From NCBI GenBank assembly GCA_000688775.2, contig CP007628.2, forward strand, positions 124,001 through 188,000: a stretch of 64,000 nt of DNA, given 5' to 3'. Source of the DNA: Streptococcus sp. VT 162 (GTDB lineage Bacteria; Bacillota; Bacilli; Lactobacillales; Streptococcaceae). Below the pieces are notes generated by a model that saw only the letters and a list, made by a program, of their open reading frames with translations, did not search any database and was not told the origin of the DNA. Made by a program: the position numbers and the translations under genes. Below are positions 1-64,000 of the stretch, piece by piece (within the stretch, counting starts at the first letter, position 1; each line of letters starts with the position of its first letter).

Positions 1-519
1 ATTACAGCTGTGTTCTATGTTTTGATTGCCATGCTAGGTGTTTTTTTGATGGCTACAAAAGGGGATTTGTCCCAGTTATCCATGACACCTTTGGCTCTAG
101 TGACAGGTTTGCTCAGTGCAGTAGGGGTCATGTTTAATGTTATCCTTCCCCAACGCTTTGCACGGCGCTACGGATTTGTTCCGACTGTTGGTTGGGGGAT
201 GATTCTGGCAGGTCTCTTTAGTAATTTCCTCTACCCTATTTATCGGATAAGTTTTCAAGTGGATCTGGTAAGTGTGCTGATTTGTCTGACGATTGCCGTG
301 TTTGGTACTGCTTTTGCCTTCTTCCTATCTATGAAGGCTGTGTCACTCGTTTCCCCGCTGGTTGTATCGGTTGTGAGTGCTAGCGAACCGCTTTCTTCAG
401 CTTTATTAAGTGTTCTTTTTCTGGGATTGGTCATGGATGGTTTTTTGGCCTTGGCTATGGTGTTGATTATCGTTCCGATGATTTTTTTATCTGTAGAAGA
501 AGCAAAACAAGCCAGGTAA
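1..519 (+). CDS. EamA/DMT-family transporter, C-terminal part (5' end outside window)
   Basis: The reading frame is open from base 1 and ends at 517-519, so the start lies upstream of the window. About 172 residues are visible, almost all hydrophobic. They form roughly five membrane segments, with short basic loops such as the RFARRYG stretch near residue 50. The pattern (paired helices, SxxEPLxSALLSVLFLG near the end, then a last helix and a charged tail) is that of the second EamA repeat of drug/metabolite transporters. The substrate cannot be read from the sequence. A strong hairpin terminator follows. Confidence 0.75.
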   Translation: MTAVFYVLIAMLGVFLMATKGDLSQLSMTPLALVTGLLSAVGVMFNVILPQRFARRYGFVPTVGWGMILAGLFSNFLYPIYRISFQVDLVSVLICLTIAVFGTAFAFFLSMKAVSLVSPLVVSVVSASEPLSSALLSVLFLGLVMDGFLALAMVLIIVPMIFLSVEEAKQAR

Positions 520-539
520 AGATGATTATTTGATAGTTG

Positions 540-565
540 AGGCTTCAAATTTGAAGCCTTTTTTG
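540..565 (+). terminator. Rho-independent terminator after the EamA transporter gene
   Basis: A perfect 10-bp inverted repeat (AGGCTTCAAA / TTTGAAGCCT) is followed by a run of T. It separates the transporter gene from dapH. Confidence 0.85.
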
Positions 566-603
566 GTAGAATAGGTATCATTATAACGAACCAGGAGGCA
601 CCT

Positions 604-1302
604 ATGACTGCTACAAAAATGAACGCTCAAGAAATTATCCAATTTATCGCCAATGCGGAAAAGAAAACCAGTGTCAAAGTAACTTTTGAGGGAGAACTTG
701 CAACTGCTGTGCCAAGCTCTGTTGTCAAACTAGGAAATGTTTTATTCGGAGACTGGAAGGACGTGGCTCCGCTTCTTGAAGGTTTGGTAGAAAATCAAGA
801 TTACGTTGTCGAGCAAGATGCTCGTAATTCTGCAGTTCCTTTGTTAGATAAACGTGCTATCAATGCTCGTATCGAGCCAGGTGCTATTATCCGTGACCAG
901 GTTGAAATTGGTGACAATGCTGTTATCATGATGGGAGCTGTTATCAATATCGGTGCTGAAATCGGTGCTGGAACCATGATTGACATGGGTGCCATCCTTG
1001 GAGGTCGTGCTATCGTTGGGAAAAACAGTCACGTTGGTGCAGGTGCAGTTTTGGCAGGTGTGATTGAGCCAGCTAGCGCTGAACCAGTCCGTGTCGGAGA
1101 CAATGTTCTTATCGGTGCCAATGCAGTGGTTATCGAAGGAGTTCAAATCGGCAGTGGTTCAGTTGTCGCAGCAGGAGCTATTGTTACCCAGGATGTCCCA
1201 GAAAACGTGGTAGTGGCAGGTGTTCCGGCTCGTATCATCAAAGAAATTGATGCCCAAACCCAACAAAAAACAGCGCTTGAGGATGCGCTTCGTACCTTGT
1301 AA
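604..1302 (+). CDS. dapH: 2,3,4,5-tetrahydropyridine-2,6-dicarboxylate N-acetyltransferase
   Basis: 232 residues. This enzyme acetylates tetrahydrodipicolinate with acetyl-CoA in the N-acetyl branch of diaminopimelate/lysine synthesis. The first 80 residues form the alpha/beta N-terminal domain of the DapH family. Residues 90-205 are a left-handed beta-helix of hexapeptide repeats ([33 protein letters not shown]). The ATG is preceded by AGGAGG at the right distance. The next gene, dapL, encodes the deacetylase acting two steps later in the same branch; a hairpin between them may let only part of transcription through. Confidence 0.93.
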
Positions 1303-1308
1303 AAATAA

Positions 1309-1341
1309 AAAGAGGCGGATACTTCTTCCAGCCTCTTTCTT
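1309..1341 (+). terminator. Hairpin terminator between dapH and dapL
   Basis: AAAGAGGC and GCCTCTTT form an 8-bp stem around a 14-nt loop, followed by C/T-rich sequence. It may reduce read-through into dapL, which starts 23 bases later. Confidence 0.6.
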
Positions 1342-1363
1342 CTATCAAAAGGAGGATCGATAG

Positions 1364-2494
1364 ATGTTAGATTTGATTCAGACTAGACGAGATTTACACC
1401 AGATTCCAGAGATTGGCTTGGAGGAATTCAAGACTCAGGCTTATTTGCTGGATGTGATTGAGAAATTGACTACGGGCAAGGATTTTGTTCAAATTCGTAC
1501 TTGGCGAACAGGGATTTTGGTCTACCTGCAGGGAAGTCAGCCGGAGCGAACCATTGGTTGGCGAACAGACATTGATGGTCTGCCTATTGTCGAACAAACA
1601 GGTCTACCTTTTGCTTCTCAACACCAAGGTCGCATGCATGCCTGTGGCCATGATTTTCATATGACCATTGCCTTGGGCTGTCTCGAGCGTGCTCTTGAGG
1701 AACAACCCAAGAATAATCTGCTTTTTCTGTTTCAACCTGCTGAAGAAAATGAAGCTGGTGGTATGCTCATGTATGAGGATGGTGCTTTTGGAGATTGGTT
1801 GCCAGACCAGTTTTATGGTCTCCATGTTCGTCCGGATCTGAAGGTTGGACAGATTGCGACCAACACCCATACGCTCTTTGCAGGGACTTGTGAGGTGAAG
1901 ATTCGTTTCAAAGGAAAAGGTGGGCACGCAGCCTTCCCGCATGAAGCCAATGACGCCTTGGTGGCGGCTAGTTACTTTGTAACCCAGGTGCAGTCAGTTG
2001 TCAGCCGCAATGTCAACCCAATCGAGGGAGCGGTGGTGACCTTTGGCCTTTTCCAAGCTGGAACAACCAACAATGTCATTACAGACACAGCATTTTTACA
2101 CGGAACCATTCGCGCTTTGACTCAAGACATGAGCCTCTTGGTGCAAAAAAGAGTCAAGACTGTCGCAGAAGGGGTTGCAGCAGCCTTTGATATGGAAGTC
2201 GAAGTAGAACTCAAGCAAGGAGGCTACCTACCTGTTGAGAACAATCCAGCCTTGGCGCGTGAACTGATGGACTTTTTTGAAGAGAAAGACGGAATCGAGT
2301 TGATTGATATCGAGCCTGCTATGACTGGTGAGGACTTTGGTTATCTCCTTTCGAAGGTAGATGGCGTTATGTTCTGGCTAGGTATCGATAGTCCCTACGC
2401 CCTTCATCACCCTCAGATGAGTCCTGAGGAAGAAGCCATAGCCATTGGGGTAGATGTAGTCTCTAGTTTCTTAAAAAAGAAGGCAGCAGAGTAG
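1364..2494 (+). CDS. dapL: N-acetyldiaminopimelate deacetylase (M20 peptidase family)
   Basis: 376 residues of the M20 metallopeptidase/amidohydrolase family. The metal-binding signatures are visible: HACGHDFHM near residue 91, the PAEEN segment near 126 and the [11 protein letters not shown] segment near the C-terminus. The position directly behind dapH fits the N-acetyl-LL-diaminopimelate deacetylase rather than a general hippurate hydrolase. The start ATG has AGGAGG upstream. The following folate gene starts 11 bases after the stop, so the two are probably co-transcribed. Confidence 0.88.
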
Positions 2495-2505
2495 AGGAAT
2501 TGTCT

Positions 2506-3045
2506 ATGAAAGCAGAACTACGCAAGAAAATTTTGCAAGAAATGAAGACTCTATCTCAGGAGCAAAAACAGGCTATGGATCGAGTTTTAACTGAACGATT
2601 TTTAAAGCATCCCTTTTACCAAGAAGCTAAGGTCATCGCAACCTATCTCTCCTTCCCTCATGAATTTCAAACGCAGGAACTGATTGAGCAGGCGCTGAAG
2701 GACGGCAAGAAGGTTTTGATACCCAAAACCTATCCCAAGGGGCGCATGGAGTTTGTGGTCTATAATCCGCAGCAGTTGGCAAAAACTTCCTTTGGTTTAC
2801 TGGAACCGCAAGGAGACTTGGAAGTGGTGGAACCGTCTCAGATTGATTTAATTCATGTTCCGGGTTTGGCTTTTACAACAGAGGGCTATCGGATCGGATA
2901 TGGTGGAGGATATTATGACCGCTATCTGGAACATTTTGCTGGGCATACCATGAGTACAATCTATCCTTGTCAAGTTCAGGAGTTTAACTCGGAAGACCAT
3001 GATATTGCCGTCCAGGAGGTGCTAATAGATGAAAGAAATCTTTGA
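2506..3045 (+). CDS. 5-formyltetrahydrofolate cyclo-ligase
   Basis: 179 residues. The enzyme turns 5-formyl-THF into 5,10-methenyl-THF with ATP, a folate salvage step. The diagnostic C-terminal GYRIGYGGGYYDRYL motif is present, as is the basic N-terminal helix (KAELRKKILQ). I chose ATG 2506 with its AGAGGA ribosome site over the in-frame TTG at 2500. The stop overlaps the start of the rhomboid gene by 17 bases, indicating translational coupling. Confidence 0.92.
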   Translation: MKAELRKKILQEMKTLSQEQKQAMDRVLTERFLKHPFYQEAKVIATYLSFPHEFQTQELIEQALKDGKKVLIPKTYPKGRMEFVVYNPQQLAKTSFGLLEPQGDLEVVEPSQIDLIHVPGLAFTTEGYRIGYGGGYYDRYLEHFAGHTMSTIYPCQVQEFNSEDHDIAVQEVLIDERNL

Positions 3046-3709
3046 TAAACGTTATCCTGTGACTAGTTTTTTTCTCCTAGTGACAGCATTGGTATTTCTC
3101 TTGATGTTGGTTCTTACAGGTTTAAATTTTGAACGAGCAGATACCTTACTTCAGTTTGGAGCCATGTATGGACCGATCATTCGTTTGTTTCCCGAGCAGA
3201 TATGGCGCCTTTTTTCGGCTATATTTGTACATATCGGTTGGGAACATTTCATTGTCAATATGATTTCACTCTACTTTCTTGGACGACAGGTGGAGGAGAT
3301 TTTCGGTTCTAAGCAATTCTTCTTTCTCTATCTCTTATCAGGAATGATGGGCAATCTCTTTGTTTTTGCTTTCACGCCGAAAGTTGTAGCAGCAGGAGCG
3401 TCCACTTCTCTTTACGGACTATTTGCTGCGATTATCGTCTTGCGTTACGCAACTCGCAACCCCTATATCCAGCAGTTGGGGCAATCCTATCTGACACTTT
3501 TCGTGATAAATATCATTGGAAGTGTTCTGATTCCAGGAATCAGCCTAGCAGGCCATATCGGAGGTGCAGTAGGCGGTGCCTTTCTAGCAGTCATCTTCCC
3601 AGTTAAATGGGAGAGAAGGATGTACAGTACCAGCCAGCGAATCGGAGCAACTGTACTTTTTATTGCACTAGCCGTTTTCCTTTGCTATAAGGGAATGAAC
3701 TATGTGTAG
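3029..3709 (+). CDS. Rhomboid-family intramembrane serine protease
   Basis: 226 residues with about six or seven membrane helices. The catalytic serine motif GASTSLYGLF lies near residue 132, the catalytic histidine in AGHIGGAVGG near residue 181, and the conserved WEHFIVNM loop near residue 72. Rhomboids cut membrane-anchored substrates within the bilayer; the substrate here is unknown. The gene overlaps the end of the cyclo-ligase gene, with AGGAGG at 3014-3019. Two hairpins follow. Confidence 0.9.
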   Translation: MKEIFDKRYPVTSFFLLVTALVFLLMLVLTGLNFERADTLLQFGAMYGPIIRLFPEQIWRLFSAIFVHIGWEHFIVNMISLYFLGRQVEEIFGSKQFFFLYLLSGMMGNLFVFAFTPKVVAAGASTSLYGLFAAIIVLRYATRNPYIQQLGQSYLTLFVINIIGSVLIPGISLAGHIGGAVGGAFLAVIFPVKWERRMYSTSQRIGATVLFIALAVFLCYKGMNYV

Positions 3710-3750
3710 GGGGGATAGTTAAATGCGAGCACCGATTCGGTTGCTAATAA

Positions 3751-3775
3751 GTCATCTGCAAAGATGGCTTTTTTT
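3751..3775 (+). terminator. Terminator of the folate ligase-rhomboid transcript
   Basis: GTCATCT and AGATGGC form a 7-bp stem (one G-U pair) with a GCAA tetraloop, followed by seven T. Confidence 0.8.
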
Positions 3776-3796
3776 ATTGCAAGCTTCAACAAAAAA

Positions 3797-3822
3797 ACAA
3801 AGCCCTTATTTAAGAGCTTTGT
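3797..3822 (-). terminator. Bidirectional terminator between the rhomboid gene and galU
   Basis: ACAAAGC and GCTTTGT arms flank an AT-rich centre. T-runs follow on both strands, so it can end galU transcription on the minus strand and any leftover rhomboid transcript on the plus strand. Confidence 0.8.
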
Positions 3823-3829
3823 TTTTCTT

Positions 3830-4729
3830 CTATTCCTCCTCAGCTAACTCTTTTCCGAGTTGGATGAGGTAGTCTTTCAAGTCGTCTTTAACTTGGGGGT
3901 GTTTGAGAGCGTAGTCGATGGAGGTTTTCATAAAGCCAAACTTGTCTCCAACATCGTAACGAGCCCCTTTGAACTCACGAGCAAATACACGTTGTGTTTT
4001 ATTGAGGGTATCGATTGCATCTGTCAGCTGAATTTCATTTCCTGCACCTGGAGCTTGGTTTTCGAGGATTTGGAAAATTTCAGGAGTGAGGAGGTAGCGC
4101 CCGATGATAGCAAGGTCGCTAGGAGCATCCTCTGGCGCAGGTTTTTCAACGAAGGTTTCAACGCTATAAAGGCCGTCTTTTCCTTCGCCTTGCGGAGCAA
4201 TAACCCCATAAGCAGATACTTCGTCGTGTGGGACTGGCATGACAGCGATAGTAGAGGCGTGGGTACGCTCGTAGTCATCCATGAGTTGTTTGGTAAGTGG
4301 AACAGCCTTTTCGTCCGTGATATCCATCAAGTCATCACCAAGCATAACGACAAAAGGTTCATTTCCGACGAAAGCTTTGGCTTGCAAGACAGCATCTCCG
4401 AGACCACGTGGATGTGTTTGACGGATAAAATGCAGGCGCATGCCAGTTGTTTCATCAACTAGCTTCAGAAGATCTGTTTTCCCTTTTTCTTTGAGGTTGT
4501 ATTCCAATTCGAAGTTTGAGTCGAAGTGGTCCTCGATGGAACGTTTTGACTTACCCGTAACAACCAAGATATCTTCGATACCAGATTTGAGAGCTTCTTC
4601 AACGATAAACTGGATAGTGGGCTTGTCTACGATTGGCAACATTTCCTTGGCCAAGGCCTTAGTTGCTGGGAGGAAACGAGTTCCCAATCCAGCGGCAGGG
4701 ATGACTGCTTTTCTGACTTTTTGTTTCAT
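3830..4729 (-). CDS. galU: UTP-glucose-1-phosphate uridylyltransferase
   Basis: 299 residues. It makes UDP-glucose, the precursor for capsule, teichoic acid and glycolipid synthesis. The nucleotide-binding signature [18 protein letters not shown] is at residues 12-29, and [11 protein letters not shown] and [10 protein letters not shown] follow later. The gene lies 21 bases downstream of gpsA on the same strand; the pair forms an operon, an arrangement I recall from S. pneumoniae. Confidence 0.95.
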
Positions 4730-4750
4730 GATGTTCCTTTCTATAAGGGT

Positions 4751-5767
4751 CTATGACCATTCGTTTTCTGCTTTAAATTCATTGCTCATGATGTCAGTGA
4801 TTGCTTCTTTGATATTGACACCTTCGTAGATCACTCGGTAAATAGCCTGTGTGATTGGCATGTAGACACCCAATTCCTGAGCTAGTTCGTAAGCTGCTCG
4901 AGTTGTTGAGATTCCTTCGATGACCATGCCCATGTTTGCTTCGATGTCTGCGAGGGATTCTCCACGACCGAGAGCATCACCAGCTCTCCAGTTACGAGAG
5001 TGGACAGATGTCCCCGTTACAATCAAATCTCCAACTCCAGAAAGACCGCTATAAGTCAGAGGATTAGCTCCCAGAGCGACCCCTAGACGGGTGATTTCAG
5101 CCAAGCCACGGGCAATGATAGCCGCCTTGGCATTGTCGCCAAATCCTAGACCATGTAGTGCTCCAGCGCCAACTGCGATAATGTTTTTGAGAGCACCAGC
5201 GGTTTCAACTCCGATAACATCCGTATTAGTATAGAGACGGAAGTAGTGATTGCTAAAGAGATTTTGGACGTACTGGGCCGTTTCAAGGTCTTTAGAGGCT
5301 GCAGTGATCAAAGTAATATCCCGCACAATAGTTTCCTCAGCATGGCTAGGTCCTGAAACAACGACGACTTCACTACGGAGATCGACTGGAATTTCCTCTT
5401 CAATAATAGTTGATAGACGTTTGTGGCTATCTGGTTCCAATCCTTTGGAGGCATGCATGATGACAACCTTGTGATCAAGCACCTTTGCTACTTGTTGGGC
5501 AACCAGTCTCGTTACTTTTGTTGGGACCACAAATAAAACAGCATCCACATCCTTTAGTGTTTCTTCCAAGTCATGATAGGCTTTGATTTTTTCGTCGAGT
5601 AGGATATCTTTGAAGTAGCGTTTGTTTGTATGTTGGTTATTGATTTCATCAATTTGGTCAGAAATATTTCCCCAAATTCGAACCTCGTGTCCATTGTCGT
5701 TTAGGACCTGCGAAAGGGCAGTTCCCCAAGAACCAGGACCCAAGACAGCGATGGTTTGTTTCTTCAT
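4751..5767 (-). CDS. gpsA: NAD(P)+-dependent glycerol-3-phosphate dehydrogenase
   Basis: 338 residues. It reduces dihydroxyacetone phosphate to sn-glycerol-3-phosphate for phospholipid and lipoteichoic acid synthesis. The N-terminal Rossmann motif [13 protein letters not shown] starts at residue 10, and the substrate-binding helix [23 protein letters not shown]-type region lies near residues 189-211. AGGAGG precedes the start. A TAAAAT -10 on the minus strand lies about 40 bases upstream. It is the first gene of the gpsA-galU operon. Confidence 0.95.
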
Positions 5768-5870
5768 CTTTTCCTCCTTGTAAGAGTTCTTCCTTTCATT
5801 TTACCATAAAAAGCCTTTTCATGCATCACCTGTAGATGAAAGCGCACTAATTTATAATAAGGAGACTTCT

Positions 5871-5899
5871 TTGACAAGATGCCTCTTTTTTGCTAGAAT
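5871..5899 (+). promoter_or_regulatory. SigA-type promoter of patA-patB
   Basis: A perfect TTGACA (5871-5876) is followed after 17 bases by TAGAAT (5894-5899). Such a strong promoter ahead of an efflux operon makes sense only if something downstream limits expression; see the leader hairpin. Confidence 0.8.
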
Positions 5900-5921
5900 A
5901 GCATCAATATGAACGAATGAG

Positions 5922-5956
5922 AAGGAGCTGACGCAGGATGTCGCTCCCTTTATCTA
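5922..5956 (+). promoter_or_regulatory. Leader hairpin of patA, probable transcription attenuator
   Basis: GGAGC-GAC and GTC-GCTCC pair with a single bulged T around a 7-nt loop, followed by the T-rich stretch CTTTATCTATTTT that runs into the patA ribosome site. In S. pneumoniae a transcription attenuator ahead of patA is known; losing it causes constitutive PatAB expression and fluoroquinolone resistance. The structure is seen here; the regulatory role is transferred from that knowledge. Confidence 0.65.
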
Positions 5957-5973
5957 TTTTATTAGGAGGAAAT

Positions 5974-7680
5974 ATGCTCATTAAAAAAATAAAAACCTAT
6001 AAATGGCAGGCCTTGGCATCCTTAATGATGACAGGCTTGATGGTTGCGAGTTCGCTCTTGCAACCGCGCTATTTGCAAGAGGTGTTAGAGGCTTTGCTGG
6101 CCGGTCAAAATGAGGCTATTTATAGTATTGGCGCTTGGCTGATAGGAGTAGCCCTAGTCGGTCTGGTTGCAGGTGGGGTCAATGTAACACTTGCAGCCTA
6201 CATTGCTCAAGGAGTGTCTTCGGACCTTCGTGAAGACGCTTTTCGCAAGATCCAGACTTTTTCTTATGCCAATATCGAGCAATTCAATGCGGGGAACCTT
6301 GTCGTCCGTATGACCAATGATATCAACCAAATTCAGAACGTGGTGATGATGGCTTTTCAAATTCTCTTCCGTCTCCCTCTTCTCTTTATCGGTTCCTTTA
6401 TCTTGGCGGTTCACACTCTTCCGTCACTTTGGTGGGTGATTGTCCTCATGGTGCTCCTAATCTTTGCACTAACTGCTATCATGATGGGAATGATGGGGCC
6501 ACGATTTGCTAAGTTTCAAACCCTTCTTGAACGGATCAATGCTATCGCCAAGGAAAATCTACGTGGTGTGCGCGTAGTCAAATCCTTTGTACAAGAAAAA
6601 GCACAATTTACCAAATTTACCGAGGTTTCAGATGAACTTCTCGGCCAAAATCTTTATATCGGTTATGCCTTCTCAGTTATAGAACCCGTTATGATGCTAG
6701 TCGGCTATGGAGCGGTCTTCCTCTCTATCTGGTTGGTGGCAGGCATGGCTCAGTCAGATCCGTCTGTAGTGGGCTCGATTGCTTCCTTTATCAACTATCT
6801 CAGCCAGATTATCTTTACCATCATTATGGTTGGATTTTTAGGAAATTCTGTCAGCCGTGCCATGATTTCCTTACGTCGTATTCGCGAAATTCTAGATACC
6901 GAGCCAGCGATGACCTTTAAAGATCTTCCAGATGAAGAGTTAGAAGGAAGTCTCTCTTTTGAAAATGTGACCTTCACCTATCCTAATGATGATGAGCCTA
7001 TGCTGAAGAATGTAACCTTTGAAATTGCGCCTGGTCAGATGGTCGGTGTGGTTGGGGCTACTGGAGCAGGGAAGTCCACCCTAGCTCAGTTAATTCCACG
7101 ACTTTTTGATCCACAGGAGGGATCTATCAAGATTGGTGGCAAGGATATTCGAGACGTCAGCGAGGGAACCTTACGTAAAACAGTTTCCATTGTCTTGCAA
7201 CGTGCTATTCTCTTTAGCGGAACCATTGCAGATAATCTTCGTCAAGGGAAAGGCAATGCCAGCGTGTCAGAAATGGAACGTGCAGCACGGATTGCCCAAG
7301 CCAGTGAATTTATCGGGCGCATGGAAAACAAATTTGAGAGTCAGGTCGAAGAACGAGGCACCAATTTTTCTGGTGGACAAAAACAACGGATGTCCATTGC
7401 CCGTGGGATTGTCAGCAATCCCCGTATCCTGATTTTTGACGATTCGACTTCAGCCTTGGATGCTAAGTCAGAGAGACTCGTGCAGGAAGCTTTGAACAAA
7501 GACCTGAAAGGGACAACAACCATTATCATCGCTCAAAAGATCAGTTCAGTCGTCCATGCGGACAAGATTTTGGTCTTGGATCAAGGGCGTTTGATTGGAG
7601 AAGGACGGCATGCAGATTTGGTAGCTAACAATGCCGTCTACCGCGAAATCTACGAAACACAAAAGGGAAAGGAGGAATAA
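5974..7680 (+). CDS. patA: Heterodimeric multidrug ABC exporter subunit PatA
   Basis: 568 residues with the start at ATG 5974, which has AGGAGGA at 5964-5970; the in-frame ATG at 5938 lies inside the leader hairpin. Six membrane helices occupy roughly residues 1-310 and a nucleotide-binding domain residues 330-568. Walker A (GATGAGKST) and signature (SGGQKQRMSIARG) are normal. The catalytic glutamate after Walker B is Asp (ILIFDDSTSALD) and the H-loop histidine is Gln (IIIAQK). PatA therefore contributes the degenerate ATP site of the PatA/PatB heterodimer. Its partner follows one base after the stop. It exports fluoroquinolones and dyes in pneumococcus. Confidence 0.9.
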   Translation: MLIKKIKTYKWQALASLMMTGLMVASSLLQPRYLQEVLEALLAGQNEAIYSIGAWLIGVALVGLVAGGVNVTLAAYIAQGVSSDLREDAFRKIQTFSYANIEQFNAGNLVVRMTNDINQIQNVVMMAFQILFRLPLLFIGSFILAVHTLPSLWWVIVLMVLLIFALTAIMMGMMGPRFAKFQTLLERINAIAKENLRGVRVVKSFVQEKAQFTKFTEVSDELLGQNLYIGYAFSVIEPVMMLVGYGAVFLSIWLVAGMAQSDPSVVGSIASFINYLSQIIFTIIMVGFLGNSVSRAMISLRRIREILDTEPAMTFKDLPDEELEGSLSFENVTFTYPNDDEPMLKNVTFEIAPGQMVGVVGATGAGKSTLAQLIPRLFDPQEGSIKIGGKDIRDVSEGTLRKTVSIVLQRAILFSGTIADNLRQGKGNASVSEMERAARIAQASEFIGRMENKFESQVEERGTNFSGGQKQRMSIARGIVSNPRILIFDDSTSALDAKSERLVQEALNKDLKGTTTIIIAQKISSVVHADKILVLDQGRLIGEGRHADLVANNAVYREIYETQKGKEE

Positions 7681-7681
7681 A

Positions 7682-9448
7682 ATGAAAACCGTTCGATTTT
7701 TCTGGAATTATTTTAAAGTTTACAAGTTCTCCTTTGTCATTGTGATTCTGATGGTTGCAGTTGCGACGATTGCCCAATCCCTCTTTCCTGTTTTTTCAGG
7801 TCAAGCAGTAACAGAGCTCGCTAACCTAGTGCTGGCTTATCAAAATGGAACTTCCGAACTAGCCTGGCAGAGTTTATCAGCTCTGATGCTGAATCTAGCT
7901 CTGGTTGTCCTTGCCTTAGTGGTATCCAGTTTGATTTACATGACCTTGATGACCCGTGTGATTGCTGAGTCAACAAATGAGATGCGTAAGGGCCTCTTTG
8001 GCAAACTGTCTCGTTTAACGGTTTCTTTCTTTGACCGCCATCAGGATGGTGACATCCTCTCTCGCTTTACGAGTGACTTGGATAACATCCTTCAAGCCTT
8101 CAATGAAAGCTTAGTTCAGGTTATGAGCAATATTGCTCTTTACATCGGTTTGATTTTTGTCATGTTTTCAAGAAATGTGACGCTATCCCTGATAACAGTA
8201 GCCAGCACCCCAGTGGCCTTTCTCATGTTGGTCTTCATTGTGAAAATGGCCCGTAAGTACACTAATCTCCAGCAAAAAGAGGTAGGGAAACTCAACGCCT
8301 ACATGGACGAGAGTATTTCTGGACAGAAAGCTGTTATCGTACAAGGAATTCAAGATGACATCGTAGCAGGCTTTGTGGAGCAAAATGAGCGCGTGCGCAA
8401 GGCAACCTTTAAAGGGAGAATGTTCTCAGGCATCCTGTTTCCTGTTATGAATGGGATGAGCTTGGTCAATACGGCCATCGTTATTTTTGCAGGTTCTGCG
8501 GTCTTGCTGAATGATCCAAGTATCGAAACAACGACAGCCCTAGGTTTGATCGTTATGTTTACCCAATTTTCTCAGCAGTACTACCAGCCGATTATCCAGG
8601 TGGCTGCGAGTTGGGGGAGTCTCCAGTTGGCCTTTACTGGGGCGGATCGTATCCAAGAAATGTTTGATGCAGAAGAAGAGATTCGCCCACAAAATGCGCC
8701 TGCCTTTACGGAATTGCGAGAAGGTGTTGAAATCAGTCACATTGATTTCTCTTATGTGCCAGACAAGCCGATTTTAAAAGATGTTAGCATTTCAGCTCCT
8801 AAGGGGCAGATGATAGCAGTTGTTGGTCCGACTGGTTCAGGGAAAACGACCATCATGAACCTCATCAATCGTTTCTACGATGTGGATGCAGGCAGGATTT
8901 GCTTTGATGGCAAAGACATCCGTGACTACGACTTGGACAGCCTGCGGAGCAAGGTCGGGATTGTCCTGCAGGATTCGGTCTTGTTTAGTGGAACGATCCG
9001 AGACAATATCCGTTTTGGTGTGCCAGATGCCAGTCAGGAAATGGTCGAAGCAGCTGCCAAGGCAACTCATATTCATGACTATATCGAAAGCTTGCCTGAT
9101 AAGTATGATACCCTTATTGATGATGAGCAAAATATCTTCTCGACTGGTCAGAAACAATTGATTTCCATCGCTCGGACCTTGATGACAGATCCTCAAGTCC
9201 TAATTTTAGATGAAGCGACTTCCAATGTGGATACCGTAACAGAAAGCAAGATTCAACATGCCATGGAGGCAGTTGTAGCAGGACGAACCAGTTTTGTCAT
9301 TGCCCATCGTCTCAAGACCATCCTCAATGCCGATCAGATTATTGTCCTCAAAGATGGAGAGGTTATTGAACGTGGAAATCATCACGAGTTGCTCAAACTC
9401 GGTGGCTTCTACTCAGAACTCTATCACAATCAATTTGTCTTCGAATAA
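7682..9448 (+). CDS. patB: Heterodimeric multidrug ABC exporter subunit PatB
   Basis: 588 residues with ATG at 7682; its ribosome site GGAGGAA overlaps the last codons of patA. Six membrane helices precede an ATPase domain (residues 350-588). Walker A (GPTGSGKTT), Walker B with the catalytic glutamate (VLILDEATS) and the H-loop (IAHR) are intact. The signature is the unusual STGQKQ instead of SGGQ. With PatA's SGGQ this gives one consensus site and one degenerate site, the usual arrangement of heterodimeric exporters. Confidence 0.9.
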   Translation: MKTVRFFWNYFKVYKFSFVIVILMVAVATIAQSLFPVFSGQAVTELANLVLAYQNGTSELAWQSLSALMLNLALVVLALVVSSLIYMTLMTRVIAESTNEMRKGLFGKLSRLTVSFFDRHQDGDILSRFTSDLDNILQAFNESLVQVMSNIALYIGLIFVMFSRNVTLSLITVASTPVAFLMLVFIVKMARKYTNLQQKEVGKLNAYMDESISGQKAVIVQGIQDDIVAGFVEQNERVRKATFKGRMFSGILFPVMNGMSLVNTAIVIFAGSAVLLNDPSIETTTALGLIVMFTQFSQQYYQPIIQVAASWGSLQLAFTGADRIQEMFDAEEEIRPQNAPAFTELREGVEISHIDFSYVPDKPILKDVSISAPKGQMIAVVGPTGSGKTTIMNLINRFYDVDAGRICFDGKDIRDYDLDSLRSKVGIVLQDSVLFSGTIRDNIRFGVPDASQEMVEAAAKATHIHDYIESLPDKYDTLIDDEQNIFSTGQKQLISIARTLMTDPQVLILDEATSNVDTVTESKIQHAMEAVVAGRTSFVIAHRLKTILNADQIIVLKDGEVIERGNHHELLKLGGFYSELYHNQFVFE

Positions 9449-9587
9449 GAAAGAAGTTGTCCTCGTTGGGCAGCTTTTTCTTGTCCATAAAAAATACTTA
9501 TCACGGTCTTTAAAAAAACATATTAGACAGGAAAGGGGTGGAGTGATAAGATAAGACTGTCGCAAGAAAATCGAAAGGAGACACATC

Positions 9588-10277
9588 ATGGCTAGAACGG
9601 TTGTAGGAGTTGCTGCAAATCTATGTCCTGTAGATGCAGAAGGGAAAAACATTCACTCATCTGTATCCTGTAAATTTGCAGAGAGCATTCGTCAAGTCGG
9701 CGGTCTTCCTTTAGTAATTCCTGTAGGGGATGAGACCATTGTGCGCGATTATGTAGAAATGATTGACAAACTCATCTTGACAGGTGGGCAAAATGTCCAT
9801 CCTCAGTTTTATGGAGAGAAAAAGACCATTGAGAGCGATGATTACAACCTTGTACGCGATGAGTTTGAACTAGCCCTCTTGAAAGAAGCGCTCCGTCAGA
9901 ATAAACCAATTATGGCAATCTGTCGTGGGGTTCAGCTTGTCAATGTTGCTTTTGGCGGCACTCTCCACCAAGAAATTGAAGGCCACTGGCAAGGCTTGCC
10001 TTTTGGAACATCTCATTCTATTGAGACGGTAGAAGGGAGTGTGGTGGCTAAGTTGTTTGGCAAAGAAAGTCAGGTCAACTCAGTTCATCGTCAAAGTATC
10101 AAAGACCTGGCACCTAATTTCCGTGTGACAGCGGTGGACCCTCGCGACCAGACGGTGGAAGCGATTGAGTCTATCGACGAGCATCGTATCATTGGTTTAC
10201 AGTGGCACCCAGAGTTCCTGGTCAATGAAGAAGACGGCAATTTAGAACTATTTGAGTATTTATTAAATGAATTGTAA
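9588..10277 (+). CDS. Class I glutamine amidotransferase-like gamma-glutamyl hydrolase
   Basis: 229 residues of the peptidase C26 / PuuD type (gamma-glutamyl-gamma-aminobutyrate hydrolase family). The nucleophile cysteine lies in AICRGVQLVN near residue 107, and the catalytic histidine and glutamate in QWHPEF near residue 205. It is a stand-alone amidase-like enzyme with no synthase partner next to it; the true substrate is unknown. It is set between patB and pgi, with GAAAGGAG upstream and a terminator after the stop. Confidence 0.85.
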   Translation: MARTVVGVAANLCPVDAEGKNIHSSVSCKFAESIRQVGGLPLVIPVGDETIVRDYVEMIDKLILTGGQNVHPQFYGEKKTIESDDYNLVRDEFELALLKEALRQNKPIMAICRGVQLVNVAFGGTLHQEIEGHWQGLPFGTSHSIETVEGSVVAKLFGKESQVNSVHRQSIKDLAPNFRVTAVDPRDQTVEAIESIDEHRIIGLQWHPEFLVNEEDGNLELFEYLLNEL

Positions 10278-10302
10278 CGGTTAGAGCCTCTAGCCGTTTT
10301 TA
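10277..10302 (+). terminator. Terminator of the C26 hydrolase gene
   Basis: A 9-bp stem (ACGGTTAGA / TCTAGCCGT, one G-U pair) and a T-run begin at the last base of the stop codon. Confidence 0.85.
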
Positions 10303-10339
10303 TTCGTCCTTTCAGATTTTTTATATTTTAGCAAATTTA

Positions 10340-10417
10340 CGCAAACGTTTGAATTCTGATAAAAATTGGGCAAAATCAATAAAAAAACTTGAAAAAATCT
10401 AAGGTAAGGGTTATGAT
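10340..10417 (+). promoter_or_regulatory. Promoter of pgi with a cre-like palindrome
   Basis: TTGAAA (10389-10394) and TATGAT (10412-10417) are 17 bases apart. About 40 bases upstream lies the palindrome CAAACGTTTG (10342-10351), which only weakly matches the CcpA cre consensus. The promoter call is fair, the cre call weak. Confidence 0.55.
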
Positions 10418-10445
10418 AGAAGAGAAGAAATTTTGGAGGAATATT

Positions 10446-11795
10446 ATGTCACATATTAAATTTGATTATTCAAAAGTATTAGATAAATTTGTTGCACCAC
10501 ATGAACTAGATTATATGCAGCCTCAAGTGACTGCAGCAGATTCTGCTCTGAGAAATGGTACAGGTCCTGGGGCAGAAATGACTGGCTGGTTGAACTTACC
10601 TGAAGAATATGACAAAGATGAATTTGCTCGTATTCAAAAGGCTGCTGCTAAAATCCAATCTGATAGTGAGGTATTGATCGTAATCGGTATTGGTGGTTCC
10701 TATTTAGGAGCTCGTGCAGCTATTGATTTCTTGAATAATTCATTTGTAAACTTGCAAAGAAAGGAAGAACGCAAGGCACCTCAGATCCTCTATGCTGGAA
10801 ACTCTATCTCTTCAAGCTATTTGGCTGATTTGGTAGACTATGTATCAGACAAAGATTTCTCAGTAAACGTGATTTCTAAATCAGGTACAACAACTGAACC
10901 GGCTATTGCTTTCCGTGTCTTCAAAGAACTCTTGGTTAAGAAGTACGGTCAAGAAGAAGCTAACCAACGTATCTACGCAACTACAGACCGCGCTAAAGGT
11001 GCAGTTAAAGTTGAAGCAGATGCTAATGGCTGGGATACTTTTGTAGTGCCTGATAGTGTAGGTGGTCGTTTTACAGTATTGACAGCAGTGGGGCTCTTGC
11101 CAATCGCAGCTGCAGGAGCTGATATCAGCAAGTTAATGGAAGGAGCAAATGCTGCTCGCAAGGCTTATGCTTCTGATAAGTTGGCTGAAAATGAAGCATA
11201 TCAATATGCAGTTGTACGCAATATCTTGTACCGTAAAGGTTATCTGACAGAAGTTCTAGCTAACTATGAACCATCTCTGCAATACTTCTCTGAGTGGTGG
11301 AAGCAACTGGCTGGTGAGTCAGAAGGGAAAGACCAAAAAGGGATTTATCCAACTTCAGCTAACTTCTCAACAGACTTGCACTCTCTGGGACAATTTATCC
11401 AGGAAGGTACCCGTATCCTCTTTGAAACAGTTATCCGTGTAGATAAACCTCGCAAAAATGTGCTGATTCCTGAATTGGCAGAAGACTTGGACGGTCTTGG
11501 CTACTTGCAAGGAAAAGATGTTGACTTTGTCAATAAAAAAGCTACAGATGGAGTGCTGTTAGCACACACTGATGGTGGAGTTCCAAATATGTTTGTGACA
11601 CTGCCTGAGCAAGATGAGTTCACTTTGGGCTACACTATTTACTTCTTTGAGTTGGCTATTGCTCTTTCTGGCTACCTGAATGGTATCAATCCATTTGACC
11701 AGCCTGGAGTTGAAGCTTATAAGAAAAACATGTTTGCTCTTCTTGGGAAACCAGGCTTTGAAGAGCTGGGTGCTGAGTTGAATGCACGCCTTTGA
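10446..11795 (+). CDS. pgi: Glucose-6-phosphate isomerase
   Basis: 449 residues, full length. It interconverts glucose-6-P and fructose-6-P. Family signatures are visible: [11 protein letters not shown] near residue 80, [16 protein letters not shown] near residue 140, and the C-terminal signature region around [14 protein letters not shown] chose ATG 10446, preceded by GGAGGAA, over an upstream TTG. The last ~158 codons are duplicated in divergent form at 17367-17843, on the far side of the sorbitol operon. This copy is therefore probably the incoming or hybrid one. A hairpin terminator follows. Confidence 0.95.
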
Positions 11796-11832
11796 TTCTC
11801 ATATGCTTTGAGTTCATTTAGAATATAAAAAG

Positions 11833-11862
11833 ATCCACAAGTTCATTTCTTGTGGATTTTTA
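11833..11862 (+). terminator. Terminator of pgi
   Basis: ATCCACAAG and CTTGTGGAT form a 9-bp stem with a 7-nt loop, followed by TTTTT. It isolates pgi from the sorbitol operon. Confidence 0.9.
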
Positions 11863-11928
11863 GTACAAGCCTCTTAATTAGTTTATTATTTTTTTTAAAA
11901 GTGTAAAAAAGAGTGTCTTAATTCTTTT

Positions 11929-11946
11929 ATGAAAGCGCTGTATAAT
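11929..11946 (+). promoter_or_regulatory. Sorbitol operon promoter -10 overlapped by a cre-like site
   Basis: TGAAAGCGCTGTAT (11930-11943) matches the CcpA cre consensus in all but the last two fixed positions. It overlaps a perfect TATAAT (11941-11946). No good -35 lies 17 bases upstream, as expected for a promoter needing an activator (SrlR/SrlM). Carbon catabolite repression of sorbitol genes is the likely meaning; not proven here. Confidence 0.6.
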
Positions 11947-11978
11947 TGCCTTGTAAATAAAATTTGAGAGGTATCAAA

Positions 11979-12779
11979 ATGAATGATTGGTTAAACATAA
12001 AAGGCAAAACAGTTCTTGTGACTGGCGCGTCATCTGGGATCGGTAAGGCAATCGTTGAAGAATTGCTGGAATTAGGAGTCAATGTAGCGAATTTTGATCT
12101 TAGCGACAACGATTTGCGTCACCCGAATCTATTATTTGTAAAAGTTGATGTAACTTCTCGCTCTGAAGTAGAAGAGGGTGTTGCCAAAATAGTTGAAAGA
12201 TTTGGCAATATTGATGCAGTGGTCAATAATGCAGGGATTAATATCCCTAGATTATTAATCGATGCAGAAAATCCTAAAGGTCCTTACGAATTGGACGATG
12301 AGACGTTCGAAAAAGTAACGATGATTAATCAAAAAGGTTTGTATCTGGTTAGTCAGGCAGTGGGACGTATTTTAGTGAAAAATGGAAAAGGTGTAATTGT
12401 GAACATGGCTTCAGAAGCAGGCTTGGAAGGTTCTGAAGGACAAAGTGCCTATGCTGCCACAAAAGCAGCAGTCTATAGTTACACTCGTTCATGGGCAAAA
12501 GAGCTGGGTAAGCATGGTGTACGTGTGGTTGGAATTGCTCCAGGAATTATGGAAGCTACGGGACTTCGAACTCTTTCTTATGAGGAAGCTCTTGCTTATA
12601 CCCGTGGAAAGACGGTAGAAGATATTCGAGCTGGTTATGCTTCAACTTCAACAACTCCTTTGGGACGAAGTGGTAAACTACGGGAAGTAGCTGACCTTGT
12701 AGCATTCTATATTTCAGACCGTTCTAGCTATATAACTGGAGTCACTACAAATATTGCCGGAGGGAAAACTCGCGGTTAA
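11979..12779 (+). CDS. srlD: Sorbitol-6-phosphate 2-dehydrogenase (SDR family)
   Basis: 266 residues. It oxidises the sorbitol-6-phosphate made by the PTS to fructose-6-phosphate. The SDR cofactor motif TGASSGIGKAI is near residue 13, the NNAG motif near residue 84, and the catalytic YAATK near residue 155. The assignment to sorbitol rests on its place at the head of a glucitol PTS operon. I chose ATG 11979 with GAGAGG ahead, not the in-frame TTG at 11964. The product feeds directly into the reaction catalysed by the neighbouring pgi. Confidence 0.88.
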   Translation: MNDWLNIKGKTVLVTGASSGIGKAIVEELLELGVNVANFDLSDNDLRHPNLLFVKVDVTSRSEVEEGVAKIVERFGNIDAVVNNAGINIPRLLIDAENPKGPYELDDETFEKVTMINQKGLYLVSQAVGRILVKNGKGVIVNMASEAGLEGSEGQSAYAATKAAVYSYTRSWAKELGKHGVRVVGIAPGIMEATGLRTLSYEEALAYTRGKTVEDIRAGYASTSTTPLGRSGKLREVADLVAFYISDRSSYITGVTTNIAGGKTRG

Positions 12780-12802
12780 AAAAATGAAGGTGAGGAAGAG
12801 AG

Positions 12803-14668
12803 TTGACCATAGTAAATCGATGGTATAATATTTTAGAAAAAATGGTCTCACAGCCAACTTATTCCTTGGTAGATATGCGCTCAGAGCTGGATATTAGTAT
12901 GCAAACCTTGCAAAAGAGTATCCAACAATTAAATGATGTTTTGGCTCCGAGTATCCAGATTATCTCACAAGATGATCAGTTAATGTTAGAGGTGTATGAC
13001 TATACTGAGTTGGAAAGGATTTTATCTGGTAGTTTAAAACGGGAGAGTGACTTCAATTCTTCCAGTAAAAGAATTGCCTATTTACTAAAACGTTTAATTG
13101 AGTCAACCTCCCCTCTTCTTATTGACGACTTGGCTGAGGAAGCAGGTGTTAGTAGAAGTACCCTTAATAAGGATTTAAAACAAGTAAAATCTTTGGCAGA
13201 GAGTTACTCTATCACTATTTCAGGAAAGCCCAACCGTGGGCTGGAGGTCTTGGGGTCCGAGCTGAATTTGCGCTTGCTCTATATTCACCAAGTGGCCCCT
13301 TACTTTGAAGGAAAGACACTCACCGAGGCAACATCTTCTTTTCTGGAGACGCTACTCCAGGAGTATAAAATCCCGAAAGAAACAAAGGAACTCCTTCGAA
13401 AGACAATTTCAATTATGGTGGAGCGTATTCATGCATCTAGGGTGTTGAGTTGCCCTATTCCTTACTATAGGAATGATTTAACAGAGACACCTTTGGTTGA
13501 AAAATTAATCTATCATATTGAGATGACTTATAAGATTTCCCTCAGTCAGTTTGAGATAGACTTTTTGTGTTTTCCGTTTAATATCCGTTTTATTGACACT
13601 TTAAGCAAGCCGTCTTATCAATCTGAACAGCTTGCAAACATTTTTCAAGGGATTGTCAAGAAAGTCAAAGAAACAATGTTGGTTAACTTTGATGATGAAG
13701 AATTATTTGAAGAAATCAAGTCTCATCTAGGCTCCTTAATCAATCGACTGATTTTCCATGTGCAAGCTAATGATATATTCCATGGCGAGGTTCAAACTCA
13801 ATATCCTTTTGCTTTTGAAATGGCGAAAATTGCTGGAGAAGAACTATCTGCAATTTTTGGTTCTGAATTGGAATTATCTGAAATCGGATATCTGGCTTTG
13901 TATTTTGAAATGATTTTAAGAAAGCAAAACTCTGTTGTAAATGGTTCTCGCAAGCAGATAGCTGTAGTTTGCACAACAGGAAGAGGAACTGCTGCGATGA
14001 TTATTCAGCAACTCAGACGAATTCTTGGAAATGATGTAGACATTACTCAGTATTCTGAAGAGGATTTTAATCTGGATTTGAATCAGGACTATTTCGCGAT
14101 TTTTACGACAGTTCCTCTAAAATATAAAGATTCTAAATCTCCAGTCATTCAAGTTAATCATCTTTTTGATGATCAATGGCTGCAGGAAGAATGGCAGAGG
14201 GCCAATGCTTTTCATCAAAAAAATCTAGAAACAGTCAGCTTACGTTTTCTTCGTTTGACTCCCCAAAAAACCTATCAGCAATACTTGCTAAATATGGTTG
14301 CAGAGTTAGAGAAACTTCAGATGATTGATGAAGGTTTTAGAAATCGGATAATTGATAGGGATAAAAAACAATCAACCATTTTTGGTGGAGGAATTGCCTT
14401 CCCCCATACAATTAACCAGGGTTATGCAAAGACTATTTTAATGTTTGGAAAGCTAGAAGAGCCTTATCAAAAAGGAGATGATTGGATTGAATTTATCTTT
14501 CTAGTCGCCATTCCCTCAGAAATTGAAAGCAAAATGGAGAGTGAATTGCTGGAATTGTATGACGACATTTTTCGAATTGCAGGAGAGCCTTCTCTAAAAG
14601 AAGCATTGAGGGCTGTAGAAACAGAGACAGAGTTTCTATCATTTTCTAAGAGCAAAGGAGTATTTTAA
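12803..14668 (+). CDS. srlR: PRD-containing activator/antiterminator of the sorbitol operon
   Basis: 621 residues, starting with TTG at 12803 behind GAGGAAGAG. The order is: N-terminal helix-turn-helix domains (residues 1-170), two PTS regulation domains (about 180-390, with conserved histidines such as in ERIHASR and LIFHVQAN), an EIIB-like domain (CTTGRGTAAMIIQQL near 392), and a C-terminal EIIA-like domain (GGGIAFPHT near 530). This is the MtlR/LicR/GutR architecture, where phosphorylation by the PTS controls activity. The stop overlaps the ATG of srlM by one base. Confidence 0.85.
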   Translation: MTIVNRWYNILEKMVSQPTYSLVDMRSELDISMQTLQKSIQQLNDVLAPSIQIISQDDQLMLEVYDYTELERILSGSLKRESDFNSSSKRIAYLLKRLIESTSPLLIDDLAEEAGVSRSTLNKDLKQVKSLAESYSITISGKPNRGLEVLGSELNLRLLYIHQVAPYFEGKTLTEATSSFLETLLQEYKIPKETKELLRKTISIMVERIHASRVLSCPIPYYRNDLTETPLVEKLIYHIEMTYKISLSQFEIDFLCFPFNIRFIDTLSKPSYQSEQLANIFQGIVKKVKETMLVNFDDEELFEEIKSHLGSLINRLIFHVQANDIFHGEVQTQYPFAFEMAKIAGEELSAIFGSELELSEIGYLALYFEMILRKQNSVVNGSRKQIAVVCTTGRGTAAMIIQQLRRILGNDVDITQYSEEDFNLDLNQDYFAIFTTVPLKYKDSKSPVIQVNHLFDDQWLQEEWQRANAFHQKNLETVSLRFLRLTPQKTYQQYLLNMVAELEKLQMIDEGFRNRIIDRDKKQSTIFGGGIAFPHTINQGYAKTILMFGKLEEPYQKGDDWIEFIFLVAIPSEIESKMESELLELYDDIFRIAGEPSLKEALRAVETETEFLSFSKSKGVF

Positions 14669-15165
14669 TGAATTCGCTAATAATTTTCGCTGTATTTGTC
14701 ATGGCAGCTTATATATTTCAAATGTTCCTCGGCTGGCAGCAACTCAAAGACTTCAATAAGACCTATACGATGCTCCGAAAACTGGGGCGCGTAGCGATTG
14801 GCAGGAAGTCCGGAAGAATCAAATCCGGTACGATTGTCATGTTCGCGGTTGATGAAAACGGTCGGGTTCTTAAAGCTAGCAAAATGCAAGGAGTCACAAT
14901 CTTAGCACGTTTTCAAAATATGGACGATTATGTTGGAGAAGACATCCATTATTTTGACAAGTATAATCCTCTTGTGAGAAAAGAAAATAAGTTGATGCAA
15001 TCAGCCATAGAAGATGCTAGAAAAGTCTATCTTTGGAATGAGGCAGGTATTGAGAAAGAGACAAGTTCATCTGATTCTTTTCTGGGATTCGGCTTTTATG
15101 CGAATTACTTACAATTATCTATTAAACAGTTATTTAAAAAAAATAAGAAAGGGAGTTCCTTATGA
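14668..15165 (+). CDS. srlM: GutM/SrlM-type glucitol operon activator
   Basis: 165 residues. An N-terminal membrane-type helix (LIIFAVFVMAAYIFQMFLG) is followed by a soluble part with GRKSGRIKSGTIVMFAVDENG, typical of the GutM family. GutM proteins act as auxiliary activators of glucitol operons. Its start overlaps the stop of srlR (TAATG) and its stop overlaps the start of srlA (TTATGA), so the three are translationally coupled. Confidence 0.82.
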   Translation: MNSLIIFAVFVMAAYIFQMFLGWQQLKDFNKTYTMLRKLGRVAIGRKSGRIKSGTIVMFAVDENGRVLKASKMQGVTILARFQNMDDYVGEDIHYFDKYNPLVRKENKLMQSAIEDARKVYLWNEAGIEKETSSSDSFLGFGFYANYLQLSIKQLFKKNKKGSSL

Positions 15166-15707
15166 ATCACATTACAAATTTTGCAGAGAGTTTTATGAAA
15201 CTCTTCCAATTAGGTGGAGAAACCTTTATTAGCTGGATGACAAATATTGTACCGCTTGTCTTAATGCTATTGATTGCAATGAATACCCTTATCGCTTTCT
15301 TGGGAGAAGAGAAGGTCAATTCCCTGGCTAAGATTTCTGCCAAAAATCCTGTTAGCCGGTATATGATTTTACCTTTCATTTCTGCCTTTATGCTGGGGAA
15401 TCCGATGGCAATCAGTATGGGACGTTTCTTACCAGAATATTATAAACCTAGTTTTGTAGCAGCTCAGATGCAGTTCTGCCATACTTCAAATGGTGTATTT
15501 CCACATATCAATCCTGGGGAATTATTTGTATGGATGGGAATTGCGACAGGAATTCAAACTTTAGGTTTAAGTCAAATGGACTTAGCCATTCGTTACATGC
15601 TTGTTGGGCTTGTCATGAACTTTGTAGGTGGTTGGGTAACCGATTTTACAACTGCTTATGTAGCAAAACAGCAAGGTGTTACCTTGAGTAAAACATTTGA
15701 TTTATAG
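15162..15707 (+). CDS. srlA: PTS glucitol/sorbitol transporter subunit IIC
   Basis: 181 residues, about four membrane helices, with the family-typical [21 protein letters not shown] region near residue 73 and the [18 protein letters not shown] segment near 108. It is one half of the membrane channel of EII-Gut, the other half being in SrlE. The gene overlaps srlM by four bases; AAGGGAG precedes the start. Confidence 0.9.
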
Positions 15708-15720
15708 AAAGAGTGAAATT

Positions 15721-16701
15721 ATGTCATATAAGAGTATAAAAGTTGTTAAAGGAAATGGCGGTTTCGGAGGACCTTTGGTCATTACACCTAGTGAAGCTAA
15801 GCATAAATTCATCTATATTACTGGTGGCGGAGAAAAGCCAGATATTGTAGATAAAATTGCTGATTTGACCGGTATGGAAGCTGTTAATGGGTTTAAAACT
15901 TCTATCCCAGATGAGGAAATTGCTTTAGCAATCGTGGATTGTGGCGGTACTCTTCGCTGTGGTATTTATCCTAAAAAGGGAATCCCTACAATAAATATTG
16001 TCGCTACAGGGAAAAGTGGGCCTCTAGCTCAATATATAACCGAGGAAATCTATGTGTCAGCAGTTGGCCTTAATCAAATTTCTGCTGCTAATGAAGACGA
16101 AAAAGCGACAACTGTGGTAACTGAAAAGCCAACTTACGATACTAGTAAAAAAATTACAGAGCAAAAAGCTGAAACAAGTATTGTAGCACGAATTGGGATG
16201 GGGGCTGGTAAGGTCGTTGCAACTTTCAACCAGGCTGCTCGTGAAGCCATCCAAACAATGCTCAATACAATAATTCCTTTCATGGCCTTTGTTTCCTTGC
16301 TGATTGGGGTTATTCAAGGATCTGGTGTTGGAAATTGGCTGGCAAAATTAATGGTTCCCCTAGCGGGGAACATCTGGGGACTCGTTTTAATTGGCTTTAT
16401 CTGTTCCTTACCATTCCTATCTCCTTTGTTAGGTCCCGGAGCTGTTATTAGTCAGATTATTGGAACTTTAATTGGAGTCGAAATCGGAAAAGGGACTATT
16501 CCGCCCCAAATGGCTCTGCCAGCTTTATTTGCTATCAACACTCAAAACGGTTGTGATTTCATTCCTGTAGCACTCGGCCTATCTGAAGCCAAGGCTGAAA
16601 CAGTTGAGGTTGGTGTCCCTTCGGTACTTTATTCACGCTTTCTCAATGGTGTTCCGCGGGTGCTAGTTGCTTGGATAGCTAGTATTGGTCTTTATCAGTA
16701 G
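15721..16701 (+). CDS. srlE: PTS glucitol/sorbitol transporter subunit IIB/IIC2
   Basis: 326 residues with the start at ATG 15721. The N-terminal EIIB domain (1-120) contains the likely phosphorylated cysteine in [14 protein letters not shown] near residue 80. A linker follows, then a membrane part (about 180-326) with [22 protein letters not shown] and a conserved [16 protein letters not shown] region. It transfers phosphate from SrlB to incoming sorbitol. There are 82 bases before srlB, with a small hairpin at 16741-16764. Confidence 0.9.
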
Positions 16702-16740
16702 ACCTTTGATAGATGCCTGAAAACAGAGAACTATTATGTT

Positions 16741-16764
16741 AAACTTATCTATAAGCCTAAGTTT
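16741..16764 (+). other. Small hairpin between srlE and srlB
   Basis: AAACTTA and TAAGTTT form a 7-bp stem with a 10-nt loop and no T-run. It could be an RNA processing or stability element; no function is shown. Confidence 0.35.
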
Positions 16765-16783
16765 ATGACAAATTAGAGAAAGT

Positions 16784-17170
16784 ATGAATAGAAATCAGAT
16801 GAAGAAAATTTTTGAAACTAAAGTAATTCAAGTAGGGTCTGAAGCTCAGAATATGATTCAAGATGCCAATATGCTCATTTTATTTGGAGAAGAAGCACCA
16901 GAAGATTTATCAGAGTATTGTTTTAAGATTGATAACAAAAATCTGCTAGGTTCAATACTAGAAGGTGGCAAGCTGGTGGTAGATAATCAGGAATATTCGA
17001 TTAGTTCCGTAGGAAATGTAGTAGAAAAAAATTTAACTGGACTGGGACATATCACGATTTCTTTTGATGGTTCAAAAGAGGGGAGCCTTCCTGGTACACT
17101 CCATGTTGTAGCAGATCAAGCGGTAGTAATTGATAAAGATTCTACCATTCAGATTTTTGAAACTGCTTAA
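16784..17170 (+). CDS. srlB: PTS glucitol/sorbitol transporter subunit IIA
   Basis: 128 residues. The EIIA-Gut fold is recognised by APEDLSEYCF near residue 40 and LTGLGHITISFDG near residue 83, which holds the likely phosphohistidine. It accepts phosphate from HPr and passes it to SrlE. The ribosome site (AGAGAAAG) is weak, and ATG 16799 is a possible alternative start. It is the last gene of the sorbitol operon. Confidence 0.87.
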   Translation: MNRNQMKKIFETKVIQVGSEAQNMIQDANMLILFGEEAPEDLSEYCFKIDNKNLLGSILEGGKLVVDNQEYSISSVGNVVEKNLTGLGHITISFDGSKEGSLPGTLHVVADQAVVIDKDSTIQIFETA

Positions 17171-17366
17171 CCATAATAAAATTTCAAATCAAGCAATTTA
17201 GAAAAATAAAAGTCTAAAAAATTGATTCAGAGCCTGGACCAAAAGTCCAGGCTTCTGGGTCTAAATTAGAAAAAATAGATGACGCAGTGGTTGATTGGCA
17301 AGTCAATCAAACTAGCCAGTCAGTGCAAGGGAATTTCCAGCAGATGCATCCACAAGGGGTGCCTGA
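17171..17366 (+). other. Junction region between srlB and the truncated pgi copy
   Basis: 196 bases of non-coding sequence. It holds a strong hairpin (17231-17253, AGCCTGGAC / GTCCAGGCT) without a T-run, and then about 110 bases that match nothing I recognise. A short open stretch (from about 17266) could be debris of another gene. An in-frame TGA (17364-17366) sits immediately before pgi homology resumes. This is where the imported sorbitol block meets the old chromosome. Confidence 0.5.
17231..17253 (+). terminator. Hairpin after srlB, possible operon end
   Basis: A perfect 9-bp stem with a CAAAA loop, but followed by TCTGGGTCT rather than a T-run. It is therefore a weak intrinsic terminator or a 3' stabilising structure. 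Confidence 0.5.
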
Positions 17367-17843
17367 ACAGAAGGGAAAGACCAAAAAGGAATCTACCCAA
17401 CTTCAGCTAATTTCTCAACTGACTTGCACTCATTGGGTCAATTTATCCAAGAAGGAACTCGTATCATGTTTGAAACAGTTGTCCGTGTTGACAAACCACG
17501 TAAGAACGTGATTATCCCTACTTTGGAAGAAGACCTTGACGGACTTGGTTACCTTCAAGGAAAAGACGTTGACTTTGTAAACAAAAAAGCGACTGACGGT
17601 GTTCTTCTTGCCCACACTGACGGTGATGTGCCAAATATGTACGTAACTCTTCCAGAGCAAGACGCTTTCACTCTTGGTTACACTATCTACTTCTTCGAAT
17701 TGGCAATTGCCCTTTCAGGTTACTTGAATGCCATTAACCCATTTGACCAACCAGGTGTTGAAGCATACAAACGCAACATGTTTGCCCTTCTTGGAAAACC
17801 AGGATTTGAAGAATTGAGCAAAGAGCTTAACGCACGTCTATAA
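17367..17843 (+). pseudogene. pgi: Truncated pgi copy (3' third only)
   Basis: The last ~158 codons of a glucose-6-phosphate isomerase, in frame to the stop, with no 5' part and a stop codon just before the homology begins. It matches codons ~292-449 of the intact pgi with about a dozen conservative amino-acid changes but many silent differences. Its codon choice (CTT, GGT, CGT, AAC, GAC) is that of a highly expressed native mitis-group gene, so it looks like the original chromosomal pgi end. It cannot make an enzyme. Its own terminator follows. Confidence 0.93.
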
Positions 17844-17850
17844 TAGAAGA

Positions 17851-17877
17851 AAAGAGTGGCTTGCCCACTCTTTTTAC
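17851..17877 (+). terminator. Original pgi terminator downstream of the truncated copy
   Basis: AAAGAGTGG and CCACTCTTT arms with a short loop, followed by TTTTT. It marks the end of the ancestral pgi transcript. Confidence 0.85.
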
Positions 17878-17895
17878 TCTCTTTATTCCTAGACA

Positions 17896-17924
17896 TTGGA
17901 CTCAGGCGAGACTTGTGATATAAT
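17896..17924 (+). promoter_or_regulatory. Promoter of gltX
   Basis: TTGGAC (17896-17901) and TATAAT (17919-17924) with a 17-base spacer, about 47 bases ahead of the gltX start. Confidence 0.75.
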
Positions 17925-17970
17925 ATAGAAAGCAAAAAGGCAGACGCCTAGAGACTTTATAGGAGAAACT

Positions 17971-19431
17971 ATGTCAAAAGATATCCGCGTACGCTACGCA
18001 CCAAGTCCAACAGGACTACTACACATCGGAAATGCCCGTACAGCATTGTTTAACTACCTTTACGCACGCCATCATGGTGGAACTTTTATCATTCGTATCG
18101 AAGATACTGACCGTAAACGCCATGTTGAGGATGGAGAACGCTCACAGCTTGAAAATCTTCGCTGGTTGGGGATTGACTGGGATGAAAGTCCAGAAACTCA
18201 TGAAAATTACCGTCAATCAGAGCGTTTGGAACTCTATCAAAAATATATCGACCAATTGCTAGCTGAAGGAAAAGCCTACAAATCATACGTTACAGAAGAA
18301 GAGTTGGCGGCTGAGCGCGAACGCCAAGAAGCAGCTGGCGAAACACCACGTTACATCAATGAATACCTTGGTATGAGCGAAGAAGAAAAAGTAGCTTACA
18401 TCGCAGAACGTGAAGCAGCTGGTATCATCCCAACTGTTCGTTTGGCTGTCAATGAGTCTGGTATCTACAAATGGCATGATATGGTCAAAGGTGATATCGA
18501 GTTTGAAGGTGGCAACATCGGTGGCGACTGGGTTATCCAAAAGAAAGATGGTTACCCAACTTACAACTTTGCCGTTGTCATCGATGACCACGACATGCAA
18601 ATTTCCCATGTTATTCGCGGTGATGACCACATTGCCAACACCCCAAAACAGCTCATGGTCTATGAAGCGCTTGGTTGGGAAGCTCCAGAGTTCGGTCACA
18701 TGACTTTGATCATCAACTCTGAAACGGGTAAAAAATTGTCTAAACGCGATACCAATACCCTTCAATTTATCGAAGATTACCGTAAGAAAGGCTATCTTCC
18801 AGAAGCTGTATTTAACTTTATCGCTCTTCTTGGTTGGAATCCAGGTGGCGAAGATGAAATCTTCTCTCGTGAAGAACTCATTAAACTTTTCGATGAAAAC
18901 CGCCTCAGCAAGTCTCCAGCAGCCTTCGACCAGAAAAAACTTGACTGGATGAGCAACGACTACATCAAGAGAGCCGATCTAGCTACTATCTTTGAAATGG
19001 CTAAACCTTACTTAGAAGAAGCAGGGCGTTTGACTGATAAATCTGAAAAAATGGTAGAACTCTACAAACCACAAATGAAGTCAGTGGATGAAATCGTTCC
19101 ATTGACAGATCTTTTCTTCTCAGATTTCCCAGAGCTGACAGACGCTGAGCGCGAGGTCATGGCAGGAGAAACCGTTCCGGTTGTTCTGGAAGCCTTCAAA
19201 GCGAAACTAGAAGCAATGACAGATGAAGAATTTGTGACAGAAAACATCTTCCCACAAATCAAAGCAGTTCAAAAAGAAACAGGTATCAAAGGGAAAAACC
19301 TCTTCATGCCGATTCGTATTGCCGTTTCAGGTGAAATGCATGGACCAGAATTACCAGACACCATTTTCTTACTCGGACGTGAAAAGTCAATCCAGCATAT
19401 TGAAAACATGCTCAAAGAGATTTCTAAATAA
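17971..19431 (+). CDS. gltX: Glutamate-tRNA ligase
   Basis: 486 residues. It charges tRNA-Glu (and in many Gram-positives also tRNA-Gln, later amidated). The class I signature is [15 protein letters not shown] near residue 15 and the KLSKRDTNT loop near residue 255. Catalytic domain first, anticodon-binding helical domain from about 330. AGGAG precedes the ATG. The deaminase gene follows 12 bases after the stop. Confidence 0.96.
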
Positions 19432-19443
19432 AAAGGACTGCAG

Positions 19444-19878
19444 ATGGATATCTGGGAAAAGATGTATGAAGAAGCGCGAACTTTATACAATCCCCATGAG
19501 GTTTCTGACTTTGTTTATGCTAACCATGTTGTTGCCGCGGTAGAAGCAGAAGATGGTCAGATCTTCACAGGATTTTGTATGGAGGGCACTTGTGGCGTTT
19601 TTCATCTCTGTGCAGAACGGGCAGCTCTCTTCAATATGTATCAATTTTCAGGACAGACCAAAGTTAAGAAAATCCTCGCCTTTCGAGATAAACCTCCCTA
19701 CGGAGAAGGATCAGGTATGCCCTGTGGCGCTTGCAGAGAATTTCTCTTAGAATTGAATGCTGAGAATAAAGAAGCAGAGTTCATGATGGACTACGAAACA
19801 AGAAAAACAATTAAGGTTGCCGAATTGATCCCTTACTGGTGGGGAGAGGAACGTGCGACTAATTGGCAAGATAAATAG
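19444..19878 (+). CDS. Cytidine deaminase-family protein
   Basis: 144 residues with the zinc-binding deaminase signatures CAERAAL near residue 57 and PCGACREFLLEL near residue 91. Length and motif order resemble small cytidine/blasticidin-type deaminases. The exact substrate is uncertain, and a separate canonical cdd may exist elsewhere. It probably reads through from gltX. A hairpin follows. Confidence 0.8.
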   Translation: MDIWEKMYEEARTLYNPHEVSDFVYANHVVAAVEAEDGQIFTGFCMEGTCGVFHLCAERAALFNMYQFSGQTKVKKILAFRDKPPYGEGSGMPCGACREFLLELNAENKEAEFMMDYETRKTIKVAELIPYWWGEERATNWQDK

Positions 19879-19881
19879 AAG

Positions 19882-19906
19882 GAGTCAGTTTAACTGGCTC
19901 TTTCCC
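19882..19906 (+). terminator. Terminator of gltX-deaminase transcript
   Basis: GAGTCAGT and ACTGGCTC form an 8-bp stem (one G-U) with a TTA loop, followed by TTTCCC. Its 3' side abuts the comX remnant. Confidence 0.65.
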
Positions 19907-19929
19907 TAATCTTTTCAGAATTTCGGTAA
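19900..19929 (+). pseudogene. comX: 3' remnant of a second comX copy
   Basis: Read in frame, these 30 bases encode LSLIFSEFR and a stop, exactly the C-terminus of the intact comX at 55430-55903. The following ~45 bases, including the promoter, also match. No upstream comX sequence is present. Mitis-group genomes often carry two comX copies, each ahead of an rRNA operon; here only the tail of one remains. Confidence 0.75.
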
Positions 19930-19945
19930 AGAGGAAAAAAAGTTC

Positions 19946-19973
19946 TTGACAAAGGTAAAAAAGTAGGTATAAT
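19946..19973 (+). promoter_or_regulatory. Strong rrn/tRNA-type promoter (copy 1)
   Basis: TTGACA (19946-19951) and TATAAT (19968-19973) with a 16-base spacer. The promoter and 46 bases upstream are repeated at 55874-55947 with three differences. It now drives the remaining tRNA genes; by its strength and context it belongs to an rRNA operon. Confidence 0.85.
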
Positions 19974-19985
19974 AGAAAGAGTTGT

Positions 19986-20032
19986 GTAAATCCGCTCCTT
20001 CGGGTTCGGGGGTTCGAATCCCTCCCCTTCCA
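19986..20032 (+). pseudogene. tRNA-Tyr, 3' part only
   Basis: The sequence begins at the GTA anticodon and continues with the 3' anticodon stem, the long variable arm (CTCCTTCGGGTTC), the T-arm (GGTTCGAATCC) and the 3' acceptor strand CCCTTCC. The whole 5' half (acceptor, D-arm, 5' anticodon stem) is missing and is replaced by promoter-proximal sequence. It cannot fold as a tRNA. Confidence 0.88.
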
Positions 20033-20043
20033 TTACTTTAGTT

Positions 20044-20114
20044 ACGGGCATAGTTTAAAGGTAGAACTAAGGTCTCCAAAACCTTCAGTGTGGGTTCAAT
20101 TCCTACTGCCCGTG
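20044..20114 (+). tRNA. tRNA-Trp (anticodon CCA)
   Basis: 71 nt. The 7-bp acceptor ACGGGCA / TGCCCGT is perfect, the anticodon loop holds CCA, and the T-loop reads GGTTCAATTCC. No CCA end is encoded. Confidence 0.95.
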
Positions 20115-20127
20115 TTAATATGATTAT

Positions 20128-20201
20128 GGCGGGTGTGGTGAAGTGGTTAACACACCAGATTGTGGCTCTGGCATGCGTGGGTTCGATCCCCATCACTCGC
20201 C
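20128..20201 (+). tRNA. tRNA-His (anticodon GTG)
   Basis: 74 nt including the extra G at position -1 paired with C73, a tRNA-His hallmark. The acceptor GCGGGTG / CACTCGC has one G-U pair, and the anticodon loop contains GTG. Confidence 0.95.
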
Positions 20202-20214
20202 TATTTTATATTAT

Positions 20215-20292
20215 TGGGGTATAGCCAAGCGGTAAGGCAAGGGACTTTGACTCCGACTCCCTCATGCGTTGGTTCGAATCCAGCTACCCCAG
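20215..20292 (+). tRNA. tRNA-Gln (anticodon TTG) with a 6-nt duplication in the anticodon arm
   Basis: The acceptor TGGGGTA / TACCCCA, D-arm and T-arm are normal. The gene is 78 nt, not 72: GACTCC occurs twice in tandem (around 20248-20259) just after the anticodon. With the normal stem AGGGA / TCCCT the anticodon loop would grow from 7 to 13 nt, which should block decoding. It may be a non-functional allele or a sequence error; see findings. Confidence 0.8.
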
Positions 20293-20301
20293 TTACTATT
20301 T

Positions 20302-20385
20302 GCCGGCGTGGCGGAATTGGCAGACGCGCTGGACTCAAAATCCAGTGTCCGCAAGGACGTGCCGGTTCGACCCCGGCCGCCGGTA
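20302..20385 (+). tRNA. tRNA-Leu (anticodon CAA)
   Basis: 84 nt with a class II long variable arm (TGTCCGCAAGGACGT). Acceptor GCCGGCG / CGCCGGT has a terminal G-U pair; the anticodon loop is CTCAAAA. It is the last gene of the tRNA transcript. Confidence 0.95.
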
Positions 20386-20396
20386 TAGTATTAAAG

Positions 20397-20421
20397 ACAA
20401 GGTTTTCGGACCTTGTTTTTT
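20397..20421 (+). terminator. Terminator of the tRNA transcript
   Basis: ACAAGGT and ACCTTGT form a 7-bp stem with a TTTCGG loop, followed by five T. Confidence 0.9.
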
Positions 20422-20568
20422 GATTTAGTGAAGATTTTGATATTTTTCTTTAAGTACTGATAACTGATGAATGATCTTTTTCTTCTTATTCTAATCATTT
20501 TTAGTGTATTTTTGGTATAATATTACTTATTCACAATTTATTTTGATTATGAAAGAGTTTGGTGGTTA

Positions 20569-21846
20569 ATGTCTCGGTCTGTTGAATTACTAAAGAAACG
20601 TTACTTAAAAAATATAAAAGAGAATCCAGATTTATTTATTGGGATTGAGTTAGAATTTCCTATTGTAAATTTAGAGGGTAAAGCTACAGATGGTGAAGTT
20701 GTTAAGGATCTCTTTCGGTATTTACCATCAGTACTGGGTTTTACTATCGAAAAAGTGGATGATTTTGGGAATCCAATTCAGTTGCTTGATCCAGTCAGTC
20801 AAGATACAATCTTATTCGAGGTTGCTTATACTACAATTGAGTTTGCATTCGGAAAGGCCGAATCTATCCAAGAGGTAGAAGAACGCTTTAACTTCTATAT
20901 GGCTACGATTCAGAATAAGTTGGGCGAAGCTAATCATGCTATTGTTGGTTGTGGTATTCATCCCAACTGGGATAAAAATGAGAATTGTCCAGTGGCTTAT
21001 CCCCGCTATCAGATGTTGATGGATTATTTGAATTTGAGTAGCAATGTTACTAAATCAGATTTACATCAATTCCCTGAGTATGGAGCCTTTATCTGTGGGA
21101 GTCAGGTTCAACTAGACGTTTCAAGGTCCAACTACCTGCGTGTTATCAATGCTTTTACGCAAATTGAAGCAGCAAAAGCCTATTTGTTTGCAAACTCTGA
21201 GTTTTCAGGGGCAGATTGGGATACTAAGATTTCCAGGGATATTTTTTGGGAAGAATCCATGCATGGTATCTATCCAGAGAATGTAGGTGTCAATGCTAGA
21301 CTCTTTAAAGACGAGGATGATTTTTTTGACTATCTAAATCATTCTGCGATTTTTACTGCGGAGCGTGATGGGCAGACCTATTATTTTTATCCGATTCAGG
21401 CTAGAGATTATTTGCCTACACGTGAAATTCAGGCATTTACCCTTAATGGGGATGAGGTGTTAATTCACCCTCAGGAGGAAGATTTCCAAACTCATCGTAG
21501 TTACCAGTACCAAGACTTAACGACTCGAGGAACAGTTGAGTTTCGTAGTGTGTGTACTCAGCCGCTTGATAGGACCTTTGCTTCTGCTGCTTTTCACTTG
21601 GGCTTGTTGGTTCATTTAGACAAGCTTGAAGCTTACTTGCGAACTGCTCCATTTTTTACCACAGCTGGTCGTGATTATAAGCTTTTAAGACGACAATTTT
21701 CTAAAAAACAACTCACAGATGAAGAAGAAGCTGCGGTTCTCGAGTTTTCTGAAGATTTACTCACCCTAGCTGAGGAAGGACTGGAGAAAAGAGATAATCA
21801 AGAAATGACCTATTTACAGCCTTTGAAAGAACAATTGGGATTATAA
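20569..21846 (+). CDS. Glutamate-cysteine ligase-like protein (GCS2 type)
   Basis: 425 residues. FIGIELEFPIVN near residue 22, the FEVAYTTIEFAFG segment near residue 83 and RGTVEFRSVCTQP near residue 317 are features of the carboxylate-amine ligase GCS2/GshA group. No glutathione synthetase is adjacent, and mitis-group streptococci are thought to import glutathione, so the real product is uncertain. A TATAAT at 20516-20521 may be its -10. The ribosome site is weak. Confidence 0.7.
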   Translation: MSRSVELLKKRYLKNIKENPDLFIGIELEFPIVNLEGKATDGEVVKDLFRYLPSVLGFTIEKVDDFGNPIQLLDPVSQDTILFEVAYTTIEFAFGKAESIQEVEERFNFYMATIQNKLGEANHAIVGCGIHPNWDKNENCPVAYPRYQMLMDYLNLSSNVTKSDLHQFPEYGAFICGSQVQLDVSRSNYLRVINAFTQIEAAKAYLFANSEFSGADWDTKISRDIFWEESMHGIYPENVGVNARLFKDEDDFFDYLNHSAIFTAERDGQTYYFYPIQARDYLPTREIQAFTLNGDEVLIHPQEEDFQTHRSYQYQDLTTRGTVEFRSVCTQPLDRTFASAAFHLGLLVHLDKLEAYLRTAPFFTTAGRDYKLLRRQFSKKQLTDEEEAAVLEFSEDLLTLAEEGLEKRDNQEMTYLQPLKEQLGL

Positions 21847-21921
21847 TTTCTCTTATAAAGGGAGAATTTTCTGAAAAATCGTGATATAATGGAAGAGACT
21901 ATAGATAAAGGATAGAGATTC

Positions 21922-23406
21922 ATGACATTAGTTTATCAATCAACGCGTGATGCCAATAATACAGTAACTGCCAGCCAAGCTATTTTGCAAGGATTGGCGA
22001 CGGATGGTGGTTTGTTTACACCGCTTTCTTATCCAAAGGTTGATTTGGACTTTGACACATTAAAGGATGCTTCTTACCAAGAAGTGGCTAAATTAGTTTT
22101 ATCAGCATTTTTAGATGACTTTACGGCTGAGGAGTTGGACTACTGTATCAACAATGCCTACGATAGCAAGTTTGATACTCCAGCTATTGCGCCATTGGTG
22201 AAACTGGATGGGCAATACAACTTGGAATTGTTCCATGGTTCAACGATTGCCTTTAAAGATATGGCCTTGTCTATCTTGCCGTACTTTATGACGACAGCCG
22301 CTAAAAAGCATGGTTTGGAGAACAAGATTGTCATTTTGACAGCGACATCTGGTGATACTGGGAAAGCTGCTATGGCAGGGTTTGCCGATGTGCCTGGAAC
22401 TGAGATTATCGTCTTTTATCCAAAGGATGGTGTCAGCAAGGTGCAAGAGTTGCAAATGACTACTCAGACTGGCGACAATACTCATGTTATCGCTATTGAT
22501 GGAAACTTTGATGATGCGCAAACCAACGTCAAACATATGTTTAACGATGTAGCTCTTCGTGAAAAGTTGGCTGCCAATAAACTTCAATTTTCATCAGCTA
22601 ACTCTATGAATATTGGTCGTTTGGTACCACAGATTGTTTATTATGTCTATGCCTACGCTCAGTTGATTAAGACTGGTGAGATTGTGGCTGGTGAAAAGGT
22701 CAATTTTACAGTACCAACAGGAAACTTTGGAAATATCTTGGCTGCCTTTTATGCTAAACAAATCGGTCTGCCAGTTGGCAAATTAATCTGTGCTTCAAAT
22801 GACAATAATGTTTTAACTGACTTCTTTAAAACACGTGTTTACGACAAGAAACGTGAGTTCAAGGTAACGACTAGTCCATCTATGGATATCTTGGTATCTT
22901 CAAACTTGGAGCGTTTGATTTTCCATCTTTTGGGGAATGATGCGGTTAAGACAGCTGAACTCATGAATGCCTTGAGTACACAAGGACAATATGAATTGAC
23001 AGACTTTGATGCAGCGATTCTGGAACTCTTTGCAGCTGAATATGCGACTGAGGAAGAAACTGCGGCAGAAATTAAACGTGTTTATGATACAGATGCCTAT
23101 ATCGAGGATCCACATACGGCGGTTGCCTCAGCTGTTTATAGAAAATACCAAGTGGCTACTGGCGATGCGACTAAGACAGTGATTGCTTCAACAGCTAGTC
23201 CTTACAAGTTCCCAGTGGTTGCCGTAGAAGCGGTAACAGGAAAAGCAGGCTTGACTGACTTTGAAGCCTTGGCTCAATTACATGACATTTCAGGAGTGGC
23301 AGTGCCACCAGCGGTTGATGGCCTTGAAACAGCTCCAGTTCGTCATAAAACAACAGTGGCAGCTGCTGACATGCAAGCAGCGGTTGAGGCTTATCTAGGA
23401 CTTTAA
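21922..23406 (+). CDS. thrC: Threonine synthase
   Basis: 494 residues. It converts O-phosphohomoserine to threonine with PLP. The PLP lysine is in HGSTIAFKDMALS near residue 111, with phosphate-binding GDTGKAAMAG near 148 and PTGNFGNILAAFYA near 268. Length fits the long (class II-like) form. TATAAT at 21885-21890 lies 32 bases ahead of the start. A strong terminator follows. Confidence 0.95.
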   Translation: MTLVYQSTRDANNTVTASQAILQGLATDGGLFTPLSYPKVDLDFDTLKDASYQEVAKLVLSAFLDDFTAEELDYCINNAYDSKFDTPAIAPLVKLDGQYNLELFHGSTIAFKDMALSILPYFMTTAAKKHGLENKIVILTATSGDTGKAAMAGFADVPGTEIIVFYPKDGVSKVQELQMTTQTGDNTHVIAIDGNFDDAQTNVKHMFNDVALREKLAANKLQFSSANSMNIGRLVPQIVYYVYAYAQLIKTGEIVAGEKVNFTVPTGNFGNILAAFYAKQIGLPVGKLICASNDNNVLTDFFKTRVYDKKREFKVTTSPSMDILVSSNLERLIFHLLGNDAVKTAELMNALSTQGQYELTDFDAAILELFAAEYATEEETAAEIKRVYDTDAYIEDPHTAVASAVYRKYQVATGDATKTVIASTASPYKFPVVAVEAVTGKAGLTDFEALAQLHDISGVAVPPAVDGLETAPVRHKTTVAAADMQAAVEAYLGL

Positions 23407-23418
23407 GACAGAGGGAGT

Positions 23419-23452
23419 AAACTCGGTTGGGAAACCAACTGAGTTTCTTTTC
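23419..23452 (+). terminator. Terminator of thrC
   Basis: A 12-bp stem with a GAAA tetraloop and two near-central mismatches, followed by TTTCTTTT. Confidence 0.85.
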
Positions 23453-23466
23453 ATCAGGAGGAGAGA

Positions 23467-24747
23467 TTGTTTAAGAAAAATAAAGACATTCTTAATATTG
23501 CATTGCCAGCTATGGGTGAAAACTTTTTGCAGATGCTCATGGGAATGGTGGACAGTTACTTGGTCGCTCACTTGGGCTTAATCGCCATTTCAGGTGTTTC
23601 AGTGGCTGGCAATATTATCACGATTTACCAGGCGATTTTTATCGCTCTGGGAGCTGCTATCTCCAGTGTTATTTCAAAAAGTTTGGGGCAGAAAGATCAG
23701 TCCAAGTTGGCTTATCACGTGACAGAGGCTCTCAAGATAACCCTATTGCTGAGTGCACTTTTAGGCGCTTTATCCATCTTTGCTGGGCAAGAGATGATAG
23801 GACTTTTGGGAACTGAGCAGGAGGTGGCTGAGAGTGGTGGACTTTACCTATCTTTGGTGGGTGGATCGATTGTTCTCTTGGGCTTGATGACGAGTCTAGG
23901 TGCCTTAATTCGTGCAACGCATAATCCACGTCTGCCTCTCTATGTTAGTCTTTTATCCAATGCCTTGAATATTCTTTTTTCAAGTCTAGCTATTTTTGTC
24001 CTTGATATGGGCATAGCGGGTGTTGCTTGGGGGACTATCTTGTCTCGCTTAGTCGGTCTTGTGATTTTGTGGTCGCAATTAAAGCTGCCTTTTGAGAAAC
24101 CGACTTTTGGACTCGATAAAGACTTACTGACCTTGGCATTGCCAGCAGCAGGAGAACGTCTCATGATGCGGGCTGGAGATGTAGTGATTATTGCCTTGGT
24201 TGTTTCTTTTGGGACGGAGGCAGTAGCGGGGAATGCAGTTGGAGAAGTCTTGACCCAGTTTAACTACATGCCTGTCTTTGGTGTCGCTACGGCAACGGTC
24301 ATGCAGGTGGCTCGAGCAGTTGGAGAGGATAACTGGGAAAGAGTAGACGAGGTAAGCAAGCAAACCTTTTGGCTTTCTCTGCTTCTCATGTTGCCCTTAA
24401 CTCTCAGTATCTATGCCTTGGGGACACCATTGACTCATCTCTATACGACGGACCCTATAGCAGTTGAAGCGAGCGTTTTGGTGGCACTGTTCTCTCTACT
24501 AGGAACTCCCATGGCGACAGGGACAGTTATATATACGGCAGTGTGGCAGGGATTGGGAAATGCTCGCCTCCCCTTTTATGCGACAAGTATTGGGATGTGG
24601 TGTATCCGTATAGGGACAGCCTATCTTATGGGTATTGTTCTTGGTTGGGGCTTGCCTGGTATTTGGGCAGGGACTCTCTTGGATAATGGTTTCCGTTGGT
24701 TATTTCTACGTTACCGTTACCAGCGTTATATGAGCTTGAAAGGATAG
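23467..24747 (+). CDS. pdrM: MATE-family multidrug efflux transporter
   Basis: 426 residues with about twelve membrane helices in two MATE repeats (residues 1-215 and 225-426). Family features are ALPAMGENFLQMLMGMVDSY near the N-terminus and the matching second-repeat LALPAAGERLMMRAGDVVII near 220. It starts with TTG at 23467 behind AGGAGGAG. The thrC neighbourhood matches what I recall for the pneumococcal sodium-coupled pump PdrM; the name is by synteny and resemblance. The HAD gene follows after 3 bases. Confidence 0.8.
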   Translation: MFKKNKDILNIALPAMGENFLQMLMGMVDSYLVAHLGLIAISGVSVAGNIITIYQAIFIALGAAISSVISKSLGQKDQSKLAYHVTEALKITLLLSALLGALSIFAGQEMIGLLGTEQEVAESGGLYLSLVGGSIVLLGLMTSLGALIRATHNPRLPLYVSLLSNALNILFSSLAIFVLDMGIAGVAWGTILSRLVGLVILWSQLKLPFEKPTFGLDKDLLTLALPAAGERLMMRAGDVVIIALVVSFGTEAVAGNAVGEVLTQFNYMPVFGVATATVMQVARAVGEDNWERVDEVSKQTFWLSLLLMLPLTLSIYALGTPLTHLYTTDPIAVEASVLVALFSLLGTPMATGTVIYTAVWQGLGNARLPFYATSIGMWCIRIGTAYLMGIVLGWGLPGIWAGTLLDNGFRWLFLRYRYQRYMSLKG

Positions 24748-24750
24748 GAG

Positions 24751-25407
24751 ATGCAAAAAATAGCCTTTATTTGGGATTTAGACGGGACTTTATTGGACTC
24801 TTACGAAGCGATTTTGTCAGGGATTGAGGAGACCTTTGCTCAATTTTCTATTCCTTATGATAAGGAAAAAGTGAGAGAGTTTATCCTCAGGTACTCTGTG
24901 CAGGATTTGCTGGAGCAGGTAGCAGAAGAGAGAAATCTGGATGCGGAAGTACTCAATCAGGTGCGTGCCCAGAGTCTGGCTGAGAAGAATACTCAGGTAG
25001 TTTTGATGCCAGGTGTGCGTGAAGTGCTAGCTTGGGCAGACCAAGCAGGGATTCAGCAGTTTGTCTATACTCATAAGGGGGACAATGCTTTTGCCATTCT
25101 TAGAGACTTGGGGTTGGAATCCTATTTCAAAGAGATTTTAACCAGTCAGAGTGGCTTTGCGCGCAAGCCCAGTCCAGAAGCGGCGACCTATCTGCTAGAC
25201 AAGTATGAGTTGGATTCTGAGAACACCTACTATATAGGAGACCGAACTTTGGATGTGGAATTTGCCCAGAATAGTGGCCTTCAAAGCATCAACTTTTTAG
25301 AGTCTTCTTATGAAGGGAATCAGAGGATTCAAGCACTGGCAGATGTTCCTCATATTTTTGAGGATTGGGGACGAGAAGATTGTGTCAGTTTTATGACAGA
25401 AGGCTAA
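24751..25407 (+). CDS. HAD-superfamily hydrolase (phosphatase)
   Basis: 218 residues with the four HAD motifs: DLDGTLLDS (residue ~9), the motif II threonine in VYTHKGD (~107), the lysine in ARKPSPEA (~139), and GDRTLDVEFAQNSG (~167). The helical cap after motif I is of the phosphoglycolate phosphatase-like type. Substrate unknown. Tightly spaced behind the MATE gene, so co-transcribed. Confidence 0.85.
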   Translation: MQKIAFIWDLDGTLLDSYEAILSGIEETFAQFSIPYDKEKVREFILRYSVQDLLEQVAEERNLDAEVLNQVRAQSLAEKNTQVVLMPGVREVLAWADQAGIQQFVYTHKGDNAFAILRDLGLESYFKEILTSQSGFARKPSPEAATYLLDKYELDSENTYYIGDRTLDVEFAQNSGLQSINFLESSYEGNQRIQALADVPHIFEDWGREDCVSFMTEG

Positions 25408-25462
25408 CAAACTATTTCAACTGATCTAGTTTGTTACAAGGAATAGACAGTTCTGTTAAATA

Positions 25463-25483
25463 GGCCCGAGAGGGCTTTTTTTC
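25463..25483 (+). terminator. Terminator of the pdrM-HAD transcript
   Basis: GGCCC and GGGC arms around GAGA, followed by seven T. Confidence 0.8.
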
Positions 25484-25536
25484 TGTTTTTTTTGTGTTAT
25501 GATAGACAGGTACTCATTTGAAAGGAATATGAACGA

Positions 25537-26709
25537 ATGAAGAAAAGAATTATTTTAGCCTCAACAGTAGCCCTGTCTCTTGCTCCCGCATTAGGAGCTA
25601 AAGCTCAAGAAATCTCTTGGACAGCACGTAGCGTTGAGCAAATCCAAAATGATGTGACGAAAAACGAGAACAAAAACAGCTATACAGTTCAGTATGGTGA
25701 TACCCTGAGCACGATTGCAGAAGCTTTGGGAGTAGATGTAACCGTTCTTGCTAATTTGAACAAAATCACTAATATGGACTTGATTTTCCCAGATACTGTC
25801 CTCACTACAACTGTCAATGAGGAAGAAGAGGTGACGGAAGTTGAAATCCAAACTCCTCAAGCGGATTCTAGTGAAGAAGTGACGACTGCGACAGCTGATT
25901 TGACGACGAATCAAGTGACAGTTGATGAACAAACAGTTCAAGTAGAAGATCTTTCTCAACCAATTGAGGATGCTCCAACTGTAACAGAGACTGAAAAACC
26001 AACAGAAGTAGCGCCAAATTCAGAAGTTTCTGAGACAGCGACAGTTGCTGAAGAGACACCATCTACAGAAACACCTGTAGCAGCAGAAACAACTAGTCCA
26101 GTTGAAGAAGAAGCTCCTCAAGCAGCGACTCCAGCTACTGAAGAAACGGCAGCAACAACTCCAGCAGAAGCACCAGTAGCAGCTGCTCCAGCAACTGAAA
26201 CACCTGCTGATACAACAGGAACAAGTGCAACAGAAGAAGCAGCATCAACAGCAACTTCTGACACTGCAACTTCGACTTATCAAGCAGAGCAAAGCCAAAC
26301 TCCGTCAAGAACTTATTCAGCTCCAGCGGCTCCTGACTATGCAGGACTTGCTGTAGCTAAGTCTGAGAATGCTGGTCTTCAACCACAAACGGCGGCCTTT
26401 AAAGAAGAAGTAGCCAACTTGTTTGGAATTACATCTTTTAGTGGCTACCGTCCTGGTGACAGTGGGGACCATGGTAAAGGTTTGGCCATCGACTTTATGG
26501 TTCCAGTGAGTTCAGCACTCGGAGATCAAATTGCAGAATATGCAGTCAAAAATATGGCTAGCCGTGGTATCAACTATATCATTTGGAAACAACGTTTCTA
26601 CGCTCCATACGATAGTAAATATGGACCAGCCTATACGTGGAATCCAATGCCAGACCGTGGTAGCGTAACCGAAAATCACTATGACCACGTTCACGTTTCA
26701 ATGAACTAA
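25537..26709 (+). CDS. Secreted LysM protein with a C-terminal M15-like domain
   Basis: 390 residues. A signal peptide (cleavage likely after GAKA, residue 24) is followed by one LysM domain (about 48-93, YTVQYGDTLSTIAEALGV), a long Thr/Glu/Ala/Pro-rich linker (about 95-265) and a C-terminal domain (275-390). The last has SGDHGKGLAIDF and HYDHVHVS, the metal-ligand pattern of D-Ala-D-Ala peptidase/M15-like folds. It should bind peptidoglycan and may cut it. It resembles the pneumococcal protein I recall as Spr1875, reported in the WalRK regulon. Confidence 0.82.
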   Translation: MKKRIILASTVALSLAPALGAKAQEISWTARSVEQIQNDVTKNENKNSYTVQYGDTLSTIAEALGVDVTVLANLNKITNMDLIFPDTVLTTTVNEEEEVTEVEIQTPQADSSEEVTTATADLTTNQVTVDEQTVQVEDLSQPIEDAPTVTETEKPTEVAPNSEVSETATVAEETPSTETPVAAETTSPVEEEAPQAATPATEETAATTPAEAPVAAAPATETPADTTGTSATEEAASTATSDTATSTYQAEQSQTPSRTYSAPAAPDYAGLAVAKSENAGLQPQTAAFKEEVANLFGITSFSGYRPGDSGDHGKGLAIDFMVPVSSALGDQIAEYAVKNMASRGINYIIWKQRFYAPYDSKYGPAYTWNPMPDRGSVTENHYDHVHVSMN

Positions 26710-26713
26710 TAGA

Positions 26714-26754
26714 AAAAGAAGCTGAAAACTCATAAGGTTGAGGCTTCTTTTTGT
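26714..26754 (+). terminator. Terminator of the LysM gene
   Basis: AAAAGAAGC and GCTTCTTTT arms around a 20-nt loop, ending in a T-run. Confidence 0.75.
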
Positions 26755-26849
26755 TGTTCTAAGTCAAAATGTTTTCAAAGTTATGCTATAATCAAACTGA
26801 AGTTGACTGAAAATCAAGTATTTTTATTTTAGTAGAAGGTGAGAACACT

Positions 26850-27719
26850 ATGATGAATAGTTTGAAAAAAACATTTGAGAAAACCATTGATGACTTTGAA
26901 AAAGAATTTTGTGGTGAAGTCGTTGAACTCTTGATTATCACTTTACAAAATGTGGGAGGTGCGACTGTTTTAAAGAATGGATGGAAGTTGCCTTCGGTTC
27001 ATTTTGTAGCAAGTGTGAATGTGGGGACAAAGGAGTTCTCGGAAATAGAGGGACGTTTGGAGTGGTTGGTGAGTCCAGAGGAATATGAAGAAAAGGGCTT
27101 GCTCTATAGCTATAGTTTCGAGCCCTATCAGATTCATCACATCAAATGTCAGAAAAGACCACAAAGGCAATTAGAACCTTATATGGCAGCAGTAGCGAAT
27201 AACTGTTATCGTCTGCTGGAATACATTGAAGATGGGCAGTCGGATAGTAGATTAGAAGCTCTGATTGCAGAATATGTTAAACCAGTCGTCATCAAAGATT
27301 CTATAGGCGAATTCACTTTAAATAGAGCTTATTCATGGTTTGAGGGAAGTATGGATCTTGCGGGAAGCAGGGTTAGCGTGATGTTGGATGCAAATGAAGA
27401 TGCCAGCTTACCACCAAAATCATTTGGCTACTTGAAAACATTTGTCAGGGATATTGACCGAAGAGACTCTGAAATCCGAGACGTTATAGTAAAAGAGATG
27501 TGGGAAACAGCAGAGGACTGGCTAGCTTCAGACGGAGATGCCGAAGTATTAACAGAGGACTATTTTTATAATTCCTTGTATCTGGGGGAACTGTCTATCA
27601 GCGAAGCGGGGGATTTGACTCTTTATTATGGAGATAAAGAGGATATTTTTGCTGGGCATGCGGTAGAAGTCAGGGCAGATATTGAAGGAAATATAGAAAA
27701 TGTGACCTTGGTAGGGTAA
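26850..27719 (+). CDS. Conserved protein, probable DUF2262 family
   Basis: 289 residues, acidic, no signal peptide or membrane segment. The C-terminal ~145 residues (SFGYLKTFVRDIDRRDSEIRD..., then LYLGELSISEAGDLTLYYGD and EVRADIEGNIENV) look like the DUF2262 domain. The first 145 residues resemble no family I can name. A -10 (TATAAT-like at about 26785) precedes it, and AGGTGAG precedes the ATG. It is monocistronic, with a hairpin downstream. Function unknown. Confidence 0.65.
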   Translation: MMNSLKKTFEKTIDDFEKEFCGEVVELLIITLQNVGGATVLKNGWKLPSVHFVASVNVGTKEFSEIEGRLEWLVSPEEYEEKGLLYSYSFEPYQIHHIKCQKRPQRQLEPYMAAVANNCYRLLEYIEDGQSDSRLEALIAEYVKPVVIKDSIGEFTLNRAYSWFEGSMDLAGSRVSVMLDANEDASLPPKSFGYLKTFVRDIDRRDSEIRDVIVKEMWETAEDWLASDGDAEVLTEDYFYNSLYLGELSISEAGDLTLYYGDKEDIFAGHAVEVRADIEGNIENVTLVG

Positions 27720-27806
27720 ATGGACAGCATGTGATTATTTCTTTATTGTGAATAAGCAACTTAGTCCTGTTACAGGAGTTTCTTCATTATATTTTAAAAA
27801 TAACTG

Positions 27807-27843
27807 AAATCAGCACCTTCTTTAGAAAGTGCTGATTTTTTTG
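27807..27843 (+). terminator. Hairpin terminator between two convergent genes
   Basis: AATCAGCAC and GTGCTGATT form a long stem around CTTCTTTAGAAA (itself able to pair), followed by seven T on the plus strand; the minus strand side is AT-rich. Confidence 0.8.
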
Positions 27844-27860
27844 AGATAATAGTAGAAAGT

Positions 27861-28718
27861 TTATACTTTTCGGCGTTTGAGAGCGAGCAAAGTTCGATAG
27901 AAAATGATTTGGCTGCTCTGGATATAGGGAAGGATTGAAAAACTAGCAATTCCAAAAGTGAGCCAGTTGAGGAAGTACCAAGGGAGTAGTTGTAGGTCGA
28001 GGACAAAGCGCTGGAATTTGTAACCTTTCATCAAGAAACGGCTGGTTTTAAGTATTTGCATTGGTTTAGCCTGTCCTAAATCCAGAGTGTCGCAGAGGAG
28101 GAATTCTACTTGCGAGTAGGCATAATGTTGCGGAACGTAGAGGATGTTCCCTACAATCATCAAGATGAGGCTCGCGAAAAAGTAGAGCCCAAAGGTCATA
28201 AGGAATTGCTCTGTTTCAAGGGATGAGAGGTCTAATTTTGGAAATTCAGGATGTAGGGCGACAAATCTCCGAGCTAAGAGATTGCTATAAAAGAGAAAAT
28301 AAACGCCTACTAAGTTTGGAATGCTCCATAAAAAGAGGTAGAAACGTTTGAGGAGCAGAGTTAGGAAGGTTTGCGAGAAGCGCTCTGCAGCAAAGAGGGC
28401 TAGACTTGATTTTACTGAGAGTTCTGTATCAGGATCCTTGAGGAGTCGGAGTGTCGCAAAGGCAGCACCTGCTAGAAAAATCGTGCTCACAAAAGAAACC
28501 ACTAGCGGGAAGAGATAGGCTTGGAGCACTTGTGCCAGCATGCTGAAAAAGGATTGCTCTAAAACATTTTCTTGGAGACGAGCCAAGGGGTTGAGAAAGC
28601 CTGATAAGATGACCAGTATGCTAGGTAAGAGATAGACGAGAAAGAGGCGGGGATTTTCAGCCTGAAACTGCCTCGTCTGCAGACGAATGGTTTTTAAATC
28701 AATTTTTGGGTATTTCAT
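27861..28718 (-). CDS. DUF975-type integral membrane protein
   Basis: 285 residues with about six membrane helices and the C-terminal pattern PWYFLNWLTFGIASFSILPYI before a basic tail, as in DUF975 proteins. ATG 28718 (MKYPKIDLK) begins a normal amphipathic N-terminus. The longer open frame to 28850 would run into tgt's upstream region and is not preferred. It diverges from tgt. Function unknown. Confidence 0.7.
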   Translation of the reverse strand: MKYPKIDLKTIRLQTRQFQAENPRLFLVYLLPSILVILSGFLNPLARLQENVLEQSFFSMLAQVLQAYLFPLVVSFVSTIFLAGAAFATLRLLKDPDTELSVKSSLALFAAERFSQTFLTLLLKRFYLFLWSIPNLVGVYFLFYSNLLARRFVALHPEFPKLDLSSLETEQFLMTFGLYFFASLILMIVGNILYVPQHYAYSQVEFLLCDTLDLGQAKPMQILKTSRFLMKGYKFQRFVLDLQLLPWYFLNWLTFGIASFSILPYIQSSQIIFYRTLLALKRRKV

Positions 28719-28800
28719 TCTCTCATTATACCATAGTTCGTGACAGTTCCTGGTTTTTTTGATAAAATCATACAGTATGCCTTTGGGCACAAAGTATGAA

Positions 28801-28819
28801 CTGGGACTGTCTTTCCCAG
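28801..28819 (+). other. Leader hairpin ahead of tgt
   Basis: CTGGGA and TCCCAG arms with a 7-nt loop lie 16 bases before the tgt start, just upstream of its GGAGG. It could affect translation of tgt. It does not match any preQ1 riboswitch class I know. Confidence 0.4.
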
Positions 28820-28831
28820 CTTCGGAGGTAG

Positions 28832-29977
<1,146 letters not shown>

Positions 29978-29995
29978 AGTGTAAAATTAGAATGC

Positions 29996-30027
29996 CAAAA
30001 TCCTAAGTTTTCTCTTAGGATTTTTCC
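29996..30027 (+). terminator. Terminator of tgt
   Basis: AAATCCTAAG and CTTAGGATTT form a 10-bp stem with a TTTTCT loop, followed by TTTCC. Confidence 0.9.
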
Positions 30028-30110
30028 TATTTTTTTGATAGAATAGGGAGTATAATGGAATGGAAATTAGGCGGTGTTTTGCTTCCTAATTTAATGGAGA
30101 ATAGACTCGT

Positions 30111-31928
30111 ATGCGTATTAAATGGTTTTCCTTGATTAGGATTACAGGTTTACTTTTGGTGCTTTTGTACCACTTCTTTCAAACGATCTTTCCTGGAGGC
30201 TTCTTTGGGGTAGATGTCTTTTTCACTTTTTCAGGATTTTTGATCACCTCCCTCCTTTTAGAAGAATTTGGGAAGGCACGCCAGATTGACTTACTGGGCT
30301 TTTTTAAGAGACGGTTTTACCGCATCGTGCCACCTGTGGTGCTGATGGTTTTGGTGACCATGCCTTTTACTTTCTTGGTTCGTCAAGACTATGTTGCTGG
30401 AATTGGTGGCCAGATAGCTGGAGTTCTCGGTTTTATGACCAACTTCTACGAAATGTTAACAGGGGGTAGTTATGAATCCCAGTTCATTCCGCATCTCTTT
30501 GTTCACAACTGGAGCCTAGCTGTTGAGGTTCACTACTATATCCTTTGGGGCTTAGCGGTTTGGTTCTTATCGAAACGTTCAAAATCTAGTAGTCAATTGA
30601 GAGGGATAGTCTTTCTCCTTTCTGCAGGAGCTTTTATCATTAGCTTTTTCTCCATGTTTATTGGTAGTCTAATGGCTAGTTCCTATTCATCTGTCTACTT
30701 TTCAAGTTTAACCCATGTCTATCCCTTCTTTTTAGGAAGCATTTTGGCGACAGTTGTGGGGGTTCGTCAGACGAGCGATTTAGTCAAGCAGTTTGACCGG
30801 ATGTGGGACCTTCGTCAAAATCTACTGGTATTTGCTGCGGGGCTTTTGGTATTGTTGCTTCTGACTTTCTTTGTCAAATTTACCTACCTGTTTGCGTACT
30901 TATTTGGCTTCTTGCTAGCAAGTTTAGCGGCAGTGACCATGATTTTTGCTGCGCGTGTCTTGCATGAGAAAACGCCTGAGATACAAGAACCTCGGATCAT
31001 TACATTTTTAGCGGATACCAGCTACGCGGTTTATCTCTTCCACTGGCCTTTTTATATTATCTTTTCTCAGTTGATGAGTAATTTGCCTGCTGTTATTCTG
31101 ACAATCATCTTTTCTTATTTCTTTGCTATCCTATCCTTCTATATCATTGAGCCGTTGATTGCTGGTAAATCCAATCCTTTAATACGGAAGATTAGTCGAT
31201 TGCCTCATATTAAACCAATTAGTGGTGCTGGTGCTGGCATTCTTACCCTGATTGCCTTGATTATCATAGCTGTGGCTCCTCAAGTTGGAGCTTTTGAGAC
31301 AGACTTGATGGTCAATGGTTTCAAACAAGCCCAGACTAATATAGGACAAACAAAGACTCTTGCTGAACAAGCTGAACTGAGTCGTCTAGGAATTTCTGAG
31401 GGAACAAGCCTAATAGGAGATTCGGTAGCCTTGCGTGCCAATACAGCCTTACAAGAGGCACTTCCTGAAGCAAATATCAATGCCCAGGTTAGTCGAACGA
31501 CCAAGCAAGCCAACGATATTATGCTCAATAACAGTCAGAACAAGGCGCTGCTAAAAACAGTTGTTATTGCAACGGGAGTCAACAATCCTGAAGGCTATAA
31601 GAATGACTTGGACAGCATCGTGAACAATCTACCGAAAGGACACCATCTGATACTGGTGACACCTTATGAGGGAGATAAGAGTAAGGACACTTACACATCA
31701 GTGGAGCAGTATGCGACTTATGCGCGGGAATTAGCTGAAAAGAATCCTTACGTGAGCATCGCTGACTGGAATAAGGTTGCTAAGGAACACCCTGAAATCT
31801 GGGCTGGAACCGACCAAGTTCACTTTGGGAATGATAGCAACATGATTGAAGAAGGTGCTAAACTTTACGCAGAAACGATTGCAGCTGCTGTTAAGGCTGC
31901 TCAAGAACTGCCTGTGAAATCAAAATAA
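30111..31928 (+). CDS. OatA-like acyltransferase (acyltransferase 3 membrane domain plus SGNH domain)
   Basis: 605 residues. The first ~370 form an acyltransferase-3 membrane domain with about ten or eleven helices, including LLVLLYHFFQ (catalytic His near residue 21) and the FFGVDVFFTFSGFLI motif. The outside part (~400-605) is an SGNH hydrolase: SLIGDSVAL (serine), TGVNN (asparagine block) and DQVHFG (catalytic Asp-His). This is the architecture of peptidoglycan O-acetyltransferases OatA/Adr, giving lysozyme resistance. The cell-wall target is inferred from the family. Confidence 0.87.
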   Translation: MRIKWFSLIRITGLLLVLLYHFFQTIFPGGFFGVDVFFTFSGFLITSLLLEEFGKARQIDLLGFFKRRFYRIVPPVVLMVLVTMPFTFLVRQDYVAGIGGQIAGVLGFMTNFYEMLTGGSYESQFIPHLFVHNWSLAVEVHYYILWGLAVWFLSKRSKSSSQLRGIVFLLSAGAFIISFFSMFIGSLMASSYSSVYFSSLTHVYPFFLGSILATVVGVRQTSDLVKQFDRMWDLRQNLLVFAAGLLVLLLLTFFVKFTYLFAYLFGFLLASLAAVTMIFAARVLHEKTPEIQEPRIITFLADTSYAVYLFHWPFYIIFSQLMSNLPAVILTIIFSYFFAILSFYIIEPLIAGKSNPLIRKISRLPHIKPISGAGAGILTLIALIIIAVAPQVGAFETDLMVNGFKQAQTNIGQTKTLAEQAELSRLGISEGTSLIGDSVALRANTALQEALPEANINAQVSRTTKQANDIMLNNSQNKALLKTVVIATGVNNPEGYKNDLDSIVNNLPKGHHLILVTPYEGDKSKDTYTSVEQYATYARELAEKNPYVSIADWNKVAKEHPEIWAGTDQVHFGNDSNMIEEGAKLYAETIAAAVKAAQELPVKSK

Positions 31929-31932
31929 AATC

Positions 31933-31962
31933 AAAGAGTTGGAGAAATCCAGCTCTTTTAAA
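31933..31962 (+). terminator. Terminator of the acyltransferase gene
   Basis: AAAGAGTTGGA and TCCAGCTCTTT arms (one G-U) around GAAA, then TTT. Confidence 0.85.
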
Positions 31963-32068
31963 ATATCTCTAGAAAATAGGTCTATACCATTTACAAATGA
32001 AAAAGAAAGGTTTATAATGTAATTGACATAATAAATTCTAGAAACAATCTATCAAGGAGGTTATCATT

Positions 32069-33220
32069 ATGCCTAATTATATTAAAGCGGATCAGTTTTT
32101 CTACCCACACGGAGTTCGTCGTGGCGGTTACTTGGAACTTGTGGATGGCAAGTTTGGAAAGCATGTAGAAGAGATTCCTGAAGGCTCTGACGTCATTGAC
32201 TATACAGGCTACAGCATTGCACCAGGACTTGTGGATACCCACATTCATGGATTTGGTGGTGTGGATGTTATGGATAATAACATCGAAGGAACCCTTCATA
32301 CCATGAGTGAAGGCTTGCTTAGCACGGGCGTTACCAGCTTCTTGCCAACGACGTTGACTTCCTCTTACGAGCAGTTGCTTGCGGTAACAGAAAATATCGG
32401 TGCTCGTTACCAGGAAGCAAGTGGAGCCAAGATTCGTGGGATCTATTTTGAAGGGCCTTATTTCACAGAGAAATACAAAGGAGCCCAAAACCCTGCCTAT
32501 ATGAAAGACCCTCGTATGGATGAGTTTCGTGCTTGGCAAAAAGCAGCCAATGGCCTGCTCAATAAAATCGCCCTTGCGCCAGAACGCGAAGGTGTAGAAG
32601 ACTTTGTTCGTACGATTACGGGTGAAGGAGTGACCGTTGCTCTTGGACACTCAAATGCGACTTTTGATGAAGCTAAAAAAGCAGTCGATGCTGGAGCGAG
32701 TGTTTGGGTACATGCCTACAACGGAATGCGAGGGTTGACTCACCGTGAGCTCGGTATGGTGGGAGCCATGTATGAGTTGCCACATACTTACGCAGAATTG
32801 ATTTGTGACGGTCACCACGTAGATCCAAAGGCCTGTGACATTTTGCTCAAGCAAAAAGGAACTGAAAATATCGCCCTTATCACAGACTGTATGACAGCTG
32901 GTGGCTTGGAAGATGGAGACTACATGTTGGGAGAATTCCCAGTAGTAGTTGCTAATGGAACTGCTCGCCTCAAATCTACAGGTAATTTGGCAGGTTCTAT
33001 CCTCAAACTCAAAGATGGTTTGAAGAATGTGGTCGAATGGGGCATTGCGAATCCGCATGAAGCAGTCATGATGGCCAGCCTCAACCCAGCAAAATCTGTT
33101 CACATCGATGATGTCTGTGGTCAAATCCGTGAAGGTTATGACGCTGACTTTATCGTACTAGATAAAGATTTGGAATTGGTAGCAACCTACCTAGATGGTG
33201 TGAAACGTTATCAAGCCTAA
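32069..33220 (+). CDS. nagA: N-acetylglucosamine-6-phosphate deacetylase
   Basis: 383 residues. It deacetylates GlcNAc-6-P in amino-sugar use and wall recycling. Metal and substrate motifs: DTHIHGFGG near residue 58, GHSNATFDEA near 195, DGHHVDPKAC near 250, ITDCMTAGG near 274. TATAAT at about 32014 and AAGGAGG before the ATG. Monocistronic, with a terminator downstream. Confidence 0.95.
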   Translation: MPNYIKADQFFYPHGVRRGGYLELVDGKFGKHVEEIPEGSDVIDYTGYSIAPGLVDTHIHGFGGVDVMDNNIEGTLHTMSEGLLSTGVTSFLPTTLTSSYEQLLAVTENIGARYQEASGAKIRGIYFEGPYFTEKYKGAQNPAYMKDPRMDEFRAWQKAANGLLNKIALAPEREGVEDFVRTITGEGVTVALGHSNATFDEAKKAVDAGASVWVHAYNGMRGLTHRELGMVGAMYELPHTYAELICDGHHVDPKACDILLKQKGTENIALITDCMTAGGLEDGDYMLGEFPVVVANGTARLKSTGNLAGSILKLKDGLKNVVEWGIANPHEAVMMASLNPAKSVHIDDVCGQIREGYDADFIVLDKDLELVATYLDGVKRYQA

Positions 33221-33226
33221 GAAGAT

Positions 33227-33261
33227 AAAAAATAGGGGTCAATAAAGGACTCCTATTTTTA
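33227..33261 (+). terminator. Terminator of nagA
   Basis: AAAATAGGGGTC and GACTCCTATTTT form a 12-bp stem with one G-U pair, followed by T. Confidence 0.85.
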
Positions 33262-33373
33262 TGATAGGCTGAAAAGCTATTTAAAGAAGTCTTCCTAAAG
33301 GGAAAGGCAAGCAAAATCCTTTTCTTGTAATAAAAAATTAGATATAATATACGATACAAAGGAAGTAGTAAGA

Positions 33374-33739
33374 ATGTATCGTGTTATAGAAATGTATGGG
33401 GATTTTGAACCGTGGTGGTTCATAGAAGGTTGGGAAGAAGATGTCATCATGAGTCAATCTTTTGACAAGTATTATGATGCTCTAAAATATTATAAATCAT
33501 GTTGGTTTGAGCTGGAAAAGAAGAATCCTCTTTATAAGAGTCGGAGTGATTTGATGACTATTTTTTGGGATCCTGCCGACCAACGCTGGTGTGATGAGTG
33601 TGATGAGTATTTGCAGCAGTACCATTCTTTGGCACTTTTACAGGATGAGCAAGTCATTCCCGATGAAAAGCTACGTCCAGGCTACGAAAAACAAACAGGT
33701 CAAGAAAAGCACCGTTCTTGCCGCATGAAATGGAGATAA
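33374..33739 (+). CDS. DUF1033 family protein
   Basis: 121 residues, rich in Trp and Tyr (EPWWFIEGWEEDVI), with a C-terminal basic tail. It is a small cytosolic protein conserved just upstream of the comG operon in streptococci. It has its own promoter (TATAAT at about 33343) and terminator. No role is established. Confidence 0.8.
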   Translation: MYRVIEMYGDFEPWWFIEGWEEDVIMSQSFDKYYDALKYYKSCWFELEKKNPLYKSRSDLMTIFWDPADQRWCDECDEYLQQYHSLALLQDEQVIPDEKLRPGYEKQTGQEKHRSCRMKWR

Positions 33740-33773
33740 AAAGTAACTTTTAAAAGTTGCTTTTTATTTTTTT
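33737..33773 (+). terminator. Terminator ahead of the comG operon
   Basis: AAAAAGTAACTT and AAGTTGCTTTTT pair with one G-U, followed by ATTTTTTT. It shields comGA from upstream transcription. Confidence 0.85.
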
Positions 33774-33781
33774 CAATTTTT

Positions 33782-33789
33782 TGCGAATA
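33782..33789 (+). promoter_or_regulatory. com-box (cin-box) of the comG operon
   Basis: TGCGAATA, one base from the TACGAATA consensus of ComX-dependent promoters, 20 bases ahead of the comGA start. There is no SigA -10/-35 pair here. Late competence genes are transcribed by the comX product, encoded in this window at 55430. Confidence 0.85.
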
Positions 33790-33808
33790 GTTAGATAAGG
33801 AGGGCGGT

Positions 33809-34750
33809 ATGGTACAAGAAATTGCACAGAAAATTATTGCTACTGCTAAGGAAAAAGGAGCTCAGGATATTTATTTTATCCCCAAAGAAGAGTCCTATGA
33901 GCTTCACATGCGGGTTGGAGACGAACGATGTCTAGTTGACTCCTATAAGTTTGATGTTTTAGCTGCAGTGATTAGTCATTTTAAGTTTGTAGCGGGTATG
34001 AATGTAGGGGAGAAGAGACGTAGTCAGCTGGGATCTTGCGACTATCAGCATGGGGAGAAGGTGTCTTCTCTGCGTTTGTCTACCGTAGGAGATTATCGGG
34101 GACATGAGAGTTTGGTTATTCGTTTGTTGCACGACGAAGAGCAGGACCTGCATTTCTGGTTTCAGGATATGAACGAACTGGGTGAGCAGTACAGGCAACG
34201 GGGCCTCTACCTTTTTGCGGGTCCAGTTGGAAGTGGCAAGACGACCTTGATGCACGAATTAGCCAAGTCTCTGTTTATGGGGCAACAGGTTATGTCCATC
34301 GAAGATCCTGTCGAAATCAAGCAGGACGACATGCTCCAGTTGCAGTTGAATGAGGCGATTGGCTTGACCTATGAAAATCTGATCAAACTGTCTCTCCGGC
34401 ATCGTCCGGACCTCTTGATTATTGGTGAAATTCGGGATAGCGAGACGGCGCGTGCAGTTGTCAGAGCCAGTTTGACAGGGGCGACAGTTTTTTCAACCAT
34501 TCATGCCAAGAGTATCCGAGGTGTTTATGAACGCCTTCTGGAGTTGGGTGTGACGGAGGAGGAACTAGCAGTTGTCCTGCAAGGAGTCTGCTACCAGAGA
34601 TTAATCGGGGGAGGAGGAATCGTTGACTTTGCAAACAAAGACTATCAAGAACACCAGCCAACTAGCTGGAATGAGCAGATTGATCAGCTTCTTAAAGATG
34701 GACATATCACAAGTCTTCAGGCTGAAACGGAAAAAATTAGCTACAGCTAA
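33809..34750 (+). CDS. comGA: Competence pseudopilus assembly ATPase
   Basis: 313 residues. It powers assembly of the transformation pilus at the membrane. Walker A GPVGSGKTT near residue 137, the Asp box IEDPVEIKQDD near 165, Walker B LLIIGEIRDSETA near 202 and the His box STIHAKS near 230 are all present. GGAGG precedes the ATG. It is the first gene of comGA-GG (cglA-G in pneumococcus), overlapping comGB. Confidence 0.95.
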   Translation: MVQEIAQKIIATAKEKGAQDIYFIPKEESYELHMRVGDERCLVDSYKFDVLAAVISHFKFVAGMNVGEKRRSQLGSCDYQHGEKVSSLRLSTVGDYRGHESLVIRLLHDEEQDLHFWFQDMNELGEQYRQRGLYLFAGPVGSGKTTLMHELAKSLFMGQQVMSIEDPVEIKQDDMLQLQLNEAIGLTYENLIKLSLRHRPDLLIIGEIRDSETARAVVRASLTGATVFSTIHAKSIRGVYERLLELGVTEEELAVVLQGVCYQRLIGGGGIVDFANKDYQEHQPTSWNEQIDQLLKDGHITSLQAETEKISYS

Positions 34751-35714
34751 GCAGAAGAAAATCATCACTTTGTTTAACAACCTCTTCTCCAGTGGCTTTC
34801 ATTTGGTGGAAATTATTTCTTTCTTGGGAAGAAGTGCCCTGCTGGAAAAGGACTATGTGGCCCAGATGCACCAAGGCTTATCTCAGGGGGAATCTTTCTC
34901 AGAAATGATGAACAGCTTGGGTTTTTCAAGTGCTATTGTGACCCAATTATCCCTAGCTGAAGTTCACGGGAATCTCCATCTGAGTCTGGAAAAGATAGAA
35001 GAATATCTGGACAATCTGGCCAAGGTCAAGAAAAAGTTAATCGAAGTGGCGACTTATCCCCTGATTTTGCTGGGATTTCTCCTGCTAATCATGCTGGGAT
35101 TGAGAAACTATTTGCTGCCTCAACTGGACAGTAGCAATATCGCCACTCAAATCATTGGCAATCTGCCACAAATTTTTCTAGGACTAGTGTTGGTTTGCTC
35201 TCTATCTTTACTTTTAGCCCTCGCTTTTTACAAAAGAAGTTCCAAGATGCGGGTTTTCTCGATGTTGGCACGGGTTCCCTTTATAGGAATCTTTGTCCAG
35301 ACCTATCTGACGGCTTATTACGCGCGTGAATGGGGCAATATGATTTCACAGGGGATGGAGCTGACGCAGATTTTTCAGATCATGCAGGAACAGGGTTCTC
35401 AGCTCTTTAAAGAAATCGGTCAAGATTTGGCTCAAGCCCTGCAAAATGGCCGCGAATTTTCTCAAACCATAGCGACCTATCCTTTCTTTAAAAAGGAGTT
35501 GAGTCTCATCATCGAGTATGGGGAAGTCAAGTCCAAGCTGGGGAGTGAGTTGGAAATCTATGCTGAAAAAACTTGGGAAGCCTTTTTTACCAGAGTTAAT
35601 CGTACCATGAATCTGGTACAGCCACTGGTTTTTATCTTTGTGGCCCTGATTATCGTTTTACTTTATGCGGCAATGCTTATGCCCATGTATCAAAATATGG
35701 AGGTAAATTTTTAA
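34698..35714 (+). CDS. comGB: Competence pseudopilus inner-membrane platform protein
   Basis: 338 residues with the PilC/GspF fold: two repeats each with membrane helices (about 145-165, 185-205 and 312-332). LSLAEVHGNLHLSLEKIEEYL near 105 and its second-repeat partner LSLIIEYGEVKSKLGSELEIYAE-type region near 275 are visible. I chose ATG 34698 (MDISQVFRLK), inside the end of comGA, giving the length I recall for pneumococcal CglB. Confidence 0.93.
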   Translation: MDISQVFRLKRKKLATAKQKKIITLFNNLFSSGFHLVEIISFLGRSALLEKDYVAQMHQGLSQGESFSEMMNSLGFSSAIVTQLSLAEVHGNLHLSLEKIEEYLDNLAKVKKKLIEVATYPLILLGFLLLIMLGLRNYLLPQLDSSNIATQIIGNLPQIFLGLVLVCSLSLLLALAFYKRSSKMRVFSMLARVPFIGIFVQTYLTAYYAREWGNMISQGMELTQIFQIMQEQGSQLFKEIGQDLAQALQNGREFSQTIATYPFFKKELSLIIEYGEVKSKLGSELEIYAEKTWEAFFTRVNRTMNLVQPLVFIFVALIIVLLYAAMLMPMYQNMEVNF

Positions 35715-35715
35715 A

Positions 35716-36039
35716 ATGAAAAAACTCATGACAAATTTAAAAAAAGCCAAGGTTAAAGCTTTCACGTTGGTAGAAATGTTGGTGGTTTTGCTTATCATCA
35801 GTGTTCTTCTCTTGCTCTTTGTGCCCAATTTGACCAAGCAAAAGGATGCCGTCGATGACAAAGGAAAAGCTGCTGTTGTCAAGGTCGTAGAAAGCCAGGC
35901 AGAGCTCTATAGTCTGGACAAGAATGAAGATGCTAGCCTTAGCAAATTACAAGCAGACGGTCGTATCACAGCTGAGCAAGCCAAAGCTTATAAAGACTAC
36001 CATGCAAAACAAAAAACAAGTCAAACTGTTGCAGATTAA
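35716..36039 (+). CDS. comGC: Major competence pseudopilin
   Basis: 107 residues. A short basic leader ends in KAFTLVEMLVVLL, the type IV prepilin cleavage and methylation site, followed by one membrane helix and a helical soluble part. It forms the transformation pilus fibre. A prepilin peptidase (ComC/PilD) is needed and is not in this window. It begins one base after the comGB stop codon ends. Confidence 0.95.
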   Translation: MKKLMTNLKKAKVKAFTLVEMLVVLLIISVLLLLFVPNLTKQKDAVDDKGKAAVVKVVESQAELYSLDKNEDASLSKLQADGRITAEQAKAYKDYHAKQKTSQTVAD

Positions 36040-36436
36040 GGCCTTTACCATGCTGGAAAGTCTCTTGGTTTTGGGACTTGTAAGTATGATTGCCTTGGGC
36101 TTGTCCGGTTCTGTCCAGTCCACTTTTGCAGCGGTAGAGGAGCAGATTTTCTTTATGGAGTTTGAAGAACTCTATCGGGAAACACAAAAACGCAGTCTAG
36201 CCAGTCAGCAAAAGACCAGCTTGAACTTAGATGGACAGACGATCAGTAATGGCAGTCAAAACTTGACAGTTCCTAAAGGAATTCAGGCACCATCAGGACA
36301 AAGCATTATATTTGACCGAGCTGGGGGCAATTCGTCCCTGGCTAAGGTTGAATTTCAGACAAGTAAAGGAGCGATTCGCTATCAATTATATCTAGGAAAT
36401 GGAAAAATTAAACGCATTAAGGAAACTAAAAATTAA
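36002..36436 (+). CDS. comGD: Minor competence pseudopilin ComGD
   Basis: 144 residues from ATG 36002, overlapping the comGC end by 38 bases. The prepilin motif KAFTMLESLLVLGLV is at residues 13-27, followed by a beta-rich head (TISNGSQNLTVPKG). Also possible is a later start nearer the prepilin motif. Co-translated within the operon. Confidence 0.9.
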   Translation: MQNKKQVKLLQIKAFTMLESLLVLGLVSMIALGLSGSVQSTFAAVEEQIFFMEFEELYRETQKRSLASQQKTSLNLDGQTISNGSQNLTVPKGIQAPSGQSIIFDRAGGNSSLAKVEFQTSKGAIRYQLYLGNGKIKRIKETKN

Positions 36437-36701
36437 GGCAGTGATCTTACTAGAAGCAGTAGTAGCGCTAGCCATATTTGCCAGTATTGCAACCCTCCTC
36501 TTGGGACAAATTCAGAAAAATAGGCAGGAAGAGGCAGAAATCTTGCAAAAAGAAGAAGTCTTACGTGCGGCTAAGATGGCTCTGCAGACAGGTCAAAATC
36601 AGGTAAACATAAACGGAGTGGAGATTCAGGTATTTTCTAGTGAAAAAGGATTGGAGGTCTACCATGGTTCAGAGAAGTTGCTCGACCTTAAAGAGCAGTA
36701 A
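36399..36701 (+). CDS. comGE: Minor competence pseudopilin ComGE
   Basis: 100 residues with an N-terminal hydrophobic prepilin-like helix ([18 protein letters not shown]) that lacks the canonical Phe before the cleavage site but keeps the key Glu. It overlaps both neighbours. The family is short, and the length agrees. Confidence 0.88.
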
Positions 36702-37125
36702 GGTAAGAGCGTTCACTCTATTAGAATCTCTGATTGCCCTTATCGTCATTAGCGGAGGCTTGCTCCTTTTTCAAGCTATGAGTCAGCTCCTCATTTCAGA
36801 AGTTCGTTACCAGCAGCAAAGCGAGCAAAAGGAGTGGCTCTTGTTTGTGGATCAACTGGAGGCAGAGTTAGAGCGTTCGCAGTTTGAAAAGGTAGAAGGC
36901 AATCGCCTCTATTTAAAACAAGATGGTAAGGATATCTCTATAGGGAAGTCTAAATCGGATGATTTTCGAAAAACGGATACCAGCGGACGGGGCTACCAAC
37001 CTATGGTTTATGGACTTAAATCAGCTCAAATTACAGAGGAAAATCAATTGGTTCGCTTTCGTTTCCAATTTCAAAAAGGCTTAGAAAGGGAATTCATCTA
37101 TCGTGTGGAAAAAGCAAAAAGTTAA
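36664..37125 (+). CDS. comGF: Minor competence pseudopilin ComGF
   Basis: 153 residues from ATG 36664. The prepilin motif [14 protein letters not shown] is at residues 15-28, then the ComGF-typical region with [12 protein letters not shown] and [12 protein letters not shown] at the end. It overlaps comGE by 38 bases and comGG by 23. Confidence 0.9.
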
Positions 37126-37516
37126 GGCAGGCGTTCTTTTATATGCAGTTACCATGGCAGCTATTTTTAGCCTTTTGTTGCAGTTTTATTTGAATCGGCA
37201 AGTCGCCCATCACAAAGACTTTGCCCTAAACAAAGAAAAGTTGGCTGCTTTTGCCATGGCCAAGCGAAGTAAAGATAAGGCTGAGCAAGAAAGTGGGGAA
37301 CGAGTCTTCAACTTAGGAAAAGTCAGGTATCACAATACGAAAACAGGTTTTGCAACAAGTGTTCGTATGAATAAGGGCAACTATGAATTTCTCTTTCCTC
37401 CGATGAAAACCCAAGAAAAGAAAACAGCTAAAAAGGAAGAGGTAGCGACTGATTCAAGCAATCAAGCAGGGAAGAAAAAATCAGAAGAAAAGCCTGAAAA
37501 GAAAGCCAATGCCTAG
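37103..37516 (+). CDS. comGG: Minor competence pseudopilin ComGG
   Basis: 137 residues, GTG start at 37103. One N-terminal membrane helix ([21 protein letters not shown]) and a Lys/Glu-rich tail (from about residue 103). Least conserved member of the operon and without a clear prepilin cleavage motif, as usual for ComGG. Last gene of comGA-GG. Confidence 0.85.
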
Positions 37517-37548
37517 GCAATTCAACTACTTTGTGCTAAACTAAAAGC

Positions 37549-38139
37549 ATGAGACATGATTTTAATCACAAAGCAGAAACCTTTGATTCGCCCCAAAATA
37601 TCTTTCTTGCAAACTTGGTTTGTCAAGCGGTCGAGAAACAGATTGCCCTTCTATCAGACAAGGAAATATTGGACTTTGGTGGTGGGACGGGTCTATTAGC
37701 CTTGCCCCTAGCCAAGCAGGCCAAGTCGGTTACCCTTGTAGACATCTCGGAGAAAATGCTGGAGCAAGCCCGTTTGAAAGCAGAGCAACAAGACATCAAG
37801 AATATCCAGTTTTTGGAGCAGGATTTACTGGCAAATCCCTTGGAACAGCAATTTGACCTGATTGTTGTCAGTCGGGTTCTTCATCATATGCCTGATCTAG
37901 ATGCAACTCTTGCCATGTTTTACCATCACCTTAGGGAGAAGGGACAAGTCCTCATTGCTGATTTTGTCAAGACAGATACCAACCACCACGGCTTTGAATT
38001 GGCTGAACTGGAAACCAAGCTCGCCCAGTTTTGTTTTTCAAGTATTGACAGTCAGATTCTCTATAGTGCTGAAGGTCTTTTCCTAGGAAATTACGCAGAA
38101 CTCTTTTTAGCAGTAGCCCAAAAATCACTCGCTGACTAA
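37549..38139 (+). CDS. Class I SAM-dependent methyltransferase
   Basis: 196 residues with the Rossmann motif ILDFGGGTGLLALPLA near residue 43, the acidic loop VTLVDISEKMLEQA near 67 and the post-motif DLIVVSRVLHHMPD near 104. A small-molecule methyltransferase of the UbiE-like type; substrate unknown. It sits between comGG and the next methyltransferase, 32 bases after comGG, possibly partly transcribed from the comG promoter. Terminator hairpin overlaps its stop. Confidence 0.8.
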   Translation: MRHDFNHKAETFDSPQNIFLANLVCQAVEKQIALLSDKEILDFGGGTGLLALPLAKQAKSVTLVDISEKMLEQARLKAEQQDIKNIQFLEQDLLANPLEQQFDLIVVSRVLHHMPDLDATLAMFYHHLREKGQVLIADFVKTDTNHHGFELAELETKLAQFCFSSIDSQILYSAEGLFLGNYAELFLAVAQKSLAD

Positions 38140-38155
38140 AGCAGTGATTTTTTCT
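38122..38155 (+). terminator. Terminator overlapping the end of the methyltransferase gene
   Basis: AAATCACT and AGTGATTT arms with an internal loop; T-run at the end. Confidence 0.75.
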
Positions 38156-38197
38156 CTTCAGATGGAAAAAAGGAGGGAAATTTGATAAGATAGGAAT

Positions 38198-39151
38198 ATG
38201 GATTTTGAAAAAATTGAACAAGCTTATACGTATTTACTAGAGAATGTCCAAGTCATCCAAAGTGATTTGGTGACCAACTTTTATGACGCCTTGGTAGAGC
38301 AAAACAGTATCTACCTAGATGGCGAGACCGAACTAGAGCAGGTCAAGGAGAACAATCAAGCCCTTAAACGCTTAGCGCTTCGAAAGGAAGAGTGGCTCAA
38401 GACTTACCAGTTTCTCTTGATGAAGGCAGGACAAACGGAACCTTTACAGGCCAATCACCAGTTTACGCCGGATGCCATTGCCCTCCTCTTGGTACTTGTT
38501 GTAGAAGAGTTGTTTGAACAAGAGGAAATTAGCATCCTCGAAATCGGTTCTGGTATGGGGATTTTGGGGGCTACTTTCTTGACTTCTCTTGCTAAAAAAG
38601 TAGATTACTTGGGAATCGAAGTGGATGACTTGCTGATTGATTTGGCAGCCAGTATGGCAGATGTGATTGGTTTGCAAGCTGGTTTTGTCCAAGGAGACGC
38701 CGTTCGTCCGCAAATGCTTAAAGAAAGCGACGTGGTCATCAGCGACTTGCCTGTAGGCTATTACCCAGACGATGCCATCGCTTCTCGCTATCAAGTGGCT
38801 TCTAGTCAAGAGCATACCTATGCCCACCATTTGCTAATGGAACAAGGCCTCAAGTACCTTAAGTCAGATGGCTATGCAATTTTTCTAGCTCCGAGTGATT
38901 TATTGACCAGTCCTCAAAGTGATTTATTAAAAGGGTGGCTCAAAGACGAAGTGAGTCTGGCTGCTATCATCGCTCTGCCAGAGGATATTTTCTCAACTGC
39001 AAGCCAAGCTAAAAGTATTTTTGTCTTACAGAAGAAAAGAGACAAGGAAATAGAACCCTTTGTCTACCCTCTTACTAGCTTGCAAGATCCGTCAGTTTTG
39101 TTGACCTTTAAAGAAAATTTTCAAAATTGGAGCAAAGGTACTGAAATATAA
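38198..39151 (+). CDS. YtxK-like class I SAM-dependent DNA/RNA methyltransferase-type protein
   Basis: 317 residues. The N-terminal ~100 residues are helical. The methyltransferase domain has LEIGSGMGILGATF near 110 and the catalytic-type motif SDLPVGYYPDD near 183 (an N-6 adenine methylase-like D/N-PPY variant), then PEDIFSTASQAKSIFVLQKK near 263. The gene commonly lies between the comG operon and ackA in streptococci. Target unknown. Confidence 0.8.
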   Translation: MDFEKIEQAYTYLLENVQVIQSDLVTNFYDALVEQNSIYLDGETELEQVKENNQALKRLALRKEEWLKTYQFLLMKAGQTEPLQANHQFTPDAIALLLVLVVEELFEQEEISILEIGSGMGILGATFLTSLAKKVDYLGIEVDDLLIDLAASMADVIGLQAGFVQGDAVRPQMLKESDVVISDLPVGYYPDDAIASRYQVASSQEHTYAHHLLMEQGLKYLKSDGYAIFLAPSDLLTSPQSDLLKGWLKDEVSLAAIIALPEDIFSTASQAKSIFVLQKKRDKEIEPFVYPLTSLQDPSVLLTFKENFQNWSKGTEI

Positions 39152-39201
39152 AAGAGATTTTGTTATAATAGATGAAAACGCTTAAAAAGAGGTATCATCT
39201 T

Positions 39202-40392
39202 ATGACAAAAACAATTGCAATCAATGCAGGAAGCTCAAGCTTGAAATGGCAACTTTATCAAATGCCTGAGGAAAAAGTTTTGGCTAAAGGCTTGATTGAA
39301 CGTATTGGATTGAAAGATTCCATTTCAACAGTAAAATTTGACGGTCGTTCGGAGCAACAAATTCTTGATATTGAAGACCATACACAAGCCGTTAAAATTT
39401 TATTGGATGACTTGATTCGTTTTGACATTATCAAAGGGTACGACGAAATTACAGGTGTCGGCCACCGCGTCGTTGCAGGTGGTGAATATTTCAAGGAATC
39501 AACAGTTGTTGAGGGAGATGTGTTAGAAAAAGTTGAGGAATTGGGACTCTTGGCTCCCCTTCACAATCCAGCTAACGCAGCTGGAATTCGCGCATTTAAG
39601 GAATTGCTGCCAGATATTACCAGTGTTGTCGTATTTGATACTTCATTCCACACAACCATGCCAGAGAAGGCTTATCGCTACCCTCTACCAACTAAATACT
39701 ACACAGACAACAAGGTTCGTAAATATGGTGCCCACGGGACAAGTCACCAGTTTGTCGCAGGAGAAGCAGCGAAACTTTTGGGTCGTCCTCTAGAAGACTT
39801 GAAATTGATTACCTGCCATATTGGTAACGGGGCTTCTATCACAGCTGTTAAGGGTGGGAAGTCTGTAGATACTTCTATGGGATTCACACCACTTGGCGGT
39901 GTGATGATGGGAACTCGTACAGGAGATATTGACCCTGCTATCATCCCTTATCTCATGCAATATACAGAGGACTTTAACACGCCTGAAGATATTAGTCGCG
40001 TTCTCAATCGTGAATCAGGCCTTATGGGAGTTTCTGGTCAGTCAAGCGATATGCGTGATGTGATTGCTGCTATGGAAGCAGGAGACCATGATGCGACTTT
40101 GGCTTATGAAATGTATGTTGATCGTATCCAAAAACATATCGGCCAGTACCTTGCAGTCCTAAATGGAGCAGATGCGATTATCTTCACAGCAGGGATTGGT
40201 GAAAATGCAGCTTTGGTTCGTGAGGATGTCATTTCAGGTATCTCTTGGTTTGGTTGTGATGTGGATCCAGAAAAGAACGTCTTTGGCGTAACGGGAGACA
40301 TCTCAACTGACGCAGCGAAAATCCGTGTCTTGGTTATTCCAACAGATGAAGAATTGGTGATTGCACGCGATGTTGAGCGCTTGAAAAAATAA
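39202..40392 (+). CDS. ackA: Acetate kinase
   Basis: 396 residues. It makes ATP from acetyl phosphate. Motifs: [10 protein letters not shown] at residue 7, [11 protein letters not shown] near 88, [10 protein letters not shown] near 147, AHGTSHQ near 180, GNGASITA near 210. I chose ATG 39202 with AGAGG ahead, over the upstream ATG at 39172. A terminator follows. Confidence 0.96.
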
Positions 40393-40423
40393 GTAAATAC
40401 ACGTAAAATTAGATTGTGAAAAG

Positions 40424-40455
40424 AAGTTGGGAAAGAGATTTTCCAGCTTTTTTTA
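40424..40455 (+). terminator. Terminator of ackA
   Basis: AAGTTGGGAAA and TTTTCCAGCTT-type arms around GAGA, then seven T. Confidence 0.85.
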
Positions 40456-40484
40456 TGTAGAAAATGTCTAAAACCTTGCTGTTA

Positions 40485-40512
40485 TTGGCTTTTTCAAAAA
40501 ATATGGTATAAT
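40485..40512 (+). promoter_or_regulatory. Promoter of rnpA-yidC-jag
   Basis: TTGGCT (40485-40490) and TATAAT (40507-40512), 16 bases apart, 30 bases ahead of rnpA. Confidence 0.6.
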
Positions 40513-40541
40513 AGTAGTAATTTAATAGATGGAGTTGAGTT

Positions 40542-40913
40542 TTGAAGAAAAGCTTTCGTGTAAAAAGAGAGAAAGATTTTAAGGCGATTTTCAAGGACGG
40601 AACAAGTTTTGCCAATCGAAAATTTGTTGTCTACCAATTGGAAAACCAGCAAAACCATTTTCGAGTAGGACTGTCTGTCAGCAAAAAGCTGGGAAATGCA
40701 GTTACCAGAAATCAAATCAAGAGACGAATCCGGCACATTCTACAAAGTGTAAAAGGGAGTTTAGTAGAGCATGTTGATTTTGTCGTGATTGCCCGAAAAG
40801 GGGTTGAAACCTTGGAATATGCAGAGATGGAGAAAAATCTACTCCACGTATTAAAGTTATCAAAGATTTACCAGGAAGGAAATGGGAGTGAAAAAGAAAC
40901 TACAGTTGACTAG
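40542..40913 (+). CDS. rnpA: Ribonuclease P protein component
   Basis: 123 residues, TTG start at 40542 behind GGAGTTGAG. The basic RNA-binding signature [12 protein letters not shown] is near residue 54, and the central cleft motif [15 protein letters not shown] precedes it. It pairs with RNase P RNA (not in this window) to trim tRNA 5' ends. It overlaps the start of yidC by 26 bases. Confidence 0.95.
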
Positions 40914-41715
40914 TTTGTTGGGCTTGTCCTTGTTTATCATGACAGCCTGTGCAACAAATGGTACAGCTAGCGATATAACAGCAGACTCAACAGACTTTTG
41001 GAGCAAATTCGTCTATTTTTTTGCTGAAATTATCCGCTTTTTGTCCTTTGACATTAGTATCGGAGTGGGGATTATCCTCTTCACAATCTTAATCCGGACG
41101 ATTTTATTGCCGGTCTTTCAGACACAGATGGTTGCCTCTAGAAAAATGCAAGAGGCTCAACCACGTATTAAGGCTTTGCGAGAGCAATATCCGGGTCGTG
41201 ATATGGAAAGTAGAACCAAGCTAGACCAGGAGATGCGCAAGGTTTATAAAGAGTTAGGGATCAAGCATTCATCCTCTCTCTGGCCAATTTTAATACAAAT
41301 GCCGGTCCTCTTGGCACTCTTTCAAGCCTTGAGTCGAGTAGACTTTTTGAAAACAGGTCACTTTTTATGGATTAATTTGGGAGGAGTAGATACAAGTTTT
41401 GTCCTTCCGATTTTGGCGGCAGTCTTTACCTTCTTGAGTAGCTGGTTATCGAATAAAGCTTTGTCCGAAAAAAGTGGAGCTACGACAGGGATGATGTATG
41501 GTATGCCCGTATTGATCTTTGTTTTTGCCATCTCCGCCCCAAGTGGTGTAGCTTTGTACTGGGCTGTATCCAATGCTTATCAAGTTCTGCAAACCTATTT
41601 CTTGAACAATCCTTTCAAGATTATTGCTGAAAGAGAAGCAGTGGCGCAAGCAGAAAAAGATTTAGAAGGCAAGAAGAGAAGAGCTTTGAAAAAAGCACAG
41701 AAAAAGAAAAAATAA
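40888..41715 (+). CDS. yidC: Membrane protein insertase YidC/OxaA
   Basis: 275 residues, GTG start at 40888. A lipoprotein signal peptide ends at the cysteine in FIMTACATN. The 60KD_IMP domain (about 50-250) has five membrane segments, with [21 protein letters not shown] and the [20 protein letters not shown] segment. A basic C-tail ([14 protein letters not shown]) contacts the ribosome. It inserts membrane proteins with SecYEG. Linked to jag, 14 bases downstream. Confidence 0.94.
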
Positions 41716-41729
41716 GGAGGAATCTGATA

Positions 41730-42716
41730 ATGGTATTATTTACAGGTCCAACGGTTGAAGAAGCAATCCAAAAAGGATTGAAAGAATTAGACATTCCAAG
41801 AATGAAGGCCCACATCAAGGTCGTTTCAAAAGAGAAAAAAGGATTCTTAGGCTTGTTTGGTAAGAAGCCAGCTCAAGTTGATATCGAAGCTATTAGTGAA
41901 ACGACAGTGATCAAAGCCAATCAGCAGGCCATTAAAGGGGTTCCAAAAGAAGTCAATGAAAAAAATGAACCCGTGAAAACAGTAAGTGAAGCAACTGTTG
42001 ATTTGGGGCATGTAGTTGAAGCGATTAAGAAGATTGAAGAAGAAGGTCAAGGTGTTTCTGAAGAGGTCAAGGCTGAAATCCTGAAAAATGAAAAACATGC
42101 CAGCACGATTTTGGAAGAAACAGGTCATATTTCAATTTTAAATGATTTGGAACCAGAGGATACTGCCGAGGAAGTGGAATCTGCTCCAGAAAAAGAAACT
42201 GAAACGCAGGAAGCAACAAGCCAATCTTTGGAAGATTTAGGCTTGAAAGTAGAACCAAGTTATGACATCGAACAAGTGGCAACTGAAGTAGCTAACTACG
42301 TTCAAACCATTGTAGATGATATGGATGTTGAAGGGACGATTTCAAGTGACTACAATCGCCGCACCATCAATCTTCAAATTGACACGAATGAACCAGGCCG
42401 TATTATCGGCTATCACGGAAAAGTCTTGAAAGCTCTTCAACTATTGGCGCAAAATTACCTTTATAATCGCTATTCAAGAACCTTCTACATCACAATCAAT
42501 GTCAATGATTACGTTGAACACCGTGCAGAAGTCTTGCAAACCTACGCTCAAAAATTGGCGACTCGCGTTTTAGAAGAAGGGCGTAGCCAACAAACTGATC
42601 CAATGTCAAATAGCGAACGCAAGATTATCCATCGCATTATTTCACGCATGGATGGCGTGACGAGTTACTCTGAAGGTGACGAGCCAAATCGCTATGTTGT
42701 CGTAGATGCAGAATAA
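41730..42716 (+). CDS. jag: RNA-binding protein Jag/KhpB (EloR)
   Basis: 328 residues. The N-terminal Jag domain (1-52, ending GFLGLFGKKPA) is followed by a long acidic linker (55-175), a KH domain with EPGRIIGYHGKVLKALQ near 225, and an R3H domain with RSQQTDPMSNSERKIIHRI near 285. In pneumococcus it controls cell elongation with KhpA. Downstream of yidC as in most Firmicutes. Confidence 0.94.
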   Translation: MVLFTGPTVEEAIQKGLKELDIPRMKAHIKVVSKEKKGFLGLFGKKPAQVDIEAISETTVIKANQQAIKGVPKEVNEKNEPVKTVSEATVDLGHVVEAIKKIEEEGQGVSEEVKAEILKNEKHASTILEETGHISILNDLEPEDTAEEVESAPEKETETQEATSQSLEDLGLKVEPSYDIEQVATEVANYVQTIVDDMDVEGTISSDYNRRTINLQIDTNEPGRIIGYHGKVLKALQLLAQNYLYNRYSRTFYITINVNDYVEHRAEVLQTYAQKLATRVLEEGRSQQTDPMSNSERKIIHRIISRMDGVTSYSEGDEPNRYVVVDAE

Positions 42717-42723
42717 GCAAAGC

Positions 42724-42749
42724 AAAATCAGGTTCATCCTGATTTTTTG
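42724..42749 (+). terminator. Terminator of the rnpA-yidC-jag operon
   Basis: AAATCAGG and CCTGATTT arms around TTCAT, then TTTT. Confidence 0.85.
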
Positions 42750-42771
42750 CTAGGAAAGGAAAGATTCAGAT

Positions 42772-43395
42772 ATGCTGAAAGCAGTTAGAGAATACCTATC
42801 ATTTGCAGGAGTTCAGTACCGTAATCCTGATAAAGCTGGCGATGAAAGAGAAAAGATGTTGGATTTGCGGCAAAAAGGTCAAGAGGCTCGGAAGTCTTTT
42901 ACAGAACTTGCCAATACCTTTCAAGCTAATCATCCAGAATGGCAACTGCAACAGACTAGTCAGTGGATGAACCAAGCGCAACGCTTGCGGCCGCATTTCT
43001 GGGCCTATCTACAGAGAGACGGACAAGTGACAGAACCTATGATGGCTCTTCGTTTGTATGGAACACCTGCTGACTTTGGGATTTCTTTGGAAGTCAGTTT
43101 CATCGAGCGCAAGAAAGACGAACAGACCTTAGACAAACAAGCCAAGGTTTTAGAACTTCCAGTGGTAGAAGGAATTTATTATCTAGTCTACTCAAATGGG
43201 GAAAGTCATAAGGTGGAGGCTAATGAAGAAAATCGTCGTACTTTACGAGAGAAGTTGAGAAATCAGGAAGTTCGTAAAGTCTTAGTCAAGTCAGATGTTT
43301 CCCTCATTGAAAATCAGTCAGTAGAAGCGATATTGGAGGAGCTAGAAGATGCTTATACGCGCTTGCTCCCTTACTATGAGGTGACGAGGGAATAG
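42772..43395 (+). CDS. Conserved hypothetical protein (possibly HI_0552 family)
   Basis: 207 residues, charged, no membrane segment. Features seen are an N-terminal helical part, RLYGTPADFGISLEVSFIERKKDEQTL in the middle, and an acidic C-terminus. It reminds me of the HI_0552 family in length and the LVYSNGESHKVEANEENR region, but I am not certain. AGGAAAGG precedes the ATG. It lies alone between jag and recP. Confidence 0.55.
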   Translation: MLKAVREYLSFAGVQYRNPDKAGDEREKMLDLRQKGQEARKSFTELANTFQANHPEWQLQQTSQWMNQAQRLRPHFWAYLQRDGQVTEPMMALRLYGTPADFGISLEVSFIERKKDEQTLDKQAKVLELPVVEGIYYLVYSNGESHKVEANEENRRTLREKLRNQEVRKVLVKSDVSLIENQSVEAILEELEDAYTRLLPYYEVTRE

Positions 43396-43513
43396 ACAAA
43401 TTAAATGTGTTAGATGAACGCAAATTGTTTTATTGCTATTCTATGCATTTTTTCATATAATAGTAAAATAGGATGTGTGATTCATTAATCACCTCAAAGA
43501 GAAAGGAAATTCT

Positions 43514-45490
43514 ATGTCAAATCTATCTGTTAATGCAATTCGTTTTCTAGGTATTGACGCCATCAACAAAGCAAACTCAGGTCACCCAGGGGTGGTTATG
43601 GGGGCTGCTCCAATGGCCTATAGCCTCTTTACAAAGCAACTTCGTATCAATCCAGCTCAACCAAACTGGATCAACCGCGACCGTTTTATTCTTTCAGCAG
43701 GACACGGCTCTATGCTCCTTTATGCCCTTCTTCACCTTTCTGGTTTTGAAGATGTTAGCATGGATGAAGTCAAGAACTTCCGCCAATGGGGTTCAAAAAC
43801 GCCAGGTCACCCAGAATTTGGCCATACAGCAGGGGTTGACGCTACAACTGGTCCTCTAGGACAAGGAATTTCTACTGCTACTGGTTTTGCCCAAGCAGAA
43901 CGTTTCTTAGCAGCCAAATATAACCGCGAAGGCTTCAATCTCTTTGACCACTATACTTATGTGATCTGTGGAGATGGAGATTTGATGGAAGGTGTCTCAA
44001 GTGAGGCGGCTTCATACGCAGGGTTGCAAAAACTTGACAAGTTGGTGGTTCTTTATGATTCAAATGACATCAACTTGGATGGTGAGACAAAAGATTCCTT
44101 CACAGAAAGTGTTCGTGATCGTTACAATGCCTACGGTTGGCATACAGCCTTGGTTGAAGATGGAACAGACTTGGAAGCTATCCATGTTGCTATCGAAACA
44201 GCTAAAGCTTCAGGCAAACCATCTTTGATTGAAGTGAAGACTGTGATTGGATATGGTTCTCCAAACAAACAAGGAACTAATGCGGTACACGGTGCTCCTC
44301 TTGGAGCAGATGAAACTGCAGCAACTCGCCAAGCGCTCGGTTGGGACTATGAACCATTTGAAATTCCAGAGCAAGTTTATGCTGATTTCAAGGAAAATGT
44401 TGCAGATCGTGGCGCATCAGCTTATCAAGCTTGGACAAAACTAGTTGCTGATTATAAAGAAGCTTATCCAGAACTTGCTGCAGAAGTAGAAGCTATCATT
44501 GACGGGCGCGACCCAGTTGAGGTAACTCCAGCAGACTTCCCAGCCTTAGAAAATGGTTTCTCTCAAGCTACTCGTAATTCAAGCCAAGATGCTTTGAATG
44601 TTATCGCAGCTAAGTTGCCAACTTTCCTAGGTGGATCCGCTGACCTCGCTCACTCAAACATGACTTATATCAAGACTGATGGACTTCAAGATGACGCTAA
44701 TCGCTTGAACCGCAACATTCAGTTTGGTGTTCGTGAATTTGCAATGGGAACGATCTTGAACGGGATGTCCCTTCACGGTGGACTTCGTGTATACGGAGGT
44801 ACTTTCTTCGTCTTCTCTGACTATGTGAAAGCAGCTGTCCGCTTGTCAGCCTTGCAAGGACTTCCTGTGACTTATGTCTTTACTCACGATTCAATCGCAG
44901 TTGGTGAAGATGGTCCAACTCACGAACCAGTTGAACACTTGGCAGGTCTTCGTGCCATGCCAAATCTAAACGTTTTCCGCCCAGCAGATGCGCGTGAAAC
45001 TCAAGCAGCTTGGTACCTTGCCGTGACAAGCGAAAAAACACCAACTGCCCTTGTCTTGACACGTCAAAACTTGACTGTTGAAGAAGGAACAGACTTTGAC
45101 AAAGTTGCGAAAGGTGCCTATGTTGTCTATGAAAATGCAGCAGACTTTGACACTATCTTGATTGCGACTGGTTCAGAGGTGAATTTGGCGGTCGCAGCTG
45201 CCAAAGAATTGGCTAGTCAAGGTGCAAAAGTCCGTGTAGTCAGCATGCCATCAACAGATGTCTTTGACGCACAAGATGCAGCATACAAGGAAGAAATCCT
45301 TCCAAATGCAGTTCGCCGTCGTGTTGCAGTCGAAATGGGTGCAACCCAAAACTGGTACAAATATGTTGGTCTTGATGGTGCCGTTCTCGGTATTGATACC
45401 TTTGGAGCATCTGCCCCAGCACCAAAAGTATTGGCAGAGTACGGATTTACAGTTGAAAATCTAGTCAAAGTCGTTCAAAACTTGAAATAA
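43514..45490 (+). CDS. recP: Transketolase
   Basis: 658 residues. It moves two-carbon units in the pentose phosphate pathway using thiamine diphosphate. ThDP motif GDGDLMEGVSSEAASYAG near residue 153, substrate-facing HSMLLYALLHLSG-type region near 70, and the pyrimidine-domain THDSIAVGEDGPTHEP near 456. The name recP follows pneumococcal use; tkt is equivalent. Codons are strongly biased, as for an abundant protein. TATAAT-like sequence at about 43455; AAAGGA precedes the ATG. Confidence 0.95.
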   Translation: MSNLSVNAIRFLGIDAINKANSGHPGVVMGAAPMAYSLFTKQLRINPAQPNWINRDRFILSAGHGSMLLYALLHLSGFEDVSMDEVKNFRQWGSKTPGHPEFGHTAGVDATTGPLGQGISTATGFAQAERFLAAKYNREGFNLFDHYTYVICGDGDLMEGVSSEAASYAGLQKLDKLVVLYDSNDINLDGETKDSFTESVRDRYNAYGWHTALVEDGTDLEAIHVAIETAKASGKPSLIEVKTVIGYGSPNKQGTNAVHGAPLGADETAATRQALGWDYEPFEIPEQVYADFKENVADRGASAYQAWTKLVADYKEAYPELAAEVEAIIDGRDPVEVTPADFPALENGFSQATRNSSQDALNVIAAKLPTFLGGSADLAHSNMTYIKTDGLQDDANRLNRNIQFGVREFAMGTILNGMSLHGGLRVYGGTFFVFSDYVKAAVRLSALQGLPVTYVFTHDSIAVGEDGPTHEPVEHLAGLRAMPNLNVFRPADARETQAAWYLAVTSEKTPTALVLTRQNLTVEEGTDFDKVAKGAYVVYENAADFDTILIATGSEVNLAVAAAKELASQGAKVRVVSMPSTDVFDAQDAAYKEEILPNAVRRRVAVEMGATQNWYKYVGLDGAVLGIDTFGASAPAPKVLAEYGFTVENLVKVVQNLK

Positions 45491-45496
45491 TCGCAG

Positions 45497-45523
45497 AAAT
45501 CAGAGTGAAAACTCTGATTTTTT
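45497..45523 (+). terminator. Terminator of recP
   Basis: AAATCAGAGT and ACTCTGATTT arms around GAAA, then T-run. Confidence 0.9.
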
Positions 45524-45607
45524 ATAACCATAAAAACAAGGCACAATCTTGTAAAAGTAGTTGAAATTTGATATAGTAGTCCTATGTAAAATACAAAGGA
45601 GAAAATA

Positions 45608-45928
45608 ATGAATCCAAATATTACTTTTTTAATCATGCTTGTAGGTATGTTTGCCTTGATGTTCTTTATGCAACGTTCTCAAAAGAAACAAGCTCAAAAG
45701 CGTATGGAAAGCTTGAACAAGCTTCAAAAAGGCTATGAAGTCATTACAATCGGTGGACTCTACGGAACAGTGGATGAAGTCGATACTGAGAAACAAACAA
45801 TCGTACTTGATGTAGATGGGGTCTACTTGACTTTTGAATTGGCTGCTATCAAGACAGTGTTGCCACTCAAAGAAGCTGTGACGCCAGAAGGAACAGTTGT
45901 TGACGAAGGCGGAGCAATCGAAGAATAA
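45608..45928 (+). CDS. yajC: Preprotein translocase accessory subunit YajC
   Basis: 106 residues: one N-terminal membrane helix (FLIMLVGMFALMFFMQRS), then RSQKKQAQKRMESLNKLQKG and the conserved VITIGGLYGTVDEVD region. It assists SecDF/YidC in protein export. Own promoter and terminator. Confidence 0.93.
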   Translation: MNPNITFLIMLVGMFALMFFMQRSQKKQAQKRMESLNKLQKGYEVITIGGLYGTVDEVDTEKQTIVLDVDGVYLTFELAAIKTVLPLKEAVTPEGTVVDEGGAIEE

Positions 45929-45956
45929 AACGGGATTCTATCACTCCCGTTTTTCT
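45927..45956 (+). terminator. Terminator of yajC
   Basis: AAAACGGGA and TCCCGTTTT arms with a short loop and T-run. It begins at the yajC stop. Confidence 0.85.
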
Positions 45957-45976
45957 ATGATATGAGAGGAAAAGGG

Positions 45977-46420
45977 ATGAAAAAAATAGTATTTGTGTGC
46001 TTAGGAAATATTTGCCGTAGCCCCATGGCAGAGTTTGTGATGAAGTCCATGACGAGTGATTATCAAGTTGAGAGTCGTGCAACTTCGTCTTGGGAACATG
46101 GCAATCCGATTCATAAGGGAACGCAGGCGATTTTCCAGCAGTATCAGATCCCGTATGACAAAGATAAAACATCGCTTCAGATTGGCAGAGAAGACTTTGA
46201 ATCGTTTGATTATATTATCGGTATGGATGCTTCAAACCTTTCAGATCTGCGTCACATGTGTCCTCAGGAACTACAGTACAAAATTTACTCTTTTGCATCT
46301 GAAAGTGTCCCAGATCCTTGGTATACAGGAGATTTTGAGGAAACCTATACTCGTATCACAAGTGGATGTCAAAGCTGGCTAGATCGATTAGAAAAAGAGA
46401 GTGACAATGGAAAAGCTTAA
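45977..46420 (+). CDS. Low-molecular-weight protein-tyrosine phosphatase
   Basis: 147 residues from ATG 45977 (GAGGAAAAGGG ahead). The P-loop VCLGNICRSPMAE at residue 6 holds the catalytic Cys and Arg. The general acid lies in DPWYTGDFEETY near residue 114. Its substrates are unknown; capsule-type tyrosine kinases are not in the window. Overlaps the MORN gene by 14 bases. Confidence 0.92.
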   Translation: MKKIVFVCLGNICRSPMAEFVMKSMTSDYQVESRATSSWEHGNPIHKGTQAIFQQYQIPYDKDKTSLQIGREDFESFDYIIGMDASNLSDLRHMCPQELQYKIYSFASESVPDPWYTGDFEETYTRITSGCQSWLDRLEKESDNGKA

Positions 46421-46820
46421 ACAATTTTATGAGAAGTGTAGAGTTTACCTAACTCGTCCTAGGATAGAGCTCATTGCAGTTGTCGTAATGGTAATCTGTG
46501 CTCTTTCGGTATTTCTGCTAAATACGCCTAAAAAGGGTGTCCTGACACTTGATAGTGGAGCTCTTGTTTATGATGGCACCTTGGTACGAGGGAAAATGAA
46601 TGGTCAAGGAACCCTGACCTTTGAAAATGGAGACCGATATACAGGTGATTTCAATAATGGTGCCTTTAATGGAAAAGGGACTTTCCAATCAAAAGATGGC
46701 TGGAAATACGAAGGTGATTTTGTAAATGGTCAGGCTGAAGGTCAAGGGAAGTTGACTACAGAGCAAGAAGTCGTTTATGAAGGAACCTTTAAGCAAGGCG
46801 TTTTTCAGCAAAAACAGTAG
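46407..46820 (+). CDS. Membrane-anchored MORN-repeat protein
   Basis: 137 residues from ATG 46407 (GTG 46401 is an alternative). A single membrane helix (about 22-42, LIAVVVMVICALSVFLL) precedes three to four MORN-type repeats (KMNGQGTLTFENGDRYTGDF, FNGKGTFQSKDGWKYEGDF and AEGQGKLTTEQEVVYEGTF). MORN repeats bind membranes or proteins. Coupled to the phosphatase gene. Role unknown. Confidence 0.85.
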   Translation: MEKLKQFYEKCRVYLTRPRIELIAVVVMVICALSVFLLNTPKKGVLTLDSGALVYDGTLVRGKMNGQGTLTFENGDRYTGDFNNGAFNGKGTFQSKDGWKYEGDFVNGQAEGQGKLTTEQEVVYEGTFKQGVFQQKQ

Positions 46821-46847
46821 TCTCCAAGTTAGGAGACTATTTTTTAA
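46818..46847 (+). terminator. Terminator of the phosphatase-MORN operon
   Basis: TAGTCTCC and GGAGACTA arms around AAGTTA, followed by a T-run. Confidence 0.9.
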
Positions 46848-46855
46848 AACCAGCA

Positions 46856-46869
46856 AGAAAGCGCTTTCT
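46856..46869 (+). promoter_or_regulatory. Candidate cre site upstream of adhE
   Basis: AGAAAGCGCTTTCT is a perfect 14-base palindrome matching the CcpA cre consensus except at the two outermost bases. It lies about 180 bases ahead of the adhE promoter, far for direct repression. Confidence 0.45.
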
Positions 46870-47032
46870 AAAGTTGGTTCAGAAAAATGGGAATGATAAA
46901 GGGAAAGCTTTGTGAAATAAAAAAAATTTCTCCATAATTTCACAATCATCCGGCCAAAACTCTATTGCACAGCCATATTGAGAAAAAAATCACAATTTCA
47001 GAAAAATTCTTTGTGAAATACTTATGAAACTG

Positions 47033-47083
47033 TTTACAAAGCATAAAAAAAGAGTTATAATAAACTTGTGAAAAAATTAACAA
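47033..47083 (+). promoter_or_regulatory. adhE promoter with predicted Rex operator
   Basis: TTTACA (47033-47038) and TATAAT (47056-47061) are 17 bases apart. Immediately downstream, TTGTGAA-AAAA-TTAACAA (47066-47083) matches the Rex consensus TTGTGAANNNNTTCACAA in all but one fixed position and covers the likely transcription start. Several TTGTGAAA half-sites lie within 160 bases upstream. NADH-responsive control by Rex of adhE is well known in Gram-positives; here it is predicted. Confidence 0.75.
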
Positions 47084-47116
47084 AGGATAACATCCTTAAA
47101 GGCTATGGAGGATAAT

Positions 47117-49768
47117 ATGGCTGATAAAAAAACAGTAACACCAGAGGAAAAGCAACTTGCTGCTGAGAAGCATGTCGACGGTCTCGTGAAAAAAGCCTTG
47201 GTTGCGCTTGATGAAATGCGCAAGTTGAACCAAGAGCAAGTTGACTATATCGTGGCAAAAGCTTCGGTTGCAGCACTTGACGCACATGGTATCCTTGCAC
47301 AACATGCAGTTGAAGAAACTGGCCGTGGGGTATTTGAAGACAAGGCAACAAAAAACCTATTTGCCTGTGAACACGTAGTGAACAATATGCGTGGAGTTAA
47401 AACAGTTGGAGTTATTGAAGATGATCCAATTACAGGTTTGACAAAGATTGCGGAGCCTGTCGGGGTAATCTGTGGTGTCACTCCTACCACAAACCCAACT
47501 TCAACAGCGATTTTCAAATCACTCATTGCTTTGAAAACACGTAACCCAATCGTTTTCGCTTTCCACCCATCAGCTCAAGAATCATCAGCACACGCAGCAC
47601 AAATCGTTCGCGATGCAGCCATCGCAGCCGGTGCACCTGAAAACTGTGTACAATGGATTACAAAGCCATCCATGGAAGCAACTGGAGCGCTAATGAACCA
47701 CGAAGGTGTTGCAACTATCCTCGCAACTGGTGGGAATGCTATGGTTAAAGCTGCATACTCATGTGGAAAACCAGCTCTTGGGGTAGGTGCCGGAAACGTT
47801 CCTGCCTATGTGGAAAAATCAGCTGACCTTCGTCAAGCGGCTCATGACATCGTGATGTCTAAATCATTTGATAATGGGATGGTCTGTGCATCAGAACAAG
47901 CGGTTATCATTGATAAAGAAGTATATGACGAATTTGTAGAAGAATTCAAATCATATCACACTTACTTTGTAAACAAAAAAGAAAAAGCCCTTCTTGAAGA
48001 ATTCTGTTTCGGTGTGAAAGCTAACAGCAAAAACTGTGCAGGTGCTAAACTAAATGCAAACATCGTTGGTAAACCAGCAGCATGGATTGCTGAACAAGCA
48101 GGATTTAGCGTTCCAGAAGGAACAAACATCTTGGCTGCAGAATGTGCAGAAGTAGGACCAAAAGAACCATTGACTCGTGAAAAATTGTCACCAGTTATCG
48201 CTGTCCTAAAAGCTGAAGATACAGAAGACGGTCTTAAAAAAGCTCGTCAAATGGTTGAGTTTAACGGACTTGGTCACTCAGCAGCCATCCATACAAAAGA
48301 CGAAGCTCTTGCTAAACGCTTTGGTACAGAAATCAAAGCAATGCGTATTATCTGGAACTCTCCATCTACTTTCGGTGGTATCGGGGACGTATACAATGCC
48401 TTCATTCCATCATTGACACTTGGATGTGGTTCATATGGACACAACTCAGTCGGTGATAACGTGAGTGCGATCAACCTTCTAAACATCAAGAAAGTAGGGA
48501 AACGTAGAAATAATATGCAATGGTTTAAAGTTCCTTCAAAAATTTACTTCGAACGCAACTCTATCCAATACCTTCAAACATGTGAAGATATTGAACGCGT
48601 TATGATTGTTACAGACAAATCGATCGAAAAACTTGGTTTTGTTCAACGCATTATTGACCAATTGAACAAACGCAGCAACCGTGTAACTGTCCAAGTCTTC
48701 TCAGACGTTGAACCAGACCCAGATATCACAACTGTAGAACGTGGTACTGAAGTAATGAGAGCATTTGAACCAGACACAATCATCGCTCTTGGTGGTGGTT
48801 CTCCAATGGATGCAGCGAAAGTAATGTGGCTCTTCTACGAACAACCACAAATCGACTTCCGTGACTTGGTTCAAAAATTCATGGACATCCGTAAACGTGC
48901 CTTCCGCTTCCCATCACTTGGTAAAAAAGCGAAGTACATCGGTATCCCAACAACTTCAGGTACAGGTTCAGAAGTAACACCATTTGCCGTTATCTCTGAT
49001 AAGAAAAACAACCGTAAATACCCATTGGCTGACTACTCATTGACACCAACTATTGCCATTGTTGACCCTGCTTTGGTTGAGTCAGTTCCAGACTTCATCG
49101 CAGCTGATACAGGTATGGACGTCTTGACTCATGCTACTGAAGCCTACACTTCAAACTTTGCTAACGACTACACAGACGGTATCGCCCTTCAAACAATCAA
49201 ACTTGTATTTGAATGGTTGGAAAAATCTGTTAAGACAGCTGACCCAGAAGCACGTGAAAAAATGCACAATGCATCTACAATGGCTGGTATGGCCTTTGCC
49301 AATGCCTTCCTTGGTATGAGCCACTCAATGGCCCACAAGATCGGTGCGGTTCACCATACTGTTCACGGACGTACAAACGCAATCTTGCTTCCATACGTTA
49401 TCCGTTACAATGGTACTCGCCCATCTAAGACGACTACATGGCCTAAGTATAACTACTGGAAAGCTGACGAAAAATTCCAAGATATTGCTAGAATGCTTGG
49501 ATTGCCTCACTCAACTCCAGAAGAAGCGGTTGAAGCTTATGCCAAAGCAGTTTACGATCTTGGTGAAGCAGTTGGAATCACAATGAACTTCAAAGGCTTT
49601 GGAATCGATGAAAAAGCTTGGAAAGACAGCTTGCATGAAATTGCCTTACTTGCTTATGAAGACCAATGTTCACCTGCTAACCCTCGCTTGCCAATGGTAG
49701 CTGACATGGAAGAAATCATGGCAGATGCTTACTATGGTTATGCAGAACGTCCAGGACGTCGTAAATAA
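47117..49768 (+). CDS. adhE: Bifunctional acetaldehyde-CoA/alcohol dehydrogenase
   Basis: 883 residues from ATG 47117 (GGAGG at 47107-47111). The N-terminal aldehyde dehydrogenase domain (1-440) has the catalytic Cys in GMVCASEQAV near residue 257. The C-terminal iron alcohol dehydrogenase (460-883) has GGGSPMDAAK near 560, iron-binding HATEAYTSNF near 672 and HSMAHKIGAVHH near 736. It reduces acetyl-CoA to ethanol, regenerating NAD+. Strong codon bias. Confidence 0.97.
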   Translation: MADKKTVTPEEKQLAAEKHVDGLVKKALVALDEMRKLNQEQVDYIVAKASVAALDAHGILAQHAVEETGRGVFEDKATKNLFACEHVVNNMRGVKTVGVIEDDPITGLTKIAEPVGVICGVTPTTNPTSTAIFKSLIALKTRNPIVFAFHPSAQESSAHAAQIVRDAAIAAGAPENCVQWITKPSMEATGALMNHEGVATILATGGNAMVKAAYSCGKPALGVGAGNVPAYVEKSADLRQAAHDIVMSKSFDNGMVCASEQAVIIDKEVYDEFVEEFKSYHTYFVNKKEKALLEEFCFGVKANSKNCAGAKLNANIVGKPAAWIAEQAGFSVPEGTNILAAECAEVGPKEPLTREKLSPVIAVLKAEDTEDGLKKARQMVEFNGLGHSAAIHTKDEALAKRFGTEIKAMRIIWNSPSTFGGIGDVYNAFIPSLTLGCGSYGHNSVGDNVSAINLLNIKKVGKRRNNMQWFKVPSKIYFERNSIQYLQTCEDIERVMIVTDKSIEKLGFVQRIIDQLNKRSNRVTVQVFSDVEPDPDITTVERGTEVMRAFEPDTIIALGGGSPMDAAKVMWLFYEQPQIDFRDLVQKFMDIRKRAFRFPSLGKKAKYIGIPTTSGTGSEVTPFAVISDKKNNRKYPLADYSLTPTIAIVDPALVESVPDFIAADTGMDVLTHATEAYTSNFANDYTDGIALQTIKLVFEWLEKSVKTADPEAREKMHNASTMAGMAFANAFLGMSHSMAHKIGAVHHTVHGRTNAILLPYVIRYNGTRPSKTTTWPKYNYWKADEKFQDIARMLGLPHSTPEEAVEAYAKAVYDLGEAVGITMNFKGFGIDEKAWKDSLHEIALLAYEDQCSPANPRLPMVADMEEIMADAYYGYAERPGRRK

Positions 49769-49782
49769 TCGTTTATCAGCCT

Positions 49783-49813
49783 AGAGGCAGGAAATATCCT
49801 GTCTCTCTTTTTT
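49783..49813 (+). terminator. Terminator of adhE
   Basis: AGAGGCAGGA and TCCTGTCTCT form a 10-bp stem with one G-U pair and an AATA loop, followed by a T-run. Confidence 0.9.
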
Positions 49814-49973
49814 GTAAACTCTGAAAGCGTTGAAATTGGAGTTTCACCTTGAAATAAAGAGAATATACAGATATTATAAAAGATTCTAGAGATATACTTT
49901 GAAAATAAAAAAATGGATGAATAAAAAGGGGGAGAAAAAGTAGAAAAGCTGGAGAGAAAATCAACGCCCGTAC

Positions 49974-50002
49974 TTGCAATTAAACTCAAATAGTTATATA
50001 AT
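49974..50002 (+). promoter_or_regulatory. Promoter of gapA
   Basis: TTGCAA (49974-49979) and TATAAT (49997-50002), 17-base spacer, with an ~80-base leader before the start codon. Confidence 0.75.
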
Positions 50003-50088
50003 AGGTTTGTTGAAAGGTGATTTGTAGTGATTCAAGTTACTCTTTTCACAATAAAATTTTCATGATTTTCATAAGGAGGAAATCACTA

Positions 50089-51099
50089 ATGGTAGTTAAA
50101 GTTGGTATTAACGGTTTCGGCCGTATCGGTCGTCTTGCTTTCCGCCGTATCCAAAACGTAGAAGGTGTTGAAGTTACTCGCATCAACGACCTTACAGATC
50201 CAGTTATGCTTGCACACTTGTTGAAATACGACACAACTCAAGGTCGTTTTGACGGTACTGTAGAAGTTAAAGAAGGTGGATTCGAAGTTAACGGTAAATT
50301 CGTTAAAGTTTCTGCTGAACGTGATCCAGAACAAATCGACTGGGCTACTGACGGTGTAGAAATCGTTCTTGAAGCAACTGGTTTCTTTGCTAAGAAAGCA
50401 GCGGCTGAAAAACACTTGCACGCTGGAGGAGCTAAAAAAGTTGTTATCACTGCTCCTGGTGGAAACGATGTTAAAACAGTTGTATTTAACACTAACCACG
50501 ACGTTCTTGACGGTACTGAAACAGTTATCTCAGGTGCTTCATGTACTACAAACTGCTTGGCTCCAATGGCTAAAGCTCTTCAAGACAACTTCGGTGTTGT
50601 AGAAGGATTGATGACTACTATCCACGCTTACACTGGTGACCAAATGATCCTTGACGGGCCACACCGTGGTGGTGACCTTCGCCGTGCTCGCGCTGGTGCT
50701 GCAAACATCGTTCCTAACTCAACTGGTGCTGCTAAAGCTATCGGTCTTGTAATCCCAGAATTGAACGGTAAACTTGACGGATCTGCACAACGTGTTCCAA
50801 CTCCAACTGGATCAGTTACTGAATTGGTAGCAGTTCTTGAAAAGAACGTTACTGTTGATGAAGTGAACGCAGCTATGAAAGCAGCTTCAAACGAATCATA
50901 CGGTTACACAGAAGATCCAATCGTATCTTCAGATATCGTAGGTATGTCTTACGGTTCATTGTTTGACGCAACTCAAACTAAAGTTCTTGATGTTGACGGT
51001 AAACAATTGGTTAAAGTTGTATCATGGTACGACAACGAAATGTCATACACTGCACAACTTGTACGTACTCTTGAATACTTCGCAAAAATCGCTAAATAA
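50089..51099 (+). CDS. gapA: Glyceraldehyde-3-phosphate dehydrogenase
   Basis: 336 residues from ATG 50089 behind AAGGAGG. NAD-binding [14 protein letters not shown] at residue 7 and the catalytic Cys in [12 protein letters not shown] near residue 153. Glycolytic NAD-dependent enzyme. Extremely biased codons, the strongest in the window. Monocistronic with own promoter and terminator. Confidence 0.97.
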
Positions 51100-51114
51100 T
51101 TCTTGAGTCGATAA

Positions 51115-51144
51115 AAGCAAGGCCTTCTGGTCTTGCTTTTTTGT
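51115..51144 (+). terminator. Terminator of gapA
   Basis: AAAAGCAAGGCC and GGTCTTGCTTTT-type arms with a short loop, then TT; the A-rich left arm could also serve the convergent rluD-type gene. Confidence 0.85.
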
Positions 51145-51165
51145 ATAGAAAAATGAATGATAGTG

Positions 51166-52041
51166 TCATCCATTTTGTTTTAATTCTATTTCGAAAGTAT
51201 CCGAGAGGGCAGTGAAACTCAATTTTTCTAAGGTGAGTGGATGAGTAAAGGAGAGTCGAAAGGCGTGGAGCATCAGCCGGCTCGTTTTTGATCTAGAGTT
51301 ATAGAGAGGATCGCCCAGGATAGGATGCTTGTGATGAGAGAGGTGAACACGGATTTGATGTGTTCGACCGGTCTTTAGTTTGCAACGAACAAGGGTAGTC
51401 TTGTTTGGGAATTGTTTTAATCGACTGATATGTGTTTCAGCATATTGTCCATTTTTTGCATCAACTATTCTTTTTCTACGATCGTGGCGATCACGGCCGA
51501 TTTTATCTCGGAAGATAAGTTCTTTACTCTCTACTCGCCCTTCTATAAGTGCCCAGTACTCACGAACGATTTCCTTTTTTTCCAACAAATGATTGAGAAT
51601 GGGTAAGATAAAAGGATTTTTAGCAAAAAGCACTAAACCGCTTGTTTCCATGTCCAGGCGATGAACGACATAGCAGGTTTGACCAACGTAGGCAGAGACA
51701 TGGTTGAGAAGGGCAATTTCATTAGGTTGATTTCCGTGAGTTTTCATGCCTTCGGGCTTGTTGACGATAATGAGATGTTGGTCTTGATAAATCTCTTGAA
51801 CGAGGTCTGGATTGCCCCAAAGGATTTCTTTTTGGGGATAATCTTCCTCGTCAAAAGTCAACTGGCAAATGTCCCCTGGCTTGACCATCTCGTTCCAGTG
51901 AATTTCTTTGTGGTTAATTAGGATGTTCTTCTTTATTCTCAAAAAATGGCGGATTTTTCTAGGGATGAGGAGTTGTTCCTCTAAGAATTGTTTGACCGTC
52001 ATTTGAGGCAAGGATTCGGGTAATGTAAATGTGAATTGCAT
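51166..52041 (-). CDS. RluA-family pseudouridine synthase
   Basis: 291 residues. An N-terminal S4-like region (about 12-75, EQLLIPRKIRHFLRIKKNI) precedes the synthase domain, with the catalytic Asp in VVHRLDMETSGLVLFAKN near residue 133 and KTGRTHQIRVHLSH near residue 223. It modifies uridine in rRNA or tRNA; the target cannot be read. Convergent with gapA and divergent from pbp2A. Confidence 0.9.
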   Translation of the reverse strand: MQFTFTLPESLPQMTVKQFLEEQLLIPRKIRHFLRIKKNILINHKEIHWNEMVKPGDICQLTFDEEDYPQKEILWGNPDLVQEIYQDQHLIIVNKPEGMKTHGNQPNEIALLNHVSAYVGQTCYVVHRLDMETSGLVLFAKNPFILPILNHLLEKKEIVREYWALIEGRVESKELIFRDKIGRDRHDRRKRIVDAKNGQYAETHISRLKQFPNKTTLVRCKLKTGRTHQIRVHLSHHKHPILGDPLYNSRSKTSRLMLHAFRLSFTHPLTLEKLSFTALSDTFEIELKQNG

Positions 52042-52127
52042 ACAGATATTGTAACAAAAAAAGCCCTATTTGGATAGGGAGTAGCTAAATTCTTGAGTTC
52101 CTATGGTGAAGATGATAAAATAAACGC

Positions 52128-54323
52128 ATGAAATTAGATAAATTATTTGAGAAGTTTCTTTCTCTCTTTAAAAAAGAAACGAATGAATCAGCGGAGTCTG
52201 ATTCGACTAGCATGCGCCGTTCACGGAGCGATAGAAAAAAATTGTCCCAAGTAGGCCCGATTCGGAAATTTTGGCGCCGTTATCATCTGACAAAAATTGT
52301 CATCATTTTAGGGTTAAGTGCAGGTTTGCTAGTAGGAACCTACCTATTTGCGATAGCCAAGTCGACCAATGTCAATGACTTGCAAAATGCCTTGAAAACG
52401 CGAACTCTGATTTTTGACCGCGAAGAAAAAGAGGCAGGAGCCCTATCAGGTCAAAAGGGAACCTATGTTGAACTGACAGATATTAGTAAAGACTTGCAGA
52501 ATGCTGTCGTCGCGACAGAGGACCGTTCCTTTTATAAAAATGATGGGATTAACTACGGTCGTTTCTTTCTAGCCATCCTTACAGCGGGTCGTTCTGGAGG
52601 GGGTTCCACCATCACTCAACAGTTGGCGAAAAATGCCTATCTTTCCCAGGACCAGACCGTTGAACGGAAGGCCAAGGAGTTTTTCCTTGCCTTAGAGTTG
52701 ACAAAGAAATACAGCAAGGAGCAAATCCTTACTATGTACCTCAATAACGCCTACTTTGGAAATGGAGTATGGGGCGTTGAAGATGCAAGTAAGAAATATT
52801 TTGGTGTATCGGCTTCACAACTAACGCTTAATCAGGCGGCTACTCTAGCAGGGATGCTCAAGGGACCAGAATTGTACAATCCATTAAATTCTGTTGAAAC
52901 TTCGACCAACCGTAGGGATACTGTTTTGCAAAATATGGTTGCAGCGGGCTATATTGATAAAAATCAAGAAACCGAAGCGGCTGGAGTAGATATGGCTTCT
53001 CAACTGCAAGATAAGTATGAAGGCAAAGTTTCGGATTATCGTTACCCGTCCTATTTTGATGCAGTTGTCAACGAAGCAGTTTCCAAGTACAATCTCACAG
53101 AAGAAGAGATTGTCAACAACGGCTATCGAATCTACACAGAGCTTGACCAAAACTACCAAGCAAACATGCAGGTTATTTACGAAAACACTTCGCTATTTCC
53201 AACGGCAGAAGATGGAACGCATGCCGAATCAGGTAGTGTTGCTCTAGAGCCTAAAACGGGTGGAGTGCGTGGAGTTGTTGGCCGTGTAGCTGGTGATGAC
53301 AAACCAGGCTTCCGCAATTTCAACTATGCCACTCAGTCTAAGCGTAGCCCAGGCTCAACTATTAAACCTTTAGTCGTTTATACACCCGCAGTAGAAGCAG
53401 GATGGGCCTTGAACAAGCAACTGGATAATCATACGATGCAGTACAACAGTTATCAAGTAGATAACTATGCGGGTATTAAGACATCTCCAGAAGTACCTAT
53501 GTATCAGGCCTTGGCGGAATCACTCAACCTGCCAGCTGTTGCGACTGTAAATGAATTAGGTATTGACAAAGCTTTTGACGCTGGGGAGAGATTTGGTCTG
53601 AATATGGAAAAAGTTGACCGAGTTCTTGGAGTTGCTCTTGGTGGAGGTGTGGAAACGAATCCTCTCCAGATGGCGCAAGCCTATGCAGCCTTTGCTAATG
53701 GAGGTTTGATGCCTGAAGCACATTTCATCACTCGTATTGAAAATGCCAGCGGCCAGATCATCAAGAGTCATAAAAACTCCCAAAAACGAGTGATTGATAA
53801 GTCGGTAGCCGATAAAATGACCAGCATGATGCTAGGAACATTTACCAATGGTACAGGAATTAGTTCGTCACCGGCAGATTATGTTATGGCTGGTAAAACA
53901 GGTACGACTGAAGCTGTTTTCAACCCAGAATATACCAGTGACCAGTGGGTGATCGGCTATACTCCGGATGTGGTAATCAGCCACTGGCTCGGTTTCCCAA
54001 CAACAGATGAGAACCATTATCTAGCAGGTTCGACCTCCAATGGAGCAGCCCATGTCTTTAGAAGTATGGCTAATACCATTTTACCTTACACTACAGGTAG
54101 CACTTTTACAGTTGAGAATGCTTATAAACAAAATGGTATTGAACCAGAAAATACGAAAAAGCAGGTTGTTGAAAATGAGACAAACCAGTCTGAGGACCCA
54201 ATAGGAGATATTCGTAGTCGTGCACAAAATCTTGTAGATGAAGCAGGTCGTGCGATTTCAGAAGCTAAAATAAAAGAAAAAGCCCAGACAATATGGGACT
54301 CAATCCTTAATCTATTTCGTTAA
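52128..54323 (+). CDS. pbp2A: Class A penicillin-binding protein 2A
   Basis: 731 residues. Short cytoplasmic part, membrane helix (about 56-77), glycosyltransferase domain (about 90-270, ATEDRSFYKNDGINYGR with the catalytic Glu) and transpeptidase domain (about 340-640) with the SxxK serine in SPGSTIKP, SLN in AESLNLPAV and MAGKTGTTEA. It polymerises and crosslinks peptidoglycan. Position before rpmG-secE-nusG is as I recall for pneumococcal PBP2a. Confidence 0.94.
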   Translation: MKLDKLFEKFLSLFKKETNESAESDSTSMRRSRSDRKKLSQVGPIRKFWRRYHLTKIVIILGLSAGLLVGTYLFAIAKSTNVNDLQNALKTRTLIFDREEKEAGALSGQKGTYVELTDISKDLQNAVVATEDRSFYKNDGINYGRFFLAILTAGRSGGGSTITQQLAKNAYLSQDQTVERKAKEFFLALELTKKYSKEQILTMYLNNAYFGNGVWGVEDASKKYFGVSASQLTLNQAATLAGMLKGPELYNPLNSVETSTNRRDTVLQNMVAAGYIDKNQETEAAGVDMASQLQDKYEGKVSDYRYPSYFDAVVNEAVSKYNLTEEEIVNNGYRIYTELDQNYQANMQVIYENTSLFPTAEDGTHAESGSVALEPKTGGVRGVVGRVAGDDKPGFRNFNYATQSKRSPGSTIKPLVVYTPAVEAGWALNKQLDNHTMQYNSYQVDNYAGIKTSPEVPMYQALAESLNLPAVATVNELGIDKAFDAGERFGLNMEKVDRVLGVALGGGVETNPLQMAQAYAAFANGGLMPEAHFITRIENASGQIIKSHKNSQKRVIDKSVADKMTSMMLGTFTNGTGISSSPADYVMAGKTGTTEAVFNPEYTSDQWVIGYTPDVVISHWLGFPTTDENHYLAGSTSNGAAHVFRSMANTILPYTTGSTFTVENAYKQNGIEPENTKKQVVENETNQSEDPIGDIRSRAQNLVDEAGRAISEAKIKEKAQTIWDSILNLFR

Positions 54324-54324
54324 G

Positions 54325-54357
54325 AGGCTTGTCAAAGCCTAGGTTTCTTGTTATAAT
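54325..54357 (+). promoter_or_regulatory. Short hairpin and promoter between pbp2A and rpmG
   Basis: AGGCTT / AAGCCT hairpin (54325-54340), then TTGTCA (54329-54334) and TATAAT (54352-54357) with a 17-base spacer. The -35 lies inside the hairpin, so the two signals share bases. Confidence 0.6.
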
Positions 54358-54375
54358 AGATAAGATGGAGGCGTT

Positions 54376-54528
54376 ATGGCACTAAAAAAAGCAAGCCTAG
54401 CTTGTGCAGTTTGTGGTTCAAGGAATTATTCAATCAAAATTAGTGGGAACCCCAAGCCAACACGACTAGAAGTAAATAAATTTTGTAAACATTGTGGAAA
54501 ATATACGACACATAGAGAAACGAGATAG
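54376..54528 (+). CDS. rpmG: 50S ribosomal protein L33 (zinc-binding form)
   Basis: 50 residues: two CxxC pairs (CAVCG and CKHCG) and the typical [20 protein letters not shown]-like core. The cysteines mark the zinc-bound paralogue; streptococci often have cysteine-free copies elsewhere. AGATGGAGG lies ahead of the ATG. secE begins 9 bases after the stop. Confidence 0.93.
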
Positions 54529-54537
54529 GAGAGAACG

Positions 54538-54714
54538 ATGGGCTTTATTAAGGATATTTTTAAACTTCTTAAAGAAACAACTTGGCCAACTCGCAAAGAA
54601 AGCTGGAGAGATTTTCGCTCTATTATGGAATACACAGCCTTCTTTGTGGTCATCATTTACATTTTTGACCAGTTGATTGTATCAGGTTTGATTCGATTTA
54701 TTAACATTTTTTAG
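54538..54714 (+). CDS. secE: Preprotein translocase subunit SecE
   Basis: 58 residues: amphipathic start (MGFIKDIFKLLKETTWP), the conserved WPTRKE, then one membrane helix (AFFVVIIYIFDQLIVSGLI). It is the small essential partner of SecY. AGGAGAG precedes the ATG. The rpmG-secE-nusG order is the standard one. Confidence 0.94.
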   Translation: MGFIKDIFKLLKETTWPTRKESWRDFRSIMEYTAFFVVIIYIFDQLIVSGLIRFINIF

Positions 54715-54772
54715 AAGAAAAGTGGAGAAGTTCTGCTAACTTTCTTCTATCATATGTATGAAAGGAAATATC

Positions 54773-55309
54773 ATGGATAGTTTTGACAAGGGATGGTTTG
54801 TTCTACAAACTTATTCTGGCTATGAAAATAAGGTAAAAGAAAATCTATTGCAACGTGCGCAAACATATAACATGTTGGATAATATTCTACGTGTTGAGAT
54901 TCCAACACAAACCGTGCAAGTTGAGAAAAATGGAAAGAAAAAGGAAGTTGAAGAGAATCGCTTTCCAGGTTATGTCCTTGTAGAAATGGTCATGACCGAT
55001 GAAGCATGGTTCGTCGTTCGAAACACACCTAACGTAACAGGATTCGTCGGCTCACACGGTAACAGATCAAAACCAACTCCACTTTTGGAACAAGAAATCC
55101 GTGATATTCTGGTTTCAATGGGACAAACTGTTCAAGAGTTCGATATTGATGTTGAAGTTGGCCAGACAGTCCGCATCATTGATGGCGCTTTTGCAGACTA
55201 CACAGGTAAAATTACTGAAATTGATAACAACAAAGTGAAGATGATTATCTCTATGTTTGGTAATGATACGATTGCAGAAGTGAATCTCAACCAAATTGCA
55301 GAATTATAA
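54773..55309 (+). CDS. nusG: Transcription termination/antitermination protein NusG
   Basis: 178 residues from ATG 54773 (GAAAGG ahead). NGN domain with WFVLQTYSGYENKVKENL at the N-terminus and FPGYVLVEM near residue 64, then a KOW domain with GQTVRIIDGAFADYTGKI near 130. It binds RNA polymerase and ribosome. Terminator follows. Confidence 0.95.
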   Translation: MDSFDKGWFVLQTYSGYENKVKENLLQRAQTYNMLDNILRVEIPTQTVQVEKNGKKKEVEENRFPGYVLVEMVMTDEAWFVVRNTPNVTGFVGSHGNRSKPTPLLEQEIRDILVSMGQTVQEFDIDVEVGQTVRIIDGAFADYTGKITEIDNNKVKMIISMFGNDTIAEVNLNQIAEL

Positions 55310-55313
55310 CCCC

Positions 55314-55337
55314 AGAGAGGCTTTGCCTCTCTTTTTA
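55314..55337 (+). terminator. Terminator of nusG
   Basis: AGAGAGGC and GCCTCTCT form an 8-bp stem with a TTT loop, then TTTT. Confidence 0.9.
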
Positions 55338-55429
55338 TGTGCCGTTGGGGGAGGAAGAAGTATAGAATAGAGGAAGTAGACCCAGTGGCTCGCGCATTTT
55401 GCTAAACTAAATGCAGAAAGGAGAGGTCT

Positions 55430-55903
55430 ATGAATCTAAAAGATTTATATGAAGAAAGTAAGGGAATCGTCCATAAGTGTCGCAAAGATTATCATTTGCA
55501 TCTGTGGGAGAAAGAGGACTGGGATCAGGAAGGCATGTTATGTCTGTATGAGCTGGTGAGTTGCAACCCAGAGTTACTAGAGGGGGAGCGCCATCGACTT
55601 TATGTCTGCTTTAAAACAAAGTTTAGAAATCGTATCCTAGATTACATCCGTAAACAGGAAAGCCACAAGCGCCGTTTTGACAAAGAACCCTATGAAGAGG
55701 TGAGTGAGATTAGTCATCGTCTAGGAGAAAAAGGACTCAGGCTGGACGATTATTATCTCTTTCACGAACTTCTAAAGAATTACAAATCAAAGCAGAGTAT
55801 GGAAAAACAAGAGTTAATAGACCGTCTAATGGGAGGAGAAGTCTTTAGAGGACGTAAAGCTCTCCTGAGAGAACTTTCCCTTATCTTTTCAGAATTTCGG
55901 TAA
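55430..55903 (+). CDS. comX: Competence-specific sigma factor ComX (SigX)
   Basis: 157 residues. It directs RNA polymerase to com-box promoters during competence. Region 2-type sequence is visible in DWDQEGMLCLYEL near residue 32 and FKTKFRNRILDYIRKQESHKRR near residues 62-83. The tail ends in LSLIFSEFR. GGAGAG precedes the ATG and TAAACT at about 55401 may be the -10. I could not find a clear pair of ComE-binding repeats upstream. Its 3' end and the sequence after it recur at 19900-19975. Confidence 0.92.
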   Translation: MNLKDLYEESKGIVHKCRKDYHLHLWEKEDWDQEGMLCLYELVSCNPELLEGERHRLYVCFKTKFRNRILDYIRKQESHKRRFDKEPYEEVSEISHRLGEKGLRLDDYYLFHELLKNYKSKQSMEKQELIDRLMGGEVFRGRKALLRELSLIFSEFR

Positions 55904-55919
55904 AGAGGGAAAAAAGTCC

Positions 55920-55947
55920 TTGACAAAGGTAAAAAAGTAGGTATAAT
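55920..55947 (+). promoter_or_regulatory. Strong rrn/tRNA-type promoter (copy 2)
   Basis: TTGACA (55920-55925) and TATAAT (55942-55947) with a 16-base spacer, identical in layout to 19946-19973. Here it runs straight into half a tRNA gene. Confidence 0.85.
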
Positions 55948-55948
55948 A

Positions 55949-55986
55949 GGACCAAGGTGTCGCAGGTTCGAATCCTGTCTTCCCGA
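55949..55986 (+). pseudogene. tRNA-Pro, 3' part only
   Basis: The sequence starts just after where the TGG anticodon would be (GGACCAAGG), then has the variable region, T-arm (GCAGGTTCGAATCCTGT) and the 3' acceptor CTTCCCG with discriminator A. The 5' half is absent and replaced by the promoter block. It cannot form a tRNA. Confidence 0.85.
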
Positions 55987-55997
55987 TTGATTACGAG

Positions 55998-56021
55998 GAT
56001 ACTTAAGGGTATCTTTTTTTA
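55998..56021 (+). terminator. Terminator after the tRNA-Pro remnant
   Basis: GATAC and GTATC arms followed by seven T; probably the end of the former rRNA/tRNA transcript. Confidence 0.75.
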
Positions 56022-56161
56022 TTTACTAAGGAGATTCTGTGAGTCTTCTTTTTTGTTTACGGAACAAATTTGTGTAAACTAGCAGTGCTTAAGGAATGGT
56101 ACTAGTCATATATTTTCTTTAATTATGGTAAAATAGTAAGAGAATAATGTGAGGAAAATGA

Positions 56162-59100
56162 ATGTCAAGTAAGTTTGAAATTTTAATGAATCAACTAGGA
56201 ATCTCTGATCAATTGAGACGGGATCCTGCTCTTGTTGATGCCAGAATTGAGCGTGTTGTGGTTCATAAAATTAGTAAGATTTGGGAATTTCATTTTGTAT
56301 TTTCTAATATTTTACCGATTGAAATTTTTTTTGAGTTAAAGAAAGGGCTTAGTGAAGAATTTTCTAAAACAGGCAATCGAGCTGTTTTCGAAATCAAGGT
56401 TCTCTCTCAAGAATTCTCTAATGAACTCTTACAAGCCTACTATAGAGAGGCTTTTTCTGAAGGTCCATGTGCAAGTCAAGGGTTTAAATCTCTTTACCAG
56501 AATTTAAACGTTCGTGCGGAGGGAAATCAACTCATTATTGAAGGTTCAGAGGCGATTGATAAGGAGCACTTTAAGAAGAATCATCTTCCTAATTTGGCAA
56601 AGCAACTCGAAAAGTTTGGTTTTCCAGCTTTTGTATGCCAAATAGAAAAGAATGATGCTCTTACTCAAGAGCAGGAGGAAGCCTTCCATACGGAGAATGA
56701 ACAGATTGTTCAAGCTGCCAATGAGGAAGCGCTCCGGGCTATGGAGCAACTGGAACAGGTGGCTCCTCCTCCAGTAGAAGAGAAGCCAGCCTTTGATTTT
56801 CAGGCTAAAAAGGCTGCGGCCAAGCCTAAACTAGATAAGGCTGAAGTTACCCAGATGATCGACGTGACGACTGAGGAAAATCGCCTGGTCTTTGAAGGGG
56901 TCGTTTTTGATGTGGAGCATAAGGTGACCAGAACTGGTCGTGTTTTGATCAACTTTAAAATGACAGACTACACTTCAAGTTTTTCAATGCAAAAATGGGT
57001 TAAGAATGAAGAAGAGGCTCAGAAGTTTGACATCATTAAGAAGAATTCTTGGCTTCGAGTTCGTGGGAATGTGGAGATGAATAACTTCACACGTGATTTG
57101 ACCATGAACGTGCAGAATGTGCAGGAAGTTGTTCACTATGAGCGGAAGGATTTGATGCCAGAAGGTGAGCGTCGGGTTGAGTTTCATGCTCATACCAACA
57201 TGTCGACCATGGATGCTTTACCAGAGGTAGAGGAGATCGTTGCGACAGCTGCTAAGTGGGGACACAAGGCGGTTGCCATCACGGACCATGGAAATGTTCA
57301 ATCTTTCCCACACGGCTATAAGGCGGCCAAGAAAGCTGGAATCCAGCTGATCTATGGAATGGAAGCCAATATCGTGGAGGACCGTGTCCCTATCGTTTAC
57401 AACGAAGTGGAGATGGACTTGTCAGAAGCTACCTATGTGGTTTTTGACGTGGAAACGACGGGACTTTCAGCCATCTATAATGATTTGATTCAGGTTGCGG
57501 CCTCTAAGATGTACAAGGGGAATGTTATTGCCGAATTTGATGAATTTATCAATCCCGGACATCCCTTATCAGCCTTTACTACTGAGTTGACTGGTATTAC
57601 AGATGATCATGTCAAAAATGCTAAATCACTGGAACAAGTTTTGCAAGAATTCCAAGAATTTTGCAAGGATACAGTCTTAGTTGCTCACAATGCGACCTTT
57701 GACGTTGGCTTTATGAATGCCAACTATGAGCGTCATGGTCTGCCTAAGATTAGCCAGCCAGTTATCGATACGCTGGAGTTTGCTAGAAACCTCTATCCTG
57801 AGTATAAACGTCATGGTTTGGGGCCTTTGACCAAGCGTTTTGGTGTAGCACTGGAACACCACCACATGGCCAACTACGATGCGGAAGCTACTGGTCGTCT
57901 GCTTTTCATCTTTATCAAAGAGGTAGCAGAAAAACATGGTGTGACTGATTTAGCTAGACTCAACATTGATTTGATTAGTCCAGACTCTTATAAAAAAGCT
58001 CGGATCAAGCATGCGACTATTTATGTCAAGAATCAGGTAGGTTTAAAAAATATTTTTAAGCTGGTTTCTTTGTCCAATACCAAGTACTTTGAAGGAGTAC
58101 CACGGATACCGAGAACGGTTCTAGATGCCCATCGGGAGGGCTTGATTTTGGGGTCGGCTTGCTCCGAGGGCGAAGTTTTTGACGCAGTTGTTTCCCAAGG
58201 TGTGGATGCGGCGGTTGAGGTGGCCAAGTATTATGACTTTATCGAGGTCATGCCACCAGCTATCTATGCTCCCTTGATTGCTAAAGAGCAGGTCAAGGAT
58301 ATGGAGGAACTCCAGACTATTATCAAGAGTTTGATAGAAGTGGGAGACCGCCTTGGCAAGCCTGTTCTAGCTACGGGAAATGTCCACTATATCGAACCGG
58401 AAGAAGAGATTTACCGTGAAATTATTGTCCGTAGTTTGGGACAGGGGGCTATGATTAACCGGACCATTGGTCACGGTGAACATGCCCAGCCAGCTCCTCT
58501 TCCCAAGGCTCATTTTAGAACGACTAATGAGATGTTGGATGAATTTGCTTTCTTGGGAGAAGATTTAGCACGCAAATTAGTCATTGAAAACACCAATGAC
58601 TTGGCAGATATCTTTGAGCCTGTTGAGGTCGTTAAGGGCGACTTGTACACGCCTTTCATTGACAAGGCTGAAGAAACGGTCGCTGAGCTGACCTATAAGA
58701 AAGCTTTTGAGATTTATGGAAATCCGCTGCCAGATATCGTTGATTTGCGGATTGAAAAGGAATTAACTTCTATTTTGGGGAATGGATTTGCCGTGATTTA
58801 TCTGGCATCGCAGATGCTGGTACAACGTTCCAATGAACGGGGCTACTTGGTGGGTTCTCGTGGATCTGTCGGTTCCAGTTTCGTTGCGACTATGATTGGG
58901 ATTACGGAGGTTAATCCTCTCTCTCCACACTACGTCTGTGGTCAGTGTCAGTATAGTGAGTTTATCACGGATGGTTCTTACGGTTCAGGTTTTGATATGC
59001 CCAATAAGGATTGTCCAAACTGTGGTCATAAACTCAGCAAAAATGGGCAGGATATTCCGTTCGAGACCTTCCTTGGTTTTGATGGAGACAAGGTTCCCGA

Positions 59101-60553
59101 TATTGACTTGAACTTCTCGGGAGAAGACCAGCCTAGCGCCCACTTGGATGTACGTGATATCTTTGGTGAGGAGTATGCCTTCCGTGCGGGAACGGTTGGT
59201 ACGGTAGCTGCCAAGACTGCCTATGGATTTGTCAAGGGCTATGAGAGAGACTATGGGAAATTTTATCGTGATGCAGAGGTGGAACGTCTTGCCCAAGGTG
59301 CTGCCGGTGTCAAGCGGACTACAGGACAACACCCAGGAGGAATCGTTGTTATTCCGAACTACATGGATGTCTACGACTTTACGCCTGTTCAGTATCCAGC
59401 GGATGACGTGACGGCTGAATGGCAGACGACTCACTTTAACTTCCACGATATCGATGAGAATGTCCTCAAACTCGATGTGCTGGGACATGATGATCCGACC
59501 ATGATTCGGAAATTGCAGGACTTGTCTGGGATTGACCCTAATGAAATTCCTATGGATGATGAAGGTGTCATGGCCCTCTTTTCTGGAACTGATGTGCTAG
59601 GTGTGACGCCTGAGCAAATCGGTACGCCGACGGGTATGCTGGGGATTCCAGAGTTTGGAACCAACTTTGTACGTGGGATGGTAGACGAGACGCATCCGAC
59701 GACTTTTGCAGAGTTGCTTCAGCTATCAGGTCTATCCCACGGTACCGATGTGTGGTTGGGAAATGCTCAGGATTTGATCAAGCAAGGGATTGCAGACCTA
59801 TCAACTGTTATCGGTTGTCGGGACGACATCATGGTTTACCTCATGCATGCTGGTCTTGAACCTAAGATGGCCTTTACCATCATGGAACGGGTACGTAAGG
59901 GCTTGTGGTTGAAGATCTCCGAAGAGGAGCGAAATGGCTACATCGAGGCTATGAAGGCTAATAAGGTACCAGAGTGGTATATCGAATCCTGTGGAAAAAT
60001 CAAGTATATGTTCCCTAAGGCCCATGCGGCAGCCTACGTTATGATGGCCTTGCGTGTAGCCTACTTCAAGGTTCACCATCCCATTTATTATTACTGTGCT
60101 TACTTCTCTATCCGTGCCAAGGCCTTTGATATCAAGACCATGGGTGCCGGCTTGGATGCCATCAAACGTAGAATGGAAGAAATCGCTGAAAAACGGAAGA
60201 ATAATGAAGCCTCTAATGTGGAAATTGACCTCTATACAACTCTTGAGATTGTCAATGAAATGTGGGAACGTGGCTTTAAGTTTGGCAAGTTAGACCTCTA
60301 TCGTAGTGATGCGACTGAATTCATCATTGATGGAGATACCCTCATCCCACCATTTGTAGCAATGGATGGTCTGGGAGAGAACGTTGCCAAGCAGTTGGTG
60401 CGTGCGCGTGAAGAGGGTGAGTTCCTCTCTAAGACAGAACTGCGCAAGCGTGGCGGACTCTCATCAACCTTGGTTGAGAAGATGGATGAAATGGGGATTC
60501 TTGGTAATATGCCAGAGGATAACCAGTTGAGTTTGTTTGATGATTTGTTTTAA
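56162..60553 (+). CDS. polC: DNA polymerase III PolC-type, alpha subunit
   Basis: 1463 residues. Gram-positive replicative polymerase with built-in proofreading. Order: N-terminal domain (1-220), OB fold (about 235-325), PHP part 1 ([19 protein letters not shown] near 340), 3'-5' exonuclease ([10 protein letters not shown] near 428, HNATFDVGF near 510, [13 protein letters not shown] near 563), PHP part 2, zinc site (CGQCQ and CPNCGHK near 926-960), and polymerase active site DIDLNFSGE near 980. AAAATAG -10 and GAGGAAAA ahead. ATG 56162 chosen. Confidence 0.97.
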
Positions 60554-60574
60554 TAAAATAGGAATTTTGAATTA

Positions 60575-60627
60575 CAGATTGAAGGGAAATACCAGACTAA
60601 AAGGTATATTTCTTCAATCTGTTTCAT
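60575..60627 (+). terminator. Long hairpin after polC
   Basis: CAGATTGAAG and CTTCAATCTG outer arms plus inner AAATACC / GGTATATTT arms form an extended hairpin of about 50 bases ending in GTTTCATT. It ends polC and separates it from the accessory pair. Confidence 0.75.
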
Positions 60628-60645
60628 TGTAAAAAAAAAATTTAT

Positions 60646-60676
60646 TGCGAATAGTATAGATGAATTATGATATAAT
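60646..60676 (+). promoter_or_regulatory. com-box-like element and extended -10 ahead of the ImmA/FRG pair
   Basis: TGCGAATA (60646-60653) is identical to the comGA com-box, and the match extends to TTGCGAATAGT. An extended -10 TGATATAAT (60668-60676) follows without a good -35. Either ComX or SigA could start transcription here. Confidence 0.5.
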
Positions 60677-60704
60677 AGAGGTGATAGTTATCAGGAGGAA
60701 AGCT

Positions 60705-61274
60705 ATGAGTTATAAAGATATATATAGTCCTGAGTTTTTGAAAAAATTTGGAGAATATGAACAAAATATTGCGAATATTCCTTTAGGAACAAGTCAAGAA
60801 ATAGATGTCAATGCAATAGCTCGGGCATGCGATATTGATGTGAAATTTGATTTTGTTGGGCACTCTGGTTGGAGTATCAATAATGATGAAGAGAACCAAC
60901 AACGAGAAATTATTGTAAATCAGTTTGAGCCTGAATATAGGCAAAGATTTACTATTGCTCATGAAATTGGACATATTATATTGGGCCATAAAGGGAAATC
61001 ATATCGAACAGATGATATGACAAAATATAAAAATACTATTGATAGAATGAATGAAGTTGCTGCTAATAATTTTGCGGCAGATTTGATAATGCCTAGAAAT
61101 TTAGTTATAAGTGTAATAATGGAGTCTATAGCTAATCTAGGGTATTCTGTTGATCAAAGTTTTGATGAATATGATATTTCGGAGATTACTAAATTGGCTG
61201 CTGTGACACTCAATGTATCTAAGCAAGCTCTAAGTTACAGACTGGAGAATTTACAGGTATTTATAGATGAATAA
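60705..61274 (+). CDS. ImmA/IrrE-family metallo-endopeptidase
   Basis: 189 residues from ATG 60705 (AGGAGGAA ahead). Zinc protease signature HEIGH at residues 86-90, third-ligand region NEVAANNFAADLIMP at 116-130, and a C-terminal helical segment with VSKQALSYRLENL. The family cuts repressors, e.g. ImmA acting on ImmR in ICEBs1, to release mobile-element or stress genes. No repressor gene is adjacent. It is much more AT-rich than polC and pepS, with rare codons (ATA, AGA), suggesting transfer. Its stop overlaps the FRG gene by 8 bases. Confidence 0.85.
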   Translation: MSYKDIYSPEFLKKFGEYEQNIANIPLGTSQEIDVNAIARACDIDVKFDFVGHSGWSINNDEENQQREIIVNQFEPEYRQRFTIAHEIGHIILGHKGKSYRTDDMTKYKNTIDRMNEVAANNFAADLIMPRNLVISVIMESIANLGYSVDQSFDEYDISEITKLAAVTLNVSKQALSYRLENLQVFIDE

Positions 61275-62373
61275 TTCTAGTGAATGGACAGAAGACTCGT
61301 ACAATAAAATTTTTCAAAAATATAAATCTGAAGACTATTTTGACGAAGTTGAGATAGTTATAAACTATGTAAAAAATTTAGATGCTCAACCAGATGGGAG
61401 AGTATATAAAATTCAATCATTACAGATTGGTGAATACAATGAGCAAAATGATTATTTTAGCGAGTTGAAAAATTTTATTGATCTTTTTAACAATATTTTA
61501 TTTGGAAATAGTTATCCTGATGATTGGCAGCTGTTTTATGTATATAAGGAATTGTTTCAATTTTGCATTGGTAAAGCTAAGACAGGTAGCTGTAACTATT
61601 TTCGAGGGCAATCGCATCATTACGATTTGGTACCTGGTATATTGAGAGGAAATGTCCAAAACTCTTATAGAAAAGAATTCGAATCATTATATTTAAAAAT
61701 AGCAAATGAGTTTCCCGACAAAGTATCTTACTTTGACTTTAGATCGTCCGATAGCATAGAGCAGAGAGAGTATCAATTATCTTTATTGCAACATTATGGT
61801 TTAAAAACAAGTCTCTTAGATATAACAAAAAATCCATATATAGCCATGTTGTTTATGTTGTCAGAACAATTTAATAAATATAAAGAACCAACTATTTATC
61901 TTTTTAATATAGATGAACAAGTTCATAGGAAGAAGCATCTATTTACTGAAGTGAAAAAAAGTGAGAAAAATGAACGAATAATAGCGCAACAAGGGGCTTT
62001 TTTAAATTTTGATAAGATTTTTAATAATAAATCTTTTGATATAGAAAAAATAACCTGTATAAAAATAGTTTTACATTTTTCAGAAGATTATTATACAAAT
62101 TATCTAGATGAAGAGAAGAAAAATTTATCAAATATTGAAAAATTAGATGATTCTGATAGCAAGGCTGATTATGAACAATTGTTGGATAGGGAAAAACAGC
62201 AAATTCAAAATTCTAAATTGAACTGTTTAAAGTTTATTAAAGATGAGCTTACTCAGAAATTGAGAGAATATTATTATTTTGAAGAGGATTTATTTCCAGA
62301 TTTTGAGAAGCGAATACAGTATTTATCAGAAAAATATGAGTCAAATGGACAAGAAAAGAAAATCTCAAGCTGA
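61267..62373 (+). CDS. FRG-domain protein
   Basis: 368 residues. The FRG domain is recognised by NYFRGQSHHYDLVPGILRG (110-128), then LLQHYGLKTSLLDITKNP (173-190) and the following hydrophobic helix. The C-terminal third is charged, with lysine- and glutamate-rich helices (about 280-368). FRG domains are of unknown activity, and occur in mobile and defence contexts. Overlap with the ImmA-like gene indicates one translation unit. Strongly AT-rich; no RBS beyond what lies in the upstream gene. Confidence 0.82.
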   Translation: MNNSSEWTEDSYNKIFQKYKSEDYFDEVEIVINYVKNLDAQPDGRVYKIQSLQIGEYNEQNDYFSELKNFIDLFNNILFGNSYPDDWQLFYVYKELFQFCIGKAKTGSCNYFRGQSHHYDLVPGILRGNVQNSYRKEFESLYLKIANEFPDKVSYFDFRSSDSIEQREYQLSLLQHYGLKTSLLDITKNPYIAMLFMLSEQFNKYKEPTIYLFNIDEQVHRKKHLFTEVKKSEKNERIIAQQGAFLNFDKIFNNKSFDIEKITCIKIVLHFSEDYYTNYLDEEKKNLSNIEKLDDSDSKADYEQLLDREKQQIQNSKLNCLKFIKDELTQKLREYYYFEEDLFPDFEKRIQYLSEKYESNGQEKKISS

Positions 62374-62540
62374 CTATATTTCAGTTTGTTTTAAAAAATT
62401 TAAATCTGAGGCGATATGATAAGATGTCTGGCTCTTAAAGATATATAAATTTATTTTAAATTGACAGATATAAAGCCATTGCTTTAGCAGGATTATTTTC
62501 TGCTTTGAAGGAAAAATAACAAAAGAAAAGGAAGAATAGA
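62374..62540 (+). other. AT-rich intergenic region before pepS
   Basis: 167 bases. A TTGACA (62461-62466) is seen with no good -10 at 17 bases, and a small hairpin AGCAG...CTGCT (62487-62505). No clear terminator for the FRG gene is present, so its transcript may run into pepS. Confidence 0.45.
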
Positions 62541-63782
62541 ATGGTTTTACCAAATTTTAAAGAAAATCTAGAAAAATATGCGAAATTATTGGTTGCGAAC
62601 GGAATTAACGTGCAACCTGGTCACACTTTGGCTCTTTCTATCGATGTGGAGCAACGTGAGTTGGCGCATTTGATCGTGAAAGAAGCTTATGCCTTGGGTG
62701 CACATGAGGTCATCGTTCAGTGGACAGATGATGTGATCAACCGTGAGAAATTCCTCCACGCGCCGATGGAGCGTCTGGACAATGTGCCAGAATACAAGAT
62801 TGCTGAGATGAACTATCTCTTGGAGAATAAGGCTAGCCGTCTCGGTGTCCGTTCTTCTGATCCAGGTGCCTTGAACGGAGTGGATGCGGACAAGCTTTCA
62901 GCTTCTGCAAAAGCGATGGGACTCGCTATGAAGCCGATGCGCATCGCAACTCAATCCAACAAGGTTAGTTGGACTGTAGCAGCTGCAGCAGGGCTTGAGT
63001 GGGCCAAGAAGGTCTTTCCAAATGCTGCGAGCGATGAAGAAGCAGTTGATCTTCTTTGGGATCAAATCTTCAAAACTTGCCGTGTCTATGAAGAAGATCC
63101 AGTTAAGGCTTGGGAAGAACATGCAGCCATTCTTAAGAGTAAGGCAGAAATGCTTAATAAAGAGCAATTTTCAGCCCTTCACTACACAGCGCCGGGAACT
63201 GATTTGACACTTGGTTTACCTAAGAACCACGTTTGGGAATCAGCTGGTGCTATCAATGCACAGGGAGAAGGATTCTTACCAAATATGCCAACAGAAGAAG
63301 TCTTTACGGCGCCTGACTTCCGTCGTGCAGATGGCTATGTAACCTCTACAAAACCACTTAGCTACAACGGAAATATCATCGAAGGCATTAAAGTAACCTT
63401 CAAGGATGGTCAAATCGTAGACATTACTGCTGCAAAAGGTGATCAGGTCATGAAAGACCTTGTCTTTGAAAATGCTGGTGCGCGTTCCTTGGGTGAATGT
63501 GCCTTGGTACCAGATCCAAGCCCAATTTCTCAGTCAGGGATTACCTTCTTTAACACTCTTTTCGATGAGAATGCTTCAAACCACTTGGCTATCGGCGCAG
63601 CCTATGCGACCAGCATTGTTGGTGGGGCAGAGATGAGCGAAGAGGAGCTTGAAGCTGCAGGACTGAACCGTTCAGATGTTCACGTGGACTTTATGATTGG
63701 GTCGAGTCAAATGGATATCGATGGTATCCGTGAGGATGGAACACGTGTACCACTCTTCCGCAATGGAGACTGGGCAATTTAA
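62541..63782 (+). CDS. pepS: Aminopeptidase PepS (M29 family)
   Basis: 413 residues. Metal-dependent cytosolic aminopeptidase trimming N-terminal residues of peptides. M29 ligand regions are visible: GECALVPDPSPISQSG near residue 316, HLAIGAAY near residue 348 and HVDFMIGSSQMDIDG near residue 381. GGAAG precedes the ATG. Codons return to normal chromosomal use. The stress-protein gene follows 9 bases after the stop. Confidence 0.93.
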   Translation: MVLPNFKENLEKYAKLLVANGINVQPGHTLALSIDVEQRELAHLIVKEAYALGAHEVIVQWTDDVINREKFLHAPMERLDNVPEYKIAEMNYLLENKASRLGVRSSDPGALNGVDADKLSASAKAMGLAMKPMRIATQSNKVSWTVAAAAGLEWAKKVFPNAASDEEAVDLLWDQIFKTCRVYEEDPVKAWEEHAAILKSKAEMLNKEQFSALHYTAPGTDLTLGLPKNHVWESAGAINAQGEGFLPNMPTEEVFTAPDFRRADGYVTSTKPLSYNGNIIEGIKVTFKDGQIVDITAAKGDQVMKDLVFENAGARSLGECALVPDPSPISQSGITFFNTLFDENASNHLAIGAAYATSIVGGAEMSEEELEAAGLNRSDVHVDFMIGSSQMDIDGIREDGTRVPLFRNGDWAI

Positions 63783-63791
63783 GGAGAAGCT

Positions 63792-64000
63792 ATGCTTGGA
63801 AGTATGTTTGTTGGTCTCCTAGTGGGACTCTTGGCAGGTGCTTTGACCAATCGTGGAGAAAGTATGGGATGCTTTGGGAAAATGTTTCTCGGCTGGATTG
63901 GTGCTTCTTTGGGGCACCTGCTCTTTGGGACTTGGGGTCCAAACCTAGCGGGGATAGCTATTGTTCCAGCTGTTTTAGGTGCTATGGTTGTCTTAGCTAT
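63792..64000 (+). CDS. GlsB/YeaQ/YmgE-family small membrane protein (3' end outside window)
   Basis: 69 codons are visible, running past the window edge. Glycine-rich membrane helices (FVGLLVGLLAGALTNRGE and a second one after GCFGKMFLGWIGASLG) match the transglycosylase-associated/GlsB stress family. AAGGAGAAG precedes the ATG. It is probably co-transcribed with pepS. Confidence 0.8.
   Translation, partial: MLGSMFVGLLVGLLAGALTNRGESMGCFGKMFLGWIGASLGHLLFGTWGPNLAGIAIVPAVLGAMVVLA

What the first reader, a model, noticed from the sequence alone, without database searches (positions are those of the whole stretch)
10446..17843. Sorbitol operon inserted at pgi, leaving an orphan 3' pgi fragment
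An intact pgi (10446-11795) is followed by a complete sorbitol PTS operon, then a second pgi 3' third (17367-17843) that starts abruptly after a stop codon. The two ends differ by about a dozen residues and by many silent changes. The fragment has the codon style of a native, highly expressed mitis-group gene; the intact copy does not. From memory, S. mutans has the sorbitol operon directly behind pgi. The simplest reading is that a donor block 'pgi end + srl operon' was taken up by transformation and recombined through pgi, leaving the host pgi end stranded. The left breakpoint should lie within or near pgi.
Basis: partly seen in the sequence, partly recalled or inferred. Interest (0 to 1): 0.78.

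Follow-up and report, generated by a model that had tools for sequence, protein, structure and literature searches.

The report
Sorbitol operon imported behind swapped pgi
An oral Streptococcus carries a sorbitol-use operon together with a foreign copy of the glycolysis gene pgi, spliced in so that the tail of its own pgi was left behind; the same splice occurs in several related species and seems to travel between them by ordinary DNA exchange rather than by a mobile element.

Summary
The intact pgi (10446-11795) groups with srl-bearing S. cristatus and sanguinis-like genomes; the 3' piece (17368-17843) groups with native mitis-group pgi. Srl-less oralis- and infantis-type relatives have one pgi before gltX. 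The right join is not pgi-to-pgi homology: a gene that lies behind pgi in sanguinis-like genomes is fused to the host pgi at an 11-base microhomology (17368-17378; exact in 1 of 8 donor-type alleles seen). That is the signature of homology-facilitated illegitimate recombination. The join is shared by 18 of 284 Streptococcus genomes in three chromosomal backgrounds, so it was most likely made once and then spread by homologous exchange. Against an infantis-type carrier the pgi is identical (dS 0.000) while gltX has dS 0.85. Here the left crossover lies at 10382-10400; donor sequence starts at about 10493-10508. All 18 stranded tails are undamaged and look like ordinary host alleles, so they are recent or keep being refreshed. 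Tandem duplication is rejected. The mechanism is known; I found no account of this locus in capped searches of an open-licence library.

The parts
10370..10382 (.). last oralis-type native bases left of the block (sites 10379 and 10382)
   Evidence: 10379 A: 20 of 21 oralis-type natives, 1 of 21 infantis-type, 0 of 11 other carriers; 10382 A: 19 of 21, 1 of 21, 0 of 11
10382..10400 (.). left crossover of this strain: oralis-type sequence changes to the sequence shared by the other oralis-/infantis-type carriers
10389..10417 (+). pgi promoter-like site (TTGAAA-17-TATGAT)
   Evidence: consensus scan only
10446..11795 (+). intact pgi; native-type for about the first 16-20 codons, foreign after that
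10493..10508 (.). start of the donor-derived tract inside pgi
   Evidence: 10493: T in this genome, 41 of 42 natives and 10 of 11 carriers, A in 8 of 8 donors; 10508: G in 42 of 42 natives, A in this genome, 11 of 11 carriers and 8 of 8 donors. A donor-type base already stands at 10484 (also in 2 of 42 natives)
11988..12779 (+). srlD, sorbitol-6-phosphate dehydrogenase
   Evidence: NF004817, 438 bits against cutoff 304
12803..14668 (+). srlR-type PRD/EIIA transcriptional regulator
   Evidence: only sub-cutoff hits to regulator and EIIA families; name by position, recalled
14668..15165 (+). srlM / GutM-like regulator
   Evidence: NF007592 E 1.4e-21, below its cutoff
15162..15707 (+). srlA, sorbitol PTS IIC
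   Evidence: NF049923 over cutoff
15721..16701 (+). srlE, sorbitol PTS IIB/IIBC
   Evidence: NF049924 over cutoff
16784..17170 (+). srlB, sorbitol PTS IIA
   Evidence: TIGR00849 E 1.1e-33, below its cutoff
17231..17299 (.). short repeat, present elsewhere in several sanguinis-like genomes and single in this genome
17299..17300 (.). scar of a ~243-base deletion; 14 of 18 carriers lack the bases, 4 retain them
   Evidence: alignment of 5 carriers and one donor
17300..17378 (+). remnant of a gene that lies behind pgi in sanguinis-like genomes (up to the microhomology)
17368..17378 (.). 11-base microhomology CAGAAGGGAAA at the right join; the same 11 bases lie at 11320-11330 in the intact pgi
17368..17843 (+). 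stranded native pgi 3' end, undamaged
17849..17875 (+). terminator-like hairpin behind the fragment
   Evidence: consensus scan only
17971..19431 (+). gltX, native right flank (name not tested by a family search)

Best explanation
A DNA segment 'pgi - srl operon - start of the next gene' from a sanguinis-like Streptococcus entered a mitis-group cell by natural transformation. Its left end recombined at or just before pgi; its right end was joined illegitimately to the resident pgi through 11 shared bases. The donor's complete pgi replaced the resident one and the resident last third was stranded behind the operon. This happened once, most likely in a parasanguinis-like cell. A 243-base deletion followed in one branch. 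The finished block then moved by plain homologous recombination into infantis-like and from there into oralis-like chromosomes, including this one; the pgi side served as left arm and the stranded tail plus downstream DNA as right arm. Shown: foreign and native origins, the shared join, the deletion, the crossover positions, identity of the block across diverged backgrounds. Inferred: transformation as vehicle, founding host, direction of later steps, sorbitol growth as the benefit.
For: Intact pgi of the 18 carriers and 8 donors forms one clade (support 1.00); fragments group with mitis-group natives (0.97-0.99). The foreign pgi C-terminus (100% over 67 residues) and the >=87% srl block occur in the same 26 of 284 genomes. 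18 of those 26 carry the fragment with the same join (14 with the deletion, 4 without). The 11-base match is exact with G047's allele. Srl-less: one pgi, gltX 1477-1478 bases after its first base in 7 of 7 oralis-type natives compared. G000 against G002: pgi dS 0.000, srl genes 0.000-0.036, gltX 0.853. Five oralis-type carriers have five different left crossovers: about -60, -200, -400, -550 and beyond -1000. Fragments: 0 stops in 18 of 18; 11 private-base cells over 18 fragments, 2 of them non-synonymous (one change shared by G002 and G223), against 75 cells in 78 natives left out in turn, 22 of those from G173 alone. A ComEC-family gene is present (the family also rings in E. coli). No recombinase among the nine proteins scanned around and in the block.
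Against: The real donor allele is not in the sample: the nearest donor pgi (G048, G231) is 95.8% and 93.3% identical over the two parts. Only 1 of 8 donor-type alleles of the next gene (G047, itself srl-less) has the full 11-base match; the srl-bearing ones do not. In the tree the donors fall inside the carrier clade (in one search beside it), and G130, whose pgi is a hybrid, sits at its base: pgi alone does not prove a single origin, the join does. The different left crossovers could also be one import worn back by native DNA. Block sub-lineages differ internally (pgi dS 0.142, srlB dS up to 0.365 among carriers), so the block is itself mosaic. G030 and G215 fragments differ by 7 non-synonymous changes from the nearest of the first 18 natives; in the panel of 78 none of their bases is private. 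Such joining is rare by experiment (statement in PMC5361080).
Confidence: 0.87

Rival explanations
1. Tandem duplication of pgi in this lineage, followed by divergence and truncation of one copy, with srl inserted between.
For: Two pgi-derived stretches lie in direct order about 6 kb apart.
Against: The copies belong to different clades. Of 284 genomes, 21 show two pgi 3' ends: the 18 carriers, G072 (also with srl between) and G026 and G218, whose second copy is a distant paralogue of 40-41% identity.
Confidence: 0.02
2. A site-specific island or ICE that targets pgi and restores the gene with its own copy, leaving the displaced 3' end at the far side.
For: The geometry is the same: the target gene is completed by the incoming copy and the old 3' end is displaced; the 11 bases recur at 11320-11330 and 17368-17378.
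Against: No recombinase among the proteins scanned; left ends differ between carriers and do not lie at the 11 bases; in the compared srl-bearing donors native sequence resumes right behind the block without a second pgi end.
Confidence: 0.03
3. The block was inherited vertically by all 18 carriers from a common ancestor and lost elsewhere.
For: One shared join in all 18.
Against: Against three infantis-type carriers (G002, G087, G104) G000's pgi has dS 0.000, 0.007 and 0.142 while gltX has 0.853, 0.779 and 0.788. The join was not seen in the other 266 genomes.
Confidence: 0.01
4. The stranded pgi tail is kept because it works (a short C-terminal product, or mRNA, terminator and gltX promoter context), so selection rather than renewal explains why it has not decayed.
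For: 0 stops in 18 of 18 fragments and almost no private non-synonymous change; terminator- and promoter-like sites lie just behind it (consensus scan).
Against: A TGA in frame directly precedes the join. Fragments match native alleles, one at 100% (G019 against G194), which renewal or recent stranding explains without a function.
Confidence: 0.07

Closest known systems
Homology-facilitated illegitimate recombination in transformation (S. pneumoniae, Prudhomme 2002; Acinetobacter, de Vries 2002; P. stutzeri, Meier 2003; seen only as references in PMC5361080 and PMC3784515)
   Same: One end anchored by homology, the other joined illegitimately, foreign DNA trapped between.
   Different: Here a past natural event with near relatives of both partners identified and the product found in several species; the cited cases are, from recall, laboratory systems.
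Sequential displacement of T6SS effector genes in Vibrio cholerae (Kirchberger 2017, PMC5361080, passages read)
   Same: An incoming module displaces the resident gene, resident 3' parts remain downstream, homology-facilitated illegitimate recombination is proposed, and finished arrays are thought to move by homologous recombination.
   Different: There the retained genes (immunity) are thought to be of advantage; here the stranded piece is the tail of a housekeeping gene made redundant by the incoming copy, and the cargo is a sugar operon.
Transformation-made merodiploids in S. pneumoniae (Johnston 2013, PMC3784515, passages read)
   Same: Transformation creates new junctions and partial duplication.
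   Different: Those are tandem duplications of about 100 to 900 kb that depend on repeats; here a 6-kb foreign block and a 476-base duplicated gene end.
Interspecies recombination in pneumococci (PMC8321556; search listing with start of abstract only)
   Same: Core loci modified by interspecies homologous recombination.
   Different: That paper concerns antibiotic resistance; here a catabolic operon travels with a core gene.
Gene-end-targeting genomic islands (recalled)
   Same: Incoming DNA restores the target gene and displaces its old 3' end.
   Different: No integrase seen, left ends vary.

Membership tests
Homology-facilitated illegitimate recombination product | one end formed by homologous recombination | tested here: met
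   left transitions lie in homologous sequence at or upstream of pgi; those in oralis-type carriers belong to later transfers, not to the founding event
Homology-facilitated illegitimate recombination product | other end joins non-homologous partners at microhomology | tested here: met
   gene behind donor-type pgi fused to host pgi at 11 bases; exact in 1 of 8 donor-type alleles
Homology-facilitated illegitimate recombination product | no site-specific recombinase or transposase involved | tested here: inconclusive
   none among nine proteins scanned; small or antisense ORFs were not scanned
Homology-facilitated illegitimate recombination product | made by uptake of free DNA by a competent cell | not testable with these tools
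   a ComEC-family gene is present; the event itself is in the past
Sorbitol (srl/gut) PTS operon | S6P dehydrogenase, IIC, IIB(C) and IIA subunits, with regulators | tested here: met
   srlD, srlA, srlE over NCBIfam cutoffs; srlB and GutM-like hits below cutoff
Sorbitol (srl/gut) PTS operon | confers growth on sorbitol | not testable with these tools
   needs culture
Integrative island targeting a gene end | own integrase | tested here: not met
   none among the proteins scanned in and beside the block
Integrative island targeting a gene end | fixed att-type direct repeats at both ends | tested here: not met
   left ends differ between carriers
Tandem gene duplication | both copies share their nearest relative | tested here: not met
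   copies fall in different clades

The most novel reading that the evidence does not exclude
The block behaves as a mobile unit without mobility genes. Because it carries a complete pgi on the left and ends in an interchangeable pgi tail on the right, any mitis-group chromosome offers homology on both sides, pgi function is never lost, and each move swaps in the new host's tail, so the scar never ages. pgi would then be a recurrent, integrase-free docking site for cargo: the clean replacements in sanguinis-like and S. cristatus genomes and the independent pgi-srl-pgi' case in G072 are further uses of it.
Probability: 0.4. Interest if true: 0.66.

Novelty: new member of a known kind. Interest (0 to 1): 0.52.

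Why it matters
Natural cases of illegitimate joining during transformation are seldom this legible (my judgement). Here the sequence shows the donor-type gene behind pgi, the 11-base join, a later deletion, crossover points in individual strains and presence in three species backgrounds. It shows how a metabolic operon can spread among competent commensals by riding on a core gene, and suggests a way to tell recently stranded or renewed gene tails from old pseudogenes.

Tried and rejected
Tandem duplication, vertical inheritance and an integrase-driven island were considered and rejected (see rivals). A Campbell-type single crossover of a circle was considered by reasoning only and rejected because the fragment is preceded by another gene, not by a pgi 5' part. 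The first trees held 9 reversed outgroup sequences (minus-strand loci I had not turned). The intact-pgi tree was rebuilt with them turned; the 3' tree was not rebuilt, so its deepest split is meaningless, while the grouping of fragments with natives lies elsewhere in it. In one search the foreign pgi stood beside S. ratti; in the corrected tree it does not, so no mutans-group origin is claimed. Pfam gave no family for the gene behind pgi in G047. The repeat at 17231-17299 was first taken for a common mitis repeat; it is single in this genome. G183's pgi did not pass the open-frame check in the fetched stretch; its 3' end was still used as a native row, and no row was dropped. Literature: none of the titles and abstract starts listed in searches concerned this locus. 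Three of those lists were capped: 20 of 49, 20 of 1,078, 15 of 195. The library holds open-licence papers only, and Prudhomme 2002 is not held.
Full report
What is there. The window is G000:C1:124001-188000 of a 2.04-Mb Streptococcus chromosome. pgi (10446-11795) is followed by srlD, an srlR-type regulator, a GutM-like gene, srlA, srlE and srlB, all open, then by a second pgi 3' end at 17368-17843 and gltX at 17971. In the frame of that piece a TGA stands at 17364-17366. The nearest named record for the flanks is S. oralis DD24 (91.9-95.1% for the five neighbouring stretches compared).

Two origins. I searched 127 genus genomes with the whole pgi and the 284 held genus genomes with the srl block, the join region and the pgi C-terminus (pgi C-terminus found in 283). 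A foreign-type pgi C-terminus (100% over 67 residues) and the >=87% srl block occur in the same 26 genomes. In the tree of intact genes the 18 carriers and 8 donors form one clade with support 1.00; inside it the donors fall among the carriers (in one search beside them), so pgi alone does not show that the carriers share one origin. The fragments fall among native mitis-group pgi (that tree contains 9 wrongly turned outgroup rows). G000's fragment is 98.3% identical to native G067 and 97.2% to G116, G119 and G060, but 79.4% to its own intact copy. In 7 of 7 oralis-type natives compared there is one pgi with gltX starting 1477-1478 bases after its first base.

Right join. Behind pgi in srl-less sanguinis-like genomes (G046, G047, G105, G035) and behind srl in G048, G063, G230 and G231 lies the same gene. 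In carriers its first part runs into the host pgi. G047 reads GAACAGAAGGGAAATATC, native pgi reads GAGTCAGAAGGGAAAGACC, this genome reads GAACAGAAGGGAAAGACC: the partners share CAGAAGGGAAA (17368-17378). Of the eight donor-type alleles only G047's has all 11 bases. All 18 carriers have the join. Four (G030, G130, G167, G215) retain about 243 further bases of donor-type sequence; 14, this genome among them, lack them at 17299/17300 (five carriers aligned). The longer form is the older one, because the donor-type genomes have those bases. A short repeat at 17231-17299 occurs in 7 of 9 sanguinis-like genomes searched, up to three times, once in this genome, not in five srl-less oralis- and infantis-type genomes, and in weaker form in parasanguinis-type ones; this again points to a sanguinis-like source.

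Left joins. In the parasanguinis-type carriers G024 and G167 donor-type sequence reaches about 320 bases before pgi; in G030 it reaches about -380, beyond which the sequence is 99.4% identical to S. sp. F0442. G215 and G248 look the same over the 140 bases aligned. G130 begins with native pgi and is a hybrid. In infantis-type and oralis-type carriers the native start of pgi is kept and donor sequence begins between 10493 and 10508, with one donor-type base already at 10484. The sequence before it in the 11 carriers of these two types other than G000 shares a motif with the native infantis-type genomes G025, G118, G172 and G238. Oralis-type carriers then change back to oralis-type DNA at different distances: G000 between 10382 and 10400, G019 near -200, G084 near -400, G205 near -550, G201 beyond -1000. 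On the right, G201 matches infantis-type carriers over the first 180 bases of the fragment and oralis-type genomes from about 480 on. These are marks of homologous exchange; whether each is a separate import or a later wearing-back cannot be told.

Spread across species. By flanking genes the 18 carriers are oralis-type (G000, G019, G084, G201, G205), infantis-type (G002, G087, G100, G104, G223, G243, G244) and parasanguinis-type (G024, G030, G130, G167, G215, G248). Between G000 and infantis-type G002 the donor part of pgi has no difference (dS 0.000), srl genes have dS 0.000-0.036, gltX dS 0.853; for G087 and G104 pgi dS is 0.007 and 0.142, gltX dS 0.779 and 0.788. Sub-lineages of the block are themselves mosaic (srlB dS up to 0.365 among carriers). 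One step further back, the sanguinis-like srl carriers look like recipients too: against srl-less G047, G048 resumes native sequence 29 bases behind the position of the pgi stop, so there the block replaced pgi cleanly. In 26 further genomes I read srl-like matches within about 0.4 kb of pgi from the coordinates (65-78% DNA identity), and S. ratti and S. hyovaginalis have the same order. This old linkage gives incoming srl a ready homology arm.

The tail does not age. All 18 fragments are free of stops. Against 78 native 3' ends they show 11 private-base cells in total, 2 of them non-synonymous, and these are one change shared by G002 and G223; the natives, each left out in turn, show 75, of which 22 belong to G173. 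Against the first, smaller panel G030 and G215 had 7 non-synonymous differences; in the larger panel none of their bases is private. A remnant drifting since the block's own divergence should carry many more changes (inference). The simplest reading is that each host's own pgi end was stranded recently or is renewed by exchange; selection on the tail is not excluded.

Mechanism and limits. The vehicle is inferred to be natural transformation: left homology, right microhomology, no recombinase among the nine proteins scanned, a ComEC-family gene in the genome (the family also rings in E. coli, so this is weak). The founding host is inferred to be parasanguinis-like because only that background has the undeleted form and donor DNA before pgi. 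Sorbitol use is inferred from gene content.

Known or new. The joining mechanism is known from S. pneumoniae, Acinetobacter and P. stutzeri (as cited in PMC5361080 and PMC3784515, passages read), and PMC5361080 proposes the same mechanism plus later homologous spread for Vibrio T6SS arrays. The listed results of seven searches (three lists capped) showed no account of this locus. It is a new and unusually legible member of a known kind.

Noticed in passing
L126 13444-13633 (G072): An independent look-alike: pgi - srl - transaldolase-like gene (named by reading, not searched) - a 190-base second pgi 3' end, 183 of 190 bases identical to that genome's own pgi; relatives G159 and G273 align up to just before it and show one pgi 3' end each.
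   Followed up: partly
window 17231-17299: Short repeat found elsewhere in several sanguinis-like genomes, single in the window's genome, so probably imported.
   Followed up: partly
L155, L156 (G218, G026): A second, distant glucose-6-phosphate isomerase gene (40-41% identical); the G218 copy contains a stop. Unrelated to the block.
   Followed up: no
L144 (G047), about 1.5-2.3 kb from the pgi start: The gene behind pgi in sanguinis-like genomes encodes a 285-residue protein with a membrane-anchor-like stretch (by eye) and no Pfam match.
   Followed up: partly
L140 (G130), pgi 5' part: pgi of this parasanguinis-type carrier is a hybrid: native start, foreign 3' part, with a crossover inside the gene.
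   Followed up: partly
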